Source: an uncultured Clostridia bacterium
GTDB taxonomy: Bacteria > Bacillota > Clostridia > Christensenellales > UBA1242
Assembly (NCBI GenBank): GCA_947589025.1
Contig: CANQAY010000004.1
Location: forward strand, 1-64,000
Length of the DNA: 64,000 nt
Direction of reading: 5' to 3'
Numbering within the stretch: position 1 is the first letter of the stretch; every line of letters starts with the position of its first letter. Below are positions 1 through 64,000 of the stretch, in pieces. The notes below the pieces were generated by a model that made no database searches, was not told where the DNA came from, and was given only the letters and a program-made list of their open reading frames with translations. A program made the position numbers and the translations under genes.

Positions 1-2
1 GC

Positions 3-76
3 GGCACCATCGCCAAGTGGTAAGGCCAGGGTCTGCAAAACCCTCATCACCAGTTCGAGTCTGGTTGGTGCCTCCA
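3..76 (+). tRNA. tRNA-Cys (anticodon GCA)
   Basis: Acceptor GGCACCA(3-9) pairs TGGTGCC(66-72), discriminator T, encoded CCA at 74-76, anticodon loop ctGCAaa, T-loop ttcgagt. Confidence 0.96.
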
Positions 77-92
77 ACATCAGCCTAAAAAT

Positions 93-115
93 TTGTGCAG
101 CAGCACAATTTTTTT
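93..115 (+). terminator. Intrinsic terminator after tRNA-Cys
   Basis: TTGTGC-agca-GCACAA followed by T7. Confidence 0.85.
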
Positions 116-129
116 ATAAAAAAAGGGGG

Positions 130-822
130 TTAATTAACCCCAAAGCATTCTTCCAAAGTTAAATACGCTGAACGCGTTTTTTTATAATATTTTGTAAAAT
201 AATCTAGCCCAATCATAATGGAGTAAACCATTTTTTTGTCATTCCTGTCACTTGCCAAATATAGTGAATTTAACAGCATAGTAAATTCTTCTTTTTCATT
301 CATTTTAAGTTTATAGCTATCAACATTTGAAAGAATTAATTTAACTTGAGTTTTAATTTTATTGTAATAATTGTTTTGATATTCGCTAGTATCCACAATT
401 ATGTGCCGGTTAGAGTAGGCGTTGTTTATTGCTTCTTTAAAAGGAATTATAACATTATCGGCAAAATTATAAAATTCTTTGCCTGCGCCATCGTTAGAGG
501 CAAAATATTTTGATATAAAATCATAAAAATTAAGCATTTTGTTGTCAAACCTATACAAAAGGTTAAACACAAAGGCAATTATTTGCATGGTGTCTTCTGG
601 CAAAACGAGGCTAAAATTATTGTCTTTTTCAAGCACTGCTTTTTCAAAATTAGCGTTAAAATCATATCCTTTTAAGGCAGATGAAATAATATCAGTTAAT
701 TTTTCATCGGTTGCAATAAGTTTCAGCAAAGATGCAATTTTAACATCAGCCAAAATATATCTGCCTGCAATAAATTCATCGCAGGCGGTGTTAAACGGAA
801 TTAATTCTTGAATGTTATTCAT
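130..822 (-). CDS. Hypothetical protein
   Basis: 230 aa ORF with GGAGAG Shine-Dalgarno upstream of ATG on the minus strand; no family recognised. Confidence 0.75.
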   Translation of the reverse strand: MNNIQELIPFNTACDEFIAGRYILADVKIASLLKLIATDEKLTDIISSALKGYDFNANFEKAVLEKDNNFSLVLPEDTMQIIAFVFNLLYRFDNKMLNFYDFISKYFASNDGAGKEFYNFADNVIIPFKEAINNAYSNRHIIVDTSEYQNNYYNKIKTQVKLILSNVDSYKLKMNEKEEFTMLLNSLYLASDRNDKKMVYSIMIGLDYFTKYYKKTRSAYLTLEECFGVN

Positions 823-962
823 AATCTCTCCTAATAAAATTTTAACATTTTATTAATGTTAAAGCAAGTTTTTTGGCAATAAAAATAAAATCGACATATT
901 TAACTTAAAAACTTGCCTTTTAAATTTGTTTTGTGTATACTTGTTTTAAGAGGAATATAACT

Positions 963-1499
963 ATGGATTTTGTACCAGATAGCACGGTTTATAAGTTAAT
1001 TATACTTTATGTGTTGGATAAGATGGAAATCCCTTTAACAGAAAATTCAATTTTGGAAATATGTTCTAGCCAAAATAACTGGATTAATTGGATGGATTGT
1101 AAAGATCTGTTATTTCAACTTTTAACTGCCAAATTTGTTTATAAACCAAACAGTGATAATGACGAAAATCGATATAACATAACGGTAAATGGCAGGGGGT
1201 GTTTATCTCAGTTTTACACTCGCATTCCAAAAAGTTTAAGGGAACAAATTGACGCTTTTGCGTTAGAGCATAAGATGGATTTTAAGCGCAGTCAAGAATA
1301 TGTTTCAAAAAATTATAAAAACGAAGACGGCAGTTATACAATAGAATTGCGCATTCTTGAGCCGGTTACTGCAAGCACAATATTTTCTGTTTCAATAAGA
1401 ACAGATACCCGCACTTCGGCCATGCTTGCATGCAAAAAGTGGAAGGAGTTAGCGCCAAGCATATATCAAGCTATTTATGATAAAATTATAGAGACATAA
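963..1499 (+). CDS. DUF4364-like protein
   Basis: Start revised to ATG 963 after AGAGGA SD; overall sequence resembles the Clostridia DUF4364 family. Confidence 0.8.
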   Translation: MDFVPDSTVYKLIILYVLDKMEIPLTENSILEICSSQNNWINWMDCKDLLFQLLTAKFVYKPNSDNDENRYNITVNGRGCLSQFYTRIPKSLREQIDAFALEHKMDFKRSQEYVSKNYKNEDGSYTIELRILEPVTASTIFSVSIRTDTRTSAMLACKKWKELAPSIYQAIYDKIIET

Positions 1500-1500
1500 A

Positions 1501-1523
1501 AAATGGGCAGCGCCCATTTTTTT
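1501..1523. terminator. Terminator between convergent genes
   Basis: AAATGGGC-agc-GCCCATTTTTTT. Confidence 0.9.
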
Positions 1524-2067
1524 AATAAATATTGTTATAAGATTGAACTTCTTTCATAACTTTAATTTCGGTTGTTACATGGTAAACAGTGTTAAAGCCA
1601 GAAACCGCTATAAAGAACAAAATTGGCAAATAAAATGAAATGGAAGAGTAATAAAAATATTCAAGTATTGCATAAGTTAAGCCAGAAACCAAAGCAAAAC
1701 CCATAACTAAAGCAATTAATTTGGTAAGTTTATCATACATTCTAACAAAGCTGCCTTTTTTATTGTCAGAGAAAATGGTAACCATTCTCACTGCATGCCC
1801 ATGCAATTTAATTTTACTTAAAGTGTCAACAGCCCTATAAGCATAAGCAAAAGCAACCAAATCAAACAAAATAGAAACAATTAAGACAATTGTGCCAACG
1901 GCGGCTTTTAAGGTTGTTAGGGTGTGAAGGGAATAATCTCTAAAAATAAAAATTATTTGCCAAACAAACACAATAAAAAACAATAATGCAAACAAAATTC
2001 TAAAAATGGCATCTTTTTTTAACAATGGAGTATCTTTATTTTGATATTCAAAACTTCTTACTTTCAT
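1522..2067 (-). CDS. Hypothetical membrane protein (4 predicted TM segments)
   Basis: Hydrophobic segments in 181 aa ORF; GAGG SD upstream. Confidence 0.7.
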   Translation of the reverse strand: MKVRSFEYQNKDTPLLKKDAIFRILFALLFFIVFVWQIIFIFRDYSLHTLTTLKAAVGTIVLIVSILFDLVAFAYAYRAVDTLSKIKLHGHAVRMVTIFSDNKKGSFVRMYDKLTKLIALVMGFALVSGLTYAILEYFYYSSISFYLPILFFIAVSGFNTVYHVTTEIKVMKEVQSYNNIY

Positions 2068-2127
2068 CTTAGCCTCAATTTAATTTTACAGCTAAAATTT
2101 TTAAAAGTCAATTAATTATGGCCATTT

Positions 2128-3102
2128 TTAAAGAAAAATTAAACATAACGGCACGCTAATTGCCAAGCATATTAATGCCTGTGTAAATTTTTGAAGGCAC
2201 ATTGTTCGTTTAGAAATGTTAAGTTTAGATAAAAATGATAGTGATTGCATTAAAATGCTAACCCCACCAAACGCAATCAAAACGCTTGAAATTATTGTTT
2301 TAACACATAAACTAACAGGCGAGGAGGATAAACTTATTATGCCTCGAGTCATTTCTATCATCCCTTCTAGGCAAGATAAAATAACATTATAATTTTGTTT
2401 GCAATTAAACAAACCGCAAAAGGCATTAGCAATTGTTGGAAAAACCAATAAATTGTTTAATATTTCAATTAACAAAAAGCTAATTACAATAAAGCCACCC
2501 ACCATTAAAATGGACTGCATGCCATCGTAAACGCTTTCAAACAAAAGGTTGGGGTTATATTCCTTTTTTCCGCTATAGTTTAAGTTATTTTGTTTATTTG
2601 CAATTTTGCCCCTATATAGAATGCCATTTAACAAACTAGCTAAAATGTTGGCAATTAATATAATAACCCCCGCTTTATACGAATGCAAAATGCCAACTCC
2701 AACCGTGCCAATCATAAACATAGGCCCACTAACTGAGCAAAACGACATCATTTTTCTTGCTTCGTCATTGTCAATTCTTTTTAATTCGTGCATGTTGCAA
2801 ATTAATTTTGCCCCCATAGGGTATCCGGACAGAATAGACAAAAAATAGATTTTAGCACTGTTTCTTGTGTGATATAACTTGTAAAAAAACTTGTCCATAA
2901 AGTTATTAGAGTTGTCAAACAAGTTAACTATAATGCGCGTTATAACAAAAAAAGGGAACAAAACTGGCAAAAGTTTAAACGCCCAAACCGAAATTGCATT
3001 TAAAGAAGACTTAGCATACAAAGTAGGATTAATAATAAAAATAATGCACACAAATAAAAGCAATAATATCAAAATTTTGTTTGATTTTAGTTTTTTAATC
3101 AT
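2128..3102 (-). CDS. ylbJ: Sporulation integral membrane protein YlbJ-like
   Basis: PVLFPFFV, SGYPMGAKL, SVSGPMFMIGTVGVG motifs typical of YlbJ / nucleoside-recognition-domain proteins. Confidence 0.82.
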   Translation of the reverse strand: MIKKLKSNKILILLLLFVCIIFIINPTLYAKSSLNAISVWAFKLLPVLFPFFVITRIIVNLFDNSNNFMDKFFYKLYHTRNSAKIYFLSILSGYPMGAKLICNMHELKRIDNDEARKMMSFCSVSGPMFMIGTVGVGILHSYKAGVIILIANILASLLNGILYRGKIANKQNNLNYSGKKEYNPNLLFESVYDGMQSILMVGGFIVISFLLIEILNNLLVFPTIANAFCGLFNCKQNYNVILSCLEGMIEMTRGIISLSSSPVSLCVKTIISSVLIAFGGVSILMQSLSFLSKLNISKRTMCLQKFTQALICLAISVPLCLIFL

Positions 3103-3132
3103 ATATAATATATTTTAAAAAAGGTGTTTAAT

Positions 3133-3921
3133 ATGAAAAATTTTGCATTAGTTTTAAGTGGTGGGGCGGCAAAAGGTTTTGCGCATTTAGGTGTAATAAA
3201 ATCGCTTGCCAAACATGGGCTAAAGCCATCACTTATTGTTGGCACATCAATGGGTGCCTTAATTGGCGGGGTTTATGCTTCGGGCTTATCGGCTGAAGAA
3301 ATGGAAAATATGTCGCTTAAAGTTAACTCGTTAGGCAATTTTAGTTTATATTCCGCCTTATTTAAAGGCAACTTGCTAAACACAAACAAGGTAAAAAAAA
3401 TAGTATATAAAGCCGTGGGGGATGTTACACATGAGCAAGCCCCTATCAAGTTTGTTTCTGTGTCAACCGAACTTAACACCGGCAAACAACATTTGTTTGA
3501 TAAGGGCAGAATATTTGATAGCATTATGCCAAGCATATCAATTCCGGGCGTGTTTCCGCATGTTAAAATTGGCAACAACATCTATTGCGATGGTGGGCTG
3601 GTAAACAATTTGCCAGAAGATGTTGTTAAACTTTATATGCCAGATGCGGTAGTTATTTCGGTGGATGTGCTTGGAGATTATGAAAGGAACTATGAAAAAC
3701 TAAAATTTAAAACGGTTGGCAACATATTAAATGCAAGCAATTTAATGACAACAATTATAACAAACAGCAAACCTCAGGTGGCGGATTTAAGAATTGTAAT
3801 TAACCAACCAAACATAAGCCAAATGGGCTTTAATAAAAATAGTGTTCAAAAATCAATAAATAAAGGTGTTACAGCCGGCAACAAACATATTAAACAAATA
3901 TTAGAATTGTTAAAGGATTAA
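3133..3921 (+). CDS. Patatin-like phospholipase family protein
   Basis: GGAAKGFAHLGVI oxyanion motif, GTSMG nucleophile elbow, DGG; SD AAGGTG before ATG 3133. Confidence 0.92.
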   Translation: MKNFALVLSGGAAKGFAHLGVIKSLAKHGLKPSLIVGTSMGALIGGVYASGLSAEEMENMSLKVNSLGNFSLYSALFKGNLLNTNKVKKIVYKAVGDVTHEQAPIKFVSVSTELNTGKQHLFDKGRIFDSIMPSISIPGVFPHVKIGNNIYCDGGLVNNLPEDVVKLYMPDAVVISVDVLGDYERNYEKLKFKTVGNILNASNLMTTIITNSKPQVADLRIVINQPNISQMGFNKNSVQKSINKGVTAGNKHIKQILELLKD

Positions 3922-3922
3922 T

Positions 3923-4879
3923 ATGGATATTTTAAATAAAATTAAACAAAAAGCCAAAAAAATTGATGCTCGCATTGTGTTGCCCGAAGCTAATTTAGAT
4001 GAAAGAGTGTATAACGCTTGCAAAACTCTTTTAAATAAAAATCTTTGCAAAATTGTTGTTTTTGGCAAGAAGGAGCAGTTTGATAAAGACTTTTACACCC
4101 CCAATTGCCAAATAATTGAAATAGATAAATTTAATAGGCTAAACGAATTTGCCGAGCAACTTTTTGAATTAAGAAAATTAAAAGGGCTAACTTTAAAACA
4201 AGCAAAAGCTCTTGTTAAGCAACCCGATTATTTTACTATGATGCTTTTAAAAAACAATTTGGCGGACGGTGCAGTTGCCGGCGCCTGTTGGACAACTGCC
4301 AACACGCTTCGCCCAGCCTTGCAAATTGTTAAAACAAAGCCTAATAAATCAATTGTTACTGGCGCTATGTTAATGCTAAAAGAAGGCAAAAAGCCGTTGG
4401 TTTTTGGAGATGTTTCATTAATTGAAAATCCCACTGCCGAAAATTTAGCAGAAATTGCCATTTCTTGTGCCGAATTTTATAAAAAAGTAATAGGTCAGCC
4501 AAAAGTTGCAATGCTATCTTATTCAACAAAGGGCAGTGCTAGCAGTGATATGGTGGCAAAAGTTCAACAAGCTGTTAAGTTGGCACAAAATAAAAGCAAA
4601 TTTTTAATTGATGGTGAAATGCAGGCGGATAGCGCTTTAAATAAGCAAACCGCACTAAAAAAGGGCGTTACAAGTGGGGTGGCGGGCAGTGCAAATGTGC
4701 TTATATTTCCAGATTTAAATGCCGGAAACATTGGTTACAAACTTGTTTCACGCCTAGCAGGGTATGCAGCCATTGGCCCAATAATGCTTAATTTTAACAA
4801 ACCAGTTAACGATTTAAGCCGCGGCTGCACTGTGCAAGAAATTATAAACACTGTGCTTTTAACAAAAATATTTATTTAA
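3923..4879 (+). CDS. pta: Phosphate acetyltransferase
   Basis: RIVLPEA N-terminus, ADGAVAGACWTTANTLRPALQIV, ANVLIFPDLNAGNIGYKLVSRLA motif. Confidence 0.93.
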   Translation: MDILNKIKQKAKKIDARIVLPEANLDERVYNACKTLLNKNLCKIVVFGKKEQFDKDFYTPNCQIIEIDKFNRLNEFAEQLFELRKLKGLTLKQAKALVKQPDYFTMMLLKNNLADGAVAGACWTTANTLRPALQIVKTKPNKSIVTGAMLMLKEGKKPLVFGDVSLIENPTAENLAEIAISCAEFYKKVIGQPKVAMLSYSTKGSASSDMVAKVQQAVKLAQNKSKFLIDGEMQADSALNKQTALKKGVTSGVAGSANVLIFPDLNAGNIGYKLVSRLAGYAAIGPIMLNFNKPVNDLSRGCTVQEIINTVLLTKIFI

Positions 4880-4904
4880 TTGCCTATTGACAAGGCAATT
4901 TTTT
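4879..4904 (+). terminator. pta terminator, overlapping the next promoter
   Basis: ATTGCC-tattgacaa-GGCAATTTTTT; the loop contains TTGACA. Confidence 0.8.
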
Positions 4905-4914
4905 GTGTTATAAT
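4887..4914 (+). promoter_or_regulatory. Promoter, predicted leaderless
   Basis: TTGACA(4887-4892)-16-TATAAT(4909-4914), 6 nt, ATG 4921, no SD. Confidence 0.82.
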
Positions 4915-4920
4915 ATTAAC

Positions 4921-5559
4921 ATGAAATATAATAAATTTGATTTTGAACAATTTTTTAATTATTTTTTGCAATATGGCAATGTGCATGCCATTTTTGTTAC
5001 GCCAGATGGTTACAATTTAGGTGATTATGAAAGGCGCATAAGGGTTAATTGGATCCGCTTATATCCTCATCAAATTGATTTGTTAACCGAACACGGCTTT
5101 GAATGGAAAACCCCAAAACCAAACTTTGTTGTTAGGGCATATGAGCGCAAAAACGGTTTTGATTTTAACAAATTTTGGGCACATTATTTAATGTATGGCA
5201 ATGTTATTCAAACATTTGTTTGCCCAGACGGATACAAATTGGGTTATTACGAAATGAAAATTAAAGATTCTTTAGTTAGCCTAACCGATGCTCAAAAACA
5301 GTTGTTAATTGAACACGGCTTTAGTTGGAAGCATAATTTTCATTTTAAATATAAAGAATTTTTGGAATACTTTAATCAATATGGCAACGTTAAAAAAGAT
5401 TTTGTTACCCCAGACGGCTACAGATTGGGTTATTTAGAGTATCGCATAAGGCAAAATGAATTAAAATTGGCAGATTATCAAAAACAAGAATTAAATGATA
5501 TTGGGTTTAATTGGGGCGCTAGGCGTAAAAGAAGAAAAACAAATAATGTTGATATTTAG
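4921..5559 (+). CDS. Standalone protein with three helicase-associated (HA)-like repeats
   Basis: Three 58-aa units F..F..Y..YGNV...F..PDGY.LG..E..I......L...Q...L...GF.W; basic tail GARRKRRK. Confidence 0.82.
   Translation: MKYNKFDFEQFFNYFLQYGNVHAIFVTPDGYNLGDYERRIRVNWIRLYPHQIDLLTEHGFEWKTPKPNFVVRAYERKNGFDFNKFWAHYLMYGNVIQTFVCPDGYKLGYYEMKIKDSLVSLTDAQKQLLIEHGFSWKHNFHFKYKEFLEYFNQYGNVKKDFVTPDGYRLGYLEYRIRQNELKLADYQKQELNDIGFNWGARRKRRKTNNVDI
4936..5517 (+). repeat. Three tandem 58-aa HA-like protein repeats (4936-5109, 5158-5331, 5344-5517)
   Basis: Aligned translated units share YGNV, PDGY.LG and GF.W. Confidence 0.85.
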
Positions 5560-5583
5560 AGGCATAATTTGCCTCTTTTTTAT
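5558..5583 (+). terminator. Intrinsic terminator
   Basis: AGAGGCA-taatt-TGCCTCTTTTTT. Confidence 0.9.
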
Positions 5584-5642
5584 TAAAATGTTTTGTTTTA
5601 AACTTTTTGTGTGATAAAATTAAAAAGTTAATAGGAGAAAGT

Positions 5643-6827
5643 ATGAAAGTTTTAGTAGTAAATTCTGGCAGCAGCAGTTTAAAAGCTCAGTTAATGGAAA
5701 CATCTAACGGCAAGGTGCTTGCAAAAGCTTATTGCCAACGCATAGGGCTAAATAATCCCTTTATGGAATATAAAACAACTGAAAAACAAAATATTGAAGC
5801 CCCAATGCCAACCCATAAAGAGGCATTTCAGCTAGTTTTAAACAGTTTGTTGGATAAAAAGTTGGGCGTTATAAAATCTTTAGAAGAAATTAAAGCAATA
5901 GGGCACAGAATGGTTAATTTTGGTGAAAAATATAACCAATCTATTGTTGTAGACAAGCGCGTTTTGAAGGATTTAGAAAAATATATTCATTTTGCACCGC
6001 TTCACAACCCAGCTGCACTTTTGGGCGTTAAAGTTTGCATGGAATTAATGCCAAAAGTTAAAAATGTTGCTGTGTTTGATACTGCATTTCATTCAACCAT
6101 GCCAGAAAAAGCATATATGTATGCTATTCCTTACGAACTTTATAGCAAAAATAAAATTCGCCGTTATGGTGCACACGGCACAAGCCACCGCTACATCGCC
6201 CTAAAATGTAAAGAGCTTTTTGGCTCGCTTAAGGGCAAAAAAATTATTTCTTGCCACATAGGTTCGGGCAGCAGTATTTGTGCAATTAAAGATGGCGTTT
6301 GTGTGGATACTTCAATGGGTTACACTCCACTTGCAGGCGTGGTTATGGGCACCCGCTCGGGGGATATTGACCCTTCCGTTGTTCAAGCCATTATGGATGT
6401 TAAAAAGATTGATATTAATGCGGCAATTAATTTGTTAAATAAAGAAAGCGGCTTGCTTGGCGTTACCGGTAAATATAGTGATTTACGCGATATTGACGCT
6501 AATTTGGATAACCCTCAGGTTAAATTGGCATTTGATATGCTTGTTTATTCAATTAAAAAATATATTGGCGCTTACGCCGCTGCAATGAATGGGGTGGATT
6601 ACATTATATTTACCGCCGGCGTTGGCGAAAATGATGCTCTTGTGCGCGAAGCCGTTTGTAAAGATATGGAATATTTGGGAGTAGAGTTTGATAGCAAAAT
6701 AAACCAAACTGCACCTCGTGGCACAATACAAGAATTTTCTAAAAAGACAAGCCGCGTAAAAGTTTACCGTATTCCAACCGACGAAGAGTATATGATTGCA
6801 ATGGATACTGCAAGTTTGGCAAAATAA
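5643..6827 (+). CDS. ackA: Acetate kinase
   Basis: VLVVNSGSSSLKAQL, VFDTAFHSTMPEKAYMYAIPYELY, GAHGTSHRYI; SD AGGAGA before ATG 5643. Confidence 0.96.
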   Translation: MKVLVVNSGSSSLKAQLMETSNGKVLAKAYCQRIGLNNPFMEYKTTEKQNIEAPMPTHKEAFQLVLNSLLDKKLGVIKSLEEIKAIGHRMVNFGEKYNQSIVVDKRVLKDLEKYIHFAPLHNPAALLGVKVCMELMPKVKNVAVFDTAFHSTMPEKAYMYAIPYELYSKNKIRRYGAHGTSHRYIALKCKELFGSLKGKKIISCHIGSGSSICAIKDGVCVDTSMGYTPLAGVVMGTRSGDIDPSVVQAIMDVKKIDINAAINLLNKESGLLGVTGKYSDLRDIDANLDNPQVKLAFDMLVYSIKKYIGAYAAAMNGVDYIIFTAGVGENDALVREAVCKDMEYLGVEFDSKINQTAPRGTIQEFSKKTSRVKVYRIPTDEEYMIAMDTASLAK

Positions 6828-6847
6828 AATAAATTTTTAAAAACTAG

Positions 6848-6876
6848 TTGACATACAATTTTATATTTGCTATACT
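6848..6876 (+). promoter_or_regulatory. Promoter for rpmF
   Basis: TTGACA(6848-6853)-17-TATACT(6871-6876). Confidence 0.85.
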
Positions 6877-6893
6877 TATCTCGATTTTGTCGG

Positions 6894-6933
6894 GTGTTGA
6901 TAGATAAGTTGTGCAAAAAATTATCTGCAACAC
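6894..6933 (+). promoter_or_regulatory. Candidate structured 5' leader of rpmF
   Basis: GTGTTG-at-AGATAA [13-nt loop] TTATCT-g-CAACAC, 12 bp in two helices, just upstream of AGGAGG. Confidence 0.6.
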
Positions 6934-6952
6934 AATATATAGGAGGTAAATA

Positions 6953-7144
6953 ATGGCTGTTCCAAAAGGAAAAGTGTCTAAGGCTAGGCGTGATAAACGC
7001 CGTGCTAACTGGAAAGCCGCTGTTCCTACACTAGTAGAATGCCCACATTGCCATGAAAAGAAAGTGGCACATCAGGTTTGTAAAAATTGTGGTTATTATG
7101 ATGGCGAGCAAGTTATTAACTTAGACGAAAAAAAGACAAAATAA
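6953..7144 (+). CDS. rpmF: 50S ribosomal protein L32
   Basis: MAVPKGKVSKARRDKRRANWK..., C4 zinc ribbon CPHC/CKNCG. Confidence 0.97.
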   Translation: MAVPKGKVSKARRDKRRANWKAAVPTLVECPHCHEKKVAHQVCKNCGYYDGEQVINLDEKKTK

Positions 7145-7151
7145 ATTAATT

Positions 7152-7173
7152 TGGGGTTTATCCCCATTTTTTT
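7152..7173 (+). terminator. rpmF terminator
   Basis: TGGGG-tttat-CCCCA-T7. Confidence 0.9.
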
Positions 7174-7181
7174 ATTTTTAT

Positions 7182-7209
7182 TTGACAATTTGTTTTATTG
7201 TGATATAAT
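7182..7209 (+). promoter_or_regulatory. Promoter, predicted leaderless
   Basis: TTGACA(7182-7187)-16-TATAAT(7204-7209), 6 nt, ATG 7216. Confidence 0.82.
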
Positions 7210-7215
7210 AACAAT

Positions 7216-8346
7216 ATGACAGCAGAAGAAATAAAAGAGTTTTTTAAACAAAACCCTGCATTAAAAATTGTTTTAAGCGACAAACTTGCAGGGGAATTTA
7301 ACAAAATAAGCCTACGCCCAGTTAACATTAAGGGTGAACAGCTTTTTCAACTAGAAAAATCCACAAAAACGCAGGTTTTTCATGAAAATTTGCCATACTC
7401 TGTGGCAATTGACAGGCTAGAGCTTAACAACTTTAAACAAATTTTGTTTGAAGTGCCCCAAAAATCTTATATCTTTTCAATTTCCAAAAACGGATATAAA
7501 AAGAGGGTTAAGGCCAACAATTTAGCCAAAGTGGATACCCTACACAACAAAACTAAAAAATATCTTTTAAATGAGGGGGACAATGTTCCCGTTATGCAAG
7601 AGCTTGGCATTTTTACCAAAGAAAATAAAATTGTTGCTTCAATGTATGATAAATTTAAACAAATAAATAGGTTTATTGAAATTATTGATGACGAATTTAA
7701 AACATCAAATTTGAATGATATCACAATTTTGGATTTTGGCTGTGGCAAAAGTTATTTAACATTTTTAATTTATCATTATTTTGTTAACATTAAAAAAATT
7801 AAAGCACACATTATCGGCTACGACATTAAAAATGATGTGGTGGAAAATTGCAACAAGCTGGCAAAAAAATACAACTATTCCGGGCTTGAATTTGTTTTAA
7901 GCGACGTTAAAAAAGATAAATTATTTTCTGGCAAAATTGATATGATAATTACTTTGCACGCTTGCGATACAGCAACCGATTACGCCTTAAACTTTGCAAT
8001 TAAAAACAAGGTTAAATATATATTTTCTGTTCCTTGCTGCCAACATGAAATAAATTTATCAATAAAAAATGGTGGTGAGTTTGACATAATGTTAAAAGAT
8101 GGCATTATTAAAGAACGATTTAGCGCACTTTTAACGGATGAAATTCGTGCCGAAATTTTGCGTGCTTTTGGCTATAGTGTGGATATGATTGAGTTTGTAG
8201 ATTTTGCTCATTCACCAAAAAATATTATGATACGCGCCAAACAAACAACATCAAAAATTAACACAAAAATTTTAGAAAAGTTACAAAATTTAATAAAAAA
8301 TTACAATTTTTCGCAAAAATTATACGATTTATCAACAAAAAAATAA
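7216..8346 (+). CDS. Class I SAM-dependent methyltransferase (Methyltransf_32-like)
   Basis: ILDFGCGKSYLTFLIYHYF motif, LHACDTATDYAL. Confidence 0.82.
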   Translation: MTAEEIKEFFKQNPALKIVLSDKLAGEFNKISLRPVNIKGEQLFQLEKSTKTQVFHENLPYSVAIDRLELNNFKQILFEVPQKSYIFSISKNGYKKRVKANNLAKVDTLHNKTKKYLLNEGDNVPVMQELGIFTKENKIVASMYDKFKQINRFIEIIDDEFKTSNLNDITILDFGCGKSYLTFLIYHYFVNIKKIKAHIIGYDIKNDVVENCNKLAKKYNYSGLEFVLSDVKKDKLFSGKIDMIITLHACDTATDYALNFAIKNKVKYIFSVPCCQHEINLSIKNGGEFDIMLKDGIIKERFSALLTDEIRAEILRAFGYSVDMIEFVDFAHSPKNIMIRAKQTTSKINTKILEKLQNLIKNYNFSQKLYDLSTKK

Positions 8347-8379
8347 ATTTTTTGTGCTTTTTTAAAAATTTTTAATATA

Positions 8380-8410
8380 AAAAGTAACCTCTCATTTTGG
8401 TTTACTTTTT
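8380..8410 (+). terminator. Intrinsic terminator
   Basis: AAAAGTAACC-tctcatttt-GGTTTACTTTTTT. Confidence 0.75.
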
Positions 8411-8457
8411 TATTTTTTTTTACTATAATTTATTTAACAAGTTTTAAGGAGAAATTT

Positions 8458-9453
8458 ATGAAAATTGTGGTTGACGCTTTTGGTGGAGATTTTGCACCGT
8501 TTGAAATTGTGTTGGGTGCAATTAAAGCATTGCAAGCAAATGAAAAATTGAATTTGGTTTTGGTGGGGGATAAAGACAAAATTACAGAAATTTTGCAAGA
8601 GCAAGTTTATGTTAGTGATAAACTTGAAATTGTTCACGCCCCAGATGTTGTAACTATGGATGATGTGCCAACTGTTGCAATTCGCACCAAAAAAACGTCT
8701 AGCATTGTTGTTGCATATGACTATTTAAAAAACAATGACGATGCAGTGGCGTTGGTCAGTGCGGGCAGCACGGGCGCAACGCTTACTGGCGCAGTGTTAA
8801 AGCTTGGGCGCATTCAGGGCATATCCCGCCCAGCATTGGCACCAATTTTGCCAACAGTTAACGATAAAGGCGTTATGCTTTTAGATTGCGGCGCTAATGC
8901 CGATTGCAAATCTGAAAATTTATTGCATTTTGCAATTATGGGCAATGAATATATGAAGGCAATGGGGGTTAAAAAACCACGCATTGCACTTTTAAACATT
9001 GGCACAGAAGAAGAAAAGGGCAGCGAAATGATTAAAGAGGCACATCAATTGCTTAAAAATTCTAACCTAAACTTTGTTGGCAATATTGAATCTCGTGATA
9101 TTTTGCGCGGCAGTGTGGATGTTATTGTTAGTGATGGTTTTTCGGGCAATATTGCCTTAAAAACAATTGAGGGCGTTGCCGAAGTGTTGTTTGGCGAACT
9201 TAAAGACACTGTAAAATCTTCATTTAAAGCAAAGTTGGGCGGATTGTTGCTTAAAAAGAGCCTTAAAGGCATAAAAGCTAAATATGACTATCAAAAACTT
9301 GGCGGCGCTCCACTATTGGGTGTTAGCAAAATTGTGCTAAAATGCCATGGCAACAGCAAATCGGACACTATTGCAAAAACAATTAATCAAGCTTATACGC
9401 TTGCCGAAAATAAAATGATTGAAAAGGTGACAAACGCAGTTGAAAAAATTTAA
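8458..9453 (+). CDS. plsX: Phosphate acyltransferase PlsX
   Basis: IVVDAFGGDFAPFEIVLGA, SAGSTGA, LLDCGANADCK, SDGFSGNIALKTIEG. Confidence 0.96.
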   Translation: MKIVVDAFGGDFAPFEIVLGAIKALQANEKLNLVLVGDKDKITEILQEQVYVSDKLEIVHAPDVVTMDDVPTVAIRTKKTSSIVVAYDYLKNNDDAVALVSAGSTGATLTGAVLKLGRIQGISRPALAPILPTVNDKGVMLLDCGANADCKSENLLHFAIMGNEYMKAMGVKKPRIALLNIGTEEEKGSEMIKEAHQLLKNSNLNFVGNIESRDILRGSVDVIVSDGFSGNIALKTIEGVAEVLFGELKDTVKSSFKAKLGGLLLKKSLKGIKAKYDYQKLGGAPLLGVSKIVLKCHGNSKSDTIAKTINQAYTLAENKMIEKVTNAVEKI

Positions 9454-10102
9454 AACAAATTCATTTTTAGAATTATTTAATAAATGCAGTGAAGAATATA
9501 AAACTTTGGCATTCACGCATTCTTCTTTTGCGCACGAGCATAAGGTTGAAAGTAATGAGCGGGTAGAATTTTTGGGTGATAGTGTGCTTTCAACAATAGT
9601 TAGTGATTATCTGTTTAAGCATTGCAAACAAAATGAAGGTAAAATGAGCAAAATACGCGCCAGCTTTGTTTGCACGGAAAATTTAAGTGAAATTGCCAAA
9701 GAATTGGGCATTGAAAACAACATTAAATTTGGCCACAGTTTTAAAGATAAAGTTTCCAACGCCATTTTAGCGGACACGGTTGAAAGCATGATTGGCGTAA
9801 CCTATTTAACTTATGGCTTGCCATCAATTTCCACCGCCGTGCTGGATATGTTAAAAATTAAAGAAAAATTAAAATCTGGCGTGCATGAATTGGATTATAA
9901 ATCCGAGTTGCAAGAGCATTGCCAAAAGGAAAAACTTAAATTGGAGTATAAGGTGGAAAAATATCCGCTAGAAAATGGGCAGGAAAATTTTAGGGCATCC
10001 ACAATTATTAATGGCAAATTTATTGCCTACGGCAACGGCTCAACCAAGCGGGAAGCCGAGCAAAACGCCGCAAAACTTACGATTGATAAATTAAGAAGTT
10101 GA
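9440..10102 (+). CDS. rnc: Ribonuclease III
   Basis: ERVEFLGDSVLS signature, C-terminal dsRBD; TTG start with SD AAGGTGA; overlaps the plsX end. Confidence 0.94.
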   Translation: MKKFKTNSFLELFNKCSEEYKTLAFTHSSFAHEHKVESNERVEFLGDSVLSTIVSDYLFKHCKQNEGKMSKIRASFVCTENLSEIAKELGIENNIKFGHSFKDKVSNAILADTVESMIGVTYLTYGLPSISTAVLDMLKIKEKLKSGVHELDYKSELQEHCQKEKLKLEYKVEKYPLENGQENFRASTIINGKFIAYGNGSTKREAEQNAAKLTIDKLRS

Positions 10103-10146
10103 CAAATTTAGTTCAGTTTGATAATATATTTTTATAAGGAGAGATT

Positions 10147-10701
10147 ATGAACGACAACGAACAATTTAATTTAGTTTTGGGTGAAGGTGAAGTTATTTTA
10201 AAAACTTATCGCCCACATAAATTTAGGGCATATTTTGGGCAAATTCTTTTGTGGTTGTGCTTAATTTTAATTCTTGTGCCAATGTCTTTACTTTCTGGGG
10301 TTGATGAAATGGGGCAGTTAGATTGGTCAATTTTTTGGGGTGTTTTTGCCGGTTTTGTTGCGTTTTATGCTGTTTTTGCTGCAATTTCATTTATTTTGCT
10401 TGCATTGTGGTATAAAAAGACTATTTATGCAGTTACAAACAAGCGCATTTTAATACGCACTGGCAGAATTGGTGTTGACTATAAAAGTTTGGATTTTTCC
10501 ATGCTTGGTGCCATGACAGTTAATGTTTCTTGGGTGGATAAACTTTTGCATAAAAACACCGGCTTTATTGCGTTTGGCAGCATGTCAAGCCCGCTAACAA
10601 ATCAGGGTGGGGCAAAATTTAATTTTTCTTATATTGAAAAGCCATATGAAGTTTACAAAGAAGTTAAAGCAATTATAGATATTAACAAAAAAGAAAACTA
10701 A
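10147..10701 (+). CDS. Bacterial PH-domain (bPH2-like) membrane protein
   Basis: Two TM segments followed by YAVTNKRILIRTGRIGVDYKSLDFSMLG. Confidence 0.75.
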   Translation: MNDNEQFNLVLGEGEVILKTYRPHKFRAYFGQILLWLCLILILVPMSLLSGVDEMGQLDWSIFWGVFAGFVAFYAVFAAISFILLALWYKKTIYAVTNKRILIRTGRIGVDYKSLDFSMLGAMTVNVSWVDKLLHKNTGFIAFGSMSSPLTNQGGAKFNFSYIEKPYEVYKEVKAIIDINKKEN

Positions 10702-10759
10702 AAATGCTTGACAAATTAAAATTTTGGGTTATAATAGTAAAAAATTAAGGAGAATAATT

Positions 10760-10957
10760 ATGTTATTTAATCCGCCAATTGATGTGTTAGTTAAAGTTAC
10801 CGGTTGCCGTTATGCGGCTGCTGTTATTGTTGGCGCCCGCGCAAAAGATTTAATTAATAAAATTTCCGCTTCTTTAAACGGAAGTTCTAACCTTGCCATT
10901 GATTACGCTGCTGAAGAAGTTGCACGCGGTGAAGTTGTTGGGGTAAAATCTAAATAA
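10760..10957 (+). CDS. rpoZ: DNA-directed RNA polymerase omega subunit
   Basis: VKVTGCRYAAAVIVGARAKDLIN...AAEEVARGEV; SD AAGGAG; upstream of priA. Confidence 0.85.
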   Translation: MLFNPPIDVLVKVTGCRYAAAVIVGARAKDLINKISASLNGSSNLAIDYAAEEVARGEVVGVKSK

Positions 10958-10960
10958 TAA

Positions 10961-13138
10961 ATGTATGCGCAAGTTGTTGTAGATATACAAAACGATGCAG
11001 TGGATAGAGTGTTTGACTATGTTGCACTTACAAACACGCAAATTGGCATGAGGGTTTCCGTGCCTTTTGCAAACCGAACAATTTTGGGCTATGTGATAGG
11101 GCTTTCAAATGAAACAAATTTTGATAAAAACAAAATTAAACCCCTTAAAGCCAATTTAGAAATGGTGCCAAAATTAAAAAAAGAGGTGTTGGAGTTGTGC
11201 AAATTTATGTCAAATCACTTTTTTTTGCGTTTAAGTGATTGCATAAGGCTTGCGCTTCCATCTTGTGTGCGATTAGATAGTGAACATGCCCAACTTGATT
11301 ATAGTTTAAGTTTAATTTATGATGTTGAAACTGCAATAAATATAATAGGTAAACGAGCAAAAAGCCAGCTTTCCGCCGTGGCTTATTTAAACGACCATGG
11401 AGAAGAAAAATTTTCTAAAATGGTGGAACTTTTTGGGCGTTCCAGCTTAAATTCGCTTATAGAAAAGGGCATAGTTTCAAAAAATTCAACGAGGCGCATG
11501 CGCAAGCCTGAAGTTGAAAATGTTAAAATAAAAAAGAACATTTTAACCAAGGCACAACAAAATGCTGTTAATCAAATTATAAATGATAAAGGCGTTTTTT
11601 TGCTGCATGGGGTAACGGGCAGCGGCAAAACCGAAATTTATATGAATGTTATAGAAAACGCGCTAAACAATGGCAAAACAGCCATAATGTTAGTGCCAGA
11701 AATTTCACTTACTCCTCAAATGATGCAGCGCTTTAATTCGCGTTTTCCGGGTTTGGTGGCAGTTTTACATAGTGGACTTAGCGAGGGCGAGCGTTTTGAC
11801 GAATGGGAGCGCATTTTTTCGGGCGAGGCACGTGTGGTTTTGGGTGCACGCAGTGCCATTTTTGCGCCAGTTGAAAACGTTGGTGCCATAATTATTGACG
11901 AGGAGCACGATAGCTCATACGTAAGTGAAAATAATCCACGCTTTTTTACACATGATGTGGCGGAATTTAGGGCAAATTATAACGCATGCCCGCTTGTTTT
12001 AGGCAGTGCAACACCAAGTTTGGAAAGTTTTAAAAAGGCTAAAGACGGGCAATATAAATTAATTAGTTTAAAAGAACGCGTTAACAACCTTGAAATGCCA
12101 AAAATTGAAATTGTTGACATGCTTAATGAAGTGCTTGACGGCAACACATCGCCTTACAGCAAAAAATTAATTGCCAAGTTGGATGAGTGCATAAACAACA
12201 AAAAACAAGCCATTTTGTTTATTAATAGGCGCGGTTTTGCCTCGTTTGTTATGTGCCGTGATTGTGGCTACCGCGCAAAATGTGACGATTGCGAAGTAAG
12301 TTTAGTTTATCATAAAGAAGATAACCAATTAAAATGCCATTTTTGTGGCAAGCGCTATAGAATGCTTACAAACTGCCCAAATTGCAACAGCACAAATATA
12401 AAATATGGGGCCCTAGGCACCGAGCGTGTATGTAACGATTTGCAAAAAATGTTTCCTAATGTGCCAATTTTTAGGATGGATAACGACACAACTCGCGGCA
12501 AAAATGGGCATAAACATATTTTGGAGCAGTTTGCCGCAACAAGCCCAAGCATACTTGTTGGCACGCAAATGATAGCCAAAGGGCACGATTATCCGCTTGT
12601 TTCGTTTGTTGGCATTTTGGATGCAGACGTTAGCCTTTATAATAGCGATTTTAAATCTAACGAACGCACCTTTCAGCTTGTTACCCAAGTGGCGGGCAGG
12701 GCAGGCCGCGCAAATAACGATGGCTATGTTGTGCTTCAAACCTATGCACCAAAACATTATGTTTACCGCTTTGCTAGCAACTATGATTATAATAGCTTTT
12801 TTGAAAAAGAAATTAATTTAAGGCAAACAACCGGTTTTCCGCCTTTTAGCACAATTGTGCGCATTTTAATAAGCAGCGTAAGTGATAATAGGGCAATAGA
12901 AGTAACCAAAAAGTTGTACGATAACGCCCTAAAATTAAAAGATAAATACGGCAAGCAGATTTTGTTTATGCAAGCCATGCCAAGCCCAGTAAAACGCATC
13001 CAAACTAAATATCGATATCAAATTTTAACGCGATTTACCCCAAATGAAGATATTTTAAACGACTTATTTACAATAGCTGATGTAATAGAAAAGGATGTTT
13101 CAATTTTTGTTGAAATTAACCCCAATAATTTAAGATAA
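10961..13138 (+). CDS. priA: Primosomal protein N' (replication restart helicase)
   Basis: LLHGVTGSGKTEIYM, DEEHDSSY, zinc motifs CRDCGYRAKCDDC. Confidence 0.96.
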   Translation: MYAQVVVDIQNDAVDRVFDYVALTNTQIGMRVSVPFANRTILGYVIGLSNETNFDKNKIKPLKANLEMVPKLKKEVLELCKFMSNHFFLRLSDCIRLALPSCVRLDSEHAQLDYSLSLIYDVETAINIIGKRAKSQLSAVAYLNDHGEEKFSKMVELFGRSSLNSLIEKGIVSKNSTRRMRKPEVENVKIKKNILTKAQQNAVNQIINDKGVFLLHGVTGSGKTEIYMNVIENALNNGKTAIMLVPEISLTPQMMQRFNSRFPGLVAVLHSGLSEGERFDEWERIFSGEARVVLGARSAIFAPVENVGAIIIDEEHDSSYVSENNPRFFTHDVAEFRANYNACPLVLGSATPSLESFKKAKDGQYKLISLKERVNNLEMPKIEIVDMLNEVLDGNTSPYSKKLIAKLDECINNKKQAILFINRRGFASFVMCRDCGYRAKCDDCEVSLVYHKEDNQLKCHFCGKRYRMLTNCPNCNSTNIKYGALGTERVCNDLQKMFPNVPIFRMDNDTTRGKNGHKHILEQFAATSPSILVGTQMIAKGHDYPLVSFVGILDADVSLYNSDFKSNERTFQLVTQVAGRAGRANNDGYVVLQTYAPKHYVYRFASNYDYNSFFEKEINLRQTTGFPPFSTIVRILISSVSDNRAIEVTKKLYDNALKLKDKYGKQILFMQAMPSPVKRIQTKYRYQILTRFTPNEDILNDLFTIADVIEKDVSIFVEINPNNLR

Positions 13139-13159
13139 GTGGCACGCGGCCACTTTTTT
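13137..13159 (+). terminator. priA terminator
   Basis: AAGTGGC-acgcg-GCCACTTTTTT. Confidence 0.88.
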
Positions 13160-13222
13160 AATTTAATTTTATTGACAATACGCCTAAACTATGTTAAAAT
13201 TAAATAACTTTAAGGAGAAATT

Positions 13223-13681
13223 ATGGCAATAAGAGAAATTGTGCCTTACACAGATAAATTTATCAGAAAACAGAGCAAACCTGTTACTGTTTTTGACGAC
13301 AAACTTGCCGAACTTTTAGATGATATGTGGGAAACACTTCTATCCGTTAATGGTGCTGGGCTTAGTGCAGTGCAGGTGGGCATTTTAAAGCGCGTTTTTA
13401 TAATTAACATCAACAATATGCGCATAGAATTTGTTAACCCAACCATAATTAAAAAGAGTGGAGAACAAATTAAAGAAGAGGGCTGTTTAAGTGTTGCCGG
13501 CAAATATGATTATGTTAAGCGCCCACAATGCGTAACAGTGGTGGCTTTTGATAGATCTGGCAATAAATTTACACTTACTTGTGAAGATTGGACTGCCGTT
13601 TGCGTTTGCCACGAAAGTGATCATTTAGATGGCATTTTGTTTATAGATAAAATTTGTGAGCCGCCAAAGGGAAATAAATAA
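13223..13681 (+). CDS. def: Peptide deformylase
   Basis: GAGLSAVQVG, EEGCLS, HESDHLDG. Confidence 0.95.
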   Translation: MAIREIVPYTDKFIRKQSKPVTVFDDKLAELLDDMWETLLSVNGAGLSAVQVGILKRVFIININNMRIEFVNPTIIKKSGEQIKEEGCLSVAGKYDYVKRPQCVTVVAFDRSGNKFTLTCEDWTAVCVCHESDHLDGILFIDKICEPPKGNK

Positions 13682-14598
13682 TGAAAATTGTGTTTTTTGG
13701 TTCTAACGAATTTAGCACAGATATTTTAAAAGGCCTTATTGAAATGGGGCAGGAAGTGGTTGCCGTTGTTATGCAGCCAGATAAAGTGAATGCGCGCAAC
13801 AATAAGGTTGTTTTTTCGCCATTAAAAAAGTTTTGCCTAGAAAAAAACATAACACTTTTTCAATTTAACAAATTGAATTTAGAGGGTGAACAGCCCTTAA
13901 AAGAATTGAATGCAGATTTATTCATAACCGCAAGTTATGGGCAAATTATAAAACAAAATATTTTATCTATCCCCAAATTTGCAACCATAAATGTTCACAC
14001 AAGTTTGCTGCCTAGATATAGGGGCAGCGCGCCCGTGCAATATGCAATTTTAAATGGGGAAAGGGTTACTGGCGTAACCATTATGAAAACCGAATTGGGC
14101 CTTGACACGGGTGACATTTATTTGCAAAAACAAATATCCATTGAAGATGACGACACAACCAGCACGATGTTTAAAAAATTATCTAATTTAGGTGTGGTTT
14201 GTTTAAAAGAATTTTTTAATAATTTTGATTATTATATTAATCATCACACAAAGCAAAATGAAAGCCAAGCCAGCTATTTCCCTATGATAAAAAAAGAAGA
14301 TTATTTGCTTAAATTTAACAGTGAAAATTATAAAATTGTTAATAAAATACGCGCGCTTGAAAACTGTTATTTTATTTATAATGGGGCAAGATACAAAGTT
14401 ATTAAAGCCGCAAGTTGCAATTTAACCGGCAAAGAGGGGGAAATTGTTGCTTGCAACAGCAAATTGGGGCTAATTATAGCTTGCAAAAATGGTTCAGTTG
14501 AAGTTGTAACAATTCAGCCCGAGGGCAAACATCCAATGCCAGCCAAAGCCTATATGAACGCCAACAAATTTAAACTTGGTAGTTTTATAGAAAATTAA
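13681..14598 (+). CDS. fmt: Methionyl-tRNA formyltransferase
   Basis: FFGSNEFSTDILKGL, NVHTSLLPRYRGSAPVQYAILNGE. Confidence 0.96.
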   Translation: MKIVFFGSNEFSTDILKGLIEMGQEVVAVVMQPDKVNARNNKVVFSPLKKFCLEKNITLFQFNKLNLEGEQPLKELNADLFITASYGQIIKQNILSIPKFATINVHTSLLPRYRGSAPVQYAILNGERVTGVTIMKTELGLDTGDIYLQKQISIEDDDTTSTMFKKLSNLGVVCLKEFFNNFDYYINHHTKQNESQASYFPMIKKEDYLLKFNSENYKIVNKIRALENCYFIYNGARYKVIKAASCNLTGKEGEIVACNSKLGLIIACKNGSVEVVTIQPEGKHPMPAKAYMNANKFKLGSFIEN

Positions 14599-14638
14599 AT
14601 ACAAATGTCATGGCAAAAGATTTTTAAAGTAAAATCTC

Positions 14639-15694
14639 ATGGCAATTTTAAATACAATGCAAATTTTAAGTGATTTTAGTTTAGATGAATTAAAAAAAGA
14701 GTTGGCAGATTTACCATCATTTCGTGCCAAGCAAGTTTTTGATGCAATAATGCAGGCTAAAGATTTTAATGAATTAAAACTACCTAAAAAAGACATTGAA
14801 ACATTAAAACAAAATTACATTTTAAAGCCGGTGGAGATTTTTAAAACATTAATTAGTAAGGACGGCACAAAAAAATATTTGCTTAAATTAAACGATAATA
14901 ATATTGTGGAATGCGTTTATTTAAAGCAAAATTATGGCAACACAATTTGCATGTCCACACAGGTTGGCTGCAAAATGGGGTGCAAATTTTGTGCGTCCAC
15001 GCTAAATGGCTGCGTTAGAAATTTGTCGGCCGGGGAAATGCTATCCACCATAGCGGTTGTTAGTGCGGATAACGGCAAATGCACCGAGCGTAATTTTACC
15101 AACATTGTGCTTATGGGCAGCGGTGAGCCGTTTGATAATTTCGATAATGTTGTTAAATGGCTTAAACTTATAACGGACAAAAACGGCTTTAATGTAAGCG
15201 AGCGCAACATTTCGCTTTCCACTTGCGGTTTGGTGGATAAAATTTACGATTTTGCCAAACTAAAATTTAACATAACGCTATGCTTATCCCTTCACGCCAC
15301 AACGGACGAAACCCGCAAAACAATTATGCCAATTGCCAACCGTTACACAATTAAGGAGACCATTGATGCGCTAAAATTTTATGTTGGTGAAAATAATAGG
15401 CGTGTGGTGTTTGAATATTGCCTAATTAAGGATGTTAACAACAGCGAGGGGGATATTTTGCGCCTAAAAGAACTAACTAAGGGGCTAAATTGCCATGTTA
15501 ATGTAATTTGCCTTAACCCAAACGGCGGGCCGCTAAAAGCCACCACCAAAACTGAGGCTCAAGCATTTGTTAAGGCGCTAAATATCAACGGCGTTAGCGC
15601 CACATTAAGGCGCAGCCAGGGTAGCGACATTGAAGGTGCTTGCGGCATGCTAAGGGCAAAAACGCTTAAACAATTAAAAAAGTTGACAAATTGA
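14639..15694 (+). CDS. rlmN: 23S rRNA (adenine(2503)-C(2))-methyltransferase RlmN
   Basis: CMSTQVGCKMGCKFCAST radical SAM motif, SLHATTDETR, RRSQGSDIEGACGML. Confidence 0.96.
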   Translation: MAILNTMQILSDFSLDELKKELADLPSFRAKQVFDAIMQAKDFNELKLPKKDIETLKQNYILKPVEIFKTLISKDGTKKYLLKLNDNNIVECVYLKQNYGNTICMSTQVGCKMGCKFCASTLNGCVRNLSAGEMLSTIAVVSADNGKCTERNFTNIVLMGSGEPFDNFDNVVKWLKLITDKNGFNVSERNISLSTCGLVDKIYDFAKLKFNITLCLSLHATTDETRKTIMPIANRYTIKETIDALKFYVGENNRRVVFEYCLIKDVNNSEGDILRLKELTKGLNCHVNVICLNPNGGPLKATTKTEAQAFVKALNINGVSATLRRSQGSDIEGACGMLRAKTLKQLKKLTN

Positions 15695-15711
15695 ATACGA
15701 TTTGATAAATT
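15683..15711 (+). promoter_or_regulatory. Promoter, predicted leaderless
   Basis: TTGACA(15683-15688, inside rlmN)-17-TAAATT(15706-15711), 6 nt, ATG 15718. Confidence 0.75.
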
Positions 15712-15717
15712 ATTAAT

Positions 15718-16464
15718 ATGAAAGATATTCAAAATGAAAATTTAAAAACAATACAATTGCATTTTACTGGTGCTAAAAATTTAGAAAGTATAATGCAAGA
15801 TGGCCTTTTGCCCAAAATTGGTGGCAATGCTAATCAATTGGAAGAAACTCCAAAAGTATTTTTTAGCGTTGGTTTAGATTCTTTATATTTATATGATAAT
15901 TGGATTAAGTGGTTCATTTATCGTACTCAAAAAAGGCGATATTCCGAGCATTGCGAAAATAAGTATGACACTGAAAATAATTATTATGAATATCAAAAGT
16001 TGGCTAATGAAAAGTTTTGTTCAGATCTTGTTTCTGGTGCACTTTTTATAGAAGAAAATAGACTGCAAGCTTATGAAAAATTTTATGAATTAGCAAAGAG
16101 CAATATATTTTTAAAACTTAGTTTGGTTGATGGTGTTGATTATGACAACAATGATAGTGATGAAATAAAGGCTAGAGATTTATCAAGCAAATCAAAATTA
16201 ACACAAACAATGTTTAAAACAATGTATGGCAAAGGGTTAACATCAAGCAAAAAGTTTCCTTATCGTATGGAAAGATGGAATATGCATACAAAATCTGAGC
16301 ATGGCATTGATCCAAGCAAGATTGAACAATTGTCAATAAATGGGAAAACTGATATGCTGTCTATTCTGTTTTATTTATATGAAAAATCAAACAATAAAAA
16401 TTTTGATTTTTTAAATGAATTTATAAAATATGCTAAACAAAAAGAAAATATATTGCAAACATAA
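15718..16464 (+). CDS. Hypothetical protein; N-terminus reminiscent of KptA/ART-type folds
   Basis: IQLHFTGAKNLESIMQDGLLPKIGGN...ETPKVFFSVGL; family assignment uncertain. Confidence 0.7.
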   Translation: MKDIQNENLKTIQLHFTGAKNLESIMQDGLLPKIGGNANQLEETPKVFFSVGLDSLYLYDNWIKWFIYRTQKRRYSEHCENKYDTENNYYEYQKLANEKFCSDLVSGALFIEENRLQAYEKFYELAKSNIFLKLSLVDGVDYDNNDSDEIKARDLSSKSKLTQTMFKTMYGKGLTSSKKFPYRMERWNMHTKSEHGIDPSKIEQLSINGKTDMLSILFYLYEKSNNKNFDFLNEFIKYAKQKENILQT

Positions 16465-16552
16465 ATTTTAAAATAAATATTTAATAAAAGCCTAATTTTA
16501 TTTTATATTTATTTTTTTTATGTTATAATATATTAATAAAAATAGGAGAGTT

Positions 16553-17212
16553 ATGAAAAAGATTGTGGTTGCTGCATCCAGTTTGCCCGCTGGGCGAAAT
16601 ATGTCCAGTCAAATAGAGTATATTCAACGTGTTGGAACTTATGGTGCGGATATGTATCACCTTGACGTTATGGATGGCGAATTTACGCGCTATAAAACAA
16701 TTGACTATACTTATATTGAACAGTTGAGGGAGCGCTCTCCGCTTATTTTTGACGCGCATTTAATGGTTAAAAATGTGGAAAAATCCATTAAACAATATAT
16801 TAAAGCGGGGGCGGACATTATAACCGTGCATTATGAGGTGTTTTTGGATGCCGAAAGTTTAATTAAAGTGCTTAAAAAAATTAAGCGGGCAGGCAAAATG
16901 GCAGGCCTTGCCGTTGATATTGACACCGATGTTAAGGTGGTGGACCAATTTTTAAAATATTTGGATATGGTAACCATCCTTTGCGTAAAGGTTGGCAAGG
17001 GCGGGCAGCAGTTTAACGAGACAAGCCTTAAAAAAATTAAATACGTGCGTTCACTAAATCATGATATATTAATTGAAGCTGACGGCGGCATAAACCCAAC
17101 AACCGGTGCGCAATGCGTTAGGGCGGGGGCAGATGTTTTAGTTAGCGGTGCTTATATCTATAATAATGATACCTATGAGGCAATTCAACAACTTAAGGGA
17201 AAAACTAATTAA
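16553..17212 (+). CDS. rpe: Ribulose-phosphate 3-epimerase family protein
   Basis: HLDVMDGEFT, DAHLMVKN, DGGINPTT. Confidence 0.93.
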   Translation: MKKIVVAASSLPAGRNMSSQIEYIQRVGTYGADMYHLDVMDGEFTRYKTIDYTYIEQLRERSPLIFDAHLMVKNVEKSIKQYIKAGADIITVHYEVFLDAESLIKVLKKIKRAGKMAGLAVDIDTDVKVVDQFLKYLDMVTILCVKVGKGGQQFNETSLKKIKYVRSLNHDILIEADGGINPTTGAQCVRAGADVLVSGAYIYNNDTYEAIQQLKGKTN

Positions 17213-17904
17213 TGGACGAAAGATATTTTTTTGAAAATTTAAATGAAAATGTTGTGTCCTTTTTGGGGCAGGAGGCCAACCACATTGCCAAAGTTAGACG
17301 CAAGCGCGTGGGGGATGAAATTATTGGTTTTAATGGCGATGGTTATGACTATAAACTTAAAATTAACTCAATTTTAAAAAACGAAGTTAAAGCAAATGTA
17401 ATTTCAAAGCAAAAAAATAGGGCATTTAATCAGCAAAAAATTGTGGTTTATTTGGCAATGCTTAAAAATGAGGCAATGCAAACGGCAATTGACAATTTGG
17501 CGGAACTTAACATTAGTGAAGTTAAACTTTTTAAGGCGGATTTTTCCGTTGCCACAGTGGATAGTAAAAAGTTGGAAAAATTAACCGCAATTTCCACCCA
17601 AGCCAGCAAACAGTGTGAGCGGGCGGACGTTATGAAAATAACCATAATAGATAAATCTCAAATTAAACAAGATATTTTGCAGTTTAACAACGCATTTTTT
17701 GCATATGAAAATTCAACTAAGCCTATTTCAAAATTTAATGGCAGTTTTGCATTAATAATTGGGCCGGAAGGCGGTTTTTCGGCGGAAGAGGTTAAATATT
17801 TTAACTCTTTTTCAAAAGAAATTAGCCTTGGCACAACCATTTTGCGTGCCGAAGTGGCAGTTGTTGCCGGAGTAAGCAGCCTAAAGGCGGTAAGCCTATG
17901 TTAG
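17212..17904 (+). CDS. rsmE: 16S rRNA (uracil(1498)-N(3))-methyltransferase
   Basis: LIIGPEGGFSAEEV, SLGTTILRAEVAVVAG. Confidence 0.95.
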   Translation: MDERYFFENLNENVVSFLGQEANHIAKVRRKRVGDEIIGFNGDGYDYKLKINSILKNEVKANVISKQKNRAFNQQKIVVYLAMLKNEAMQTAIDNLAELNISEVKLFKADFSVATVDSKKLEKLTAISTQASKQCERADVMKITIIDKSQIKQDILQFNNAFFAYENSTKPISKFNGSFALIIGPEGGFSAEEVKYFNSFSKEISLGTTILRAEVAVVAGVSSLKAVSLC

Positions 17905-19142
17905 CAAGCGTGGTAACCCTTGGTTGCAAGGTCAATGAATATGAAAGTCAATCCATTTTAAATCAGTTAAAGCAGGCGGGCTATGATATTTGCGAGGGGC
18001 TTGTTAAAGCGGATGTTTATGTTGTTAACACCTGCGCGGTAACCAACATGGCGGAGCATAAATCCCGCCAAATGCTAAGCCGCATTTTAAAACTTAACCC
18101 AAACGCCAAAATTTTTGTGTGCGGTTGCGCAGTTCAAAACAATCCCTCCCAATTTTTAAAAAATGCTAATGTTTTTGCACTTGTTGGCAACGCGGGGAAA
18201 GAGGATATTGTAAAATTTATTAATAAACAAAACAAAGTTTTGCCCGATTTAATTCATGATAAATACACCTCAACTGCCCGCCCAATAAAAACCCGCACTA
18301 GGCAATACATAAAAATTCAGGACGGGTGTGATTACTTTTGCACCTATTGTTTAATACCATATGTGCGGGGCAGGAGCCGTAGCCGTAATATGGCAGATAT
18401 TATTGATGAAGTCAAGCACACCAATGCAAAGGAAATTGTGCTAACCGGCATAAATATGACGGATTACAAGCAAAATAACAAACCTGCCCTAAAAAAACTT
18501 ATTAAAGAGGTGGACAAACTAAATGTAAGGTTTAGAATTTCATCCATAGAGTGCATGGCACTTGATGATGAAATGATAAAAATATTAAAATCTTCAAAAA
18601 ACTTTTGCCCACATTTTCACATAAGCCTTCAATCTGCTTGCAATGAAACATTAAAGCGCATGAACAGGCATTACACAATAGAAACATTTATGCAAATTGT
18701 GCAAAACATTAAAAACAATTTTTCAAATGCAACAATTTCAACTGACATTATTGTGGGTTTTGTGGGTGAAACCGAAAAAGAATTTAAAACCACAGTTTCA
18801 AATTTAAAGAAAATTGGGTTTAGTTTTATGCACATTTTCCCATACAGTGAGCGTGCAGGCACAGTTGCCAGCAAAATGGAAAGCAAAATTGATAAAGCCA
18901 CAAAAAAAATTAGGGAAGATAAACTTGTTAAACTAAACCAGCAATTAAAAACCAAATTTTATAATAACAACAAAAACACCACACACACAGTTCTGGTGGA
19001 ACTTTATGAAAATGGTTATTCTTGCGGTTACACTGAAAATTATGTTTACACTTACATTAAAGGCAAACTAAAAAATAACGAAATTGTTAACATTAAATTA
19101 ACAAAGCCATATAAAGAGGGCATGATTGGAGAAATTTGCTAA
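17898..19142 (+). CDS. mtaB: tRNA (N6-L-threonylcarbamoyladenosine(37)-C(2))-methylthiotransferase MtaB
   Basis: TLGCKVNEYES, CDYFCTYCLIPYVRGRSRSR. Confidence 0.94.
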   Translation: MLASVVTLGCKVNEYESQSILNQLKQAGYDICEGLVKADVYVVNTCAVTNMAEHKSRQMLSRILKLNPNAKIFVCGCAVQNNPSQFLKNANVFALVGNAGKEDIVKFINKQNKVLPDLIHDKYTSTARPIKTRTRQYIKIQDGCDYFCTYCLIPYVRGRSRSRNMADIIDEVKHTNAKEIVLTGINMTDYKQNNKPALKKLIKEVDKLNVRFRISSIECMALDDEMIKILKSSKNFCPHFHISLQSACNETLKRMNRHYTIETFMQIVQNIKNNFSNATISTDIIVGFVGETEKEFKTTVSNLKKIGFSFMHIFPYSERAGTVASKMESKIDKATKKIREDKLVKLNQQLKTKFYNNNKNTTHTVLVELYENGYSCGYTENYVYTYIKGKLKNNEIVNIKLTKPYKEGMIGEIC

Positions 19143-19192
19143 AATCCTTTTACTTAAATTAAAATTTTGATATAATAAAAGAGAGGTGAATT

Positions 19193-19528
19193 ATGGAAGA
19201 TTGCGTATTTTGTAAAATTATTAAAGGGGAACTTTCCAGCACTAAATTATATGAAGATAAAGATTTTATAATTATTAAAGATATTAACCCAACCGCAAAA
19301 GTGCACTTGTTAGCTATACCTAAAAATCACGTGCCTTACATAGACATGATGACGGAAGAAGGTGCTTCTTATTTGGGCAAAATTATGCTAAAAATTTCCA
19401 AAATGCAAGAAAAACTGGGCATAACTGACGGCTATCGTTTGGTAATAAATCAGGGTGAAAACGCTGGGCAAACAGTAAATCACGTTCATATCCACATCCT
19501 AGGCGGCGAAAAACTAAAAGAAATGTAA
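19193..19528 (+). CDS. HIT family protein
   Basis: CVFCKIIKGE, HVHIHILGG. Confidence 0.95.
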   Translation: MEDCVFCKIIKGELSSTKLYEDKDFIIIKDINPTAKVHLLAIPKNHVPYIDMMTEEGASYLGKIMLKISKMQEKLGITDGYRLVINQGENAGQTVNHVHIHILGGEKLKEM

Positions 19529-19540
19529 AAATTTTTAAAA

Positions 19541-19566
19541 AGTGGTTGACAATATCACTTTTTTTG
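19541..19566 (+). terminator. Terminator containing the rpsU promoter -35
   Basis: AGTG-gttgacaatat-CACTTTTTTT. Confidence 0.75.
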
Positions 19567-19574
19567 TGTATAAT
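19546..19574 (+). promoter_or_regulatory. Promoter for rpsU
   Basis: TTGACA(19546-19551)-17-TATAAT(19569-19574). Confidence 0.85.
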
Positions 19575-19609
19575 ATAAAAGAATTTCAAATAAAAGTGGG
19601 TGAATAAAG

Positions 19610-19798
19610 TTGACAACAGTTAAATGTGGCGAAAATGAGTCTATTGACAGCGCATTAAAACGTTTTAAACGTAAATGTCAAAAAGACGGCATAATTGGTG
19701 ACCTTAAAAAGAAAACTGAATATGTTAAGCCAAGCGTTGCTAGGAAAGAAAAATCTAAAGCAGCACGTAAACGCGCTATGAAACGCAACAAATATTAA
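19610..19798 (+). CDS. rpsU: 30S ribosomal protein S21
   Basis: [19 protein letters not shown], basic tail; TTG start. Confidence 0.95.
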
Positions 19799-19800
19799 AC

Positions 19801-19823
19801 CACTAGTTCGCTAGTGTTTTTTT
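19801..19823 (+). terminator. rpsU terminator
   Basis: CACTAG-TTCG-CTAGTG-T7. Confidence 0.95.
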
Positions 19824-19888
19824 ATTTTATTTAACACAAAAAAGCATTAAAATTAACAAAAACATTTTCCTTTTTTTTGTTGTTTTGG

Positions 19889-19894
19889 TATAAT
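19889..19894 (+). promoter_or_regulatory. -10 of predicted leaderless pcrA promoter
   Basis: TGgTATAAT, 6 nt, ATG 19901; weak -35; no SD. Confidence 0.7.
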
Positions 19895-19900
19895 AAAAGC

Positions 19901-24122
<4,222 letters not shown>

Positions 24123-24127
24123 AACTA

Positions 24128-24155
24128 TTGACAATTATAAAAATTATGTTATCAT
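24128..24155 (+). promoter_or_regulatory. Promoter, predicted leaderless
   Basis: TTGACA(24128-24133)-16-TATCAT(24150-24155), 6 nt, ATG 24162. Confidence 0.78.
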
Positions 24156-24161
24156 TATTTT

Positions 24162-24518
24162 ATGAAAAATTATGAAACGCGAGATTATGTTACAGCATTC
24201 TTTTCTAGTGACACATTAATCGAAAAATTTTTTAACAATGTTGTTTTGCTTTACGGCAACGGCAATGGACAAGCAGAAATTACTTATTCTGCACCTCAAC
24301 TTGTTGATGTTTCTTTGTTTAATGACGAAAAAGAACGCTTGGTAATAATTGAATTAACAAATTTTGATTTAGAAATTAAATGGGTTAACAGCAAAGTGTT
24401 TGTTGAACCTAATATGGAGCCCGTTAAACGCTTATGGCTAAAATTTTTAAAAAACACCTTTGCCGATTATGAGGCAGAGTATTCAAAGCATCACTTAAAT
24501 TTTATTCAAACGTTATAA
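24162..24518 (+). CDS. Hypothetical protein
   Basis: 118 aa ORF between own promoter and terminator. Confidence 0.7.
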   Translation: MKNYETRDYVTAFFSSDTLIEKFFNNVVLLYGNGNGQAEITYSAPQLVDVSLFNDEKERLVIIELTNFDLEIKWVNSKVFVEPNMEPVKRLWLKFLKNTFADYEAEYSKHHLNFIQTL

Positions 24519-24520
24519 TG

Positions 24521-24539
24521 CCGCGTAAGCGGTTTTTTT
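24521..24539 (+). terminator. Intrinsic terminator
   Basis: CCGC-gtaa-GCGG-T7. Confidence 0.85.
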
Positions 24540-24634
24540 ATTTAAAATTAAATAAAAATTTAATTATGCAATAAAATCTTTTTGTTTTTAGGTTAAATTT
24601 TGTTATAATACTATTTGATATTTAGAGGATAAAA

Positions 24635-27600
24635 ATGGTAACATTTAAAGAAATTGAAATGGCGGGGTTTAAATCCTTTGCTGACGATACTCATATAAAT
24701 TTCGATGGTGGCATAACGGCAATTGTTGGGCCAAACGGCTGCGGCAAATCCAATGTTAGTGATGCTATTCGTTGGGTGCTTGGTGAACAATCTAGTAAGG
24801 CTTTGCGTGGTGATAGCATGCAAGATTTTATTTTTGCCGGCACTGAAAAGCGTAAAAAATTGAGTTATTGTGAAGTTTCTTTGGTGTTTGACAACACAAA
24901 TAAATGGTTTAATGTTGACTATAACGAAGTTGTTTTAACCCGTAAACTTTATCGCAGTGGGGAAAGTGAATATTACATCAATCGCAAACTTTGCCGTTTA
25001 AAAGATATCCGCAACATTTTGTATGATAGTGGCATTGGCAAGGATGGTTATTCCATTATAGGCCAAGGCAGGGTGGAAGAAATTATTCAATCTAAGCCAG
25101 AAGATAGGCGCGCCATTTTTGAAGAAGCGGCTGGCATATCAAAATATAAGGCCAGCAAAAAGGATACCGAGCGTAGGCTAGTTAATGTGCGGGATAATTT
25201 AAGCCGCGCTAACGATATTATAACCGAAGTTGAACGCCGCTTAGGCCCTTTAAAAAGGCAAAGTGAAGACGCTAAAAAATATTTGGAATATCGTGATAAT
25301 TTAAAGCAACTTGAAATTAACGCCTATATTTATCAATACGATCACGCCGCCCAAACTAAGCGTGAAATTAATGATAAACTGCAAGGGTTAAGGGATAATT
25401 TAAATGTTTTAACCAACTCAATGGAAACTGAGCAAGCTAAATACGATAAAAACCTTAACGAAATTAATCAGCTTGATAAACGCGCCAACGATTTACACGA
25501 GCAAGTGCTTGTTAACACTGTTGAATTGGAAAAACGCCAAGGAGATACCCGCCTTTTAACCGAAAAAACTCGTTATGTAAAGGAAGAGTTAGATAGATTA
25601 ACCCAAAACATAAATAATTATAATTTAGATTTACAGCAACGCAAAGCCCTTGTAAATTCGGCTATTTCTTTGCGTGAAGAAGAAAAAACTAATTTATCCG
25701 CACTGCAAAAGCAAAATCAAGCATTAAGTGAAAAATATTTTGAACTTATAGACAAAATAACCAAAAGTGAAGGAGAAAAAGAAGAGCATCAACGCGCTAT
25801 AATAGACAATTTATCTAAATTAACAGATATAAAAGCCAACCTTTCTGCTTATTTAGCTAAAAGGGACACTTTAACTGAAAATTTAAAGCAAGATAATGCC
25901 AAGCTTGTTTCTTTAACGCAAGAAAAAGCAGATGTTGAATTAGAATTTAAGCAATTAAATAAAGAGTTGGAAACAATTAGGGCAAACAAGCAAACAAAAG
26001 AGGGCAATGTTGCAAAAATTACCGATAAACTAGACAAAATTAATGCCGATATTAACGAAACAAATTTGAAAATTTATAATTTAAAATCGTCAATCGCTAA
26101 CGATACAAACCGCAAAAACATTTTAACAAATTTGCAAGCGGATTTTGAAGGTTATCAATTTGCAGTTAAAAGATTGTTGCAAGAAAGCAAAAACAACCCA
26201 ACACTAAGCAAAGCCATAAAGGGCGTTGTGGGCAACATTATTTCTGTTGATGAAAAATTTTCGGTTGCCATTGAAATTGCACTGGGCGGCAGCATTCAAA
26301 ACATTGTAACTAAAGACGAAAACGATGCAAAAATTTTAATTAATTATTTAAAACAAACCCGTTTGGGCAGGGCAACTTTTTTGCCAATAACCACCGTTAA
26401 ACCGCGCGGCCTTTCCATGCAAGATAAAGCTTATTTAAAATCTGCTGGCTGTTTTGGTGTGGCAAGCGAACTTGTTAAGGCGGATGCTGTTTATAAGCCA
26501 GTTATTGATAGTTTGCTTGGCTCCACTGTTGTTGTGGATAGTTTGGATAACGCCACAAATTTGGCAAAACGCACCGGCTTTGCTTTTAGAATTGTTACCT
26601 TAGAAGGGGATGTTTTATCTCCACAAGGCAGCATGTCGGGAGGCAGCAAAAATAAAACAAATGATAGTTCGCTGTTAAATAAAGATAATGAAATTAAGGC
26701 ATTAACCAAAGCAATTGAAGAAAAATCTACCGAACTAAACACAATAACAGCCCATTTCAATTCGTTAACCGATGCAGTAAACAAATTAAAAAGCCTTTTG
26801 GCTAAAGAGCAGGACGAATTAACCAGCACAAACAACTTATATTTTGTTAAAAACACTAAGCTAGAAAATTTAAAACAAAATTTATCTAGTTTAGAAGAAG
26901 ATGTTTTCAGTTTACAAAGCCAAATAACCGTTGCCAAAAATTTGGTTGAAGATTTAACAAGCAAAATCAATTCAATAGATAATGTTGAGCTTGATTATAA
27001 CGCCAGCCAGCAAAAGGCAACCGAGTTTAACAAAAACACTAAGGATGCTTATGAGCAATTAAAACAAAAACGTGATGAATATAACGAAAATATGACCGCA
27101 TCCAAGGTTAAAATTGCTTCTACTGAAGAAAAAATAAATTCGCTAAATAAAGAGATAGAAACCCAAAATATAGAAATACAAAACATTGAAAAGAATATAG
27201 AAATTTTATCTAAAAACCTTGCTAGCCAGCAGGCTGTTTATAACGAGGCCATTAATTTAAATAAATCTAAGCAAGACGATAGCGAAGTGGAAAAAATTAA
27301 ACAAACTTTAAATGAGTTAAACACAAAAATTTCTCAATTTGACGATTTTAAACAGACTTTAATGAAAGAATTGAAAGATTTGGACGATAAAAAGACTGAG
27401 TTAAACAACGAAATTGGCAGAGTGAACAACAAAATTTATCAACAAGAAACCAATCTTCAAAAAGTGGATATTGATATAGAAAATATGCAAGAGCGCATTT
27501 TTGAAGAATATGAAATGACTTATAACGATTGCTTGCCTCACAAAACAATTGATGAAAACTTTAATATTAAGGATACTTTAATTCAAATTAACAAAATTAA

Positions 27601-28261
27601 AAATCAGATTAACGCTTTGGGCCCAGTAAATATAAACGCTTTGGAAGAATATAAAACCGAAGGCGCAAGATATGAAGAGATGAATTCTCAGATAGAAGAC
27701 TTAAAAAAGGCAGAGGAAGATGCCGTTAAAATTATTGCAGACCTTTCTAAAGAAATGCTTGAAAAATTTAACACCGAATTTGCCAAAATTCAGGCCAACT
27801 TCACAAAAGTGTTTAAAGAGCTATTTGGCGGCGGCAATGCAAGGCTAGAGCTTTTGCCAAGCGAAGACCCACTTACTGCCGGCGTTGAAATAATTGCACA
27901 ACCACCGGGTAAGGTGCTACAACAAATAACCTTGCTGAGCGGTGGGGAAAAGACTATGACAGCCATTGCAATTTTGTTTGCAATATTAAAATTAAAGCCA
28001 ATGCCTTTCTGCTTTTTGGATGAAATAGAAGCCGCTTTGGACGACGCTAACATTGAAAGATATGCAAGATATTTAAAACGTTTTAGTGACGAAACACAGT
28101 TTATTGTAATTACTCACCGTAAGCCAACAATGGAACTTGCCGACAGCCTTTATGGTGTTACGATGGAAGAAAAAGGCGTTAGTAAAATAGTTTCCGTTAA
28201 GCTTGCAGATGCTGTAAAAGTTGCGGAAAGTGATAACGGTAAAAATCAAGAAACGGCGTAA
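24635..28261 (+). CDS. smc: Chromosome segregation protein SMC
   Basis: AIVGPNGCGKSNVSDAIRWVLGEQ, hinge, LLSGGEKTMTAIAILFAI, FCFLDEIEAALDDAN. Confidence 0.97.
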   Translation: MVTFKEIEMAGFKSFADDTHINFDGGITAIVGPNGCGKSNVSDAIRWVLGEQSSKALRGDSMQDFIFAGTEKRKKLSYCEVSLVFDNTNKWFNVDYNEVVLTRKLYRSGESEYYINRKLCRLKDIRNILYDSGIGKDGYSIIGQGRVEEIIQSKPEDRRAIFEEAAGISKYKASKKDTERRLVNVRDNLSRANDIITEVERRLGPLKRQSEDAKKYLEYRDNLKQLEINAYIYQYDHAAQTKREINDKLQGLRDNLNVLTNSMETEQAKYDKNLNEINQLDKRANDLHEQVLVNTVELEKRQGDTRLLTEKTRYVKEELDRLTQNINNYNLDLQQRKALVNSAISLREEEKTNLSALQKQNQALSEKYFELIDKITKSEGEKEEHQRAIIDNLSKLTDIKANLSAYLAKRDTLTENLKQDNAKLVSLTQEKADVELEFKQLNKELETIRANKQTKEGNVAKITDKLDKINADINETNLKIYNLKSSIANDTNRKNILTNLQADFEGYQFAVKRLLQESKNNPTLSKAIKGVVGNIISVDEKFSVAIEIALGGSIQNIVTKDENDAKILINYLKQTRLGRATFLPITTVKPRGLSMQDKAYLKSAGCFGVASELVKADAVYKPVIDSLLGSTVVVDSLDNATNLAKRTGFAFRIVTLEGDVLSPQGSMSGGSKNKTNDSSLLNKDNEIKALTKAIEEKSTELNTITAHFNSLTDAVNKLKSLLAKEQDELTSTNNLYFVKNTKLENLKQNLSSLEEDVFSLQSQITVAKNLVEDLTSKINSIDNVELDYNASQQKATEFNKNTKDAYEQLKQKRDEYNENMTASKVKIASTEEKINSLNKEIETQNIEIQNIEKNIEILSKNLASQQAVYNEAINLNKSKQDDSEVEKIKQTLNELNTKISQFDDFKQTLMKELKDLDDKKTELNNEIGRVNNKIYQQETNLQKVDIDIENMQERIFEEYEMTYNDCLPHKTIDENFNIKDTLIQINKIKNQINALGPVNINALEEYKTEGARYEEMNSQIEDLKKAEEDAVKIIADLSKEMLEKFNTEFAKIQANFTKVFKELFGGGNARLELLPSEDPLTAGVEIIAQPPGKVLQQITLLSGGEKTMTAIAILFAILKLKPMPFCFLDEIEAALDDANIERYARYLKRFSDETQFIVITHRKPTMELADSLYGVTMEEKGVSKIVSVKLADAVKVAESDNGKNQETA

Positions 28262-28295
28262 ATAATAAACTACTTACACAATATATAGGAGATTT

Positions 28296-29159
28296 ATGGG
28301 AATTTTTAAAAAGTTTTTTGATAAGTTAAAATATACATTTAAACGCACCGAACTAACCGATGACTTTTATGACGAACTAGAAGCGTTGCTTGTTTCTAGC
28401 GATATGGGCGTTGAAACCGCCATGGATATTATGGACGAACTTAGGGATACATGTAAGGAAAAATTAATTAAAGATGTGGAACGCGCACAAGTTGAATTAA
28501 AGCAAATTTTAATTAACAAACTGAATGTGTCCAGCACCGATTTTAAATATCCGTTAATTATAACAGTGGTTGGTGTTAATGGTGTGGGCAAAACAACCAG
28601 CATTGCTAAAATGACAAAATTCTTTTTAAAAAATAAAAAATCAGTTTTGCTTGCTGCGGGGGATACTTTCCGCGCCGCAGCCACCGAGCAACTAAATAAT
28701 TGGGCAGAAAAATTAAAAGTTAAAATAGTTAAACAAGGCGAGGGTGCCGATAGCGCGTCTGTTGTGTTTGACGCCATTACCAGCATGAAAGCCAAAAACA
28801 ACGATGTTCTTATTGTGGATACCGCCGGGCGCCTACACACCAAAACCAACCTTATGAAAGAGCTAGAAAAAATTAACAACATTGCTAAACGAGAATATCC
28901 AAACGCAAACTTTTTAAATTTAATTGTGTTAGATGCTTCAATTGGGCAAAATTCCATTGCACAAGTTAAAGCGTTTAAAGATAGCGTGCAAATAGATGGC
29001 ATAATTTTAACTAAACTTGATGGTACAAGCAAGGGCGGAGTGGTTTATCCTATTATAAATGACCTTCAAGTGCCAATAATATTTACAGGCTATGGCGAAA
29101 CAATGGACGATTTATCCACATTTGATGCCGAAAGTTTTGTAGATAAAATTTTAATGTAG
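28296..29159 (+). CDS. ftsY: Signal recognition particle receptor FtsY
   Basis: VVGVNGVGKTTSIAKM, AAGDTFRAAATEQL, DTAGRLHTKTNLM. Confidence 0.97.
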   Translation: MGIFKKFFDKLKYTFKRTELTDDFYDELEALLVSSDMGVETAMDIMDELRDTCKEKLIKDVERAQVELKQILINKLNVSSTDFKYPLIITVVGVNGVGKTTSIAKMTKFFLKNKKSVLLAAGDTFRAAATEQLNNWAEKLKVKIVKQGEGADSASVVFDAITSMKAKNNDVLIVDTAGRLHTKTNLMKELEKINNIAKREYPNANFLNLIVLDASIGQNSIAQVKAFKDSVQIDGIILTKLDGTSKGGVVYPIINDLQVPIIFTGYGETMDDLSTFDAESFVDKILM

Positions 29160-29161
29160 TT

Positions 29162-29479
29162 ATGAATATAGAAGATAGAATAAAAATTGCAATTTTAAAT
29201 AAATATTATGGCAATTTGTTAACAGAAAAGCAAAAACAAGTGCTTTATATGTATGTTGACAATAATCTTTCGCTTGCAGAAGTGAGCGCTGAACTTAAAA
29301 TTACCCGCCAAGCGGTCAAAGATGCACTAGATACCGCCATTGCTTCTTTAGAAAAAGCGGAAAATGACTTGCATTTTGTGCAAAGAGATGATAAAATAAA
29401 GAAATTACTAGAAGAAAAGTCGCTATCGCAAATTGATATGCAAACTAGGCTAGAAATTATATCTTTGTTGGAGGACTAA
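29162..29479 (+). CDS. ylxM: YlxM/UPF0122 family protein
   Basis: LTEKQKQVLYMYVDNNLSLAEVSAELKITRQAVKDAL between ftsY and ffh. Confidence 0.92.
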   Translation: MNIEDRIKIAILNKYYGNLLTEKQKQVLYMYVDNNLSLAEVSAELKITRQAVKDALDTAIASLEKAENDLHFVQRDDKIKKLLEEKSLSQIDMQTRLEIISLLED

Positions 29480-30825
29480 TGGCATTTTTTTCTAATTTAA
29501 GCGAAAGATTAAATCACATTTTTAGCAAAATGACAAAACATGGCAAACTTACATCGCTTGAAATTAAAGAGGCAATGCGGGAAATTCGCGTTGCACTGTT
29601 GGAAGCAGATGTTAACTATGTTGTTGCTAAAGATTTTATAAATAAGGTTAGCGAACTTGCTTTGGGTGAGGAAATTTTAAAAAGCTTAACCCCAACTCAG
29701 CAGGTTATTAAAATTGTTAGGGACGAACTAACAAAACTTATGGGTGGGGAAAATCAAAAGCTAGAGGTTAGCCCAAAACCACCCACAATTGTTATGATGT
29801 GCGGCCTGCAAGGCAGTGGTAAAACCACAATGTGCGGCAAGCTTGCTTTAAAATTGAAAAAAGAGGGCAAAAAACCGCTGCTTGTTGCGTGCGATATTTA
29901 TCGCCCAGCCGCAATTGATCAACTTAAAGTGCTTGGCAAATCTATTCAAATAGATGTTTTTGAGCGTGGAACAAACAACCCAGTTAAAACTGTTAAAGAG
30001 GCTATTGATTATGCCAATAAATTTCAGTTGGATACTGTTATTGTGGATACTGCCGGCAGGCTTCAAATTGACGAAAAGTTAATGAATGAGCTTGTTGAAA
30101 TAAAAAAGGCGGTTAACCCAACCGAAATTTTGCTTGTTATTGATGCTATGATAGGGCAAGAGGCGGTGGCCATTTCTAAAGCGTTTAATGACGCACTTGA
30201 TGTTACTGGCGTGGTTTTAACCAAAACGGATGGTGACACACGTGGCGGTGCCGCGCTTTCAATTCGCTCGGTTATTGGCAAACCAATAAAATTTGTTGGT
30301 GTTGGTGAAAAATTAACCGATTTAGAGCCTTTTTATCCAGACCGAATGGCTTCCCGCATTTTGGGTATGGGCGATGTTCTAACGCTTATTGACAAGGCAC
30401 AAGAGGCGGTGGATGAAAAAACTGCCAAAGAAATGGAACGCAAATTTAGGGAAAACAGTTTTGACCTAAATGATTATATCGAGCAAGTTAATTCGCTTAA
30501 AAAAATGGGTGGGTTAAAGTCCATTTTGTCAATGATGCCGGGCATTGGCGGCAAATTAAAGCAAATTGAAAATATGATTGATGACAAAATGCTAGAAAAA
30601 AATAAGGCAATCATTCAATCTATGACCGCCAAAGAGCGTCAAAACCCAGATATTATTAATGGAAGTAGGCGCCAGCGCATTGCAAAGGGTGCAGGTGTTT
30701 CTGTTAGCGATGTTAACAGTTTGTTAAAACAATTTAGCCAAAGCAAAGAAATGATGAAAATGATGAAAAATCCAAAGGCTTATGGTGGCAAAATGGCAAT
30801 GTTAAAAAAATTAATGGGGCAATAA
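29479..30825 (+). CDS. ffh: Signal recognition particle protein Ffh
   Basis: GLQGSGKTTMCGKLA, DTAGRLQIDEKLM, Met-rich M domain. Confidence 0.97.
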   Translation: MAFFSNLSERLNHIFSKMTKHGKLTSLEIKEAMREIRVALLEADVNYVVAKDFINKVSELALGEEILKSLTPTQQVIKIVRDELTKLMGGENQKLEVSPKPPTIVMMCGLQGSGKTTMCGKLALKLKKEGKKPLLVACDIYRPAAIDQLKVLGKSIQIDVFERGTNNPVKTVKEAIDYANKFQLDTVIVDTAGRLQIDEKLMNELVEIKKAVNPTEILLVIDAMIGQEAVAISKAFNDALDVTGVVLTKTDGDTRGGAALSIRSVIGKPIKFVGVGEKLTDLEPFYPDRMASRILGMGDVLTLIDKAQEAVDEKTAKEMERKFRENSFDLNDYIEQVNSLKKMGGLKSILSMMPGIGGKLKQIENMIDDKMLEKNKAIIQSMTAKERQNPDIINGSRRQRIAKGAGVSVSDVNSLLKQFSQSKEMMKMMKNPKAYGGKMAMLKKLMGQ

Positions 30826-30836
30826 GCCCCTTTTTT
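30816..30836. terminator. ffh terminator spanning the stop codon
   Basis: GGGGC-aataa-GCCCC-T6. Confidence 0.9.
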
Positions 30837-31347
30837 AATCTAACAAATATTTTTCTTGAAATATAACTTCACATTCTTTACTAAACAATTTGCCAATAGG
30901 CTTAATAAATTTTTTAGAAACCTCTTTATAAACTTTAACGTTATCAGCAGATTGGTCAAAATAATATCCTGCCAAAATAAAGGTGTATTTAATAATTTCT
31001 TTAATTTCAATGCCAGTTTCTTTACTTATTATGCCCGCATGTGAAATTATTTGATTAATAAAATAATTAAACGATTTAAAATCGGTTAACTGCAAAATAA
31101 GGTTAGGGTATTTATGGTTGTTGCGCTCCATATACATTTGCAAAATATCGCACCTAATTATATCAGAAACTATTGAACTAAGTGTTTTATCTTTGCCATA
31201 TTGAAGCATAAAACTAGCCAAATTAGCATAATCATCATTGTTTAGCTTATAAAGCGGATTAGTTATAAATTCTTCAAAAATATCATTATTATCAAAATAA
31301 TCCAACACATAATTAAATATTTTATTTTTTTGAATTTCGTTTTTCAT
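30835..31347 (-). CDS. Hypothetical protein
   Basis: 170 aa ORF with its own minus-strand promoter. Confidence 0.7.
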   Translation of the reverse strand: MKNEIQKNKIFNYVLDYFDNNDIFEEFITNPLYKLNNDDYANLASFMLQYGKDKTLSSIVSDIIRCDILQMYMERNNHKYPNLILQLTDFKSFNYFINQIISHAGIISKETGIEIKEIIKYTFILAGYYFDQSADNVKVYKEVSKKFIKPIGKLFSKECEVIFQEKYLLD

Positions 31348-31353
31348 GCTTTC

Positions 31354-31381
31354 AGTTTAACATAAAAATTAAATTTGTCAA
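31354..31381 (-). promoter_or_regulatory. Promoter (minus strand), predicted leaderless
   Basis: Reverse complement TTGACA(31381-31376)-16-TAAACT(31359-31354), 6 nt GAAAGC, ATG 31347. Confidence 0.78.
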
Positions 31382-31498
31382 TAGTTAAATAAAAAATTTG
31401 TAAAATTTTAAATAAATGCTTTACAAATATAATTTTTTGTGTTATAATGTAAAGCGAATTAACTTTACACAAGTTAAATTTATATAAAAGGAGAATTT

Positions 31499-31795
31499 AT
31501 GGCAGTAAAAATTAGGTTAACCCGTTTGGGAGATAAAAAATCCCCATTCTATCGTGTTGTGGTGGCTGATGCTCGCGTTGCAAGAGACGGCAAATATATA
31601 GAGCAACTTGGCACTTACAATCCATTAACCAAGCCAGCTGAAATTAAAATTGATAAAGAATTGGCAGCTAAATGGCTTAAAAATGGCGCCCAACCAACTG
31701 AAACCACTAAGGCTCTTCTTCAAACAGTTGGCGTTTTGGAAGTTAAGGGCAATAGCGCACCTAAAACAAATAATAAGAAAAAGAAAAAAGATTAA
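31499..31795 (+). CDS. rpsP: 30S ribosomal protein S16
   Basis: [25 protein letters not shown]-rich tail. Confidence 0.97.
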
Positions 31796-31808
31796 TTAGG
31801 AGTGGTTT

Positions 31809-32039
31809 ATGCAAGAGATGTTAGAATACATTGTTAAAAATTTGGTTTCTTGCCCGGACGATGTTCAAATTGAATGTAAAGATTCTGGCAAAAGCAAAGT
31901 TTTTAAAGTTAAAGTTGCCAAAAAAGATTTAGGCAATGTTATTGGTCGCGGCGGAAATATAGCCAACGCTATTCGCACTGTTGTTAAATCGGTTGGCACA
32001 GGTAAAGAAAGGCTAGTAATTAATTTTGATGAAAAATAA
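31809..32039 (+). CDS. khpA: KH domain RNA-binding protein KhpA (YlqC)
   Basis: VAKKDLGNVIGRGGNIANAIRTVVKS. Confidence 0.95.
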   Translation: MQEMLEYIVKNLVSCPDDVQIECKDSGKSKVFKVKVAKKDLGNVIGRGGNIANAIRTVVKSVGTGKERLVINFDEK

Positions 32040-32532
32040 TTTGCTTGAAATTGGCAAAATTGTTCGCGCTCACGGCATCAAAGGGGCAGTTAAAGTAATA
32101 AGTTACCTAGATGGCGTGAATTTTTCTATATTTAAAAACATTTTTGTTGGGGAAACTTTTGCCCCCGCTAAAATTACAAAGTGTTTGCCGCTAAATAACG
32201 AGGCATATTCGCTAACAATTGATATAATCCCTAATGTTGATGTGGCAGAAACTTTTAAAAATAAATCGCTGTTCGTAAACAGGGCGGATTATGCCGAACT
32301 TAAAGGCAAAATTTATTTAAGCGACCTAATCAATAAACCCGTTTTAAATGAAAAGGGCAAGGAAATTGGCACAATGGTGGATTTTGATGACTATGGCGCA
32401 AGCGTAGTTTTAACAATTAGGTGCGGCACCGTTAGTTATCAAATTCCTTTTGTTGACGATATTATAGAATATAACGAAGACCTTGATGTATTTTTAATTA
32501 ATCAACAAAAGTTTGAGGATGTTAGAATATGA
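32029..32532 (+). CDS. rimM: Ribosome maturation factor RimM
   Basis: LLEIGKIVRAHGIKGAVKV; PRC-barrel C-terminus. Confidence 0.95.
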   Translation: MKNNLLEIGKIVRAHGIKGAVKVISYLDGVNFSIFKNIFVGETFAPAKITKCLPLNNEAYSLTIDIIPNVDVAETFKNKSLFVNRADYAELKGKIYLSDLINKPVLNEKGKEIGTMVDFDDYGASVVLTIRCGTVSYQIPFVDDIIEYNEDLDVFLINQQKFEDVRI

Positions 32533-33203
32533 AAATTGATATTTTAACGCTTTTCCCTGAAATGTTTGCTCCCTTAAAAGAGAGCATTATTAAACGCGCG
32601 GTGGAAAAGGGCAAAGTTAAAATTAACATTATTAATATACGCGATTTTGCCACTCCGCCACACTACAAATGTGACGATGAGCCTTTTGGTGGTGGTGCGG
32701 GCATGGTTATGATGTGTGAACCGTTGTTTAAAGCGATAGAAAGCGTTAAAAAAACTGGCTCGCAAATTTTTTATATGTCCCCACGCGGCAAAGTGTTTGA
32801 CCAGCAAACCGCTGTTAAACTCTCTAAAAAAAGGCATTTAATTTTAATTTGCGGGCATTATGAAGGCATTGACCAGCGCGTGCTAGATTATTTTAATGTT
32901 CAAGAACTTTCTATTGGTGATTATGTGCTAACGGGCGGAGAACTGCCCGCAATGGTGGTGGCAGACACAATAATAAGGCTTATCCCAGATGTTATAACGG
33001 CAGAAAGTACGTTGGAAGAAAGTTTTTCAAATAATCTTTTAGAGTATAACCAATACACCCGCCCAGCAACATTTAGGGGGATGACTGTCCCCGAAGTGCT
33101 GTTGAACGGCAACCATAAAAAAATAAAGGAATTTAGGGCAAATGAGGCGCTAGAAATAACCAAACGCAACCGCCCAGACCTTTTAAAAAATAAAATCACT
33201 TAA
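32529..33203 (+). CDS. trmD: tRNA (guanine(37)-N(1))-methyltransferase TrmD
   Basis: IDILTLFPEMF, PFGGGAGMVM, LICGHYEGIDQR, SIGDYVLTGGELPAMV. Confidence 0.97.
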   Translation: MKIDILTLFPEMFAPLKESIIKRAVEKGKVKINIINIRDFATPPHYKCDDEPFGGGAGMVMMCEPLFKAIESVKKTGSQIFYMSPRGKVFDQQTAVKLSKKRHLILICGHYEGIDQRVLDYFNVQELSIGDYVLTGGELPAMVVADTIIRLIPDVITAESTLEESFSNNLLEYNQYTRPATFRGMTVPEVLLNGNHKKIKEFRANEALEITKRNRPDLLKNKIT

Positions 33204-33217
33204 AAATAGTGGTTTTT
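33194..33217 (+). terminator. trmD terminator spanning the stop codon
   Basis: AATCACT-taaaaat-AGTGGTT-TTTTT. Confidence 0.82.
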
Positions 33218-33232
33218 TTATTTAATTTGTGC

Positions 33233-33238
33233 TATTAT
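33233..33238 (+). promoter_or_regulatory. -10 of predicted leaderless rbgA promoter
   Basis: TATTAT, 6 nt, ATG 33245; no SD. Confidence 0.6.
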
Positions 33239-33244
33239 TAAACT

Positions 33245-34075
33245 ATGATAAATTGGTTTCCGGGGCATATGAACAAAACTTTAAAGCAAATGCAGGGCGA
33301 TAGCAAACTTTGTGATTGCTTTATTTACGTGCTGGATGCTCGCTGCCCAACAAGTTGCATTAACCCGGAATTTTTAAAGGTGGTTAAGGGCAAACCAATA
33401 ATTTACGTGCTAAATAAGGCAGATTTAGTTAACACTACTGACATTAACAACTTTAAAGCATATTTTAATAACCTGGGCAGTGAGTGCGTAAGCTTAAATG
33501 CAACGGTTAGCGGAAATTCCAAAATTATAATAAGCACAATAAACAAAATTTTTAAGGATAGGCTTACTGCCAACGCACAAAAAAATGTAAACTTTATAAC
33601 CCGCGCCATGGTGCTAGGTGTGCCAAATTCGGGCAAATCCACAATTGTAAACAATCTTTGCAACAAGGCTAGGGCAGTAACTGGCAACAAGGCGGGGGTC
33701 ACTCGCAACAAACAGTGGGTAAGGGTTACTGAAAATATTGAAATTATGGATACCCCGGGCGTGCTTCTGCCAAACTTTGATGATGAAGAAAAGGCGTACA
33801 ACCTTGCCATTGTTGGCTCGGTTAAAGATGAGGTTTTAAACCTTGTTGAAGTAGCATATAAACTTATTGATAGGTTGAATAAACATGTTTTGTCATCTAA
33901 ATACAACGTAGATATAGACAATAATACACCATATAATGCAGTGTTAGAGAAAATTGGTAAAAAGCGTGGCTGCATTATTAAAGGTGGCGAAATTGATTTG
34001 GAGCGCGCGGCAAAAACACTTTTAACTGATTTCCGCTCCGGCAAGATTGGCAAAATTTGCTTTGAAAAAATTTAA
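33245..34075 (+). CDS. rbgA: Ribosome biogenesis GTPase RbgA (YlqF)
   Basis: Circularly permuted GTPase: NKADL, GVPNSGKST, DTPGVL; NWFPGHMNK. Confidence 0.95.
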   Translation: MINWFPGHMNKTLKQMQGDSKLCDCFIYVLDARCPTSCINPEFLKVVKGKPIIYVLNKADLVNTTDINNFKAYFNNLGSECVSLNATVSGNSKIIISTINKIFKDRLTANAQKNVNFITRAMVLGVPNSGKSTIVNNLCNKARAVTGNKAGVTRNKQWVRVTENIEIMDTPGVLLPNFDDEEKAYNLAIVGSVKDEVLNLVEVAYKLIDRLNKHVLSSKYNVDIDNNTPYNAVLEKIGKKRGCIIKGGEIDLERAAKTLLTDFRSGKIGKICFEKI

Positions 34076-34082
34076 AGGGATT

Positions 34083-34709
34083 ATGATAAACACAAAAGAA
34101 TTATTTGATTACGATTTATCGTTAATGAGCAACAACATAAAATTAATTGCTGGCATAGACGAAGTTGGGCGCGGCCCACTTGCAGGGCCGGTTGTTACCG
34201 CATGCGTAATTATGAATTATGATGAAATGATTGATGGCGTTTTTGATAGCAAACAAGTTACAAAAAAGAATAGGGAACTTTTGTACGACCAAATTTTATC
34301 CCACGCAAAGGCGGTTTCAATTAGCATGAGAGATAATAACCGCATTGATGAAATTAACATTTTGCAAGCCACAATAGAGAGCATGAAAGAGAGTTACAAC
34401 AACCTTGTAATTAAGCCGGATTTGCTTTTAATTGACGCCGTTAAACTAAATGTTTGCAAAAATGAAAAATCAATTATAAAAGGCGATGCCACAAGTTACG
34501 CCATTGCCTGCGCTTCAATTGTGGCAAAGGTGTATAGGGATAGATTGATGGCAGACCTTGCCAAAACATACCCGAATTATGATTTTGAAAATAATGTGGG
34601 TTATGGCACCCAAAAGCACTATGAGGCAATTAAAAAATATGGAATAACGCCCATCCACCGTCTATCATTTTTAAAGAAGTTTAATGAAGAACAAGCAAAA
34701 GAGGGTTAA
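34083..34709 (+). CDS. rnhB: Ribonuclease HII
   Basis: LIAGIDEVGRGPLAGPVVTACV, SIVAKVYRDRLM. Confidence 0.96.
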   Translation: MINTKELFDYDLSLMSNNIKLIAGIDEVGRGPLAGPVVTACVIMNYDEMIDGVFDSKQVTKKNRELLYDQILSHAKAVSISMRDNNRIDEINILQATIESMKESYNNLVIKPDLLLIDAVKLNVCKNEKSIIKGDATSYAIACASIVAKVYRDRLMADLAKTYPNYDFENNVGYGTQKHYEAIKKYGITPIHRLSFLKKFNEEQAKEG

Positions 34710-34712
34710 ATT

Positions 34713-35060
34713 ATGGATCATTTGTTATACGGCAAGAAGAATGAAGCACTTGCCACAAGTTATTTAAAGAAAAAGGGCTACACTATTATTGCAAACAATT
34801 ATAAGAACAAAATAGGGGAAATTGACATAATTGCCAAATATAACAACACAACTGTTTTTGTGGAGGTTAAGGGCAGAATGTCACGCAAATTTGGCGACCC
34901 ATTTGAGGCAATAGACTATCGCAAACAAAACAAAATACGCATGGTCGCCACAATGTATTTAAAAGAGCACAATTTGATTGATGCCCCGTGCCGATTTGAC
35001 GCCATTTCTGTTTTGGGCGACACAGATGCCGAAATTCGCCACATAGAAAACGCCTTTTAA
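34713..35060 (+). CDS. yraN: YraN family endonuclease-like protein
   Basis: NEALATSYLKKKGYTIIANNYKNKIGEIDIIA, VFVEVKGR. Confidence 0.95.
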   Translation: MDHLLYGKKNEALATSYLKKKGYTIIANNYKNKIGEIDIIAKYNNTTVFVEVKGRMSRKFGDPFEAIDYRKQNKIRMVATMYLKEHNLIDAPCRFDAISVLGDTDAEIRHIENAF

Positions 35061-35077
35061 AATTAAAAAGGAAAATT

Positions 35078-35417
35078 ATGAATGCAACAAAAATCAGTTT
35101 TAACAAAATTAACAGTAAAGAAGTTCAAAAAGGTTATGTTATAGACAACTATATAAACGAAAAACACGATTTAGGTTTTTCGTTAGTTCGTTCACATTAA
35201 ATGGGGAACATCCTTTAATGAAAAATAAAAATTCAAGCAAAACATAATATATAATTCGTGGATTTGGTTGTTTTTTTGTTAATAGCGAACAAATCGAAGT
35301 AAAAGCGAGGATGTCATTATTATTCCTAAAAACACTAAATACAAGTTTAATGGGAAATTCACTGCAATTTTAATTTCAAGCCCAGCCTTTAACCCAAAAG
35401 ATGACATTTTTTATTAA
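35078..35417 (+). pseudogene. Decayed cupin-like gene (two -1 frameshifts, one nonsense codon)
   Basis: Reconstructs MNATKISFNKINSKEVQKGYVIDNYINEKHDLGFSLVRSH/LNGEHPLMKNKNSSKT*YIIRGFGCFFVNSEQIEVKA/EDVIIIPKNTKYKFNGKFTAILISSPAFNPKDDIFY. Confidence 0.78.
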
Positions 35418-35480
35418 AGTTTATAAAAATTTTTCAAAAACACTTGCAAATTGCAAAATTATGTGTTATCATACATAAGT

Positions 35481-35512
35481 TGATTATTGGCGGTCCGCTG
35501 TGTTCCAATCAT
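35481..35512 (+). promoter_or_regulatory. Candidate rplS (L19) leader structure
   Basis: TGATTatTGG / CCAATCA flank around inner GCG-gtc-CGC, upstream of TTAGGAGG; pairing imperfect. Confidence 0.4.
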
Positions 35513-35537
35513 ATGAACGTCAAATTAGGAGGTAGAA

Positions 35538-35879
35538 ATGACTATTATCGACCAAATCGAGAAAGAGCAAGTTAGAACAGACATTACTCCTTTCAATATT
35601 GGAGACACTGTGCGTGTTATGTACAAAGTGAAGGAAGGAGATAAAGAGCGTGTTCAGGCCTATGAAGGCGTTGTAATTGCTAAAAAAGGTGCGGGAGTTA
35701 GAGAAAACTTTACCGTTAGGCGCATTTCGTTTGGCGTTGGTGTGGAAAGGACATTCCCTACAAACAGCCCAAGGATTGAAAAAGTTGTGGTTGTTCGCAA
35801 AGGTAAAGTTCGCCGTGCTAAAATTTATTACATTCGCAATCTTTCTGGTAAGGCAGCAAAAGTTAAAGAAGTTAGATAA
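35538..35879 (+). CDS. rplS: 50S ribosomal protein L19
   Basis: [35 protein letters not shown]. Confidence 0.97.
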
Positions 35880-35897
35880 GGCAGCAATGCCTTTTTT
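35878..35897 (+). terminator. rplS terminator
   Basis: AAGGCA-gcaa-TGCCTTTTTT. Confidence 0.88.
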
Positions 35898-35930
35898 CTT
35901 TTAAATTCAAACATTTGTTCGATAATTTAG

Positions 35931-35959
35931 TTGACACTATTTGCCAAATTTTGTAAAAT
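35931..35959 (+). promoter_or_regulatory. Promoter, predicted leaderless
   Basis: TTGACA(35931-35936)-17-TAAAAT(35954-35959), 6 nt, ATG 35966. Confidence 0.8.
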
Positions 35960-35965
35960 AAAATC

Positions 35966-37501
35966 ATGTTAGCAAAAATTTTATCTTATGGGTTAACCGG
36001 CATAACTGGTTATCCGGTTACAATTGAATTAGATATTAACGCGGGTTTGCCCGGCTATGATGTTGTTGGCTTGGCAGATACCGCAATTAAGGAAAGCAAA
36101 AGCAGGGTTAAAGCGGCAATTAAAAACAGCACATTTAACTATCCTATTAACAAAGTTGTTATTAATCTTGCGCCGGCGGACACTAAAAAAGAGGGCAGTA
36201 TGTACGATTTGCCCATTGCGCTTGGCATTTTGGTGGCGGAAGAAGTTTTAACCAATGATTCTTTAAAAGACTATGTTGTGCTTGGCGAACTTAGTTTAAA
36301 TGGTGATGTTAGAAAATTAAATGGCATTTTGCCAATGCTAATTTCGGCAAAGCAAATGGGCTATAACAAGTTCATTATTCCAAAAGATAACGCCATGGAA
36401 GCCGCCTTTATTGATAAAATTGAAGTTTATCCGGTTGAAACATTAAAGCAAGTGGTTGGCTTTTTAAAGGGTGAAATTGAAATTAAGCCAAATGACAATA
36501 AAACATATGAAAGTGCACTAAAAGAGCACAATTTTAAACACGATTTTGCTTATGTTAAAGGTCAGGTTAGTGCAAAACGTGCAATGGAAATTGCAGCAGC
36601 AGGCGGCCATAACATAATTTTAATTGGCCCACCAGGGGCGGGTAAAACCATGCTTGCAAAATGTTTCCCTTCCATTTTGCCCGATTTAACTTTTGAAGAA
36701 AGCCTTGAAGTAACCAAAATTCACAGCGTGGCTGGTGTGTTGGATGCAAAAAAGGGCATAGTGGTAGAGCGCCCATTTAGAAGCCCGCACCACACTGCAA
36801 CTTTAATTGCCTTAACGGGCGGCGGCTTAAAAGCAAAGCCGGGTGAAATTAGTTTGGCACACAATGGCGTTCTATTTTTGGACGAATTGCCCGAATATAA
36901 CCGCAACACCATAGAAACATTGCGCCAACCAATGGAAGATGGCTATATTACCGTTGCCAGAAATGCATTAACTGTGCAATATCCTGCCAATTTCATTTTG
37001 GTTGCCAGCATGAACCCATGCCCATGCGGATATTATGGCAGCACCACGCACGAGTGTAAATGCACGCCAACCGCAATTCATAACTATTTATCTAAAATTT
37101 CTGGCCCGTTGCTGGATAGAATTGATTTGCATATTGAGGTGGATAGCGTTAATTATGAGGAACTTTCTCACTATCAGTTGGAAGAGCCAAGCATCGAAAT
37201 TAAAAAGCGCGTAAATAAAGCGCGTGAAATTCAGCTTAAACGTTTTAAAAACAACAACGGCGTTTATTCTAACAGCAAAATGAACGAAAAAGAATTTAAG
37301 CAATATTGCGCACTGGATAAAGAAAGTAGCAATTTAATTGAAACAGCGTTTAAAAAATTTAACCTTTCCGCGCGTGCTTATAACCGCATTTTAAAGGTGG
37401 CACGCACAATTGCCGACCTTGATGGCAAAGAACACATAGAAAAACAGCATATAATGGAAGCTATACAATATAGAACTTTGGATAAAAAATACACGGTGTA
37501 A
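35966..37501 (+). CDS. comM: YifB/ComM family Mg-chelatase-like AAA ATPase
   Basis: GLPGYDVVGLADTAIKESKSRVKAAI, IGPPGAGKTMLAK, FRSPHHTAT. Confidence 0.95.
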   Translation: MLAKILSYGLTGITGYPVTIELDINAGLPGYDVVGLADTAIKESKSRVKAAIKNSTFNYPINKVVINLAPADTKKEGSMYDLPIALGILVAEEVLTNDSLKDYVVLGELSLNGDVRKLNGILPMLISAKQMGYNKFIIPKDNAMEAAFIDKIEVYPVETLKQVVGFLKGEIEIKPNDNKTYESALKEHNFKHDFAYVKGQVSAKRAMEIAAAGGHNIILIGPPGAGKTMLAKCFPSILPDLTFEESLEVTKIHSVAGVLDAKKGIVVERPFRSPHHTATLIALTGGGLKAKPGEISLAHNGVLFLDELPEYNRNTIETLRQPMEDGYITVARNALTVQYPANFILVASMNPCPCGYYGSTTHECKCTPTAIHNYLSKISGPLLDRIDLHIEVDSVNYEELSHYQLEEPSIEIKKRVNKAREIQLKRFKNNNGVYSNSKMNEKEFKQYCALDKESSNLIETAFKKFNLSARAYNRILKVARTIADLDGKEHIEKQHIMEAIQYRTLDKKYTV

Positions 37502-37502
37502 C

Positions 37503-38582
37503 ATGACAATTGAAGATAAAAACATAGTTTGGCTAGATTTATTTCCATTTTTAAGTTATCAAAAGAAAATTAAATTACTTTCCCTTTTTGATGTAAATTT
37601 AGATATCAAAAAGGTTTTTCTTTTAAAACCTAAGTTTAGAGAGGTGCTTACACAAGAAGAATTTACAAAAATGAGCGCATTGCTAGATGACAATTATTTA
37701 AACACCCAAATTCAGCGTTTTGAAAAGGATAACATTCAAATAATAACAATATATAATGAAAAATATCCAGCCTTGCTTAAGGAAATTGATAGCCCACCGC
37801 TTTGTTTATATTGCAAAGGCAATTTGCAACTTTTAAACACAACAGCAATTTCGGTTGTTGGCACAAGAAAACCAACCGATTATGGCACAGTTGTTACAAA
37901 ACAATTTGTTAAAGAACTTGCTAATTGTGGGGTAACAATAGTTTCCGGCATGGCAGTTGGCATAGACACAATTGCCCATAAAACCGCCTTAGAAGAAAAC
38001 GGCAACACTATTGCCGTGCTAGCTGGCGGGCTAAACCATATTTATCCATCAATAAACATAGGCTTATCTAGAAAAATTGCCGAAAATAACCTGCTTATAA
38101 CAGAAACAAGCCCCGATATATCTGCACAAAATTATTATTTCCCTCTTCGCAACCGCATTATTGCTGGCATATCTAAGGGTGTGTTGGTGCCAGAAGCAGG
38201 CGAGAAAAGTGGCTCGCTAATAACAATTAATTACGCTATTGATTATAATAGAGAAATTTTTGCCGTTCCCGGCAAAATAAATTCGCCAATGTCGGAGGGA
38301 GTAAACAAAATTATTAACGACTTTCCGCCATCATTCACCATTTCGCCAGAAAAAATATTGGATTTTTTGCAAATAAAAAAGGAAAATTTAAAAAATTCTT
38401 CTGTTCAACTTGACTTAAACGAACAAATTATATTAAATTATATATCGGCCGATAAACATACATTTCAAGAGATTGCTGACCATACTAAATTGCCAGCAAA
38501 TCAATTAAACGCAATTTTGCTTGAACTTGAAATGAATGGGATAGTTACCAAGTTGGCAAATAATAGTTACATTAAAATTTAA
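37503..38582 (+). CDS. dprA: DNA-processing protein DprA
   Basis: YPALLKEIDSPPLCLYCKGN, VVGTRKPTDYG, SGMAVGIDTIAHKTAL. Confidence 0.95.
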   Translation: MTIEDKNIVWLDLFPFLSYQKKIKLLSLFDVNLDIKKVFLLKPKFREVLTQEEFTKMSALLDDNYLNTQIQRFEKDNIQIITIYNEKYPALLKEIDSPPLCLYCKGNLQLLNTTAISVVGTRKPTDYGTVVTKQFVKELANCGVTIVSGMAVGIDTIAHKTALEENGNTIAVLAGGLNHIYPSINIGLSRKIAENNLLITETSPDISAQNYYFPLRNRIIAGISKGVLVPEAGEKSGSLITINYAIDYNREIFAVPGKINSPMSEGVNKIINDFPPSFTISPEKILDFLQIKKENLKNSSVQLDLNEQIILNYISADKHTFQEIADHTKLPANQLNAILLELEMNGIVTKLANNSYIKI

Positions 38583-38592
38583 GGAAAGTAAA

Positions 38593-40662
38593 ATGAAATT
38601 AGTTTTTATTGAAGGACCGGGTAAACAAGAAACAATTAAAAAATATTTAGGCGCTGAGTATGTTGTTTTTGCAACCAAAGGGCATGTTAGAGATTTGCCC
38701 GCTAACAGTTTTGCAATAGATTTAAAAAACAATTATGAGCCTAGTTATGAAATTATTCCAAACAAAAAATCAACAGTTGCAGAACTTAAAAAACTGGCGC
38801 AAAAGGCGGATGCAATATACCTTGCAAGCGATCCGGACCGTGAAGGTGAAGCTATCGCTTGGCATCTTTCCACCATTTTAGGGCTAGATAAAGACGCCAA
38901 AGTGCGCACAGCATTTAATGAAATTAGCAAAAAGGCAGTTAATGCTAGCATTGCCAATCCGCAGCCAATTAATTACGATTTAGTTAACGCACAACAGGGC
39001 AGGCGCGTGTTAGATAGAATTATGGGTTATAAATTAAGCCCGCTTTTATCTAAAAAAATTCACGGCAAACTATCTGCCGGGCGCGTTCAATCGGTTACAT
39101 TAAAACTTGTTGTGGATAGGGAAAAGGCTATAAAAAGTTTCGTTCCGGAAGAATATTGGAACATTTCGGCAGAATTAAGCAAAAATAACAAAAAATTTAA
39201 GGCCGACCTTATTCAGTTTAAAGATAAAAAGTTAGAAATTAAAAATAAAGAGCAAGTTGATGATATATTAAAAGCAATAGAATCAACCGACTATAAAGTT
39301 AACCAAGTTAAAAGGCAAATTACTTATTCAAAACCGCAGCCGCCATATATTACCAGCAGTTTGCAACAAGATGCACTTTCTAAGCTGAAAATGACCCTTG
39401 CAAATTTTACAAAAACAGTGCAATCGTTATATGAAGGTGTTATTATAAAAGGCGAGGGCAAAACCGCACTTGTCACATATATTCGTACTGATAGCACCCG
39501 CGTAAGCACAGATGCACAATTTATGGCACGCGATTATATAATAGAACATTTTGGCAAAGATTATCATCCGGGCAAATTTAACGAATATAGCACAAAACAA
39601 GGCGCACAAGATGCCCACGAAGCGATAAGGCCAATAAATTTAAAGTATACGCCAGAATATTTAACCGGCAAAATTGATGATATTTATTTAAAATTATACA
39701 CACTAATTTTCAACCGCTTTGTTGCAAGTCAAATGAGTTGGGCACAATATGACAGCTTAACAGTGGATATTGTTGCAAATAACTATAAATTCCGCTCTAA
39801 TGGCAAGGCACTTATTTTTGAAGGTTACACAAAATTGTTAAAGCCGCAAGATGACGATAAAGATGGCATAAATATTCCAGATTTAGTTGAAGGAGAAACT
39901 GTAACTAAAAACAAAATAAAAACCGAGCAAAAATTCACCAAGCCGCCAGTTCGTTTTACCACTGGCACACTAACGCACGAAATGGAAGTGCAGGGCATTG
40001 GGCGCCCTTCAACTTATGCAGCCACAATAACCACACTGTTTAATAGGGAATATATTAAAACCGAAAGAAATGCGCTTGTTCCAACCGAACTGGGCATTCA
40101 AGTAACAGAATATTTAGAAGAATACTTTAAACAAGCTATGGACATAAAATTTACTGCAGATATGGAAAAGGAACTTGACGATGTTGAACTTGGCAAAGTT
40201 AAATGGCAAGATATTGTAGATAGATTTTATGTAGATTTTTCCAAGCAGTTGGAATATGCTAGCCAGCAATCGGGCATAAGTTTGCCAAAATCTTCACCAG
40301 AGCCAAGCAACATTAAATGCGAAAAATGTGGAGCAATGATGGTTTATAGAGAGGGTAAATTTGGTAGATTTTTGGCTTGTTCTAATTACCCTAAATGCAA
40401 AAACACAAAAAATTTATCTGAAAATCAAATAACCGAAACTGGCATCTGCCCAAAATGTGGCGGAGTGGTTAGTGCAAAACACAGCAAACATGGCAAATTG
40501 TTTTTCGGGTGCAATAACTATCCTAAATGTGATTATATTTCTTGGAATTTGCCATTAAACCGAACCTGTCCAAATTGTGGTGCGCCTCTTTATAAAAAAT
40601 TTGGGGCAAAGCAAACATCAATAATTTGCGAAACAAAGGGTTGCAACTATGTTGAGCGTTAA
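38593..40662 (+). CDS. topA: DNA topoisomerase I
   Basis: LVFIEGPGKQETIKKYLG, DPDREGEAIAWHL, YIRTDSTRVS, three C-terminal zinc ribbons. Confidence 0.97.
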   Translation: MKLVFIEGPGKQETIKKYLGAEYVVFATKGHVRDLPANSFAIDLKNNYEPSYEIIPNKKSTVAELKKLAQKADAIYLASDPDREGEAIAWHLSTILGLDKDAKVRTAFNEISKKAVNASIANPQPINYDLVNAQQGRRVLDRIMGYKLSPLLSKKIHGKLSAGRVQSVTLKLVVDREKAIKSFVPEEYWNISAELSKNNKKFKADLIQFKDKKLEIKNKEQVDDILKAIESTDYKVNQVKRQITYSKPQPPYITSSLQQDALSKLKMTLANFTKTVQSLYEGVIIKGEGKTALVTYIRTDSTRVSTDAQFMARDYIIEHFGKDYHPGKFNEYSTKQGAQDAHEAIRPINLKYTPEYLTGKIDDIYLKLYTLIFNRFVASQMSWAQYDSLTVDIVANNYKFRSNGKALIFEGYTKLLKPQDDDKDGINIPDLVEGETVTKNKIKTEQKFTKPPVRFTTGTLTHEMEVQGIGRPSTYAATITTLFNREYIKTERNALVPTELGIQVTEYLEEYFKQAMDIKFTADMEKELDDVELGKVKWQDIVDRFYVDFSKQLEYASQQSGISLPKSSPEPSNIKCEKCGAMMVYREGKFGRFLACSNYPKCKNTKNLSENQITETGICPKCGGVVSAKHSKHGKLFFGCNNYPKCDYISWNLPLNRTCPNCGAPLYKKFGAKQTSIICETKGCNYVER

Positions 40663-41962
40663 TGTAATTGGGGCAGGCCTTGCCGGAAGCGAATGTGCAC
40701 TGTATCTTGCAAATCATGGTGTTAAAGTTAACCTTTATGACATAAAAGGCAAGCAACTTACCCCTGCTCACAACAGCAAAAATTTTGCTGAAATTGTTTG
40801 CAGCAACTCATTGAAAAGTGACGATGAAAACACTGCATCTGGTGTATTTAAACGCGAACTTACACTGTTGGGGAGCACATTATTAAAAGTGGCATACCAA
40901 AATAGCGTGCCTGCTGGCCAAGCTTTAGCAGTTGATAGAGAAGCGTTTTCTAATGCCATAACAAATTTAATTAAGCAAAACAAAAACATATCTATTTTTT
41001 GTGAAGATGTAAATAATTTTAACCCTAACGCAATAACGGTTGTTGCCACTGGGCCGTTAACAACGCCCAAAATGTGTGAGGCATTAAAACAAAAAATTGG
41101 TGCGGATTTTTTGTATTTTTACGATGCGGCTTCCCCAATAATTAGTGCGGAAAGCATAGATATGAACATTGCTTTTGCTGGCAGCCGATATAATAAAGGG
41201 GATGACGATTATATAAACTGCCCAATGACAAAAGACGAATATATTCGCTTTTATAATGAATTAATTAACGCAAAAGTTGTTGAATTGCATAATTTTGAAA
41301 AGAAAAATGTGTTTGAAAGTTGCATGCCTATAGAAATTTTGGCTCATCGTGGTACGGACGCTATTCGTTTTGGCCCGTTAAAACCTGTTGGTTTAACAAA
41401 TCCGCATAAAAATATTAAGCCATATGCCGTAGTTCAGTTGAGAAAAGAAAATAAATGTGCTACAATGTATAATATGGTTGGGTTTCAAACAAACCTAACT
41501 TTTGGCGAACAAAAACGGGTGTTTAGGCTTATTCCGGGGCTTAATAATGCTGAATTTTTGCGCTACGGCGTTATGCACACCAACAATTTTATTAATTTTC
41601 CTAATTGCCTAGATAGATTTTCTCGCCTTAAAATGGATAGCAACATTTTTATTGCCGGCCAGCTTAGTGGGGTTGAAGGCTATGTTGAAAGCATTGCAAG
41701 TGGGCTTTATTGTGCAATTAATGTGCTGCGAATGTTAAGGCATAAAAGTTTAATATCCTTTTCTGCGGATACAATTATTGGTGGGATTTACAACTATTTA
41801 TCAAACGCCGATGTTAACAATGTTCAGCCTATAAACGCCAATTTTGGCTTGCTTAACCCTATTGAAGAAAAGGATAAGCAAAAAAGATACGAAAAATTTC
41901 GCATCCGCTCGCTAGAGAGCATAAAAAATACGTTAAAGGAGATTGACAATGGAACAATTTAA
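40649..41962 (+). CDS. trmFO: Methylenetetrahydrofolate-tRNA-(uracil(54)-C(5))-methyltransferase TrmFO
   Basis: VNVIGAGLAGSECALYLA, CSNSLKSD, FESCMPIEILAHRG. Confidence 0.96.
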   Translation: MLSVNVIGAGLAGSECALYLANHGVKVNLYDIKGKQLTPAHNSKNFAEIVCSNSLKSDDENTASGVFKRELTLLGSTLLKVAYQNSVPAGQALAVDREAFSNAITNLIKQNKNISIFCEDVNNFNPNAITVVATGPLTTPKMCEALKQKIGADFLYFYDAASPIISAESIDMNIAFAGSRYNKGDDDYINCPMTKDEYIRFYNELINAKVVELHNFEKKNVFESCMPIEILAHRGTDAIRFGPLKPVGLTNPHKNIKPYAVVQLRKENKCATMYNMVGFQTNLTFGEQKRVFRLIPGLNNAEFLRYGVMHTNNFINFPNCLDRFSRLKMDSNIFIAGQLSGVEGYVESIASGLYCAINVLRMLRHKSLISFSADTIIGGIYNYLSNADVNNVQPINANFGLLNPIEEKDKQKRYEKFRIRSLESIKNTLKEIDNGTI

Positions 41963-42482
41963 AGGAACAACTATTGTTGCCGTTAAACGCGATGGCAAAA
42001 CCGTTATTGCGGGTGACGGACAAGTTACAATGGGTGAAAGCGTTATTTTTAAAAGCAGTGCACACAAAGTGCGCAGGCTTTTTGATGATAAAGTTGTGGT
42101 TGGCTTTGCAGGGGGCACTGCCGACGCATTTGCAATGTGTGAAGAATTTGAAAAAATGCTTAACAAATATAGTGGCAGTTTAATGCGCAGCGCGGTGGAA
42201 TATGCTAAAAGCATACGTTCTCAGGGGCATAATAACGCACAGGCGCTTATGATTGTTGCAGATAAAAGCACATTGCTTATTTTAACCTGCATGGGCGATG
42301 TTATTGAGCCTGACGATGGCATTTGTGCAATTGGCAGCGGTGGCAATTACGCTTTGGCTGCTGCAAAAGCACTTATAAAAAACACCAAATTGTCGGCTAA
42401 AGAAATTGCAATTAAATCTATGGAAATTGCAAGTGATATTTGCGTGTTTACAAACAGCAATTTTGTTGTGGAGGAAGTGTAA
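41949..42482 (+). CDS. hslV: ATP-dependent protease subunit HslV
   Basis: GTTIVAVKRDGKTVIAGDGQVTMG. Confidence 0.96.
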   Translation: MEQFKGTTIVAVKRDGKTVIAGDGQVTMGESVIFKSSAHKVRRLFDDKVVVGFAGGTADAFAMCEEFEKMLNKYSGSLMRSAVEYAKSIRSQGHNNAQALMIVADKSTLLILTCMGDVIEPDDGICAIGSGGNYALAAAKALIKNTKLSAKEIAIKSMEIASDICVFTNSNFVVEEV

Positions 42483-42483
42483 T

Positions 42484-43791
42484 ATGATGACATGTAAAGA
42501 AATTGTAACAAATTTGGATAAATATATTGTTGGACAAGCCAAGGCAAAACGCGCCGTGGCAATTGCGTTAAGAAACAGGTATAGGCGAAGCAAACTTCCA
42601 AAAGTGCTAAGTGACATAATTACACCAAAAAACATTATTTTAAAAGGCCCAACTGGTGTGGGCAAAACCGAAATTGCAAGAAGGCTTGCCAAACTTGTTA
42701 ACGCGCCATTTATTAAGGTGGAAGCGACAAAATATACCGAAGTTGGCTATGTTGGGCGCGATGTTGAAAGCATGGTAAGAGATTTGGTTGAAGCTTCGGT
42801 TCGAATTGTTAAAGCCGAGCAAACAGAAAAAATTAAAGATAAGGCAAGCGTTGTTGTAGATAAAAAAATAACAGATATTTTATATCCACTAAAAAAGGCC
42901 AACAAGCCTGAGGATATTGATACTGAGTTGTTTAGGCAAAATTTTTATGAAAATTATCAAAAGGGCTATTATAATAAAGACCAAATTGACATTGACGTGC
43001 GTGAGCAACCTAAACAAGTAAATTTGCTAGATGGCGTTGGTGCCGAAATTAACATTGGGCAAATTATGGGTGGTTTTATTAAAGCACCAAGGAAAATGAA
43101 ACGCATGACGGTTGAACGCGCGCGTGAAATTCTGTTGGAAGAAGAGTGTGACCGCCTAATAGACCCAGACAATTTAAACAAAGAAGCAATTTTCCGCGCT
43201 GAACAGGAAGGCATAATTTTTATAGACGAATTTGATAAAATTGCAGCCAAGAAAAATAACACCCAAGACGTTTCCCGTGAGGGTGTGCAACGTGACATTT
43301 TGCCAATTGTTGAAGGCAGTGTTGTTAACACCAAATATGGTGTAGTTCACACCGATTATATCCTATTTATTGCGGCTGGTGCATTCCATATTTCAAGTGT
43401 AAGTGACCTTATTCCTGAGTTGCAAGGCAGGTTCCCAATTCAAGTGGAGCTTAACAGCTTGGATAAAGAAGATTTTAAAAAGATATTAACAATTCCTGAA
43501 AATGCCATAACAACACAATATCAGCAATTGCTAAAAGTAGATAATGTTAACATAGAGTTTACGCCGGACGCCATTGACACTATTGCCGAACTTGCCTATG
43601 AAGAAAATGAAACAAACAAAAACATTGGGGCAAGGCGTTTGCAAACAATTATGGAAGCATTGCTTGAAGATATTTCATTTAACGCTAGCGACAATAATCC
43701 AATAGTAGATGTAAAAATCGATAAACCTTTTGTTGTTAACACAATGAAAGATTTAATCCGCACACACGACTTTAAAAAATATGTTTTATAA
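42484..43791 (+). CDS. hslU: ATP-dependent protease ATPase subunit HslU
   Basis: LDKYIVGQAKAKRAVAIALRNRYRR, GPTGVGKTEIARRLA. Confidence 0.97.
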   Translation: MMTCKEIVTNLDKYIVGQAKAKRAVAIALRNRYRRSKLPKVLSDIITPKNIILKGPTGVGKTEIARRLAKLVNAPFIKVEATKYTEVGYVGRDVESMVRDLVEASVRIVKAEQTEKIKDKASVVVDKKITDILYPLKKANKPEDIDTELFRQNFYENYQKGYYNKDQIDIDVREQPKQVNLLDGVGAEINIGQIMGGFIKAPRKMKRMTVERAREILLEEECDRLIDPDNLNKEAIFRAEQEGIIFIDEFDKIAAKKNNTQDVSREGVQRDILPIVEGSVVNTKYGVVHTDYILFIAAGAFHISSVSDLIPELQGRFPIQVELNSLDKEDFKKILTIPENAITTQYQQLLKVDNVNIEFTPDAIDTIAELAYEENETNKNIGARRLQTIMEALLEDISFNASDNNPIVDVKIDKPFVVNTMKDLIRTHDFKKYVL

Positions 43792-43792
43792 T

Positions 43793-45058
43793 ATGAACGA
43801 AATGGATGAAAATGAATTAATTAAAAAACTTAAAATTTTGCGCCAAGCATTTGAAAAATTTGGCGTTTCTTTCGATAGCAAAACAACCAACCAATTTTTA
43901 GAGCAAAAAAGAAATCATGTTGAACATGAAGAATTTAATGCTTCAAATGGCAAAACATATAGGCACACCACGGCAATTAAGCCAATTAAATTAACAATTA
44001 CGCCATTGCAAATTGAAAATTCGGGCTATGGTGCCAATTCTCATGAAAAATTTTTAGATTGGTTTTTGTATGAAAATGCATCTAACAACCCATTGGTTTG
44101 GGAAAATGTTGGCAAACCTTCTAATGCCATTAAAAATAGCTTTGTTAACACAAGAAACAACAACGGGCCTTTAGTTATGAATATTAATGGCCAAATTTTT
44201 AATGGTGAAGACGGCAATCATAGGTTGCTAACATTAATTCTTAACCAATTTATTGAATATAGTGCCGCCAAAACAAAAAGCGAAAAGGAAGCAGTTAACG
44301 AAAGATATGCAATGAGTTTGGATTGCAGCATGCCTTTTGATGCGGACATTGTTGATGCGCTTGAAAGGGTGCAAAAAACTGTTTCGCCGCAGAATGAAAA
44401 CTCTAACATTCCTTATTTAGTTCGAAATTATCGTGATGGCATGTGCAAAAACAAATATGATAATAAATGGGTGGCAAAGTTTAACCCCGAAACAAAATTG
44501 TTTGAATATGATTTTAATGGCGAACATTTTGTTGGCACGCAAACCGAATTGCTAAAGTTTTTAAAAACAAAAAAGCAATCCAATTTGCCTATTATGACAT
44601 GGGAATTTGATGGTTGTTATTATGTTTCTTGCTACAACCAAGTTTATAAATCAACAAATAAGCAAAAAATAGACAAAATGCTTGAAACTCTTAAGAAAAA
44701 AGTTAATGATATAGAAGATAATTCTTATTTGGAAATTAAAGATTTAGATACAAACAAATATGAATTGCACCGCGGTATCCGCAAATTTGATGAACCAGCA
44801 CTATCTAAAAATGTTGCAGAATTTGAACAATATTTGTTAGAAAAATATGCAGATATATTATCTTACAAAACAAAATATAATTTTGATTTATTAAAAAAGG
44901 ATTGCGATGATGCAATCAATTTTGACTGCGGCATTATTTTAGATGAATTAGTTTATTCTAACTTGTCTAATGAAGAGTTGGCAAATCTTAAACAAGTGTT
45001 TGACATGGAAGCATACGAAATTCAGCAAATAGAGGATGGGTTTAACGATACATATTGA
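43793..45058 (+). CDS. Hypothetical protein with ParB/Srx-like motif
   Basis: NGQIFNGEDGNHRLLTLILNQ resembles the ParB-type DGxHR motif; rest unrecognised. Confidence 0.6.
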   Translation: MNEMDENELIKKLKILRQAFEKFGVSFDSKTTNQFLEQKRNHVEHEEFNASNGKTYRHTTAIKPIKLTITPLQIENSGYGANSHEKFLDWFLYENASNNPLVWENVGKPSNAIKNSFVNTRNNNGPLVMNINGQIFNGEDGNHRLLTLILNQFIEYSAAKTKSEKEAVNERYAMSLDCSMPFDADIVDALERVQKTVSPQNENSNIPYLVRNYRDGMCKNKYDNKWVAKFNPETKLFEYDFNGEHFVGTQTELLKFLKTKKQSNLPIMTWEFDGCYYVSCYNQVYKSTNKQKIDKMLETLKKKVNDIEDNSYLEIKDLDTNKYELHRGIRKFDEPALSKNVAEFEQYLLEKYADILSYKTKYNFDLLKKDCDDAINFDCGIILDELVYSNLSNEELANLKQVFDMEAYEIQQIEDGFNDTY

Positions 45059-45750
45059 TGGAACTAAATTTAGATTATCTTAATAGATTTGCAATTATGT
45101 TGCGCCAAGAACAAATAAATAAGTTAATATCTGCCAACATAATTGTTTTTGGTGTGGGTGGCGTTGGCAGTGCGGTTGCCAATTTTTTGGTGCGCTCTGG
45201 CGTGCAAAACCTATCGGTGGTGGACTATGACACGATTGATACAACAAACATAAACAGGCAACTTGTTGCCAATTTAAACAATGTTGGCAAGCTAAAAGTT
45301 GATGAAATTAAAAAACAACTGAAAAGCTTAAACAAAAATTTAAAAATTAAAACATTTCCCATTAAATATGGCAGCGAAACAAAAAATTTAATAAATTTGC
45401 AAAATTATGATTATGTTGTTGATTGCATTGACGATTTAAACGCAAAAAAATTGCTTATTATTGAAGCTAATAACTGCAATGTGCCAATAATTTGTGCTAT
45501 GGGGGCGGGCAATAGATATAGCGAACTGCCCAACTTTGAAATTGCCGATATTTCTAAAACTAGTTACGACCCAATTGCCAAAATTTTGCGTAAGTTTTGT
45601 GCAAGTGAGGGAATAAAACATCTAAATGTTTGTTACACTAAACAAAAAGCAGTTAAAAATGATTGCAAAAAGGTGGCAAGTGTGGTATATTATCCTATAA
45701 GTATGGCTTGTGCCATTACTGCATTTGTTGTAAACAACATAATTAAGTGA
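45058..45750 (+). CDS. tcdA: tRNA threonylcarbamoyladenosine dehydratase / ThiF-family E1-like protein
   Basis: VFGVGGVGSAVANFLVRSGV, DTTNINRQ; start overlaps previous stop (TGATG). Confidence 0.88.
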   Translation: MELNLDYLNRFAIMLRQEQINKLISANIIVFGVGGVGSAVANFLVRSGVQNLSVVDYDTIDTTNINRQLVANLNNVGKLKVDEIKKQLKSLNKNLKIKTFPIKYGSETKNLINLQNYDYVVDCIDDLNAKKLLIIEANNCNVPIICAMGAGNRYSELPNFEIADISKTSYDPIAKILRKFCASEGIKHLNVCYTKQKAVKNDCKKVASVVYYPISMACAITAFVVNNIIK

Positions 45751-45757
45751 GGTTAAA

Positions 45758-46069
45758 ATGAAAGATTTAACAGAAAAAGATTTTGATAAAACAATAAAAA
45801 GCAAAAAGCTTTCAGTTATTGATTTTTTTGCAACTTGGTGCATGCCTTGCCGAATGTTAAAACCAATTTTAGAAAAAGTTGAACAAAATGTTAAAGATGC
45901 CAATTTCTATTCACTTGATATTGACGAAAATGACGAAATAGCCAAACGCTATAGGGTGTTTAGCGTGCCAACAGTTATCTGTTTTATGAATGGTGAAATT
46001 GTAGATAGTTTGGTGGGTTTAAGCAGTTATGACGAGGTTATAGATTTTGTAAATAGATGTAAAGGTTAG
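45758..46069 (+). CDS. trxA: Thioredoxin family protein
   Basis: DFFATWCMPCRMLKPILE, RVFSVPTVICF. Confidence 0.9.
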   Translation: MKDLTEKDFDKTIKSKKLSVIDFFATWCMPCRMLKPILEKVEQNVKDANFYSLDIDENDEIAKRYRVFSVPTVICFMNGEIVDSLVGLSSYDEVIDFVNRCKG

Positions 46070-46091
46070 CAAAAATTTGCTAATTTTTTTT
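46066..46091 (+). terminator. Intrinsic terminator
   Basis: TTAGCAA-aaat-TTGCTAA-T8. Confidence 0.85.
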
Positions 46092-46219
46092 ATTTTTTAT
46101 TAAAAAATGGCAAAAATAAGTGTAAAATATGCCAAAAATAAAGAATTTTATAAATTTTTTTTGTTTTTGATATTGACAAATTAACATAGTTATGTTAAAT
46201 TTTATATTGGAGTGAAACT

Positions 46220-47407
46220 ATGGATAAAATTTATTTAGATAACGCATCCACCACAAGCCTAAGTGCAGAAGTTTTAAACGCCATGATGCCAGTGTTAACT
46301 GACAATTTTGGCAACACTTCATCCATACATTCTTTTGGCAGAGAGGCTAGTGCTGTGGTTGATGCAAGTAGAGATTTAATTGCTGAAACAATTAATGCAA
46401 ATTCAAATGAAATTTATTTTACCTCAAGCGGAAGTGAGGCAAACACAATGGCAATTATTGGCATTGCAATGGCAAACCGTAACCGCGGCAACCACATTAT
46501 TACAAGCAAAATTGAACACCCATCAATTTTAAACGCTTGCAAATTTTTGGAAAGAAACGGCTACGAAGTTACCTATCTTGATGTAGACAAAAACGGCTTT
46601 ATCCGTTTTGCAGATTTGCTTCGCTACATTAAAAACACCACAATTTTGGTGTCTATTATGGGCGCAAATAACGAGTTGGGCACTATTCAAAACCTTAAAG
46701 CAATTGCCCAAACAGCACATGAAAAGGGCGCAATTTTCCACACCGATGCAGTGCAACTTTATGGCAACATGCAGTTAGATGTTGAAGAAATAGGCATAGA
46801 TGCAATGACAATTTCTGCACACAAAATTTATGGCCCTAAAGGGGTTGGTTGCTTATATGTTTCTAACGGCATTAAGGTGGACCCAATTATATTTGGCGGA
46901 AATCAAGAAAGGGGCAAACGCGGTGGCACAACCAACACGGCAGGCATTGTTGGCTTTGCAAAAGCTTGCGAAATTGCAAATAGAGATATGCGCACAAACA
47001 ACCACAAATTGCGTGAATTAAGTGAATATTTTGTGTCTAAATTAACCGAAATGGTTGAAAACATTACAATAAACGCAAATGTAAGGCAAAAACTTCCACA
47101 AATAATTTCAGTTGCATTCACCGGCGTTGATGGTGAAAGTTTGCTTACTAAATTAGATTTAAACGGCGTTGCAGTTTCTACCGGCAGCGCTTGCACAAGC
47201 AACAGCTTGGCAGTATCACACGTTATGTCTGCCATTGGGCTTAAAAATGACGATGCTAAAAGCACCATTCGCTTTAGCCTTGGCAAAAACAATAGTTATG
47301 AAGAAATAGATACAGCACTTAACATAATTAAAAAATCGGTAGACGAATTGCGTGCCTATTCCTCAACCTATTCGGCAAAAACTCGTAAAAGAAAGGGGGA
47401 TAAATAA
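46220..47407 (+). CDS. nifS: Cysteine desulfurase (NifS/IscS family)
   Basis: YLDNASTT, TSSGSEANTMAI, ISAHKIYGPKGVG, catalytic STGSACTS. Confidence 0.95.
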   Translation: MDKIYLDNASTTSLSAEVLNAMMPVLTDNFGNTSSIHSFGREASAVVDASRDLIAETINANSNEIYFTSSGSEANTMAIIGIAMANRNRGNHIITSKIEHPSILNACKFLERNGYEVTYLDVDKNGFIRFADLLRYIKNTTILVSIMGANNELGTIQNLKAIAQTAHEKGAIFHTDAVQLYGNMQLDVEEIGIDAMTISAHKIYGPKGVGCLYVSNGIKVDPIIFGGNQERGKRGGTTNTAGIVGFAKACEIANRDMRTNNHKLRELSEYFVSKLTEMVENITINANVRQKLPQIISVAFTGVDGESLLTKLDLNGVAVSTGSACTSNSLAVSHVMSAIGLKNDDAKSTIRFSLGKNNSYEEIDTALNIIKKSVDELRAYSSTYSAKTRKRKGDK

Positions 47408-47409
47408 CT

Positions 47410-47787
47410 ATGTATTCAAATGAAGTTTTAAAAATATTTTCTAATCCATTAAATGCGGGCAGAATTGTTAAAGCTGAAGGCATTGCAGAAAATGTTAATG
47501 CCGACAACACCGCAAATGTTGAATTTTCTCTTAGAATTGAATCTAACGTTATTACCGATGCAAAATTTCGCGCACAGGCTAACCCATATATAATTGCCGT
47601 GTGTGACACAATTGCCGGCCTTATAAAAAACAAAAAGGCCAATATGCTTTCGTTAGACGAATTTCAAATTAAATCATCACTTGGTGAAAATAACCCTACC
47701 GACATTCAATTTTGCATAGATTGTGTTAAATTGGCAGTTAATGATTATGTAGAAAAAATGGCAAAATCTAGCAAAACAAAAGCCTAA
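47410..47787 (+). CDS. Divergent NifU/IscU-like scaffold protein lacking two canonical Cys ligands
   Basis: MYSNEVLKIFSNPLNAGRI...ITDAKFRAQANPY...FCIDCVKLAVNDY aligns to the IscU frame; downstream of nifS. Confidence 0.8.
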   Translation: MYSNEVLKIFSNPLNAGRIVKAEGIAENVNADNTANVEFSLRIESNVITDAKFRAQANPYIIAVCDTIAGLIKNKKANMLSLDEFQIKSSLGENNPTDIQFCIDCVKLAVNDYVEKMAKSSKTKA

Positions 47788-47836
47788 AATAATACATATT
47801 TCGCCTATTTTAGCAAAAAATAAAGTAGGAGGGAAT

Positions 47837-48025
47837 ATGAAAGAATTATTAATTGGCATGGGCATTGGTTTTGTTGTTGGTGCCATCACTTGCAAAGTAA
47901 ACAAACCGGTTGCCGATACCGTTGAAAAAGGTGTTGAAAAGGGCAAAGAAATCATTGAAGATATTAAAGATGAAATTGAAACCCAAACCAAAAAACAAAA
48001 AAAACAAAAGAAAAATGCGGATTAA
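47837..48025 (+). CDS. Small YtxH-like membrane protein
   Basis: Single TM LLIGMGIGFVVGAITCKV plus charged Lys/Glu tail. Confidence 0.75.
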   Translation: MKELLIGMGIGFVVGAITCKVNKPVADTVEKGVEKGKEIIEDIKDEIETQTKKQKKQKKNAD

Positions 48026-48039
48026 ACCCGCATTTTTTT
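48014..48039 (+). terminator. Intrinsic terminator spanning the stop codon
   Basis: AATGCGG-attaaac-CCGCATTTTTTT. Confidence 0.9.
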
Positions 48040-48058
48040 ATTGCAATAAGCAAAATGT

Positions 48059-48087
48059 TTGCTTTTTAACAACATTTGTTTTATAAT
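48059..48087 (+). promoter_or_regulatory. Promoter, predicted leaderless
   Basis: TTGCTT(48059-48064)-17-TATAAT(48082-48087), 6 nt, ATG 48094; weak -35. Confidence 0.68.
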
Positions 48088-48093
48088 AATAAT

Positions 48094-48507
48094 ATGAAGG
48101 CAATGGGAATAGATTATGGCTTAAAGCGCATTGGCATTGCGTTTAGTGATGAAACCAAATTTTTGGCAAGCCCTTACATCGTTTATCACACCCAAGGGGA
48201 AGAAAAAGATTTGCAATTTTTGGCCAATTTAATTAATTTAAATAAGGTTGATGAAATTGTGTGTGGCCTGCCGCTAAACACAAAAGGTGAAGAAGAGGCA
48301 ATTGCCTTAAAAACTAGGGGTTTTATGGCTAAATTAATGGCAATAACCCAAATTAAACCCGTGTTCGTAGATGAGCGAATGTCTAGCGTTATGGCAGAAG
48401 AATATTTATCCGAGCGCGAAAAAGATTGGCGCAAAAGAAAAGAAAAATTGGATGCTGTTGCCGCCTCAATAATTTTGCAAGATTATTTAGATAATAAAAG
48501 GAGATAA
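48094..48507 (+). CDS. ruvX: Holliday junction resolvase-like RuvX (YqgF)
   Basis: MGIDYGLKRIGIAFSDE, GLPLNTKGEE, DERMSS. Confidence 0.95.
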   Translation: MKAMGIDYGLKRIGIAFSDETKFLASPYIVYHTQGEEKDLQFLANLINLNKVDEIVCGLPLNTKGEEEAIALKTRGFMAKLMAITQIKPVFVDERMSSVMAEEYLSEREKDWRKRKEKLDAVAASIILQDYLDNKRR

Positions 48508-48509
48508 TT

Positions 48510-48857
48510 ATGAAAGATTTAAGGGATGACCTTAACTTAAAAAACAAAAAACTAAAGGCAATGGACCCAATTGAACAAATTTTGGATGAAGAAAATTACG
48601 ATAACGTTATTCTTTATGACCCTGAAAAAAAACCTATTGAGTTTGAACAAGTGGCAGTAATTCCAGTTGACAAACCAACTGGGGAACAAACACTTTACAC
48701 AATTATGATTCCTGTAACTCCAATGCAAGGTGTAAGCGAGGGCGAGGGCGTTGTTTTTAAAATTGACGAACAAACCCGCGATATTGAAGTGGTTAATGAT
48801 GAAAAGGTTATTGATAAAGTGCTTGAAATTTACCAAAAACTTGTTGAAGAGGGTTAA
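48510..48857 (+). CDS. DUF1292 family protein
   Basis: FEQVAVIPVDKPTGEQTLYTIMIPVTPMQGVSEGEGVVFKID; follows ruvX. Confidence 0.85.
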   Translation: MKDLRDDLNLKNKKLKAMDPIEQILDEENYDNVILYDPEKKPIEFEQVAVIPVDKPTGEQTLYTIMIPVTPMQGVSEGEGVVFKIDEQTRDIEVVNDEKVIDKVLEIYQKLVEEG

Positions 48858-48960
48858 TTAGCAACCTTGGGTTGTGTTAATTTTATTTTAAAAAATTGTT
48901 TAAATCTATTGACTTAAGCAGTTTTTTTTGTTAATATTTAATAGTTTAAAGAAATTAGCA

Positions 48961-49015
48961 CCCAATTTGATTGCTTGTCTGTTCCTTTTTGGTTAAAAGC
49001 AAAATGACGATTGGG
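48961..49015 (+). promoter_or_regulatory. Candidate structured 5' leader of rpsB
   Basis: CCCAAT(48961-48966)/ATTGGG(49010-49015) enclosing TTGCTT(48971-48976)/AAGCAA(48997-49002). Confidence 0.5.
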
Positions 49016-49039
49016 GAAGACGTAAACAGGAGGTATAAA

Positions 49040-49888
49040 ATGTCAGTTATTTCTATGAAACAATTATTGGAGGCCGGTTGCCACTTCGGTCACCAAACTA
49101 GGAAATGGAATCCTAAAATGAAAAAGTATATCTTCACAGACAGAAATGATATTCATATCATAAATTTGGAAGATACTTCTAAACAAATTGATGTGGCTTA
49201 TAAATTTATTAAAGAAAAAGTGCAAAGTGGTGCAAATGTGTTGTTTATTGGCACCAAAAAACAAGCACAAGAGGCCGTTAAGCAAGAGGCTGAGCGCTCT
49301 AACATGTTTTACATTAACACCCGTTGGTTGGGCGGCACTTTAACAAACTTCACCACCATCCGCAAAAGGATTGATAGGATGAACAAGTTAAACAATATGG
49401 AAGCTTTGGGGGATTTTGACCTTCTTCCTAAAAAAGAAGTTATTAAACTTAAAGCTGAGCGTGATAAACTTGCTGCCAACTTGTCCGGCATTAAGGATAT
49501 GACATCTATCCCAGGCCTAATTATTATGGTTGACCCACACATTGAGCACATTGCCGTTAAAGAGGCTAAAAAGTTAAATATTCCAACTGTTGGCATTGTG
49601 GATACTAATAGTGACCCAGACGATGTTACCATTTGCATCCCAGCAAATGATGATGCTATTGGCAGTGTTAACCTAATTTTAAGCGCTTTAACCGATGCAA
49701 TTATGGAGGCCAAGGGCGGCGTTGTGTTGCACGACCTTGACGCTAAGGATGAAGATGTTTCTATGGCAAGCGTGGTTGCAGGCAGCACAATAGCAAGGCA
49801 GGAAGAAAGCGAAGAGCAGCCAGAAACTGTTGAAAAGAAAAAGCGCCCAAGCAAGAAAAAAGAAAAGAAAGAAAAGGAAGGGGAATAA
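49040..49888 (+). CDS. rpsB: 30S ribosomal protein S2
   Basis: [53 protein letters not shown]; Lys/Glu C-terminal extension. Confidence 0.97.
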
Positions 49889-49889
49889 T

Positions 49890-50543
49890 ATGCAAATTAC
49901 AGCAAAAGATGTCGCAAATTTAAGGGAAATGACCGGTGCCGGCATGATGGATTGCAAAAAGGCATTAACTGATGCTGACGGCAATTTCGACAAGGCCGTT
50001 GAACTTTTGCGTGAACGCGGCGTTGCAAAGGCCGCTAAAAAAGAGGGCAGAATTGCTGCCGAAGGCTTCATTGAGTGTTATGTTCATGGGGGCGGAGCAT
50101 TCGCTTCTATGGTGGAAATTAATACCGAAACCGATTTCGTTGCTAAAAACCCAGAACTTAGGGAATTTGCTCACAACATTGCAATGCAAGTTGTTGCAAG
50201 CAAGCCAATTTGTGTTAATGTAAACGAAGTTCCGGCAGATAAACTTGCCACCGAGCGCAACATTTACCGCACTCAACTTTTAAACGAGGGCAAACCAGCT
50301 GCAATGGTTGATAAAATTGTTGACGGCAAAATTAACAAATATTATGAAGAAGTTGTGCTTATGGAGCAACCTTATATTAAGGACGAAGCCGGCAAGAAGA
50401 AAGTTAAAGATGTTTTAACTGAACTTGTTGCAAAAATTGGTGAAAAAATCACAATTCGTAGATTTGTGCTTATGACAATGGGCGAGGGCCTTGAAAAGCG
50501 CAATGAAGATTTTGCTGCAGAAGTTGCAAAACAATCAAAATAA
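49890..50543 (+). CDS. tsf: Elongation factor Ts
   Basis: [42 protein letters not shown]. Confidence 0.97.
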
Positions 50544-50545
50544 TA

Positions 50546-50575
50546 AAAAATAGGGCATAACGCCTTATTTTTTAT
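50546..50575. terminator. Terminator between convergent tsf and minus-strand gene
   Basis: AATAGGGC-ataac-GCCTTATT-T. Confidence 0.8.
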
Positions 50576-51102
50576 ACATTTTTTGTGTCATTAATCATTG
50601 ATTTATACATTGCCTTTAATTGTTTATAAATATATCTTTTGCCGCGTTTAAAACGAAGATCTTTGGCAAGTTGCCTAACACATTCAACATCTCCTGTCGA
50701 TCTAAGGGCCTCAAACAAACCATCCAACCACCAAGCGTCGTATTCAATAAATTTGGCTATATATTTAGCATTTTTTAATTCACAAACATAATCCTTAACT
50801 TGAATGATAGTAAAGCCGGGGATAGCACCGCTGTTAAAATCTTTATGCAAATTTATCATAAATTCATCATCTACACCATTTTCGGTAATATATGCAATTC
50901 TTTCATTTAATAATGCGTGAGCCTCTTCTTTTGTATAATTACTTTTCCCATAACTTGACTCCCACAAGTCATTGCTATTATCTGCATAATAAGTAGCGCC
51001 CGCAAAAACAAAGTTTCCAGATTTATCCTTTTCACCAATTTGCAAATCGTTTAAATAATTTTGAACTAATTTATTTAATAAACTAACATTTTCTGCTTTC
51101 AT
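50572..51102 (-). CDS. Hypothetical protein
   Basis: [12 protein letters not shown]...; start revised to 51102 with AAGGAG SD and minus-strand TTGACA-17-TAAATT promoter. Confidence 0.75.
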
Positions 51103-51225
51103 AAATTTACTCCTTGTATATAATTTAGCATAATATTGCAAATTTGTCAACACCTAAAATAAATTATAAACTTAAAACAGTTGCTATTTTTTGATAAATT
51201 CGCTATCATTATATTAGGAGATTTT

Positions 51226-51792
51226 ATGAACGAAAATGTTGAAATGAATTTAATGGAATATGAGGAGCAGTTGGATAAATGCTTTAACCATTTAATAGAT
51301 GAATATATGGTAATCCGCGTTGGCAGAGCAAACCCTAAGGTTATTGAAAATGTTATGGTGGACTATTATGGCACACGCACACCACTTAAACTAACTTGCA
51401 ACATAACAGTGCAGGATGCCCGCATGATTGTAGTTAGCCCATGGGATGTTTCCACCTTGCGCAATTTGCGCGCCGGGTTGGAAGCGGCAAACACCGGGCT
51501 TTCAATTAGTGACGATGGCAAAATAATTAGGGTAGGCTTTCCAATGTTAACAGAGGAGCGCAGGCGAGAATTTTGTAAAGACGCTAAAAAGCTTTTGGAA
51601 GAAAGCAAAGTTGCAATGCGCAATGCTAGGCGAGATGTGCTTGAAGTTTTTAAAACTATGAAAAAGAATGCCGAAATTAGTGAAGACGAATACAATTCGT
51701 TAGAAAAAGATGTTCAAAAAAGCATAGATAATTTTACTGCTCGTGCCGATAGCGCTTGCGAAAAGAAAATTGCCGAAATAATGGAAGTTTAA
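51226..51792 (+). CDS. frr: Ribosome recycling factor
   Basis: VIRVGRANPKVIENVMVDYYGTRTPL, SDDGKIIRVGFPMLTEERRREF; SD TAGGAG. Confidence 0.97.
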   Translation: MNENVEMNLMEYEEQLDKCFNHLIDEYMVIRVGRANPKVIENVMVDYYGTRTPLKLTCNITVQDARMIVVSPWDVSTLRNLRAGLEAANTGLSISDDGKIIRVGFPMLTEERRREFCKDAKKLLEESKVAMRNARRDVLEVFKTMKKNAEISEDEYNSLEKDVQKSIDNFTARADSACEKKIAEIMEV

Positions 51793-52512
51793 ATGAACAT
51801 AGAAAAACTAAAAACTGACCCACGCATGCCAAAGCACATTGCTTTTATTGTGGACGGCAATGGCAGATGGGCAACAAAACGCCATTTGTTAAGGTCGGCA
51901 GGGCACAAAGCAGGGTTAGATAATTTAAAATTGCAAATAGATTTTGTTAAAGATTTAGGCATAAAAAATTTGTCTATGTATTGTTTTTCTTGTGAAAATT
52001 GGAAAAGAAACAAAGAAGAAGTTGATTTTTTAATGAATCTTTTTAATACAATGTTAGACGATTTTAAAAATGACTATTTAAATAAAGATGTGCGCATTCT
52101 CATTTCTGGCAATTTGGACGACGAGCGCCTGCCAAAACAGGTTAGGGATAAAGCAAAAGAAATTATGGAACTAACCAAAAATAAAACTGGGTTTGTTATT
52201 AATGCTTGCATAAATTATGGCGGCAGGCAAGAAATTTTAAAGGCAGTTAATGAACTTTTAGTTGAAAAAGCCACAAAAGTTGACGAAAAAACATTTGAGC
52301 AACATCTATACACAGCCGATATGCTTCCGCTAGATTTTGTTATTAGAACAAGCGGGGAAAATAGAACAAGCAACTTCTTAACCTGGCAGTCTACATATAG
52401 TGAATGGTATTTCCCTAAAAAATTATGGCCTAGCTTTACTAAAAAAGACCTTATAAAAGCATTAAAAATTTATATGAAGCGCGATAGGCGATTTGGAGGG
52501 GTTAAAGCATGA
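51793..52512 (+). CDS. uppS: Isoprenyl transferase (undecaprenyl diphosphate synthase)
   Basis: HIAFIVDGNGRWATKR, YCFSCENWKRNKEEVDFLM, RTSGENRTSNFLTWQSTYSE. Confidence 0.96.
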   Translation: MNIEKLKTDPRMPKHIAFIVDGNGRWATKRHLLRSAGHKAGLDNLKLQIDFVKDLGIKNLSMYCFSCENWKRNKEEVDFLMNLFNTMLDDFKNDYLNKDVRILISGNLDDERLPKQVRDKAKEIMELTKNKTGFVINACINYGGRQEILKAVNELLVEKATKVDEKTFEQHLYTADMLPLDFVIRTSGENRTSNFLTWQSTYSEWYFPKKLWPSFTKKDLIKALKIYMKRDRRFGGVKA

Positions 52513-53402
52513 AACAACGAACAATTACAAGTGTTTATATAGTTTTGGCGGTGGCACTTGCCATTGCAGCCAAGTTTTTGCCTGTTGTTGGCAACTATAT
52601 TTTTGATATTTTTATTTTAGTATTAACTCTAGTTGCCAGTTTTGAAATGTGCAACCTGCTAGAAGCAATGGGCAAGCGCATTAATAGAATATTAGTTAGC
52701 TTTTATTGCCTATTTAATTACATAATTTTGCTTATTTTTGTTAATTTTGTTAATTATTATTATATCCCATTAATTCAACTTGGCATGCTTGCGGCGTATT
52801 TCTTAATTATATTTTTTGCCGAATTGTCAGTTAAAAATGGGCTTGCTGCCAAAGTAAAATTAAAAACAAGCCTATTAAGTTTGTTGGCGTGCTTTTATCC
52901 GGGCTTTTTATTCACAAATTATTTGTTTATAAATCACATAGATGCTTTTGCTGGAATAAATCATCTGTCAGTAGTGCTAATTTTGCTTGTTATTGCCATA
53001 ACATTTTTAACAGATACATTTGCATATCTTGTTGGCAGAACATTTAAGGGCCCAAAAATTGCGCCTAAAATTAGCCCTAAAAAAACTTATAGCGGCTGCA
53101 TTGGTGGTTTATTGGGTGGCATAATTGGGGCAATGCTGGTGTTTGCTTTGCTTAACGTACCGTCTCTTAAAATTATATTGTCAACTTATTCGCTAAAATG
53201 GTGGCATTTTATGTTGGTTGGTTTGGTTGTGTCGGTTATTGACCAAATTGGTGACCTAGTTGAAAGCAAAATTAAAAGGGTGGCGGCCGTTAAGGATAGC
53301 GGCAACATTTTCCCCGGCCATGGCGGAATGCTGGATAGAATTGACGCCATGATATTTGTTGTTACATCCATAACAATTTTTGCAATAATTTTCATAATTT
53401 AA
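52509..53402 (+). CDS. cdsA: Phosphatidate cytidylyltransferase
   Basis: DTFAYLVGRTFKGPKIAPKISPKKTYSGCIGG, KDSGNIFPGHGGMLDRIDAM. Confidence 0.96.
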   Translation: MKQRTITSVYIVLAVALAIAAKFLPVVGNYIFDIFILVLTLVASFEMCNLLEAMGKRINRILVSFYCLFNYIILLIFVNFVNYYYIPLIQLGMLAAYFLIIFFAELSVKNGLAAKVKLKTSLLSLLACFYPGFLFTNYLFINHIDAFAGINHLSVVLILLVIAITFLTDTFAYLVGRTFKGPKIAPKISPKKTYSGCIGGLLGGIIGAMLVFALLNVPSLKIILSTYSLKWWHFMLVGLVVSVIDQIGDLVESKIKRVAAVKDSGNIFPGHGGMLDRIDAMIFVVTSITIFAIIFII

Positions 53403-53424
53403 TTTATAAAAAATATATTATATT

Positions 53425-54603
53425 ATGTCTTGTTTATTAAGTTTTTCATCTGCATTAACTTACATTGGCTATATTGCTATAGCCATTGTTGTTTTGTTGT
53501 TAATGGTGCTTATTCACGAACTGGGGCATTACACAGCCGGCAAAATTTTAAAATTTAAAATTAACGAGTTTAGCGTTGGCTTTGGCCCAAAAATTTTGCA
53601 AAAAACCAAAAAAAATGGCGAGGTTATATCGCTTAGGGCATTTCCTTTAGGCGGCTATTGTGCGTTTGAAGGTGAAGACGAAGAGGGCAAGGAAAACCCA
53701 CTTGCATTTAACAATCAAAAGCCATGGAAAAGGTTAATTGTGCTATTTTCTGGTGCGTTTTTTAACTTTTTAAGCGCAATAATATTTTCATTTATTTTAC
53801 TGCTTGCCAATGGTTACGATCTAGTTCAAGTTAAAACAGTGCCCGAACAATCTATAAATTACAACATTATGCAAACGGGCGATGTAATTTATGGCGTTAA
53901 CAATAAAAATATTGATTTTGTTAACGATGATTATATTACGACATTAATAACTGATTATGTTATGAACAACTTTAAAACCTATTCGGGCGAAAATCTATTA
54001 GAAGCTGGCGAACCTTTTGAAGACGAAAATAATGAAACATTTTATTTGGTGCAAGAAATTTTACCATTAAATATAAAGCGAAACGGCAAAACTCAGCTTT
54101 TAGAATGCAAAATTAACATCATTTATGCTAGTGATGGCAGCCTAGCCAGTTGGCCAGCTCCCGGATACGAAACTATGAACGATGTATTTGGCGTTCAAAT
54201 TCACACATATAAATATTCTTTTTTTGAAGCATTAGCACAGGCAGTGCCTTTTACATTTAAATGGGCATGGAAGGTGCTTGTTGTGTTATTCCAGTTAATA
54301 ACAGGTAAATTATCCATTAAAGCGCTAGGCGGCCCAGTTACCACAATTAATATGATTGCTTCGGCAACTCAAACCAATTTTGTAAACATTTTAGTTCTGT
54401 TGCCGGCCATTGCTGCCAACCTTGCCGTGTTTAATTTGTTGCCAATTCCTGCATTGGATGGCTTTCAAATGGTGTTTGTGGCAATAGAGTGGATAAGAAA
54501 AAAGCCCGTTAAACGCTCGGTTATTAACGCAATTAATAATATAGGGTTGTTGCTTTTGTTAGGCTTTGTAATTATTGTTGATATTTTGCAGTTTGCACTT
54601 TAA
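53425..54603 (+). CDS. rseP: Site-2 protease RseP/RasP
   Basis: LIHELGHYTAGK (HExxH), FSVGFGPKI, NLLPIPALDGFQM; PDZ region. Confidence 0.94.
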   Translation: MSCLLSFSSALTYIGYIAIAIVVLLLMVLIHELGHYTAGKILKFKINEFSVGFGPKILQKTKKNGEVISLRAFPLGGYCAFEGEDEEGKENPLAFNNQKPWKRLIVLFSGAFFNFLSAIIFSFILLLANGYDLVQVKTVPEQSINYNIMQTGDVIYGVNNKNIDFVNDDYITTLITDYVMNNFKTYSGENLLEAGEPFEDENNETFYLVQEILPLNIKRNGKTQLLECKINIIYASDGSLASWPAPGYETMNDVFGVQIHTYKYSFFEALAQAVPFTFKWAWKVLVVLFQLITGKLSIKALGGPVTTINMIASATQTNFVNILVLLPAIAANLAVFNLLPIPALDGFQMVFVAIEWIRKKPVKRSVINAINNIGLLLLLGFVIIVDILQFAL

Positions 54604-54631
54604 AAAGGGGTTGACTTAAACCTCTTTTTTT
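54602..54631 (+). terminator. rseP terminator, overlapping the next promoter
   Basis: AAAAAGGGGTT-gactta-AACCTCTTTTTTT (one G-U). Confidence 0.8.
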
Positions 54632-54639
54632 GTTATAAT
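54611..54639 (+). promoter_or_regulatory. Promoter, predicted leaderless
   Basis: TTGACT(54611-54616)-17-TATAAT(54634-54639), 6 nt, ATG 54646. Confidence 0.83.
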
Positions 54640-54645
54640 GTTAAT

Positions 54646-56166
54646 ATGGAAAAAATAGAGGTTTTAAACACTCTTTTTGACGGGTTAAAGTTTAAAGATG
54701 CAGTATATTTAGAAAAAACAAACACTTGTACTGCCAATTTTTTATATAATCCAGACTGTTTTAAACCAACAGATAAAAACAGAAAAATTATTATAGATAA
54801 ATTAACAGATATTATTGGCAATTATGTCAGTTTAGATTTAAACTTTATTGCCTGTGCATTAGATAAACGCGCCATTGCTAACCACACTTATAGCACAATT
54901 GTTAACACTTTTCCTGCAATTAATAAAAACTTTACCTATGATGATGTTGAAGTAGAAGTGCACAATATTAATGTTACAGTTAAGTTAAAATTGGCCCCTT
55001 CAGTTTACGAGTATGCCACAAGCCTAAAAAGGGAAAGTTTGGTGGCAGAAAAATTAAAAGAAAGTTTTTTGGCAGATTTTACTGTTCAATTTATAAAAAA
55101 AGAGGATATAGTTAATTCTTCCACCAGTTATATTGAAAAAAATATGGAGCTTATGGCAAGCATTAAAGAGGCGGAAGAAAAAACAGTTTATGAACTTTCT
55201 AACATTGCCGATATCATTGGCAAAAACGATTATAACCTTGCAATAGATTTTACAAAAACCACTCAAGTTGTAGAAAATGTTGTAATTTGCGGCGAAGTAA
55301 CAAACGTTGCCCGCAAAACTTATACAAGAAAAACAACAAAAAATGGTGTTTCTAAAGAAATTGAACGCACTTTTTATAATTTTACTTTAAAACTAAACAA
55401 CAAATTTTTGTATTGTTCAATCTTTCCGCGCCAAGCAGATGAAGCAAAAGGTGACCTTATTGAAGTTGGCATGAGTGTTTGTTGTTTTGGCTCGTTTAGA
55501 GAGTTTAACGGCAAACTAAACTTCACCGCAGTTAGCATTGCTAGGTGCAATTTTAAATTAGAATCGGTAAAATCTAGCGATAAAAAAGTTAATGAAGAAT
55601 ATCACACGGTTTTCCCTCAAAAATATGTGGACTATGAGCAAAGCGGTCTGTTTGACGATGCCGATAAATTTTTTGAAGGCAGTTATGTGGTGTTTGACCT
55701 TGAAACCACCGGGCTAGAGGCAAATAAAGATGAAATTATTGAAATTGGCGCCTGCAAAATTGTGAATGGCAGAATAGATGAAACATTTTCCACTTTTGTA
55801 AAGCCTTCAAGGCATATTCCAAGAGAAATTACCAGTTTAACTGGCATAAACGATGCAATGGTTAAAGATGCACCATCTATTAACTATGTTTTGCCCGATT
55901 TTTATAAATTCTGTTATGGTTCAACCATGGTAGGGCATAATGTTCAGTTTGATATTGGCTTTATTTACAATGTTGCCAAAAAGTTTTCTTACAATTTTAA
56001 CAACCCACTTATGGACACAATGGAAATGGCTCATCAAAAGTTGCCCGGTTTAAAAAATTATAAACTTGGCACAATTGTGGATAAACTTAACATAGTGCTA
56101 GAAAATGCTCACCGCGCAATAAACGACGCAACTGCAACAGCAAAAGTGTTTATTAAATTAAAATAA
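54646..56166 (+). CDS. PolC-like N-terminal/OB/exonuclease protein without PHP or polymerase domains
   Basis: OB segment VVICGEVTNVARKT...; DEDDh exonuclease YVVFDLETTG, VGHNVQFDIGF, HRAINDATATAKV; located between rseP and rimP-nusA. Confidence 0.82.
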   Translation: MEKIEVLNTLFDGLKFKDAVYLEKTNTCTANFLYNPDCFKPTDKNRKIIIDKLTDIIGNYVSLDLNFIACALDKRAIANHTYSTIVNTFPAINKNFTYDDVEVEVHNINVTVKLKLAPSVYEYATSLKRESLVAEKLKESFLADFTVQFIKKEDIVNSSTSYIEKNMELMASIKEAEEKTVYELSNIADIIGKNDYNLAIDFTKTTQVVENVVICGEVTNVARKTYTRKTTKNGVSKEIERTFYNFTLKLNNKFLYCSIFPRQADEAKGDLIEVGMSVCCFGSFREFNGKLNFTAVSIARCNFKLESVKSSDKKVNEEYHTVFPQKYVDYEQSGLFDDADKFFEGSYVVFDLETTGLEANKDEIIEIGACKIVNGRIDETFSTFVKPSRHIPREITSLTGINDAMVKDAPSINYVLPDFYKFCYGSTMVGHNVQFDIGFIYNVAKKFSYNFNNPLMDTMEMAHQKLPGLKNYKLGTIVDKLNIVLENAHRAINDATATAKVFIKLK

Positions 56167-56184
56167 AAGAAATGTTTATTTTAG

Positions 56185-56214
56185 TTGACAGGCTCCGCAA
56201 AACTATGTTAGTAT
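56185..56214 (+). promoter_or_regulatory. Promoter for 56237 ORF
   Basis: TTGACA(56185-56190)-18-TAGTAT(56209-56214), extended -10 TGT. Confidence 0.65.
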
Positions 56215-56236
56215 ATCCATATACAAAGGAGAACTT

Positions 56237-57118
56237 ATGGCAAAAGTTAAAATTCCAAAGGCCAGTTGGTGGAAAGCTCACAACATGCCTTTAAAACAAA
56301 TCCCAATGGATAGAAAAGAACTTAAAAATTTAAGCGACGATGATAAAACCATTGCAGCAATGGCAACTTGGCCTTCTATTATAAAAATTTTAATAGGGGC
56401 AGCAATTGTTTATGTGTTGTTTGCGGTTTTCTATTTTGCTTTTTCATTTAGCAGTGATGCAAGTTTTGGTTCATCGTTGCAAAATCTTATTATTTTAATT
56501 GTTGTTGCACTGTTTTTGGCGCCAAAGCCAACCGCGTTGCTAGATGGGTTTGAAACAATAAAGGGCTATGAGCGTTTAGGCATTAACACATTAATTGCAT
56601 TGCTAATTATGTTATTTACCATTCCAATGAGGCTTGTGGGCATATTTGCTAATATGATTCTTTCACTTATAAATAGGGTTTCTCAGTCTAGCATGTTGGG
56701 CATGCCAAGAATTTGCTTGCCTCAAAATTGTGATTATGATAGCTTAATTGGTTATTATTCAGAATATGAAAAGCAAGCAGTGTCTGCATCTAACTATGAA
56801 ATGGCACAACAGAACACTACAGATATAGTTTCTGGGCGTGCTTCAGATTTAAGAAATGAAATTAACGAGCTTGAAAATAATAACGAAATGGATAGTTATG
56901 AAAAATCAAAGCTGATAAGCGAAAAGAAAGATTTGCTTTATAGTTATGAAAAAACCTTAGATGCCTTATCAAACGATATTAATGATCCGGAATATAAAGA
57001 AAAGTTGGAAGACGCTCTTCATTCGGTAGAAAATTCCGATTCATATGCTGCAAGCGACCTTAAAGATGTTCTTAACAGTTATGATAAATATGAAAATTCT
57101 AAAAAAAATAAAAAGTAA
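56237..57118 (+). CDS. Hypothetical membrane protein with C-terminal charged helical region
   Basis: Three hydrophobic segments, then E/K/S-rich likely coiled coil; SD AAGGAG. Confidence 0.78.
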   Translation: MAKVKIPKASWWKAHNMPLKQIPMDRKELKNLSDDDKTIAAMATWPSIIKILIGAAIVYVLFAVFYFAFSFSSDASFGSSLQNLIILIVVALFLAPKPTALLDGFETIKGYERLGINTLIALLIMLFTIPMRLVGIFANMILSLINRVSQSSMLGMPRICLPQNCDYDSLIGYYSEYEKQAVSASNYEMAQQNTTDIVSGRASDLRNEINELENNNEMDSYEKSKLISEKKDLLYSYEKTLDALSNDINDPEYKEKLEDALHSVENSDSYAASDLKDVLNSYDKYENSKKNKK

Positions 57119-57125
57119 ATAACTA

Positions 57126-57147
57126 AAGGTGCTGTGGCACCTTTTTT
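57126..57147 (+). terminator. Intrinsic terminator
   Basis: AAGGTGC-tgtg-GCACCTT-TTTT. Confidence 0.92.
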
Positions 57148-57188
57148 ATTTAAAAATTAAATATTTTCACAAAACTTTTTAAAATCTA

Positions 57189-57217
57189 TTGATTTTTAAA
57201 AATCTTTATTGTATACT
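57189..57217 (+). promoter_or_regulatory. Promoter for rimP-nusA operon
   Basis: TTGATT(57189-57194)-17-TATACT(57212-57217). Confidence 0.78.
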
Positions 57218-57228
57218 ATTAACAATGT

Positions 57229-57248
57229 AGGAGTGGGCAACCACTCCT
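57229..57248 (+). promoter_or_regulatory. rimP leader hairpin
   Basis: Perfect 8-bp AGGAGTGG-GCAA(GNRA)-CCACTCCT right after the predicted TSS. Confidence 0.75.
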
Positions 57249-57270
57249 AACTTAGTTTTTAAGGAGTGAT

Positions 57271-57723
57271 ATGAAAGTAGCAGAAATGGTGTTTAATGAA
57301 ATATCCCCACTATTTAAAAAGGATATTAAACTTGTTGAAGTTGAATATGTTAAAAGGGCGGATGGCATGCACTTGATTGTGTATATTGACAAGCTTGGCG
57401 GCGTTGCCATAGACGATTGTGTTGCAGTTAATGATATGATTGACCCAGTTATTGAAGATCTTAACCCAACACAAGATAAACCTTACATTTTAGATGTTTC
57501 TTCCTATGGGTTGGATAAACCATTAAAATTTGATTGGCAATTTAAAAAATATCAAAATCAACTCGTAGATGTTAAACTTTATAAAAAAGTTGATGGCCTA
57601 AAAGAATTTACTGCCACATTGTTGTTTAGAGATGAAGATAAAACTGGTTTTAATTTAAACAATAACAACATTGCCATTTTAAACACTGACATTGCTTACA
57701 TTTTACCACATATTGATTTTTAA
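57271..57723 (+). CDS. rimP: Ribosome maturation factor RimP
   Basis: LVEVEYVKRADGMHLIVYIDKLGGVAIDDCVAVND, LDVSSYGLDKPL. Confidence 0.94.
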   Translation: MKVAEMVFNEISPLFKKDIKLVEVEYVKRADGMHLIVYIDKLGGVAIDDCVAVNDMIDPVIEDLNPTQDKPYILDVSSYGLDKPLKFDWQFKKYQNQLVDVKLYKKVDGLKEFTATLLFRDEDKTGFNLNNNNIAILNTDIAYILPHIDF

Positions 57724-57732
57724 GGAGAATTT

Positions 57733-58857
57733 ATGATTAATAAAGATTTTTTTGAAGCATTAAAAGATTTGCAAGCCGAAAAGGGCATTAATGAAGATGT
57801 TTTTATTGAGGCACTTGAACAAGCTTTAACCGCTGCCTACAAAAAGAATAGTGGCATGGCTAAAAATGCACAAGTTAAGCTTTTTCCAGAAAAGAACACA
57901 ATAAAAATATATTCTTACCGCACAGTTGTTAGCGAAGTGGAAGACGAAGAAAAGGAAATAAGCTTAGAAGAAGCCAAACAAATTAAACACTCTTATAAAG
58001 TGGGCGATTTAGTTATGCAGGAAGAATCCACTAAAGATTTTAACCGTATAGCCGTGCAAACAGCAAAACAGGTTATAACCCAAAAAATTAAGGAAATTGA
58101 AAAGCAATCAATTTATAAGGATATTGCCGAAAAAGAGGGCAAACTTATTGTTGCCAATGTTAAACGTATTGATTTAGACAATGTTTACCTTGAAATTGGC
58201 GGAACAACATTAGAGGGTTTGCTAACAAAACGCGATGTTTTGCCTAACGACAATTTAAAGCCAGGTGACCGCATTAAAGTTTATGTTCGCCACATTAAAG
58301 ACGATTTTAAAGGCACAGTTGTTCAAGTTACCAGAACGCATCCAAACTTTGTTAAATTGCTTTTGGAAATGGAAGTGCCAGAACTAAATAATGGTGAAGT
58401 TAACATTGTTGGCATTGTTAGGGAGGCAGGTTTAAGAACAAAAATTGCCGTTCAATCCACTGTTGCTAATCTTGACCCCGTTGGTGCTTGCGTTGGCAAT
58501 AAAGGCAGCCGAATCAGTGCCGTTATAACCGAGCTTAAAGGCGAAAAGATTGACATTATAAACTATAGTGAAAATCCAGCAGATTACATTGTGGCAGCAC
58601 TTTCACCAGCCGAAGTTAGTGAAATTACAGTTGACACAGCGGCCGGCGTTGCCAATGTGCTTGTGCCAGAAAATAAACTTTCGCTTGCAATTGGCAAGGG
58701 TGGGCACAATGTAAGGCTTGCAGCCAAATTAACTGGCTATAAAATAGATGTTAAACCAGTTAGTTCAACCCCTAAAAATAAGGTTAATGATGTGGTTAGC
58801 ACCTCAAATGTAAACATTATTTTGGATGACGACTTCTTTGAAGATATAGATGAGTAG
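57733..58857 (+). CDS. nusA: Transcription termination/antitermination protein NusA
   Basis: ALEQALTAAYKK, GLRTKIAVQS, VGACVGNKGSRISAV, LSLAIGKGGHNVRLAAKLTG. Confidence 0.97.
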   Translation: MINKDFFEALKDLQAEKGINEDVFIEALEQALTAAYKKNSGMAKNAQVKLFPEKNTIKIYSYRTVVSEVEDEEKEISLEEAKQIKHSYKVGDLVMQEESTKDFNRIAVQTAKQVITQKIKEIEKQSIYKDIAEKEGKLIVANVKRIDLDNVYLEIGGTTLEGLLTKRDVLPNDNLKPGDRIKVYVRHIKDDFKGTVVQVTRTHPNFVKLLLEMEVPELNNGEVNIVGIVREAGLRTKIAVQSTVANLDPVGACVGNKGSRISAVITELKGEKIDIINYSENPADYIVAALSPAEVSEITVDTAAGVANVLVPENKLSLAIGKGGHNVRLAAKLTGYKIDVKPVSSTPKNKVNDVVSTSNVNIILDDDFFEDIDE

Positions 58858-58860
58858 GCT

Positions 58861-59118
58861 ATGCACATAAAAAATGAAAGAAGGTGTATTGCTTGCAGGC
58901 AAAACAAGCAACAAAATGAATTAATTCGCATTGCCAAAGTTAACGGAGCATTTGTTATAGATAAATTGCACAAACTTGGCGGACGCGGTGCCTATATTTG
59001 CAAAAATAATGATTGCATAACATTGGCAATCAAAAAAAAGGCATTAAATCGTGCATTTAAAATGCAAATAGATAATGAAATTTATGATGAATTAAAAAAT
59101 TATGAACAAAGTAATTAG
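58861..59118 (+). CDS. ylxR: YlxR family protein
   Basis: RRCIACRQNKQQNELIRI, GRGAYIC. Confidence 0.94.
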   Translation: MHIKNERRCIACRQNKQQNELIRIAKVNGAFVIDKLHKLGGRGAYICKNNDCITLAIKKKALNRAFKMQIDNEIYDELKNYEQSN

Positions 59119-59401
59119 TTATTTAGGGTTTGCAATAAAATCCAACAATGTAATTTTAGGGCAGGGCAAATTAAAGCATTGCGAAAAGGATGTGCATTTA
59201 ATTTTAGTTTGTTCGTCCGCCACGCCAAATTTAAAAGCATTGGCGCATAATGTGGCAAACAAAAAGCATTGCCCTTTAATTGAAACAAAAATTCCGTTGG
59301 AAAACTTAACAAACAAGCCGGGCATAAAAATAATTGGCGTATTAGAGCCCAATTTAAGTAAAGCAATTTTATTAAATAAGGAGAGTATTAGTATTGGCTA
59401 A
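59102..59401 (+). CDS. ylxQ: L7Ae/YlxQ-like ribosomal protein
   Basis: ISYLGFAIKSNNVILGQGK...; syntenic between ylxR and infB. Confidence 0.85.
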   Translation: MNKVISYLGFAIKSNNVILGQGKLKHCEKDVHLILVCSSATPNLKALAHNVANKKHCPLIETKIPLENLTNKPGIKIIGVLEPNLSKAILLNKESISIG

Positions 59402-61829
59402 CGAAACAAAAAATCAAGATTTTAATAAATCAATTAAACAATTACAATCTATGGTAAAAGATAAATTGTTTATTTCTCTTGCTGAAAAATTTTATAACTT
59501 AAAAGGTGAAATGAGCGCGTTAACCCGGGCGGTGAAGGAAAAGGAAACCAACTTAATTGTTGGTGAAAAGAAAGAAGTTGCAGAGCCAAAGCCACCAGTC
59601 GCTCCGGTTGTTTCGCAGCCTAAAATTGAAAAGAAGCCTCAAACCCAATTTGAAGCCGACACTAAAAAACCACAACAAAATTTCAAAAATAATGCCAATT
59701 ACAATCAAAATAAAAAGCCAAACTTTAATCAAAACCCTAACAACAAAAAACCATTTAATAATTTTAAACAAAATAATCAAAAACCAAATTTAAACGCTAA
59801 GCCAAATAACCTAAAGCCGGGGCAAAAACCTCTGTTTAATAAGGATACTAAACAGCGCCCAAGCATAAATTATGCTCAGCCTGTAATAACTGCCAGCCCA
59901 AGCCGAAACTTTAATAAGAAAAAAGAAACTCATTTTGAAGAAAAACGCCAGTATTCTAAGCGTGATTTATTAAAGCGCGGCATGCTTGCAGAAGAGGAAA
60001 GCGACAGAGAAATTGTAAGAAAAAACCGTATAAAGAAAAAGGAAACTTCTGTTGCGGTTGAAAATAGGCCACAAGGTCCATCAGTTATAACAACTGAAAA
60101 CATAACAGTTAAGTTATTATCCGAATTAAGTGGAAAGCCAGTTAGCGAAATAATTAAAAAATTTATGGAGCTTGGCATGATGGTTACCATCAATTCAACA
60201 ATAGATTTTGCAACTGCCGAGCTTATTATGTCCGATATGGGCATTGAACTTGTGCAAAAGCTTGACAAAACTGGTGAAGAAAAATTGAAAGACGTTCAAA
60301 AGAACATCCGTTCTTACAGCGAAAACGAAGCGGTTGAGCGCCCTCCAATTGTAACCGTTATGGGCCACGTGGACCATGGCAAAACCAGTTTGCTAGATTA
60401 TATCCGCAAAACCAAGGTTGCACTTGGTGAAGCTGGCGGCATAACACAAGCAATTGGTGCATATCGCGTGGCTGTTAAAGATAAATTTATTACATTTATC
60501 GATACTCCGGGCCATGAAGCGTTTACTGCAATGCGCGCAAGGGGCGCTTCAGTTACCGACATTGCTATATTAATTGTTGCGGCGGATGATGGCATTATGC
60601 CTCAAACTGTCGAGGCAATTAATCATATAAAATCTGCCAACATCCCAATGATTGTAGCAATTAATAAAATTGATAAGCCTCAAGCCGACCCTGATAGGAT
60701 TATGCAACAACTTGCCGAGCACAATGTTTTGCCAGAAGCTTGGGGTGGCGATGCTATAATATGCAAAATTTCGGCCAAAACAGGTGAGGGGATAGATAAA
60801 TTGTTAGAAACTATCCTTCTTGTTGCCGATGTTCAAGGCTTAAAGGCTAACCCTAATGTTAATGCAATTGGCACAATTTTGGAAGCCCGCCTAGATAAAG
60901 GCAAGGGCGCAATTGCATCATTAATTGTAACCGATGGCTCACTAAAAGTTGGGGATACTATTGTTTCAGGCACTACATTATGCAAAGTTAAAGCTATGTT
61001 TGACGAAAACAATAAAGTTGTTAAAGTTGCAACTCCTTCCATGCCTGTAACAGTTTTGGGCTTTAATGAGGTTCCGCAAGCGGGCGAAACATTTACAGTT
61101 GTGGATGAAAAATTATCTAAACAAATTGTTGAAGAACGCATAGCAAAGAAAAAGCAAGAGCTAATTAAGGGCAGTGGCGGCAACACTTTGGAAGATTTAT
61201 TGCAAAAAACCAGCGAAAAGGATGTTAAAATATTAAATATAATTTTAAAAACCGATGTCAACGGCTCGCTAGAAGCAGTTAAATCTTCTATTATGAAGCT
61301 AGTTAATGATGAAGTAAAAATTAACATTTTGCATAGCGGTGTGGGCGCAGTTAGTGAAAGTGACTTGATATTAGCAAGTGCTTCCAACGCGATGTTAATT
61401 GCGTTTAACATAGGGCAGGATAGTAAAGTTAAAACCCTTGCCGAGCGCATGAAAATTAAAATTTATAGCTATAAAATAATTTATGAATTGATTGACGATA
61501 TCGAACGTGTTGTTAAAGGCATGAAAGAGCCTAAATATGAAGAAGTTTATTTGGGCAGGGCCGAAGTTATTGCTGTGTTTAAGCTATCAAATGCTGGCAT
61601 CGTGGCAGGTTGTATGGTTAGAGATGGCAAACTTGTTCGTGGCGAGCATTTAAGAATATATCGCGGAGATAATATTGTTTGTGAAACCGAATTAAAATCT
61701 TTAAAAATTGTTAAAGACGATGTCAAAGAGACAGGCAAGGATAGGGAATGCGGCGTAAAAACTGGATACGATGAAGTGCAAGTTGGCGATAGATTAGAAT
61801 GCTACACCCTTAAAAGGATTGAGGAATAA
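59394..61829 (+). CDS. infB: Translation initiation factor IF-2
   Basis: [52 protein letters not shown] start with AAGGAGAG SD. Confidence 0.97.
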
Positions 61830-62197
61830 TGAAAAGTGTGCGCATAGAACGAATTAATAGCGAACTAAATAAAGCAATATCTCACATAATAGATAATGAC
61901 TTAAGAGACCCACAAATAGATGCTATAATTGGGGTAACTGGTGTTGAAATTACACCAGATTTAGGATATGCGCGTGTTTATATAACCTCAATTGGCAAAA
62001 CACCAAAAGAAGAAGTTTTGGCAAGAATTAAGGGTGCAGCCGGTTTTATTCGCGGCAAATTATCCAAAATGGTGCAGTTAAGAATTACCCCTAGGTTAGA
62101 ATTTTTGTTAGACACAACTGAAGAATATTCCAACAAAATTGAAGGCATATTAAAAAACATTAAATATTCCACCCCTGCGGATGGTGAAGATGAATAA
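61829..62197 (+). CDS. rbfA: Ribosome-binding factor A
   Basis: RIERINSELNKAISHIIDNDLRDPQ, GFIRGKLSKMVQLRITPRLEFLLD. Confidence 0.96.
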   Translation: MKSVRIERINSELNKAISHIIDNDLRDPQIDAIIGVTGVEITPDLGYARVYITSIGKTPKEEVLARIKGAAGFIRGKLSKMVQLRITPRLEFLLDTTEEYSNKIEGILKNIKYSTPADGEDE

Positions 62198-63038
62198 GGG
62201 GATTATTCCTATAAACAAACCCAGTGGGTGGACTAGCTTTGATGTTGTTAACAAAATTAAACATTTGTTAAAAACAACCAAAGTTGGTCACCTTGGCACG
62301 TTGGACCCTATGGCAACGGGTGTGCTATTAATAACTGTTGGCAAAGCAACAAAATTGTTTAACATTATGCAAGAAAAACAAAAAACCTATGTTGCCAGCT
62401 TTAAATTTGGCGTTTTAACTGACAGTTTGGATGCAACAGGCAAGCAAATTGACAGTTCTAATGTAATCCCCAGCCATCAAGAAATTGAAAATGTGCTACC
62501 ACAATTTATTGGCAAAATTCAACAACAACCACCTAAATATAGTGCAATTTCCGTAAACGGGGAGCGTGCTTATAAATTGGCACGGCAAAACAAAGAGTTT
62601 AACCTGCCATCAAAACAAGTGCAAGTTTATGATATTAAACTATTGTCTTATCAAAATGACATTTTAACTTTAAAAATTGTCTGTGGCAGCGGCACATATA
62701 TCCGTTCACTTGGCAGAGACATAGCCTCAAAATTAAACACCTTTGCCACAATGACCGAACTTGTGCGCACAAACATTGGCAATTATTCGTTAACAGATTG
62801 CCATGAAATTGCTGAACTTACAAGCGAAAATATCAGCAAAAAAATTGTTCCAATTAAAGATGTTTTAAACTATGAGTGCATTAATTTGACCGATGTGGAC
62901 AAACAAAAAATATTAAATGGCCAAACAATTAAAATTGAAAGAGCTTCGGGCAATTATTTGTTAGTTGACGAGTTAGACGCCATTGCTATAATTAAAATTA
63001 ACAATAATTTGGCAAAAATGACTATGTTTTTGGGTTAA
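62190..63038 (+). CDS. truB: tRNA pseudouridine(55) synthase TruB
   Basis: GIIPINKPSGWTSFDVVNKIK, KVGHLGTLDPMATGVL. Confidence 0.97.
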   Translation: MNKGIIPINKPSGWTSFDVVNKIKHLLKTTKVGHLGTLDPMATGVLLITVGKATKLFNIMQEKQKTYVASFKFGVLTDSLDATGKQIDSSNVIPSHQEIENVLPQFIGKIQQQPPKYSAISVNGERAYKLARQNKEFNLPSKQVQVYDIKLLSYQNDILTLKIVCGSGTYIRSLGRDIASKLNTFATMTELVRTNIGNYSLTDCHEIAELTSENISKKIVPIKDVLNYECINLTDVDKQKILNGQTIKIERASGNYLLVDELDAIAIIKINNNLAKMTMFLG

Positions 63039-63097
63039 ATTTATTGCCAAAATGCCAAAACTATGATATAATAAATTAAGTTTTAAGGAGAAAATTT

Positions 63098-63676
63098 ATG
63101 ATTTATGCAGGAGATGTAAAAAAGGGTGTTATATTTGACGATGGCAAATCAACCGACCCAAAGCGCCCAAGTTTGCAACAGGTTATTGATTTCCAACACG
63201 TTAAGCCGGGCAAGGGTGCGGCTTTTGTTCGCATAACTAAAAAGGATTTATTAACCGGCAAGGTTTTGGAAGAAACTTACAACCCTTCAACCAAACTTAA
63301 CGATGTTTCAATTGAAAGAAAAGAGATGATGTATCTATATAACGATGGCTCATTGTATTATTTTATGGATAATGCCACTTATGAGCAAATTCCTTTTAAC
63401 TACGAAACGGTTAAAGATGCGCTTAATTTTGTTGTAGAAAACACAAATTGCAACATTCAATTTTATAACGGCGTTCCAATTAGCGTAGAGCCACCAATTT
63501 TTGTGGAGTTGACTATTACTAAAACCGAGCCAGGCGTTAGGGGAGATACTGTTAAAACTGGCGGCAAACCAGCAACGCTTGAAACTGGTTATGTTATTCA
63601 AGTGCCTTTATTTGTTAATGAAGGTGACCGCGTTCGTGTTGACACCCGCACTGGCGAATATATGGAAAGGCTTTAA
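63098..63676 (+). CDS. efp: Elongation factor P
   Basis: [44 protein letters not shown]. Confidence 0.96.
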
Positions 63677-63703
63677 AAATTTAATATATTTTTGGCGAAA
63701 TTT

Positions 63704-63731
63704 CGGTACTCTTGTAGTATCGATTTTTTTT
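63704..63731 (+). terminator. efp terminator
   Basis: CGGTACT-cttgt-AGTATCG-aT9 (one G-U). Confidence 0.82.
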
Positions 63732-63767
63732 TATCATTTTAAAAATTTTAATTTAATAATTTTTACT

Positions 63768-64000
63768 ATGTTAAAAGAATATTTGCCCCGAGACATTTAC
63801 AACTTAATAATTAAAAATTTTAGCTTCAATGACATAACCGAAATTAGAATGCGAGCTAACGAAAACATAATTATTGTTGTTAAAAACAAAAAATTTTATT
63901 TAAAGGATGATAACGGCAATTACATTAAAGCAAATGCTTTTTTAATTGAAAATTTTGTTAGACGCATAAGCGAAAATTCAATTTATGCTTACAACAACAG
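63768..64000 (+). CDS. spoIIIAA: Stage III sporulation protein AA, N-terminal fragment cut by window edge
   Basis: Own translation: MLKEYLPRDIYNLIIKNFSFNDITEIRMRANENIIIVVKNKKFYLKDDNGNYIKANAFLIENFVRRISENSIYAYNN; follows efp as expected. Confidence 0.8.
   Translation, partial: MLKEYLPRDIYNLIIKNFSFNDITEIRMRANENIIIVVKNKKFYLKDDNGNYIKANAFLIENFVRRISENSIYAYNN

Follow-up and report, generated by a model that had tools for sequence, protein, structure and literature searches.

The window analyzed here, a 64,000-nucleotide stretch of DNA, carries a nifS gene (nifS2) and a small nifU-like gene (nifU2) whose start lies 2 bases past the nifS2 stop. The features of the locus are collected in Table 1. The gene order hslV-hslU-(thiF)-trx-(rrf2)-nifS-nifU-(ytxH)-ruvX-DUF1292-rpsB is shared by many genera out of more than 40 in the family; the open reading frames (ORFs) of the pair are intact in nearly all relatives, and the pair is still present in reduced genomes of ∼1 Mb. 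Between hslU and thiF lies a 425-amino acid ORF (43781-45058) for which neither Pfam nor NCBIfam returned a match. The PLP Lys, the active-site His and the catalytic Cys are all present in NifS2 and across the window's genus, and the intact PLP Lys and SACTS loop reported in the earlier note were confirmed in the translation and in the alignment.

Table 1. Genes and residues of the nifS2-nifU2 locus (positions in the window).
Feature	Coordinates	Strand	Evidence
HslU (ORF as called), anchors the conserved locus on the left	42406..43791	+	ORF, locus comparison
ThiF/TcdA-like E1 adenylyltransferase, in the conserved neighborhood	45055..45750	+	profile matches, locus comparison
Thioredoxin gene; adjoins nifS in most family loci	45758..46069	+	Pfam, locus comparison
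nifS2, encodes a 395-aa cysteine desulfurase that retains its PLP Lys and its catalytic Cys	46220..47407	+	ORF, profile matches, alignment
NifS2 Lys311 (IscU-docking face; position 316 in IscS), a Lys confined to the window's genus group	47150..47152	+	alignment
NifS2 catalytic Cys325 (IscS Cys328)	47192..47194	+	translation, alignment
NifS2 Glu376 (IscS Arg379, IscU-docking face); K/R in nearly all other family members	47345..47347	+	alignment
nifU2, predicted IscU-fold protein lacking any cluster ligand, 125 aa	47410..47787	+	ORF, Pfam, alignments, fold model
Asn33-Thr34-Ala35, replaces IscU Cys37-Gly38-Asp39	47506..47514	+	family alignments
Glu38, where IscU has the desulfurase-docking Lys42; a Glu at 14/14 genus and 3/3 AT-hook loci	47521..47523	+	alignment; PMC2854127
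RAQANPY block (residues 54-60), invariant; replaces docking strand K59-G64 and Cys63	47569..47589	+	genus alignments
Cys65, new invariant Cys (IscU Ser70)	47602..47604	+	genus alignments
Cys102-x-x-Cys105, new invariant pair opening the last helix (IscU Ala110, Ala113)	47713..47724	+	alignments and model
Small protein resembling YtxH, encoded between nifU2 and ruvX	47837..48025	+	ORF, Pfam, locus comparison
RuvX, anchors the conserved locus on the right	48097..48507	+	Pfam, locus comparison
DUF1292 protein, right anchor	48510..48857	+	Pfam, locus comparison

The Pfam NifU_N family spans the entire NifU2 (E=3.2e-10, 40.7 bits). A fold model built with AlphaFold2 from 22 sequences had a pLDDT of 91.5, with helices and strands in the same order as in IscU. 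When this model was searched with Foldseek, the top matches were all IscU proteins; the best was Aquifex IscU, and the TM-score to 2z7e and 7c8m was 0.86. The end-to-end alignment with IscU-type proteins described in the earlier note was thus borne out by both the full-length Pfam match and the predicted fold, which held when modeling was used as an attempt to refute it. We conclude that nifU2 is a real gene and that its product has, as modeled, the IscU fold.

The cluster residues of E. coli IscU are Cys37, Asp39, Cys63, His105 and Cys106, and NifU2 lacks every one of them (E. coli numbering, from reference sequences checked at the key positions only). Ligand positions were placed by HMMER alignments to solved IscU chains and by MAFFT family alignments. 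N33 and A35 occupy the positions of C37 and D39, and N58 that of C63; opposite the canonical His-Cys-Ser, HMMER and MAFFT place either a deletion or Asp98. The His105 and Lys103 that precede the third IscU cysteine are both gone in 14/14 loci of the window's genus. The earlier note had claimed that two of the three cluster cysteines and the Asp were lost while the third cysteine was retained. Those losses stand, as does the replacement of the CGD and FxTYGCGSAIA segments (by N33-T34-A35 and N58-P59), but the third cysteine is lost too, because Cys102 and Cys105 align with IscU alanines (Ala110/Ala113), one helical turn off. The view that NifU2 would not bind a cluster in the canonical way agrees with the absence of these ligands. 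On TIGR03419 (clostridial NifU), NifU2 scored 45.9 bits against a cut-off of 187.9, and the other NifU of the genome 211.7.

Cys65, Cys102, Cys105 and the RAQANPY block do not vary among the aligned congeners, which form the main group of the genus. The NifU-like domain of three sister species lacks all three cysteines, and cysteine positions vary among other degenerate NifU lineages. A sequencing error as the cause of ligand loss was ruled out, since the same form occurs in ∼30 congeneric metagenome-assembled genomes (MAGs), and no relative within the window's genus restored the ligands at the nifS2-nifU2 locus. The form is also found in named Clostridia MAGs, including two of Candidatus Onthoplasma (Christensenellales). 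NifU2 is under purifying selection: the closest pairs have a dN/dS of 0.04-0.06, the higher values of more distant pairs being less reliable as their silent sites are near saturation.

The search for another scaffold that had been proposed earlier was positive. Contig C1 of the same genome carries a canonical Rrf2-NifS-NifU operon with CGD, GCG and HCS intact, which rules out NifU2 as the sole scaffold of this cell; a different scaffold chemistry for NifU2, one of the roles first considered, is not needed. SufB was not found in this genome, either by Pfam search or with a SufB protein query. Four cysteine desulfurases scored above 190 bits, namely NifS1, NifS2, a NifZ beside ThiI and a SufS-like enzyme. 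The neighbor of the last is a DUF3343-like protein; at L009:3868-5335 a SufS/EF2568-type desulfurase is divergent from such a gene (Se/S carrier-like; the DUF3343 assignment was made by eye).

Among 34 congeneric genomes, the NifU2 form was detected in 33, three of them as fusions to AT-hook repeats. Of these genomes, 17 have SufBD and 10 have a canonical NifU, with zero overlap (p=3e-4). Half of the genus carries a minimal SufC-SufB, never alongside canonical NifU; examples are L217:2554-4180 and L218:2967-4580, where SufB is ∼305 amino acids long and SMS-like. Radical-SAM proteins are encoded in 34/34, so that Fe-S clusters must be required. Seven of the 34, all MAGs, have neither scaffold, and three of these are at least 90% complete (G071, G123 and G155); a SufB protein query, run without the positive control that the genus-wide Pfam search had, returned no SufB from these three.

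To place this loss in the family, the NifU at this locus was scored as canonical above and degenerate below a 130-bit line. A canonical NifU stands at the locus in 18/22 genomes without another scaffold, versus 19/104 genomes with one (p=2e-8; more than 40 genera). Since the genomes in this count are related, a NifS tree was added. It contains 15 state changes; well-supported branches force at least 11 of them. An independent-pairs sign test on the tree gave a median p=0.03. The tree changes and this test indicate that NifU lost its ligands many times, mostly with another scaffold present. Judged from these sequences, related gut bacteria appear to have retired the same scaffold at least 11 times, mostly where another cluster builder exists. 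Four incomplete MAGs (G071, G123, G054 and G132) have a degenerate NifU and yielded no other scaffold. Several degenerate NifUs of other genera (L151, L154, L155, L156, L170 and L194) are extended at the C-terminus by a long tail of low complexity, closed by a short motif that looks helical.

Departures were also observed in NifS. In genus g6 (three species) the active-site His is Asp, Val or Asn replaces the PLP Lys and the loop with the catalytic Cys is deleted, the ORFs being intact (L147:2677-3969, L254:2077-3282 and L255:2499-3668). The catalytic Cys is Ser in genus g42 (four species; loci L197, L198, L256 and L258) and Phe in G056 (L182), where the PLP Lys is lost as well. The dN/dS of NifS is 0.05-0.11 in g42, which denotes strong purifying selection, and 0.21-0.33 in g6. 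In several pairs the value for NifU exceeds that for NifS, reaching 0.37-0.43 for g6 NifU. The three sister species of the window's genus mentioned above have a NifU domain followed by a 400-550-amino acid tail of 8-12 AT-hook repeats, with Pfam matches to both domains: L206:2723-4357 (G154), L207:4010-6061 (G151) and L208:367-2364 (G150). The repeat is EKRGRGRPRK... and a GGIEDLLKALL sequence is conserved at the C-terminus; elsewhere in the genus no genome has more than 2 motifs of the AT-hook type. A NifU-MnmA fusion, considered for these long ORFs, was discarded once the extensions proved to be AT-hook tails.

We then asked what has been kept, using the residues through which E. coli IscS and IscU touch in their complex (PMC2854127). 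In 32 degenerate NifUs from outside the window's genus the docking residues are largely retained (Y3 in 30/32, F11 in 30/32, K42 in 31/32 and K103 in 25/32), and the ligands of the same proteins are kept far less often (C37 in 11/32, D39 in 17/32, C63 in 7/32, H105 in 2/32 and C106 in 9/32). In the window's genus the docking face is instead remodeled on both partners. At 14/14 loci NifS2 has changed from K/R to Glu at position 379 and from M/L to Lys at position 316. Fixed, genus-specific changes of NifS2 fall in 6/22 IscU-docking columns versus 22/363 others (p=0.003), an enrichment to be read with the C-terminal part of NifS being a variable stretch. No enrichment was seen on the TusA face (2/38), nor on the IscU face of NifS in four other family groups. 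In NifU2, 6/11 docking columns are changed versus 17/98 elsewhere (p=0.01). Changes on both sides of the docking face are read as those of a partner that is still bound, and we infer from this indirect evidence that NifU2 probably binds NifS2 physically. The finding of the earlier note that a desulfurase with intact active-site residues stands beside a non-canonical, predicted IscU-fold partner is upheld by the alignments.

On balance, it is probable that NifU2 is a former scaffold kept as a dedicated, NifS2-binding desulfurase accessory, acting through a remodeled docking face and serving a sulfur pathway other than Fe-S assembly, with MnmA the likeliest client. NifU2 would have been an IscU/MisU-type scaffold at the ancestral nifS-nifU locus of the family. 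Cluster assembly would have passed to another scaffold, here the second canonical NifS-NifU, and in relatives the minimal SufC-SufB or a full SUF system; every cluster ligand of NifU2 would then have been lost, and docking to NifS2 retained through the altered face. Placed in the IscU site of NifS2, NifU2 may tune its activity or steer its persulfide, and in the window's genus Cys65, Cys102 and Cys105 may form a relay, redox or metal site. The absence of K103 from NifU2 counts against this accessory role, as reversal of K103 in E. coli IscU abolishes IscS binding (PMC2854127).

The pathway served is probably tRNA thiolation, with sulfur flowing to 2-thiouridine synthesis by MnmA. This is the weakest step of the mechanism, and it is suggested by elimination and by the rule that in Gram-positives each desulfurase tends to own a dedicated acceptor, as in YrvO-MnmA for s2U (PMC5372745). 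In this genome NifZ is paired with ThiI, and mnmA sits by itself on another contig with no dedicated desulfurase. YrvO-MnmA works without a third protein (PMC5372745), and mnmA was beside the nifS-nifU pair in none of ∼95 family loci read. The sole tRNA-thiolation genes seen beside the pair are NifZ-ThiI, immediately upstream of nifS2-nifU2 at L164:459-4389 (G016). Because the NifS of a few relatives lacks the catalytic Cys, and in some cases the PLP Lys, sulfur delivery cannot be the function in every lineage.

Among the other readings, a sulfur relay, in which Cys65, Cys102 or Cys105 would take the NifS2 persulfide and hand it on in a SufU-like role reached independently, is unlikely. The invariance of the three cysteines in the main group speaks for it, and SufU is a precedent of an IscU-fold protein turned sulfurtransferase (PMC10216065); as a common function it is opposed by the AT-hook sister species, which lack these cysteines, and by the differing positions in other degenerate lineages. 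Of the roles first proposed, that of partner or regulator fares better; a relay through the supposedly retained cysteine cannot be general. It is just as doubtful that NifS-NifU has turned into a complex with a conserved structural or regulatory role, possibly linked to nucleic acids, in place of both Fe-S assembly and sulfur transfer; loss of the NifU ligands and of the NifS Cys (in some the PLP Lys) in genes that are still paired, together with the array of AT-hooks, motifs of a DNA-binding type, led to this reading.

Slow decay, with NifU2 and in places NifS2 drifting to loss and functionless after another scaffold took over, is improbable. It would account for the repeated loss of ligands to differing degrees, for the NifS active-site residues gone in several lineages and for NifU evolving faster than NifS in several pairs, of which g6 is one. 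Against it, the ORFs are intact in nearly all relatives, the RAQANPY block and the new cysteines are invariant, close NifU2 pairs and even the pseudo-NifS of g42 have the low dN/dS given above, and the pair persists in the reduced genomes. Still less probable is that NifS2-NifU2 supplies sulfide to SufC-SufB, the adjacent thioredoxin reducing the persulfide. The SMS system (SmsCB) can take sulfide as a sulfur source (PMC12192291), trx adjoins nifS at most loci, and SufCB and NifU2 occur together in half of the genus; this genome, however, has only canonical NifS-NifU and no SufB and yet keeps NifU2, and some SufBD-bearing family members have a NifS without the catalytic Cys. That NifU2 acts as an alternative scaffold or carries metal through Cys65, Cys102 and Cys105 or other residues is very unlikely: the cysteines are conserved and G071 and G123 yielded no other scaffold, but both are incomplete MAGs, a further scaffold accompanies the NifU2 form in most genomes that carry it, and the sister species are devoid of all three cysteines.

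The preferred reading, that of a desulfurase accessory, sets NifU2 apart from known systems. It resembles IscU, clostridial NifU and MisU in fold, length, place directly after nifS and descent at the same locus, and differs from them in that all ligands are gone and that its TIGR03419 score is far under the cut-off. The sulfur acceptors TusA, CsdE and SufE may be a parallel, in that NifU2 too would be a NifS-bound accessory directing sulfur; they belong to other families, the NifU2 relatives share no conserved acceptor Cys, and NifU2 would be expected to bind at the IscU site. SufU, the Zn-dependent sulfurtransferase partner of SufS, likewise has an IscU fold that has moved past scaffolding to serve a desulfurase (PMC10216065). 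SufU carries a 21-23-amino acid insertion between its second and third Cys (PMC10216065); NifU2 lacks it and is shorter than IscU in that region, lacks the Zn ligands (Cys, Asp, Cys) and the acceptor Cys, has a NifS-type partner, and scored 16.7 bits on the SufU profile against a 92.5-bit cut-off. The YrvO-MnmA and NifZ-ThiI pairs of Gram-positives belong, as here, to genomes in which several desulfurases serve one client apiece (PMC5372745), and NifZ-ThiI is present in this genome; the partner of NifS2 differs in being a former scaffold, and mnmA is not adjacent. By profile and alignment NifU2 would be a ligand-less NifS partner within the NifU superfamily, outside SufU and outside NifU/IscU as defined by ligands and score. 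We found no precedent for ligand-less IscU homologues in the open-access literature.

One consequence is that a nifU annotation drawn from a family match does not denote a working scaffold, as none of the NifUs read at this locus in the genus carries the ligands. These bacteria may be regarded as a natural experiment that parts two functions of an IscU-type scaffold, desulfurase docking, which would be kept, and cluster holding, which is lost, mostly where another scaffold is present. They offer a ready set of ligand-free scaffolds with which to ask what non-cluster service a scaffold may render to its desulfurase.
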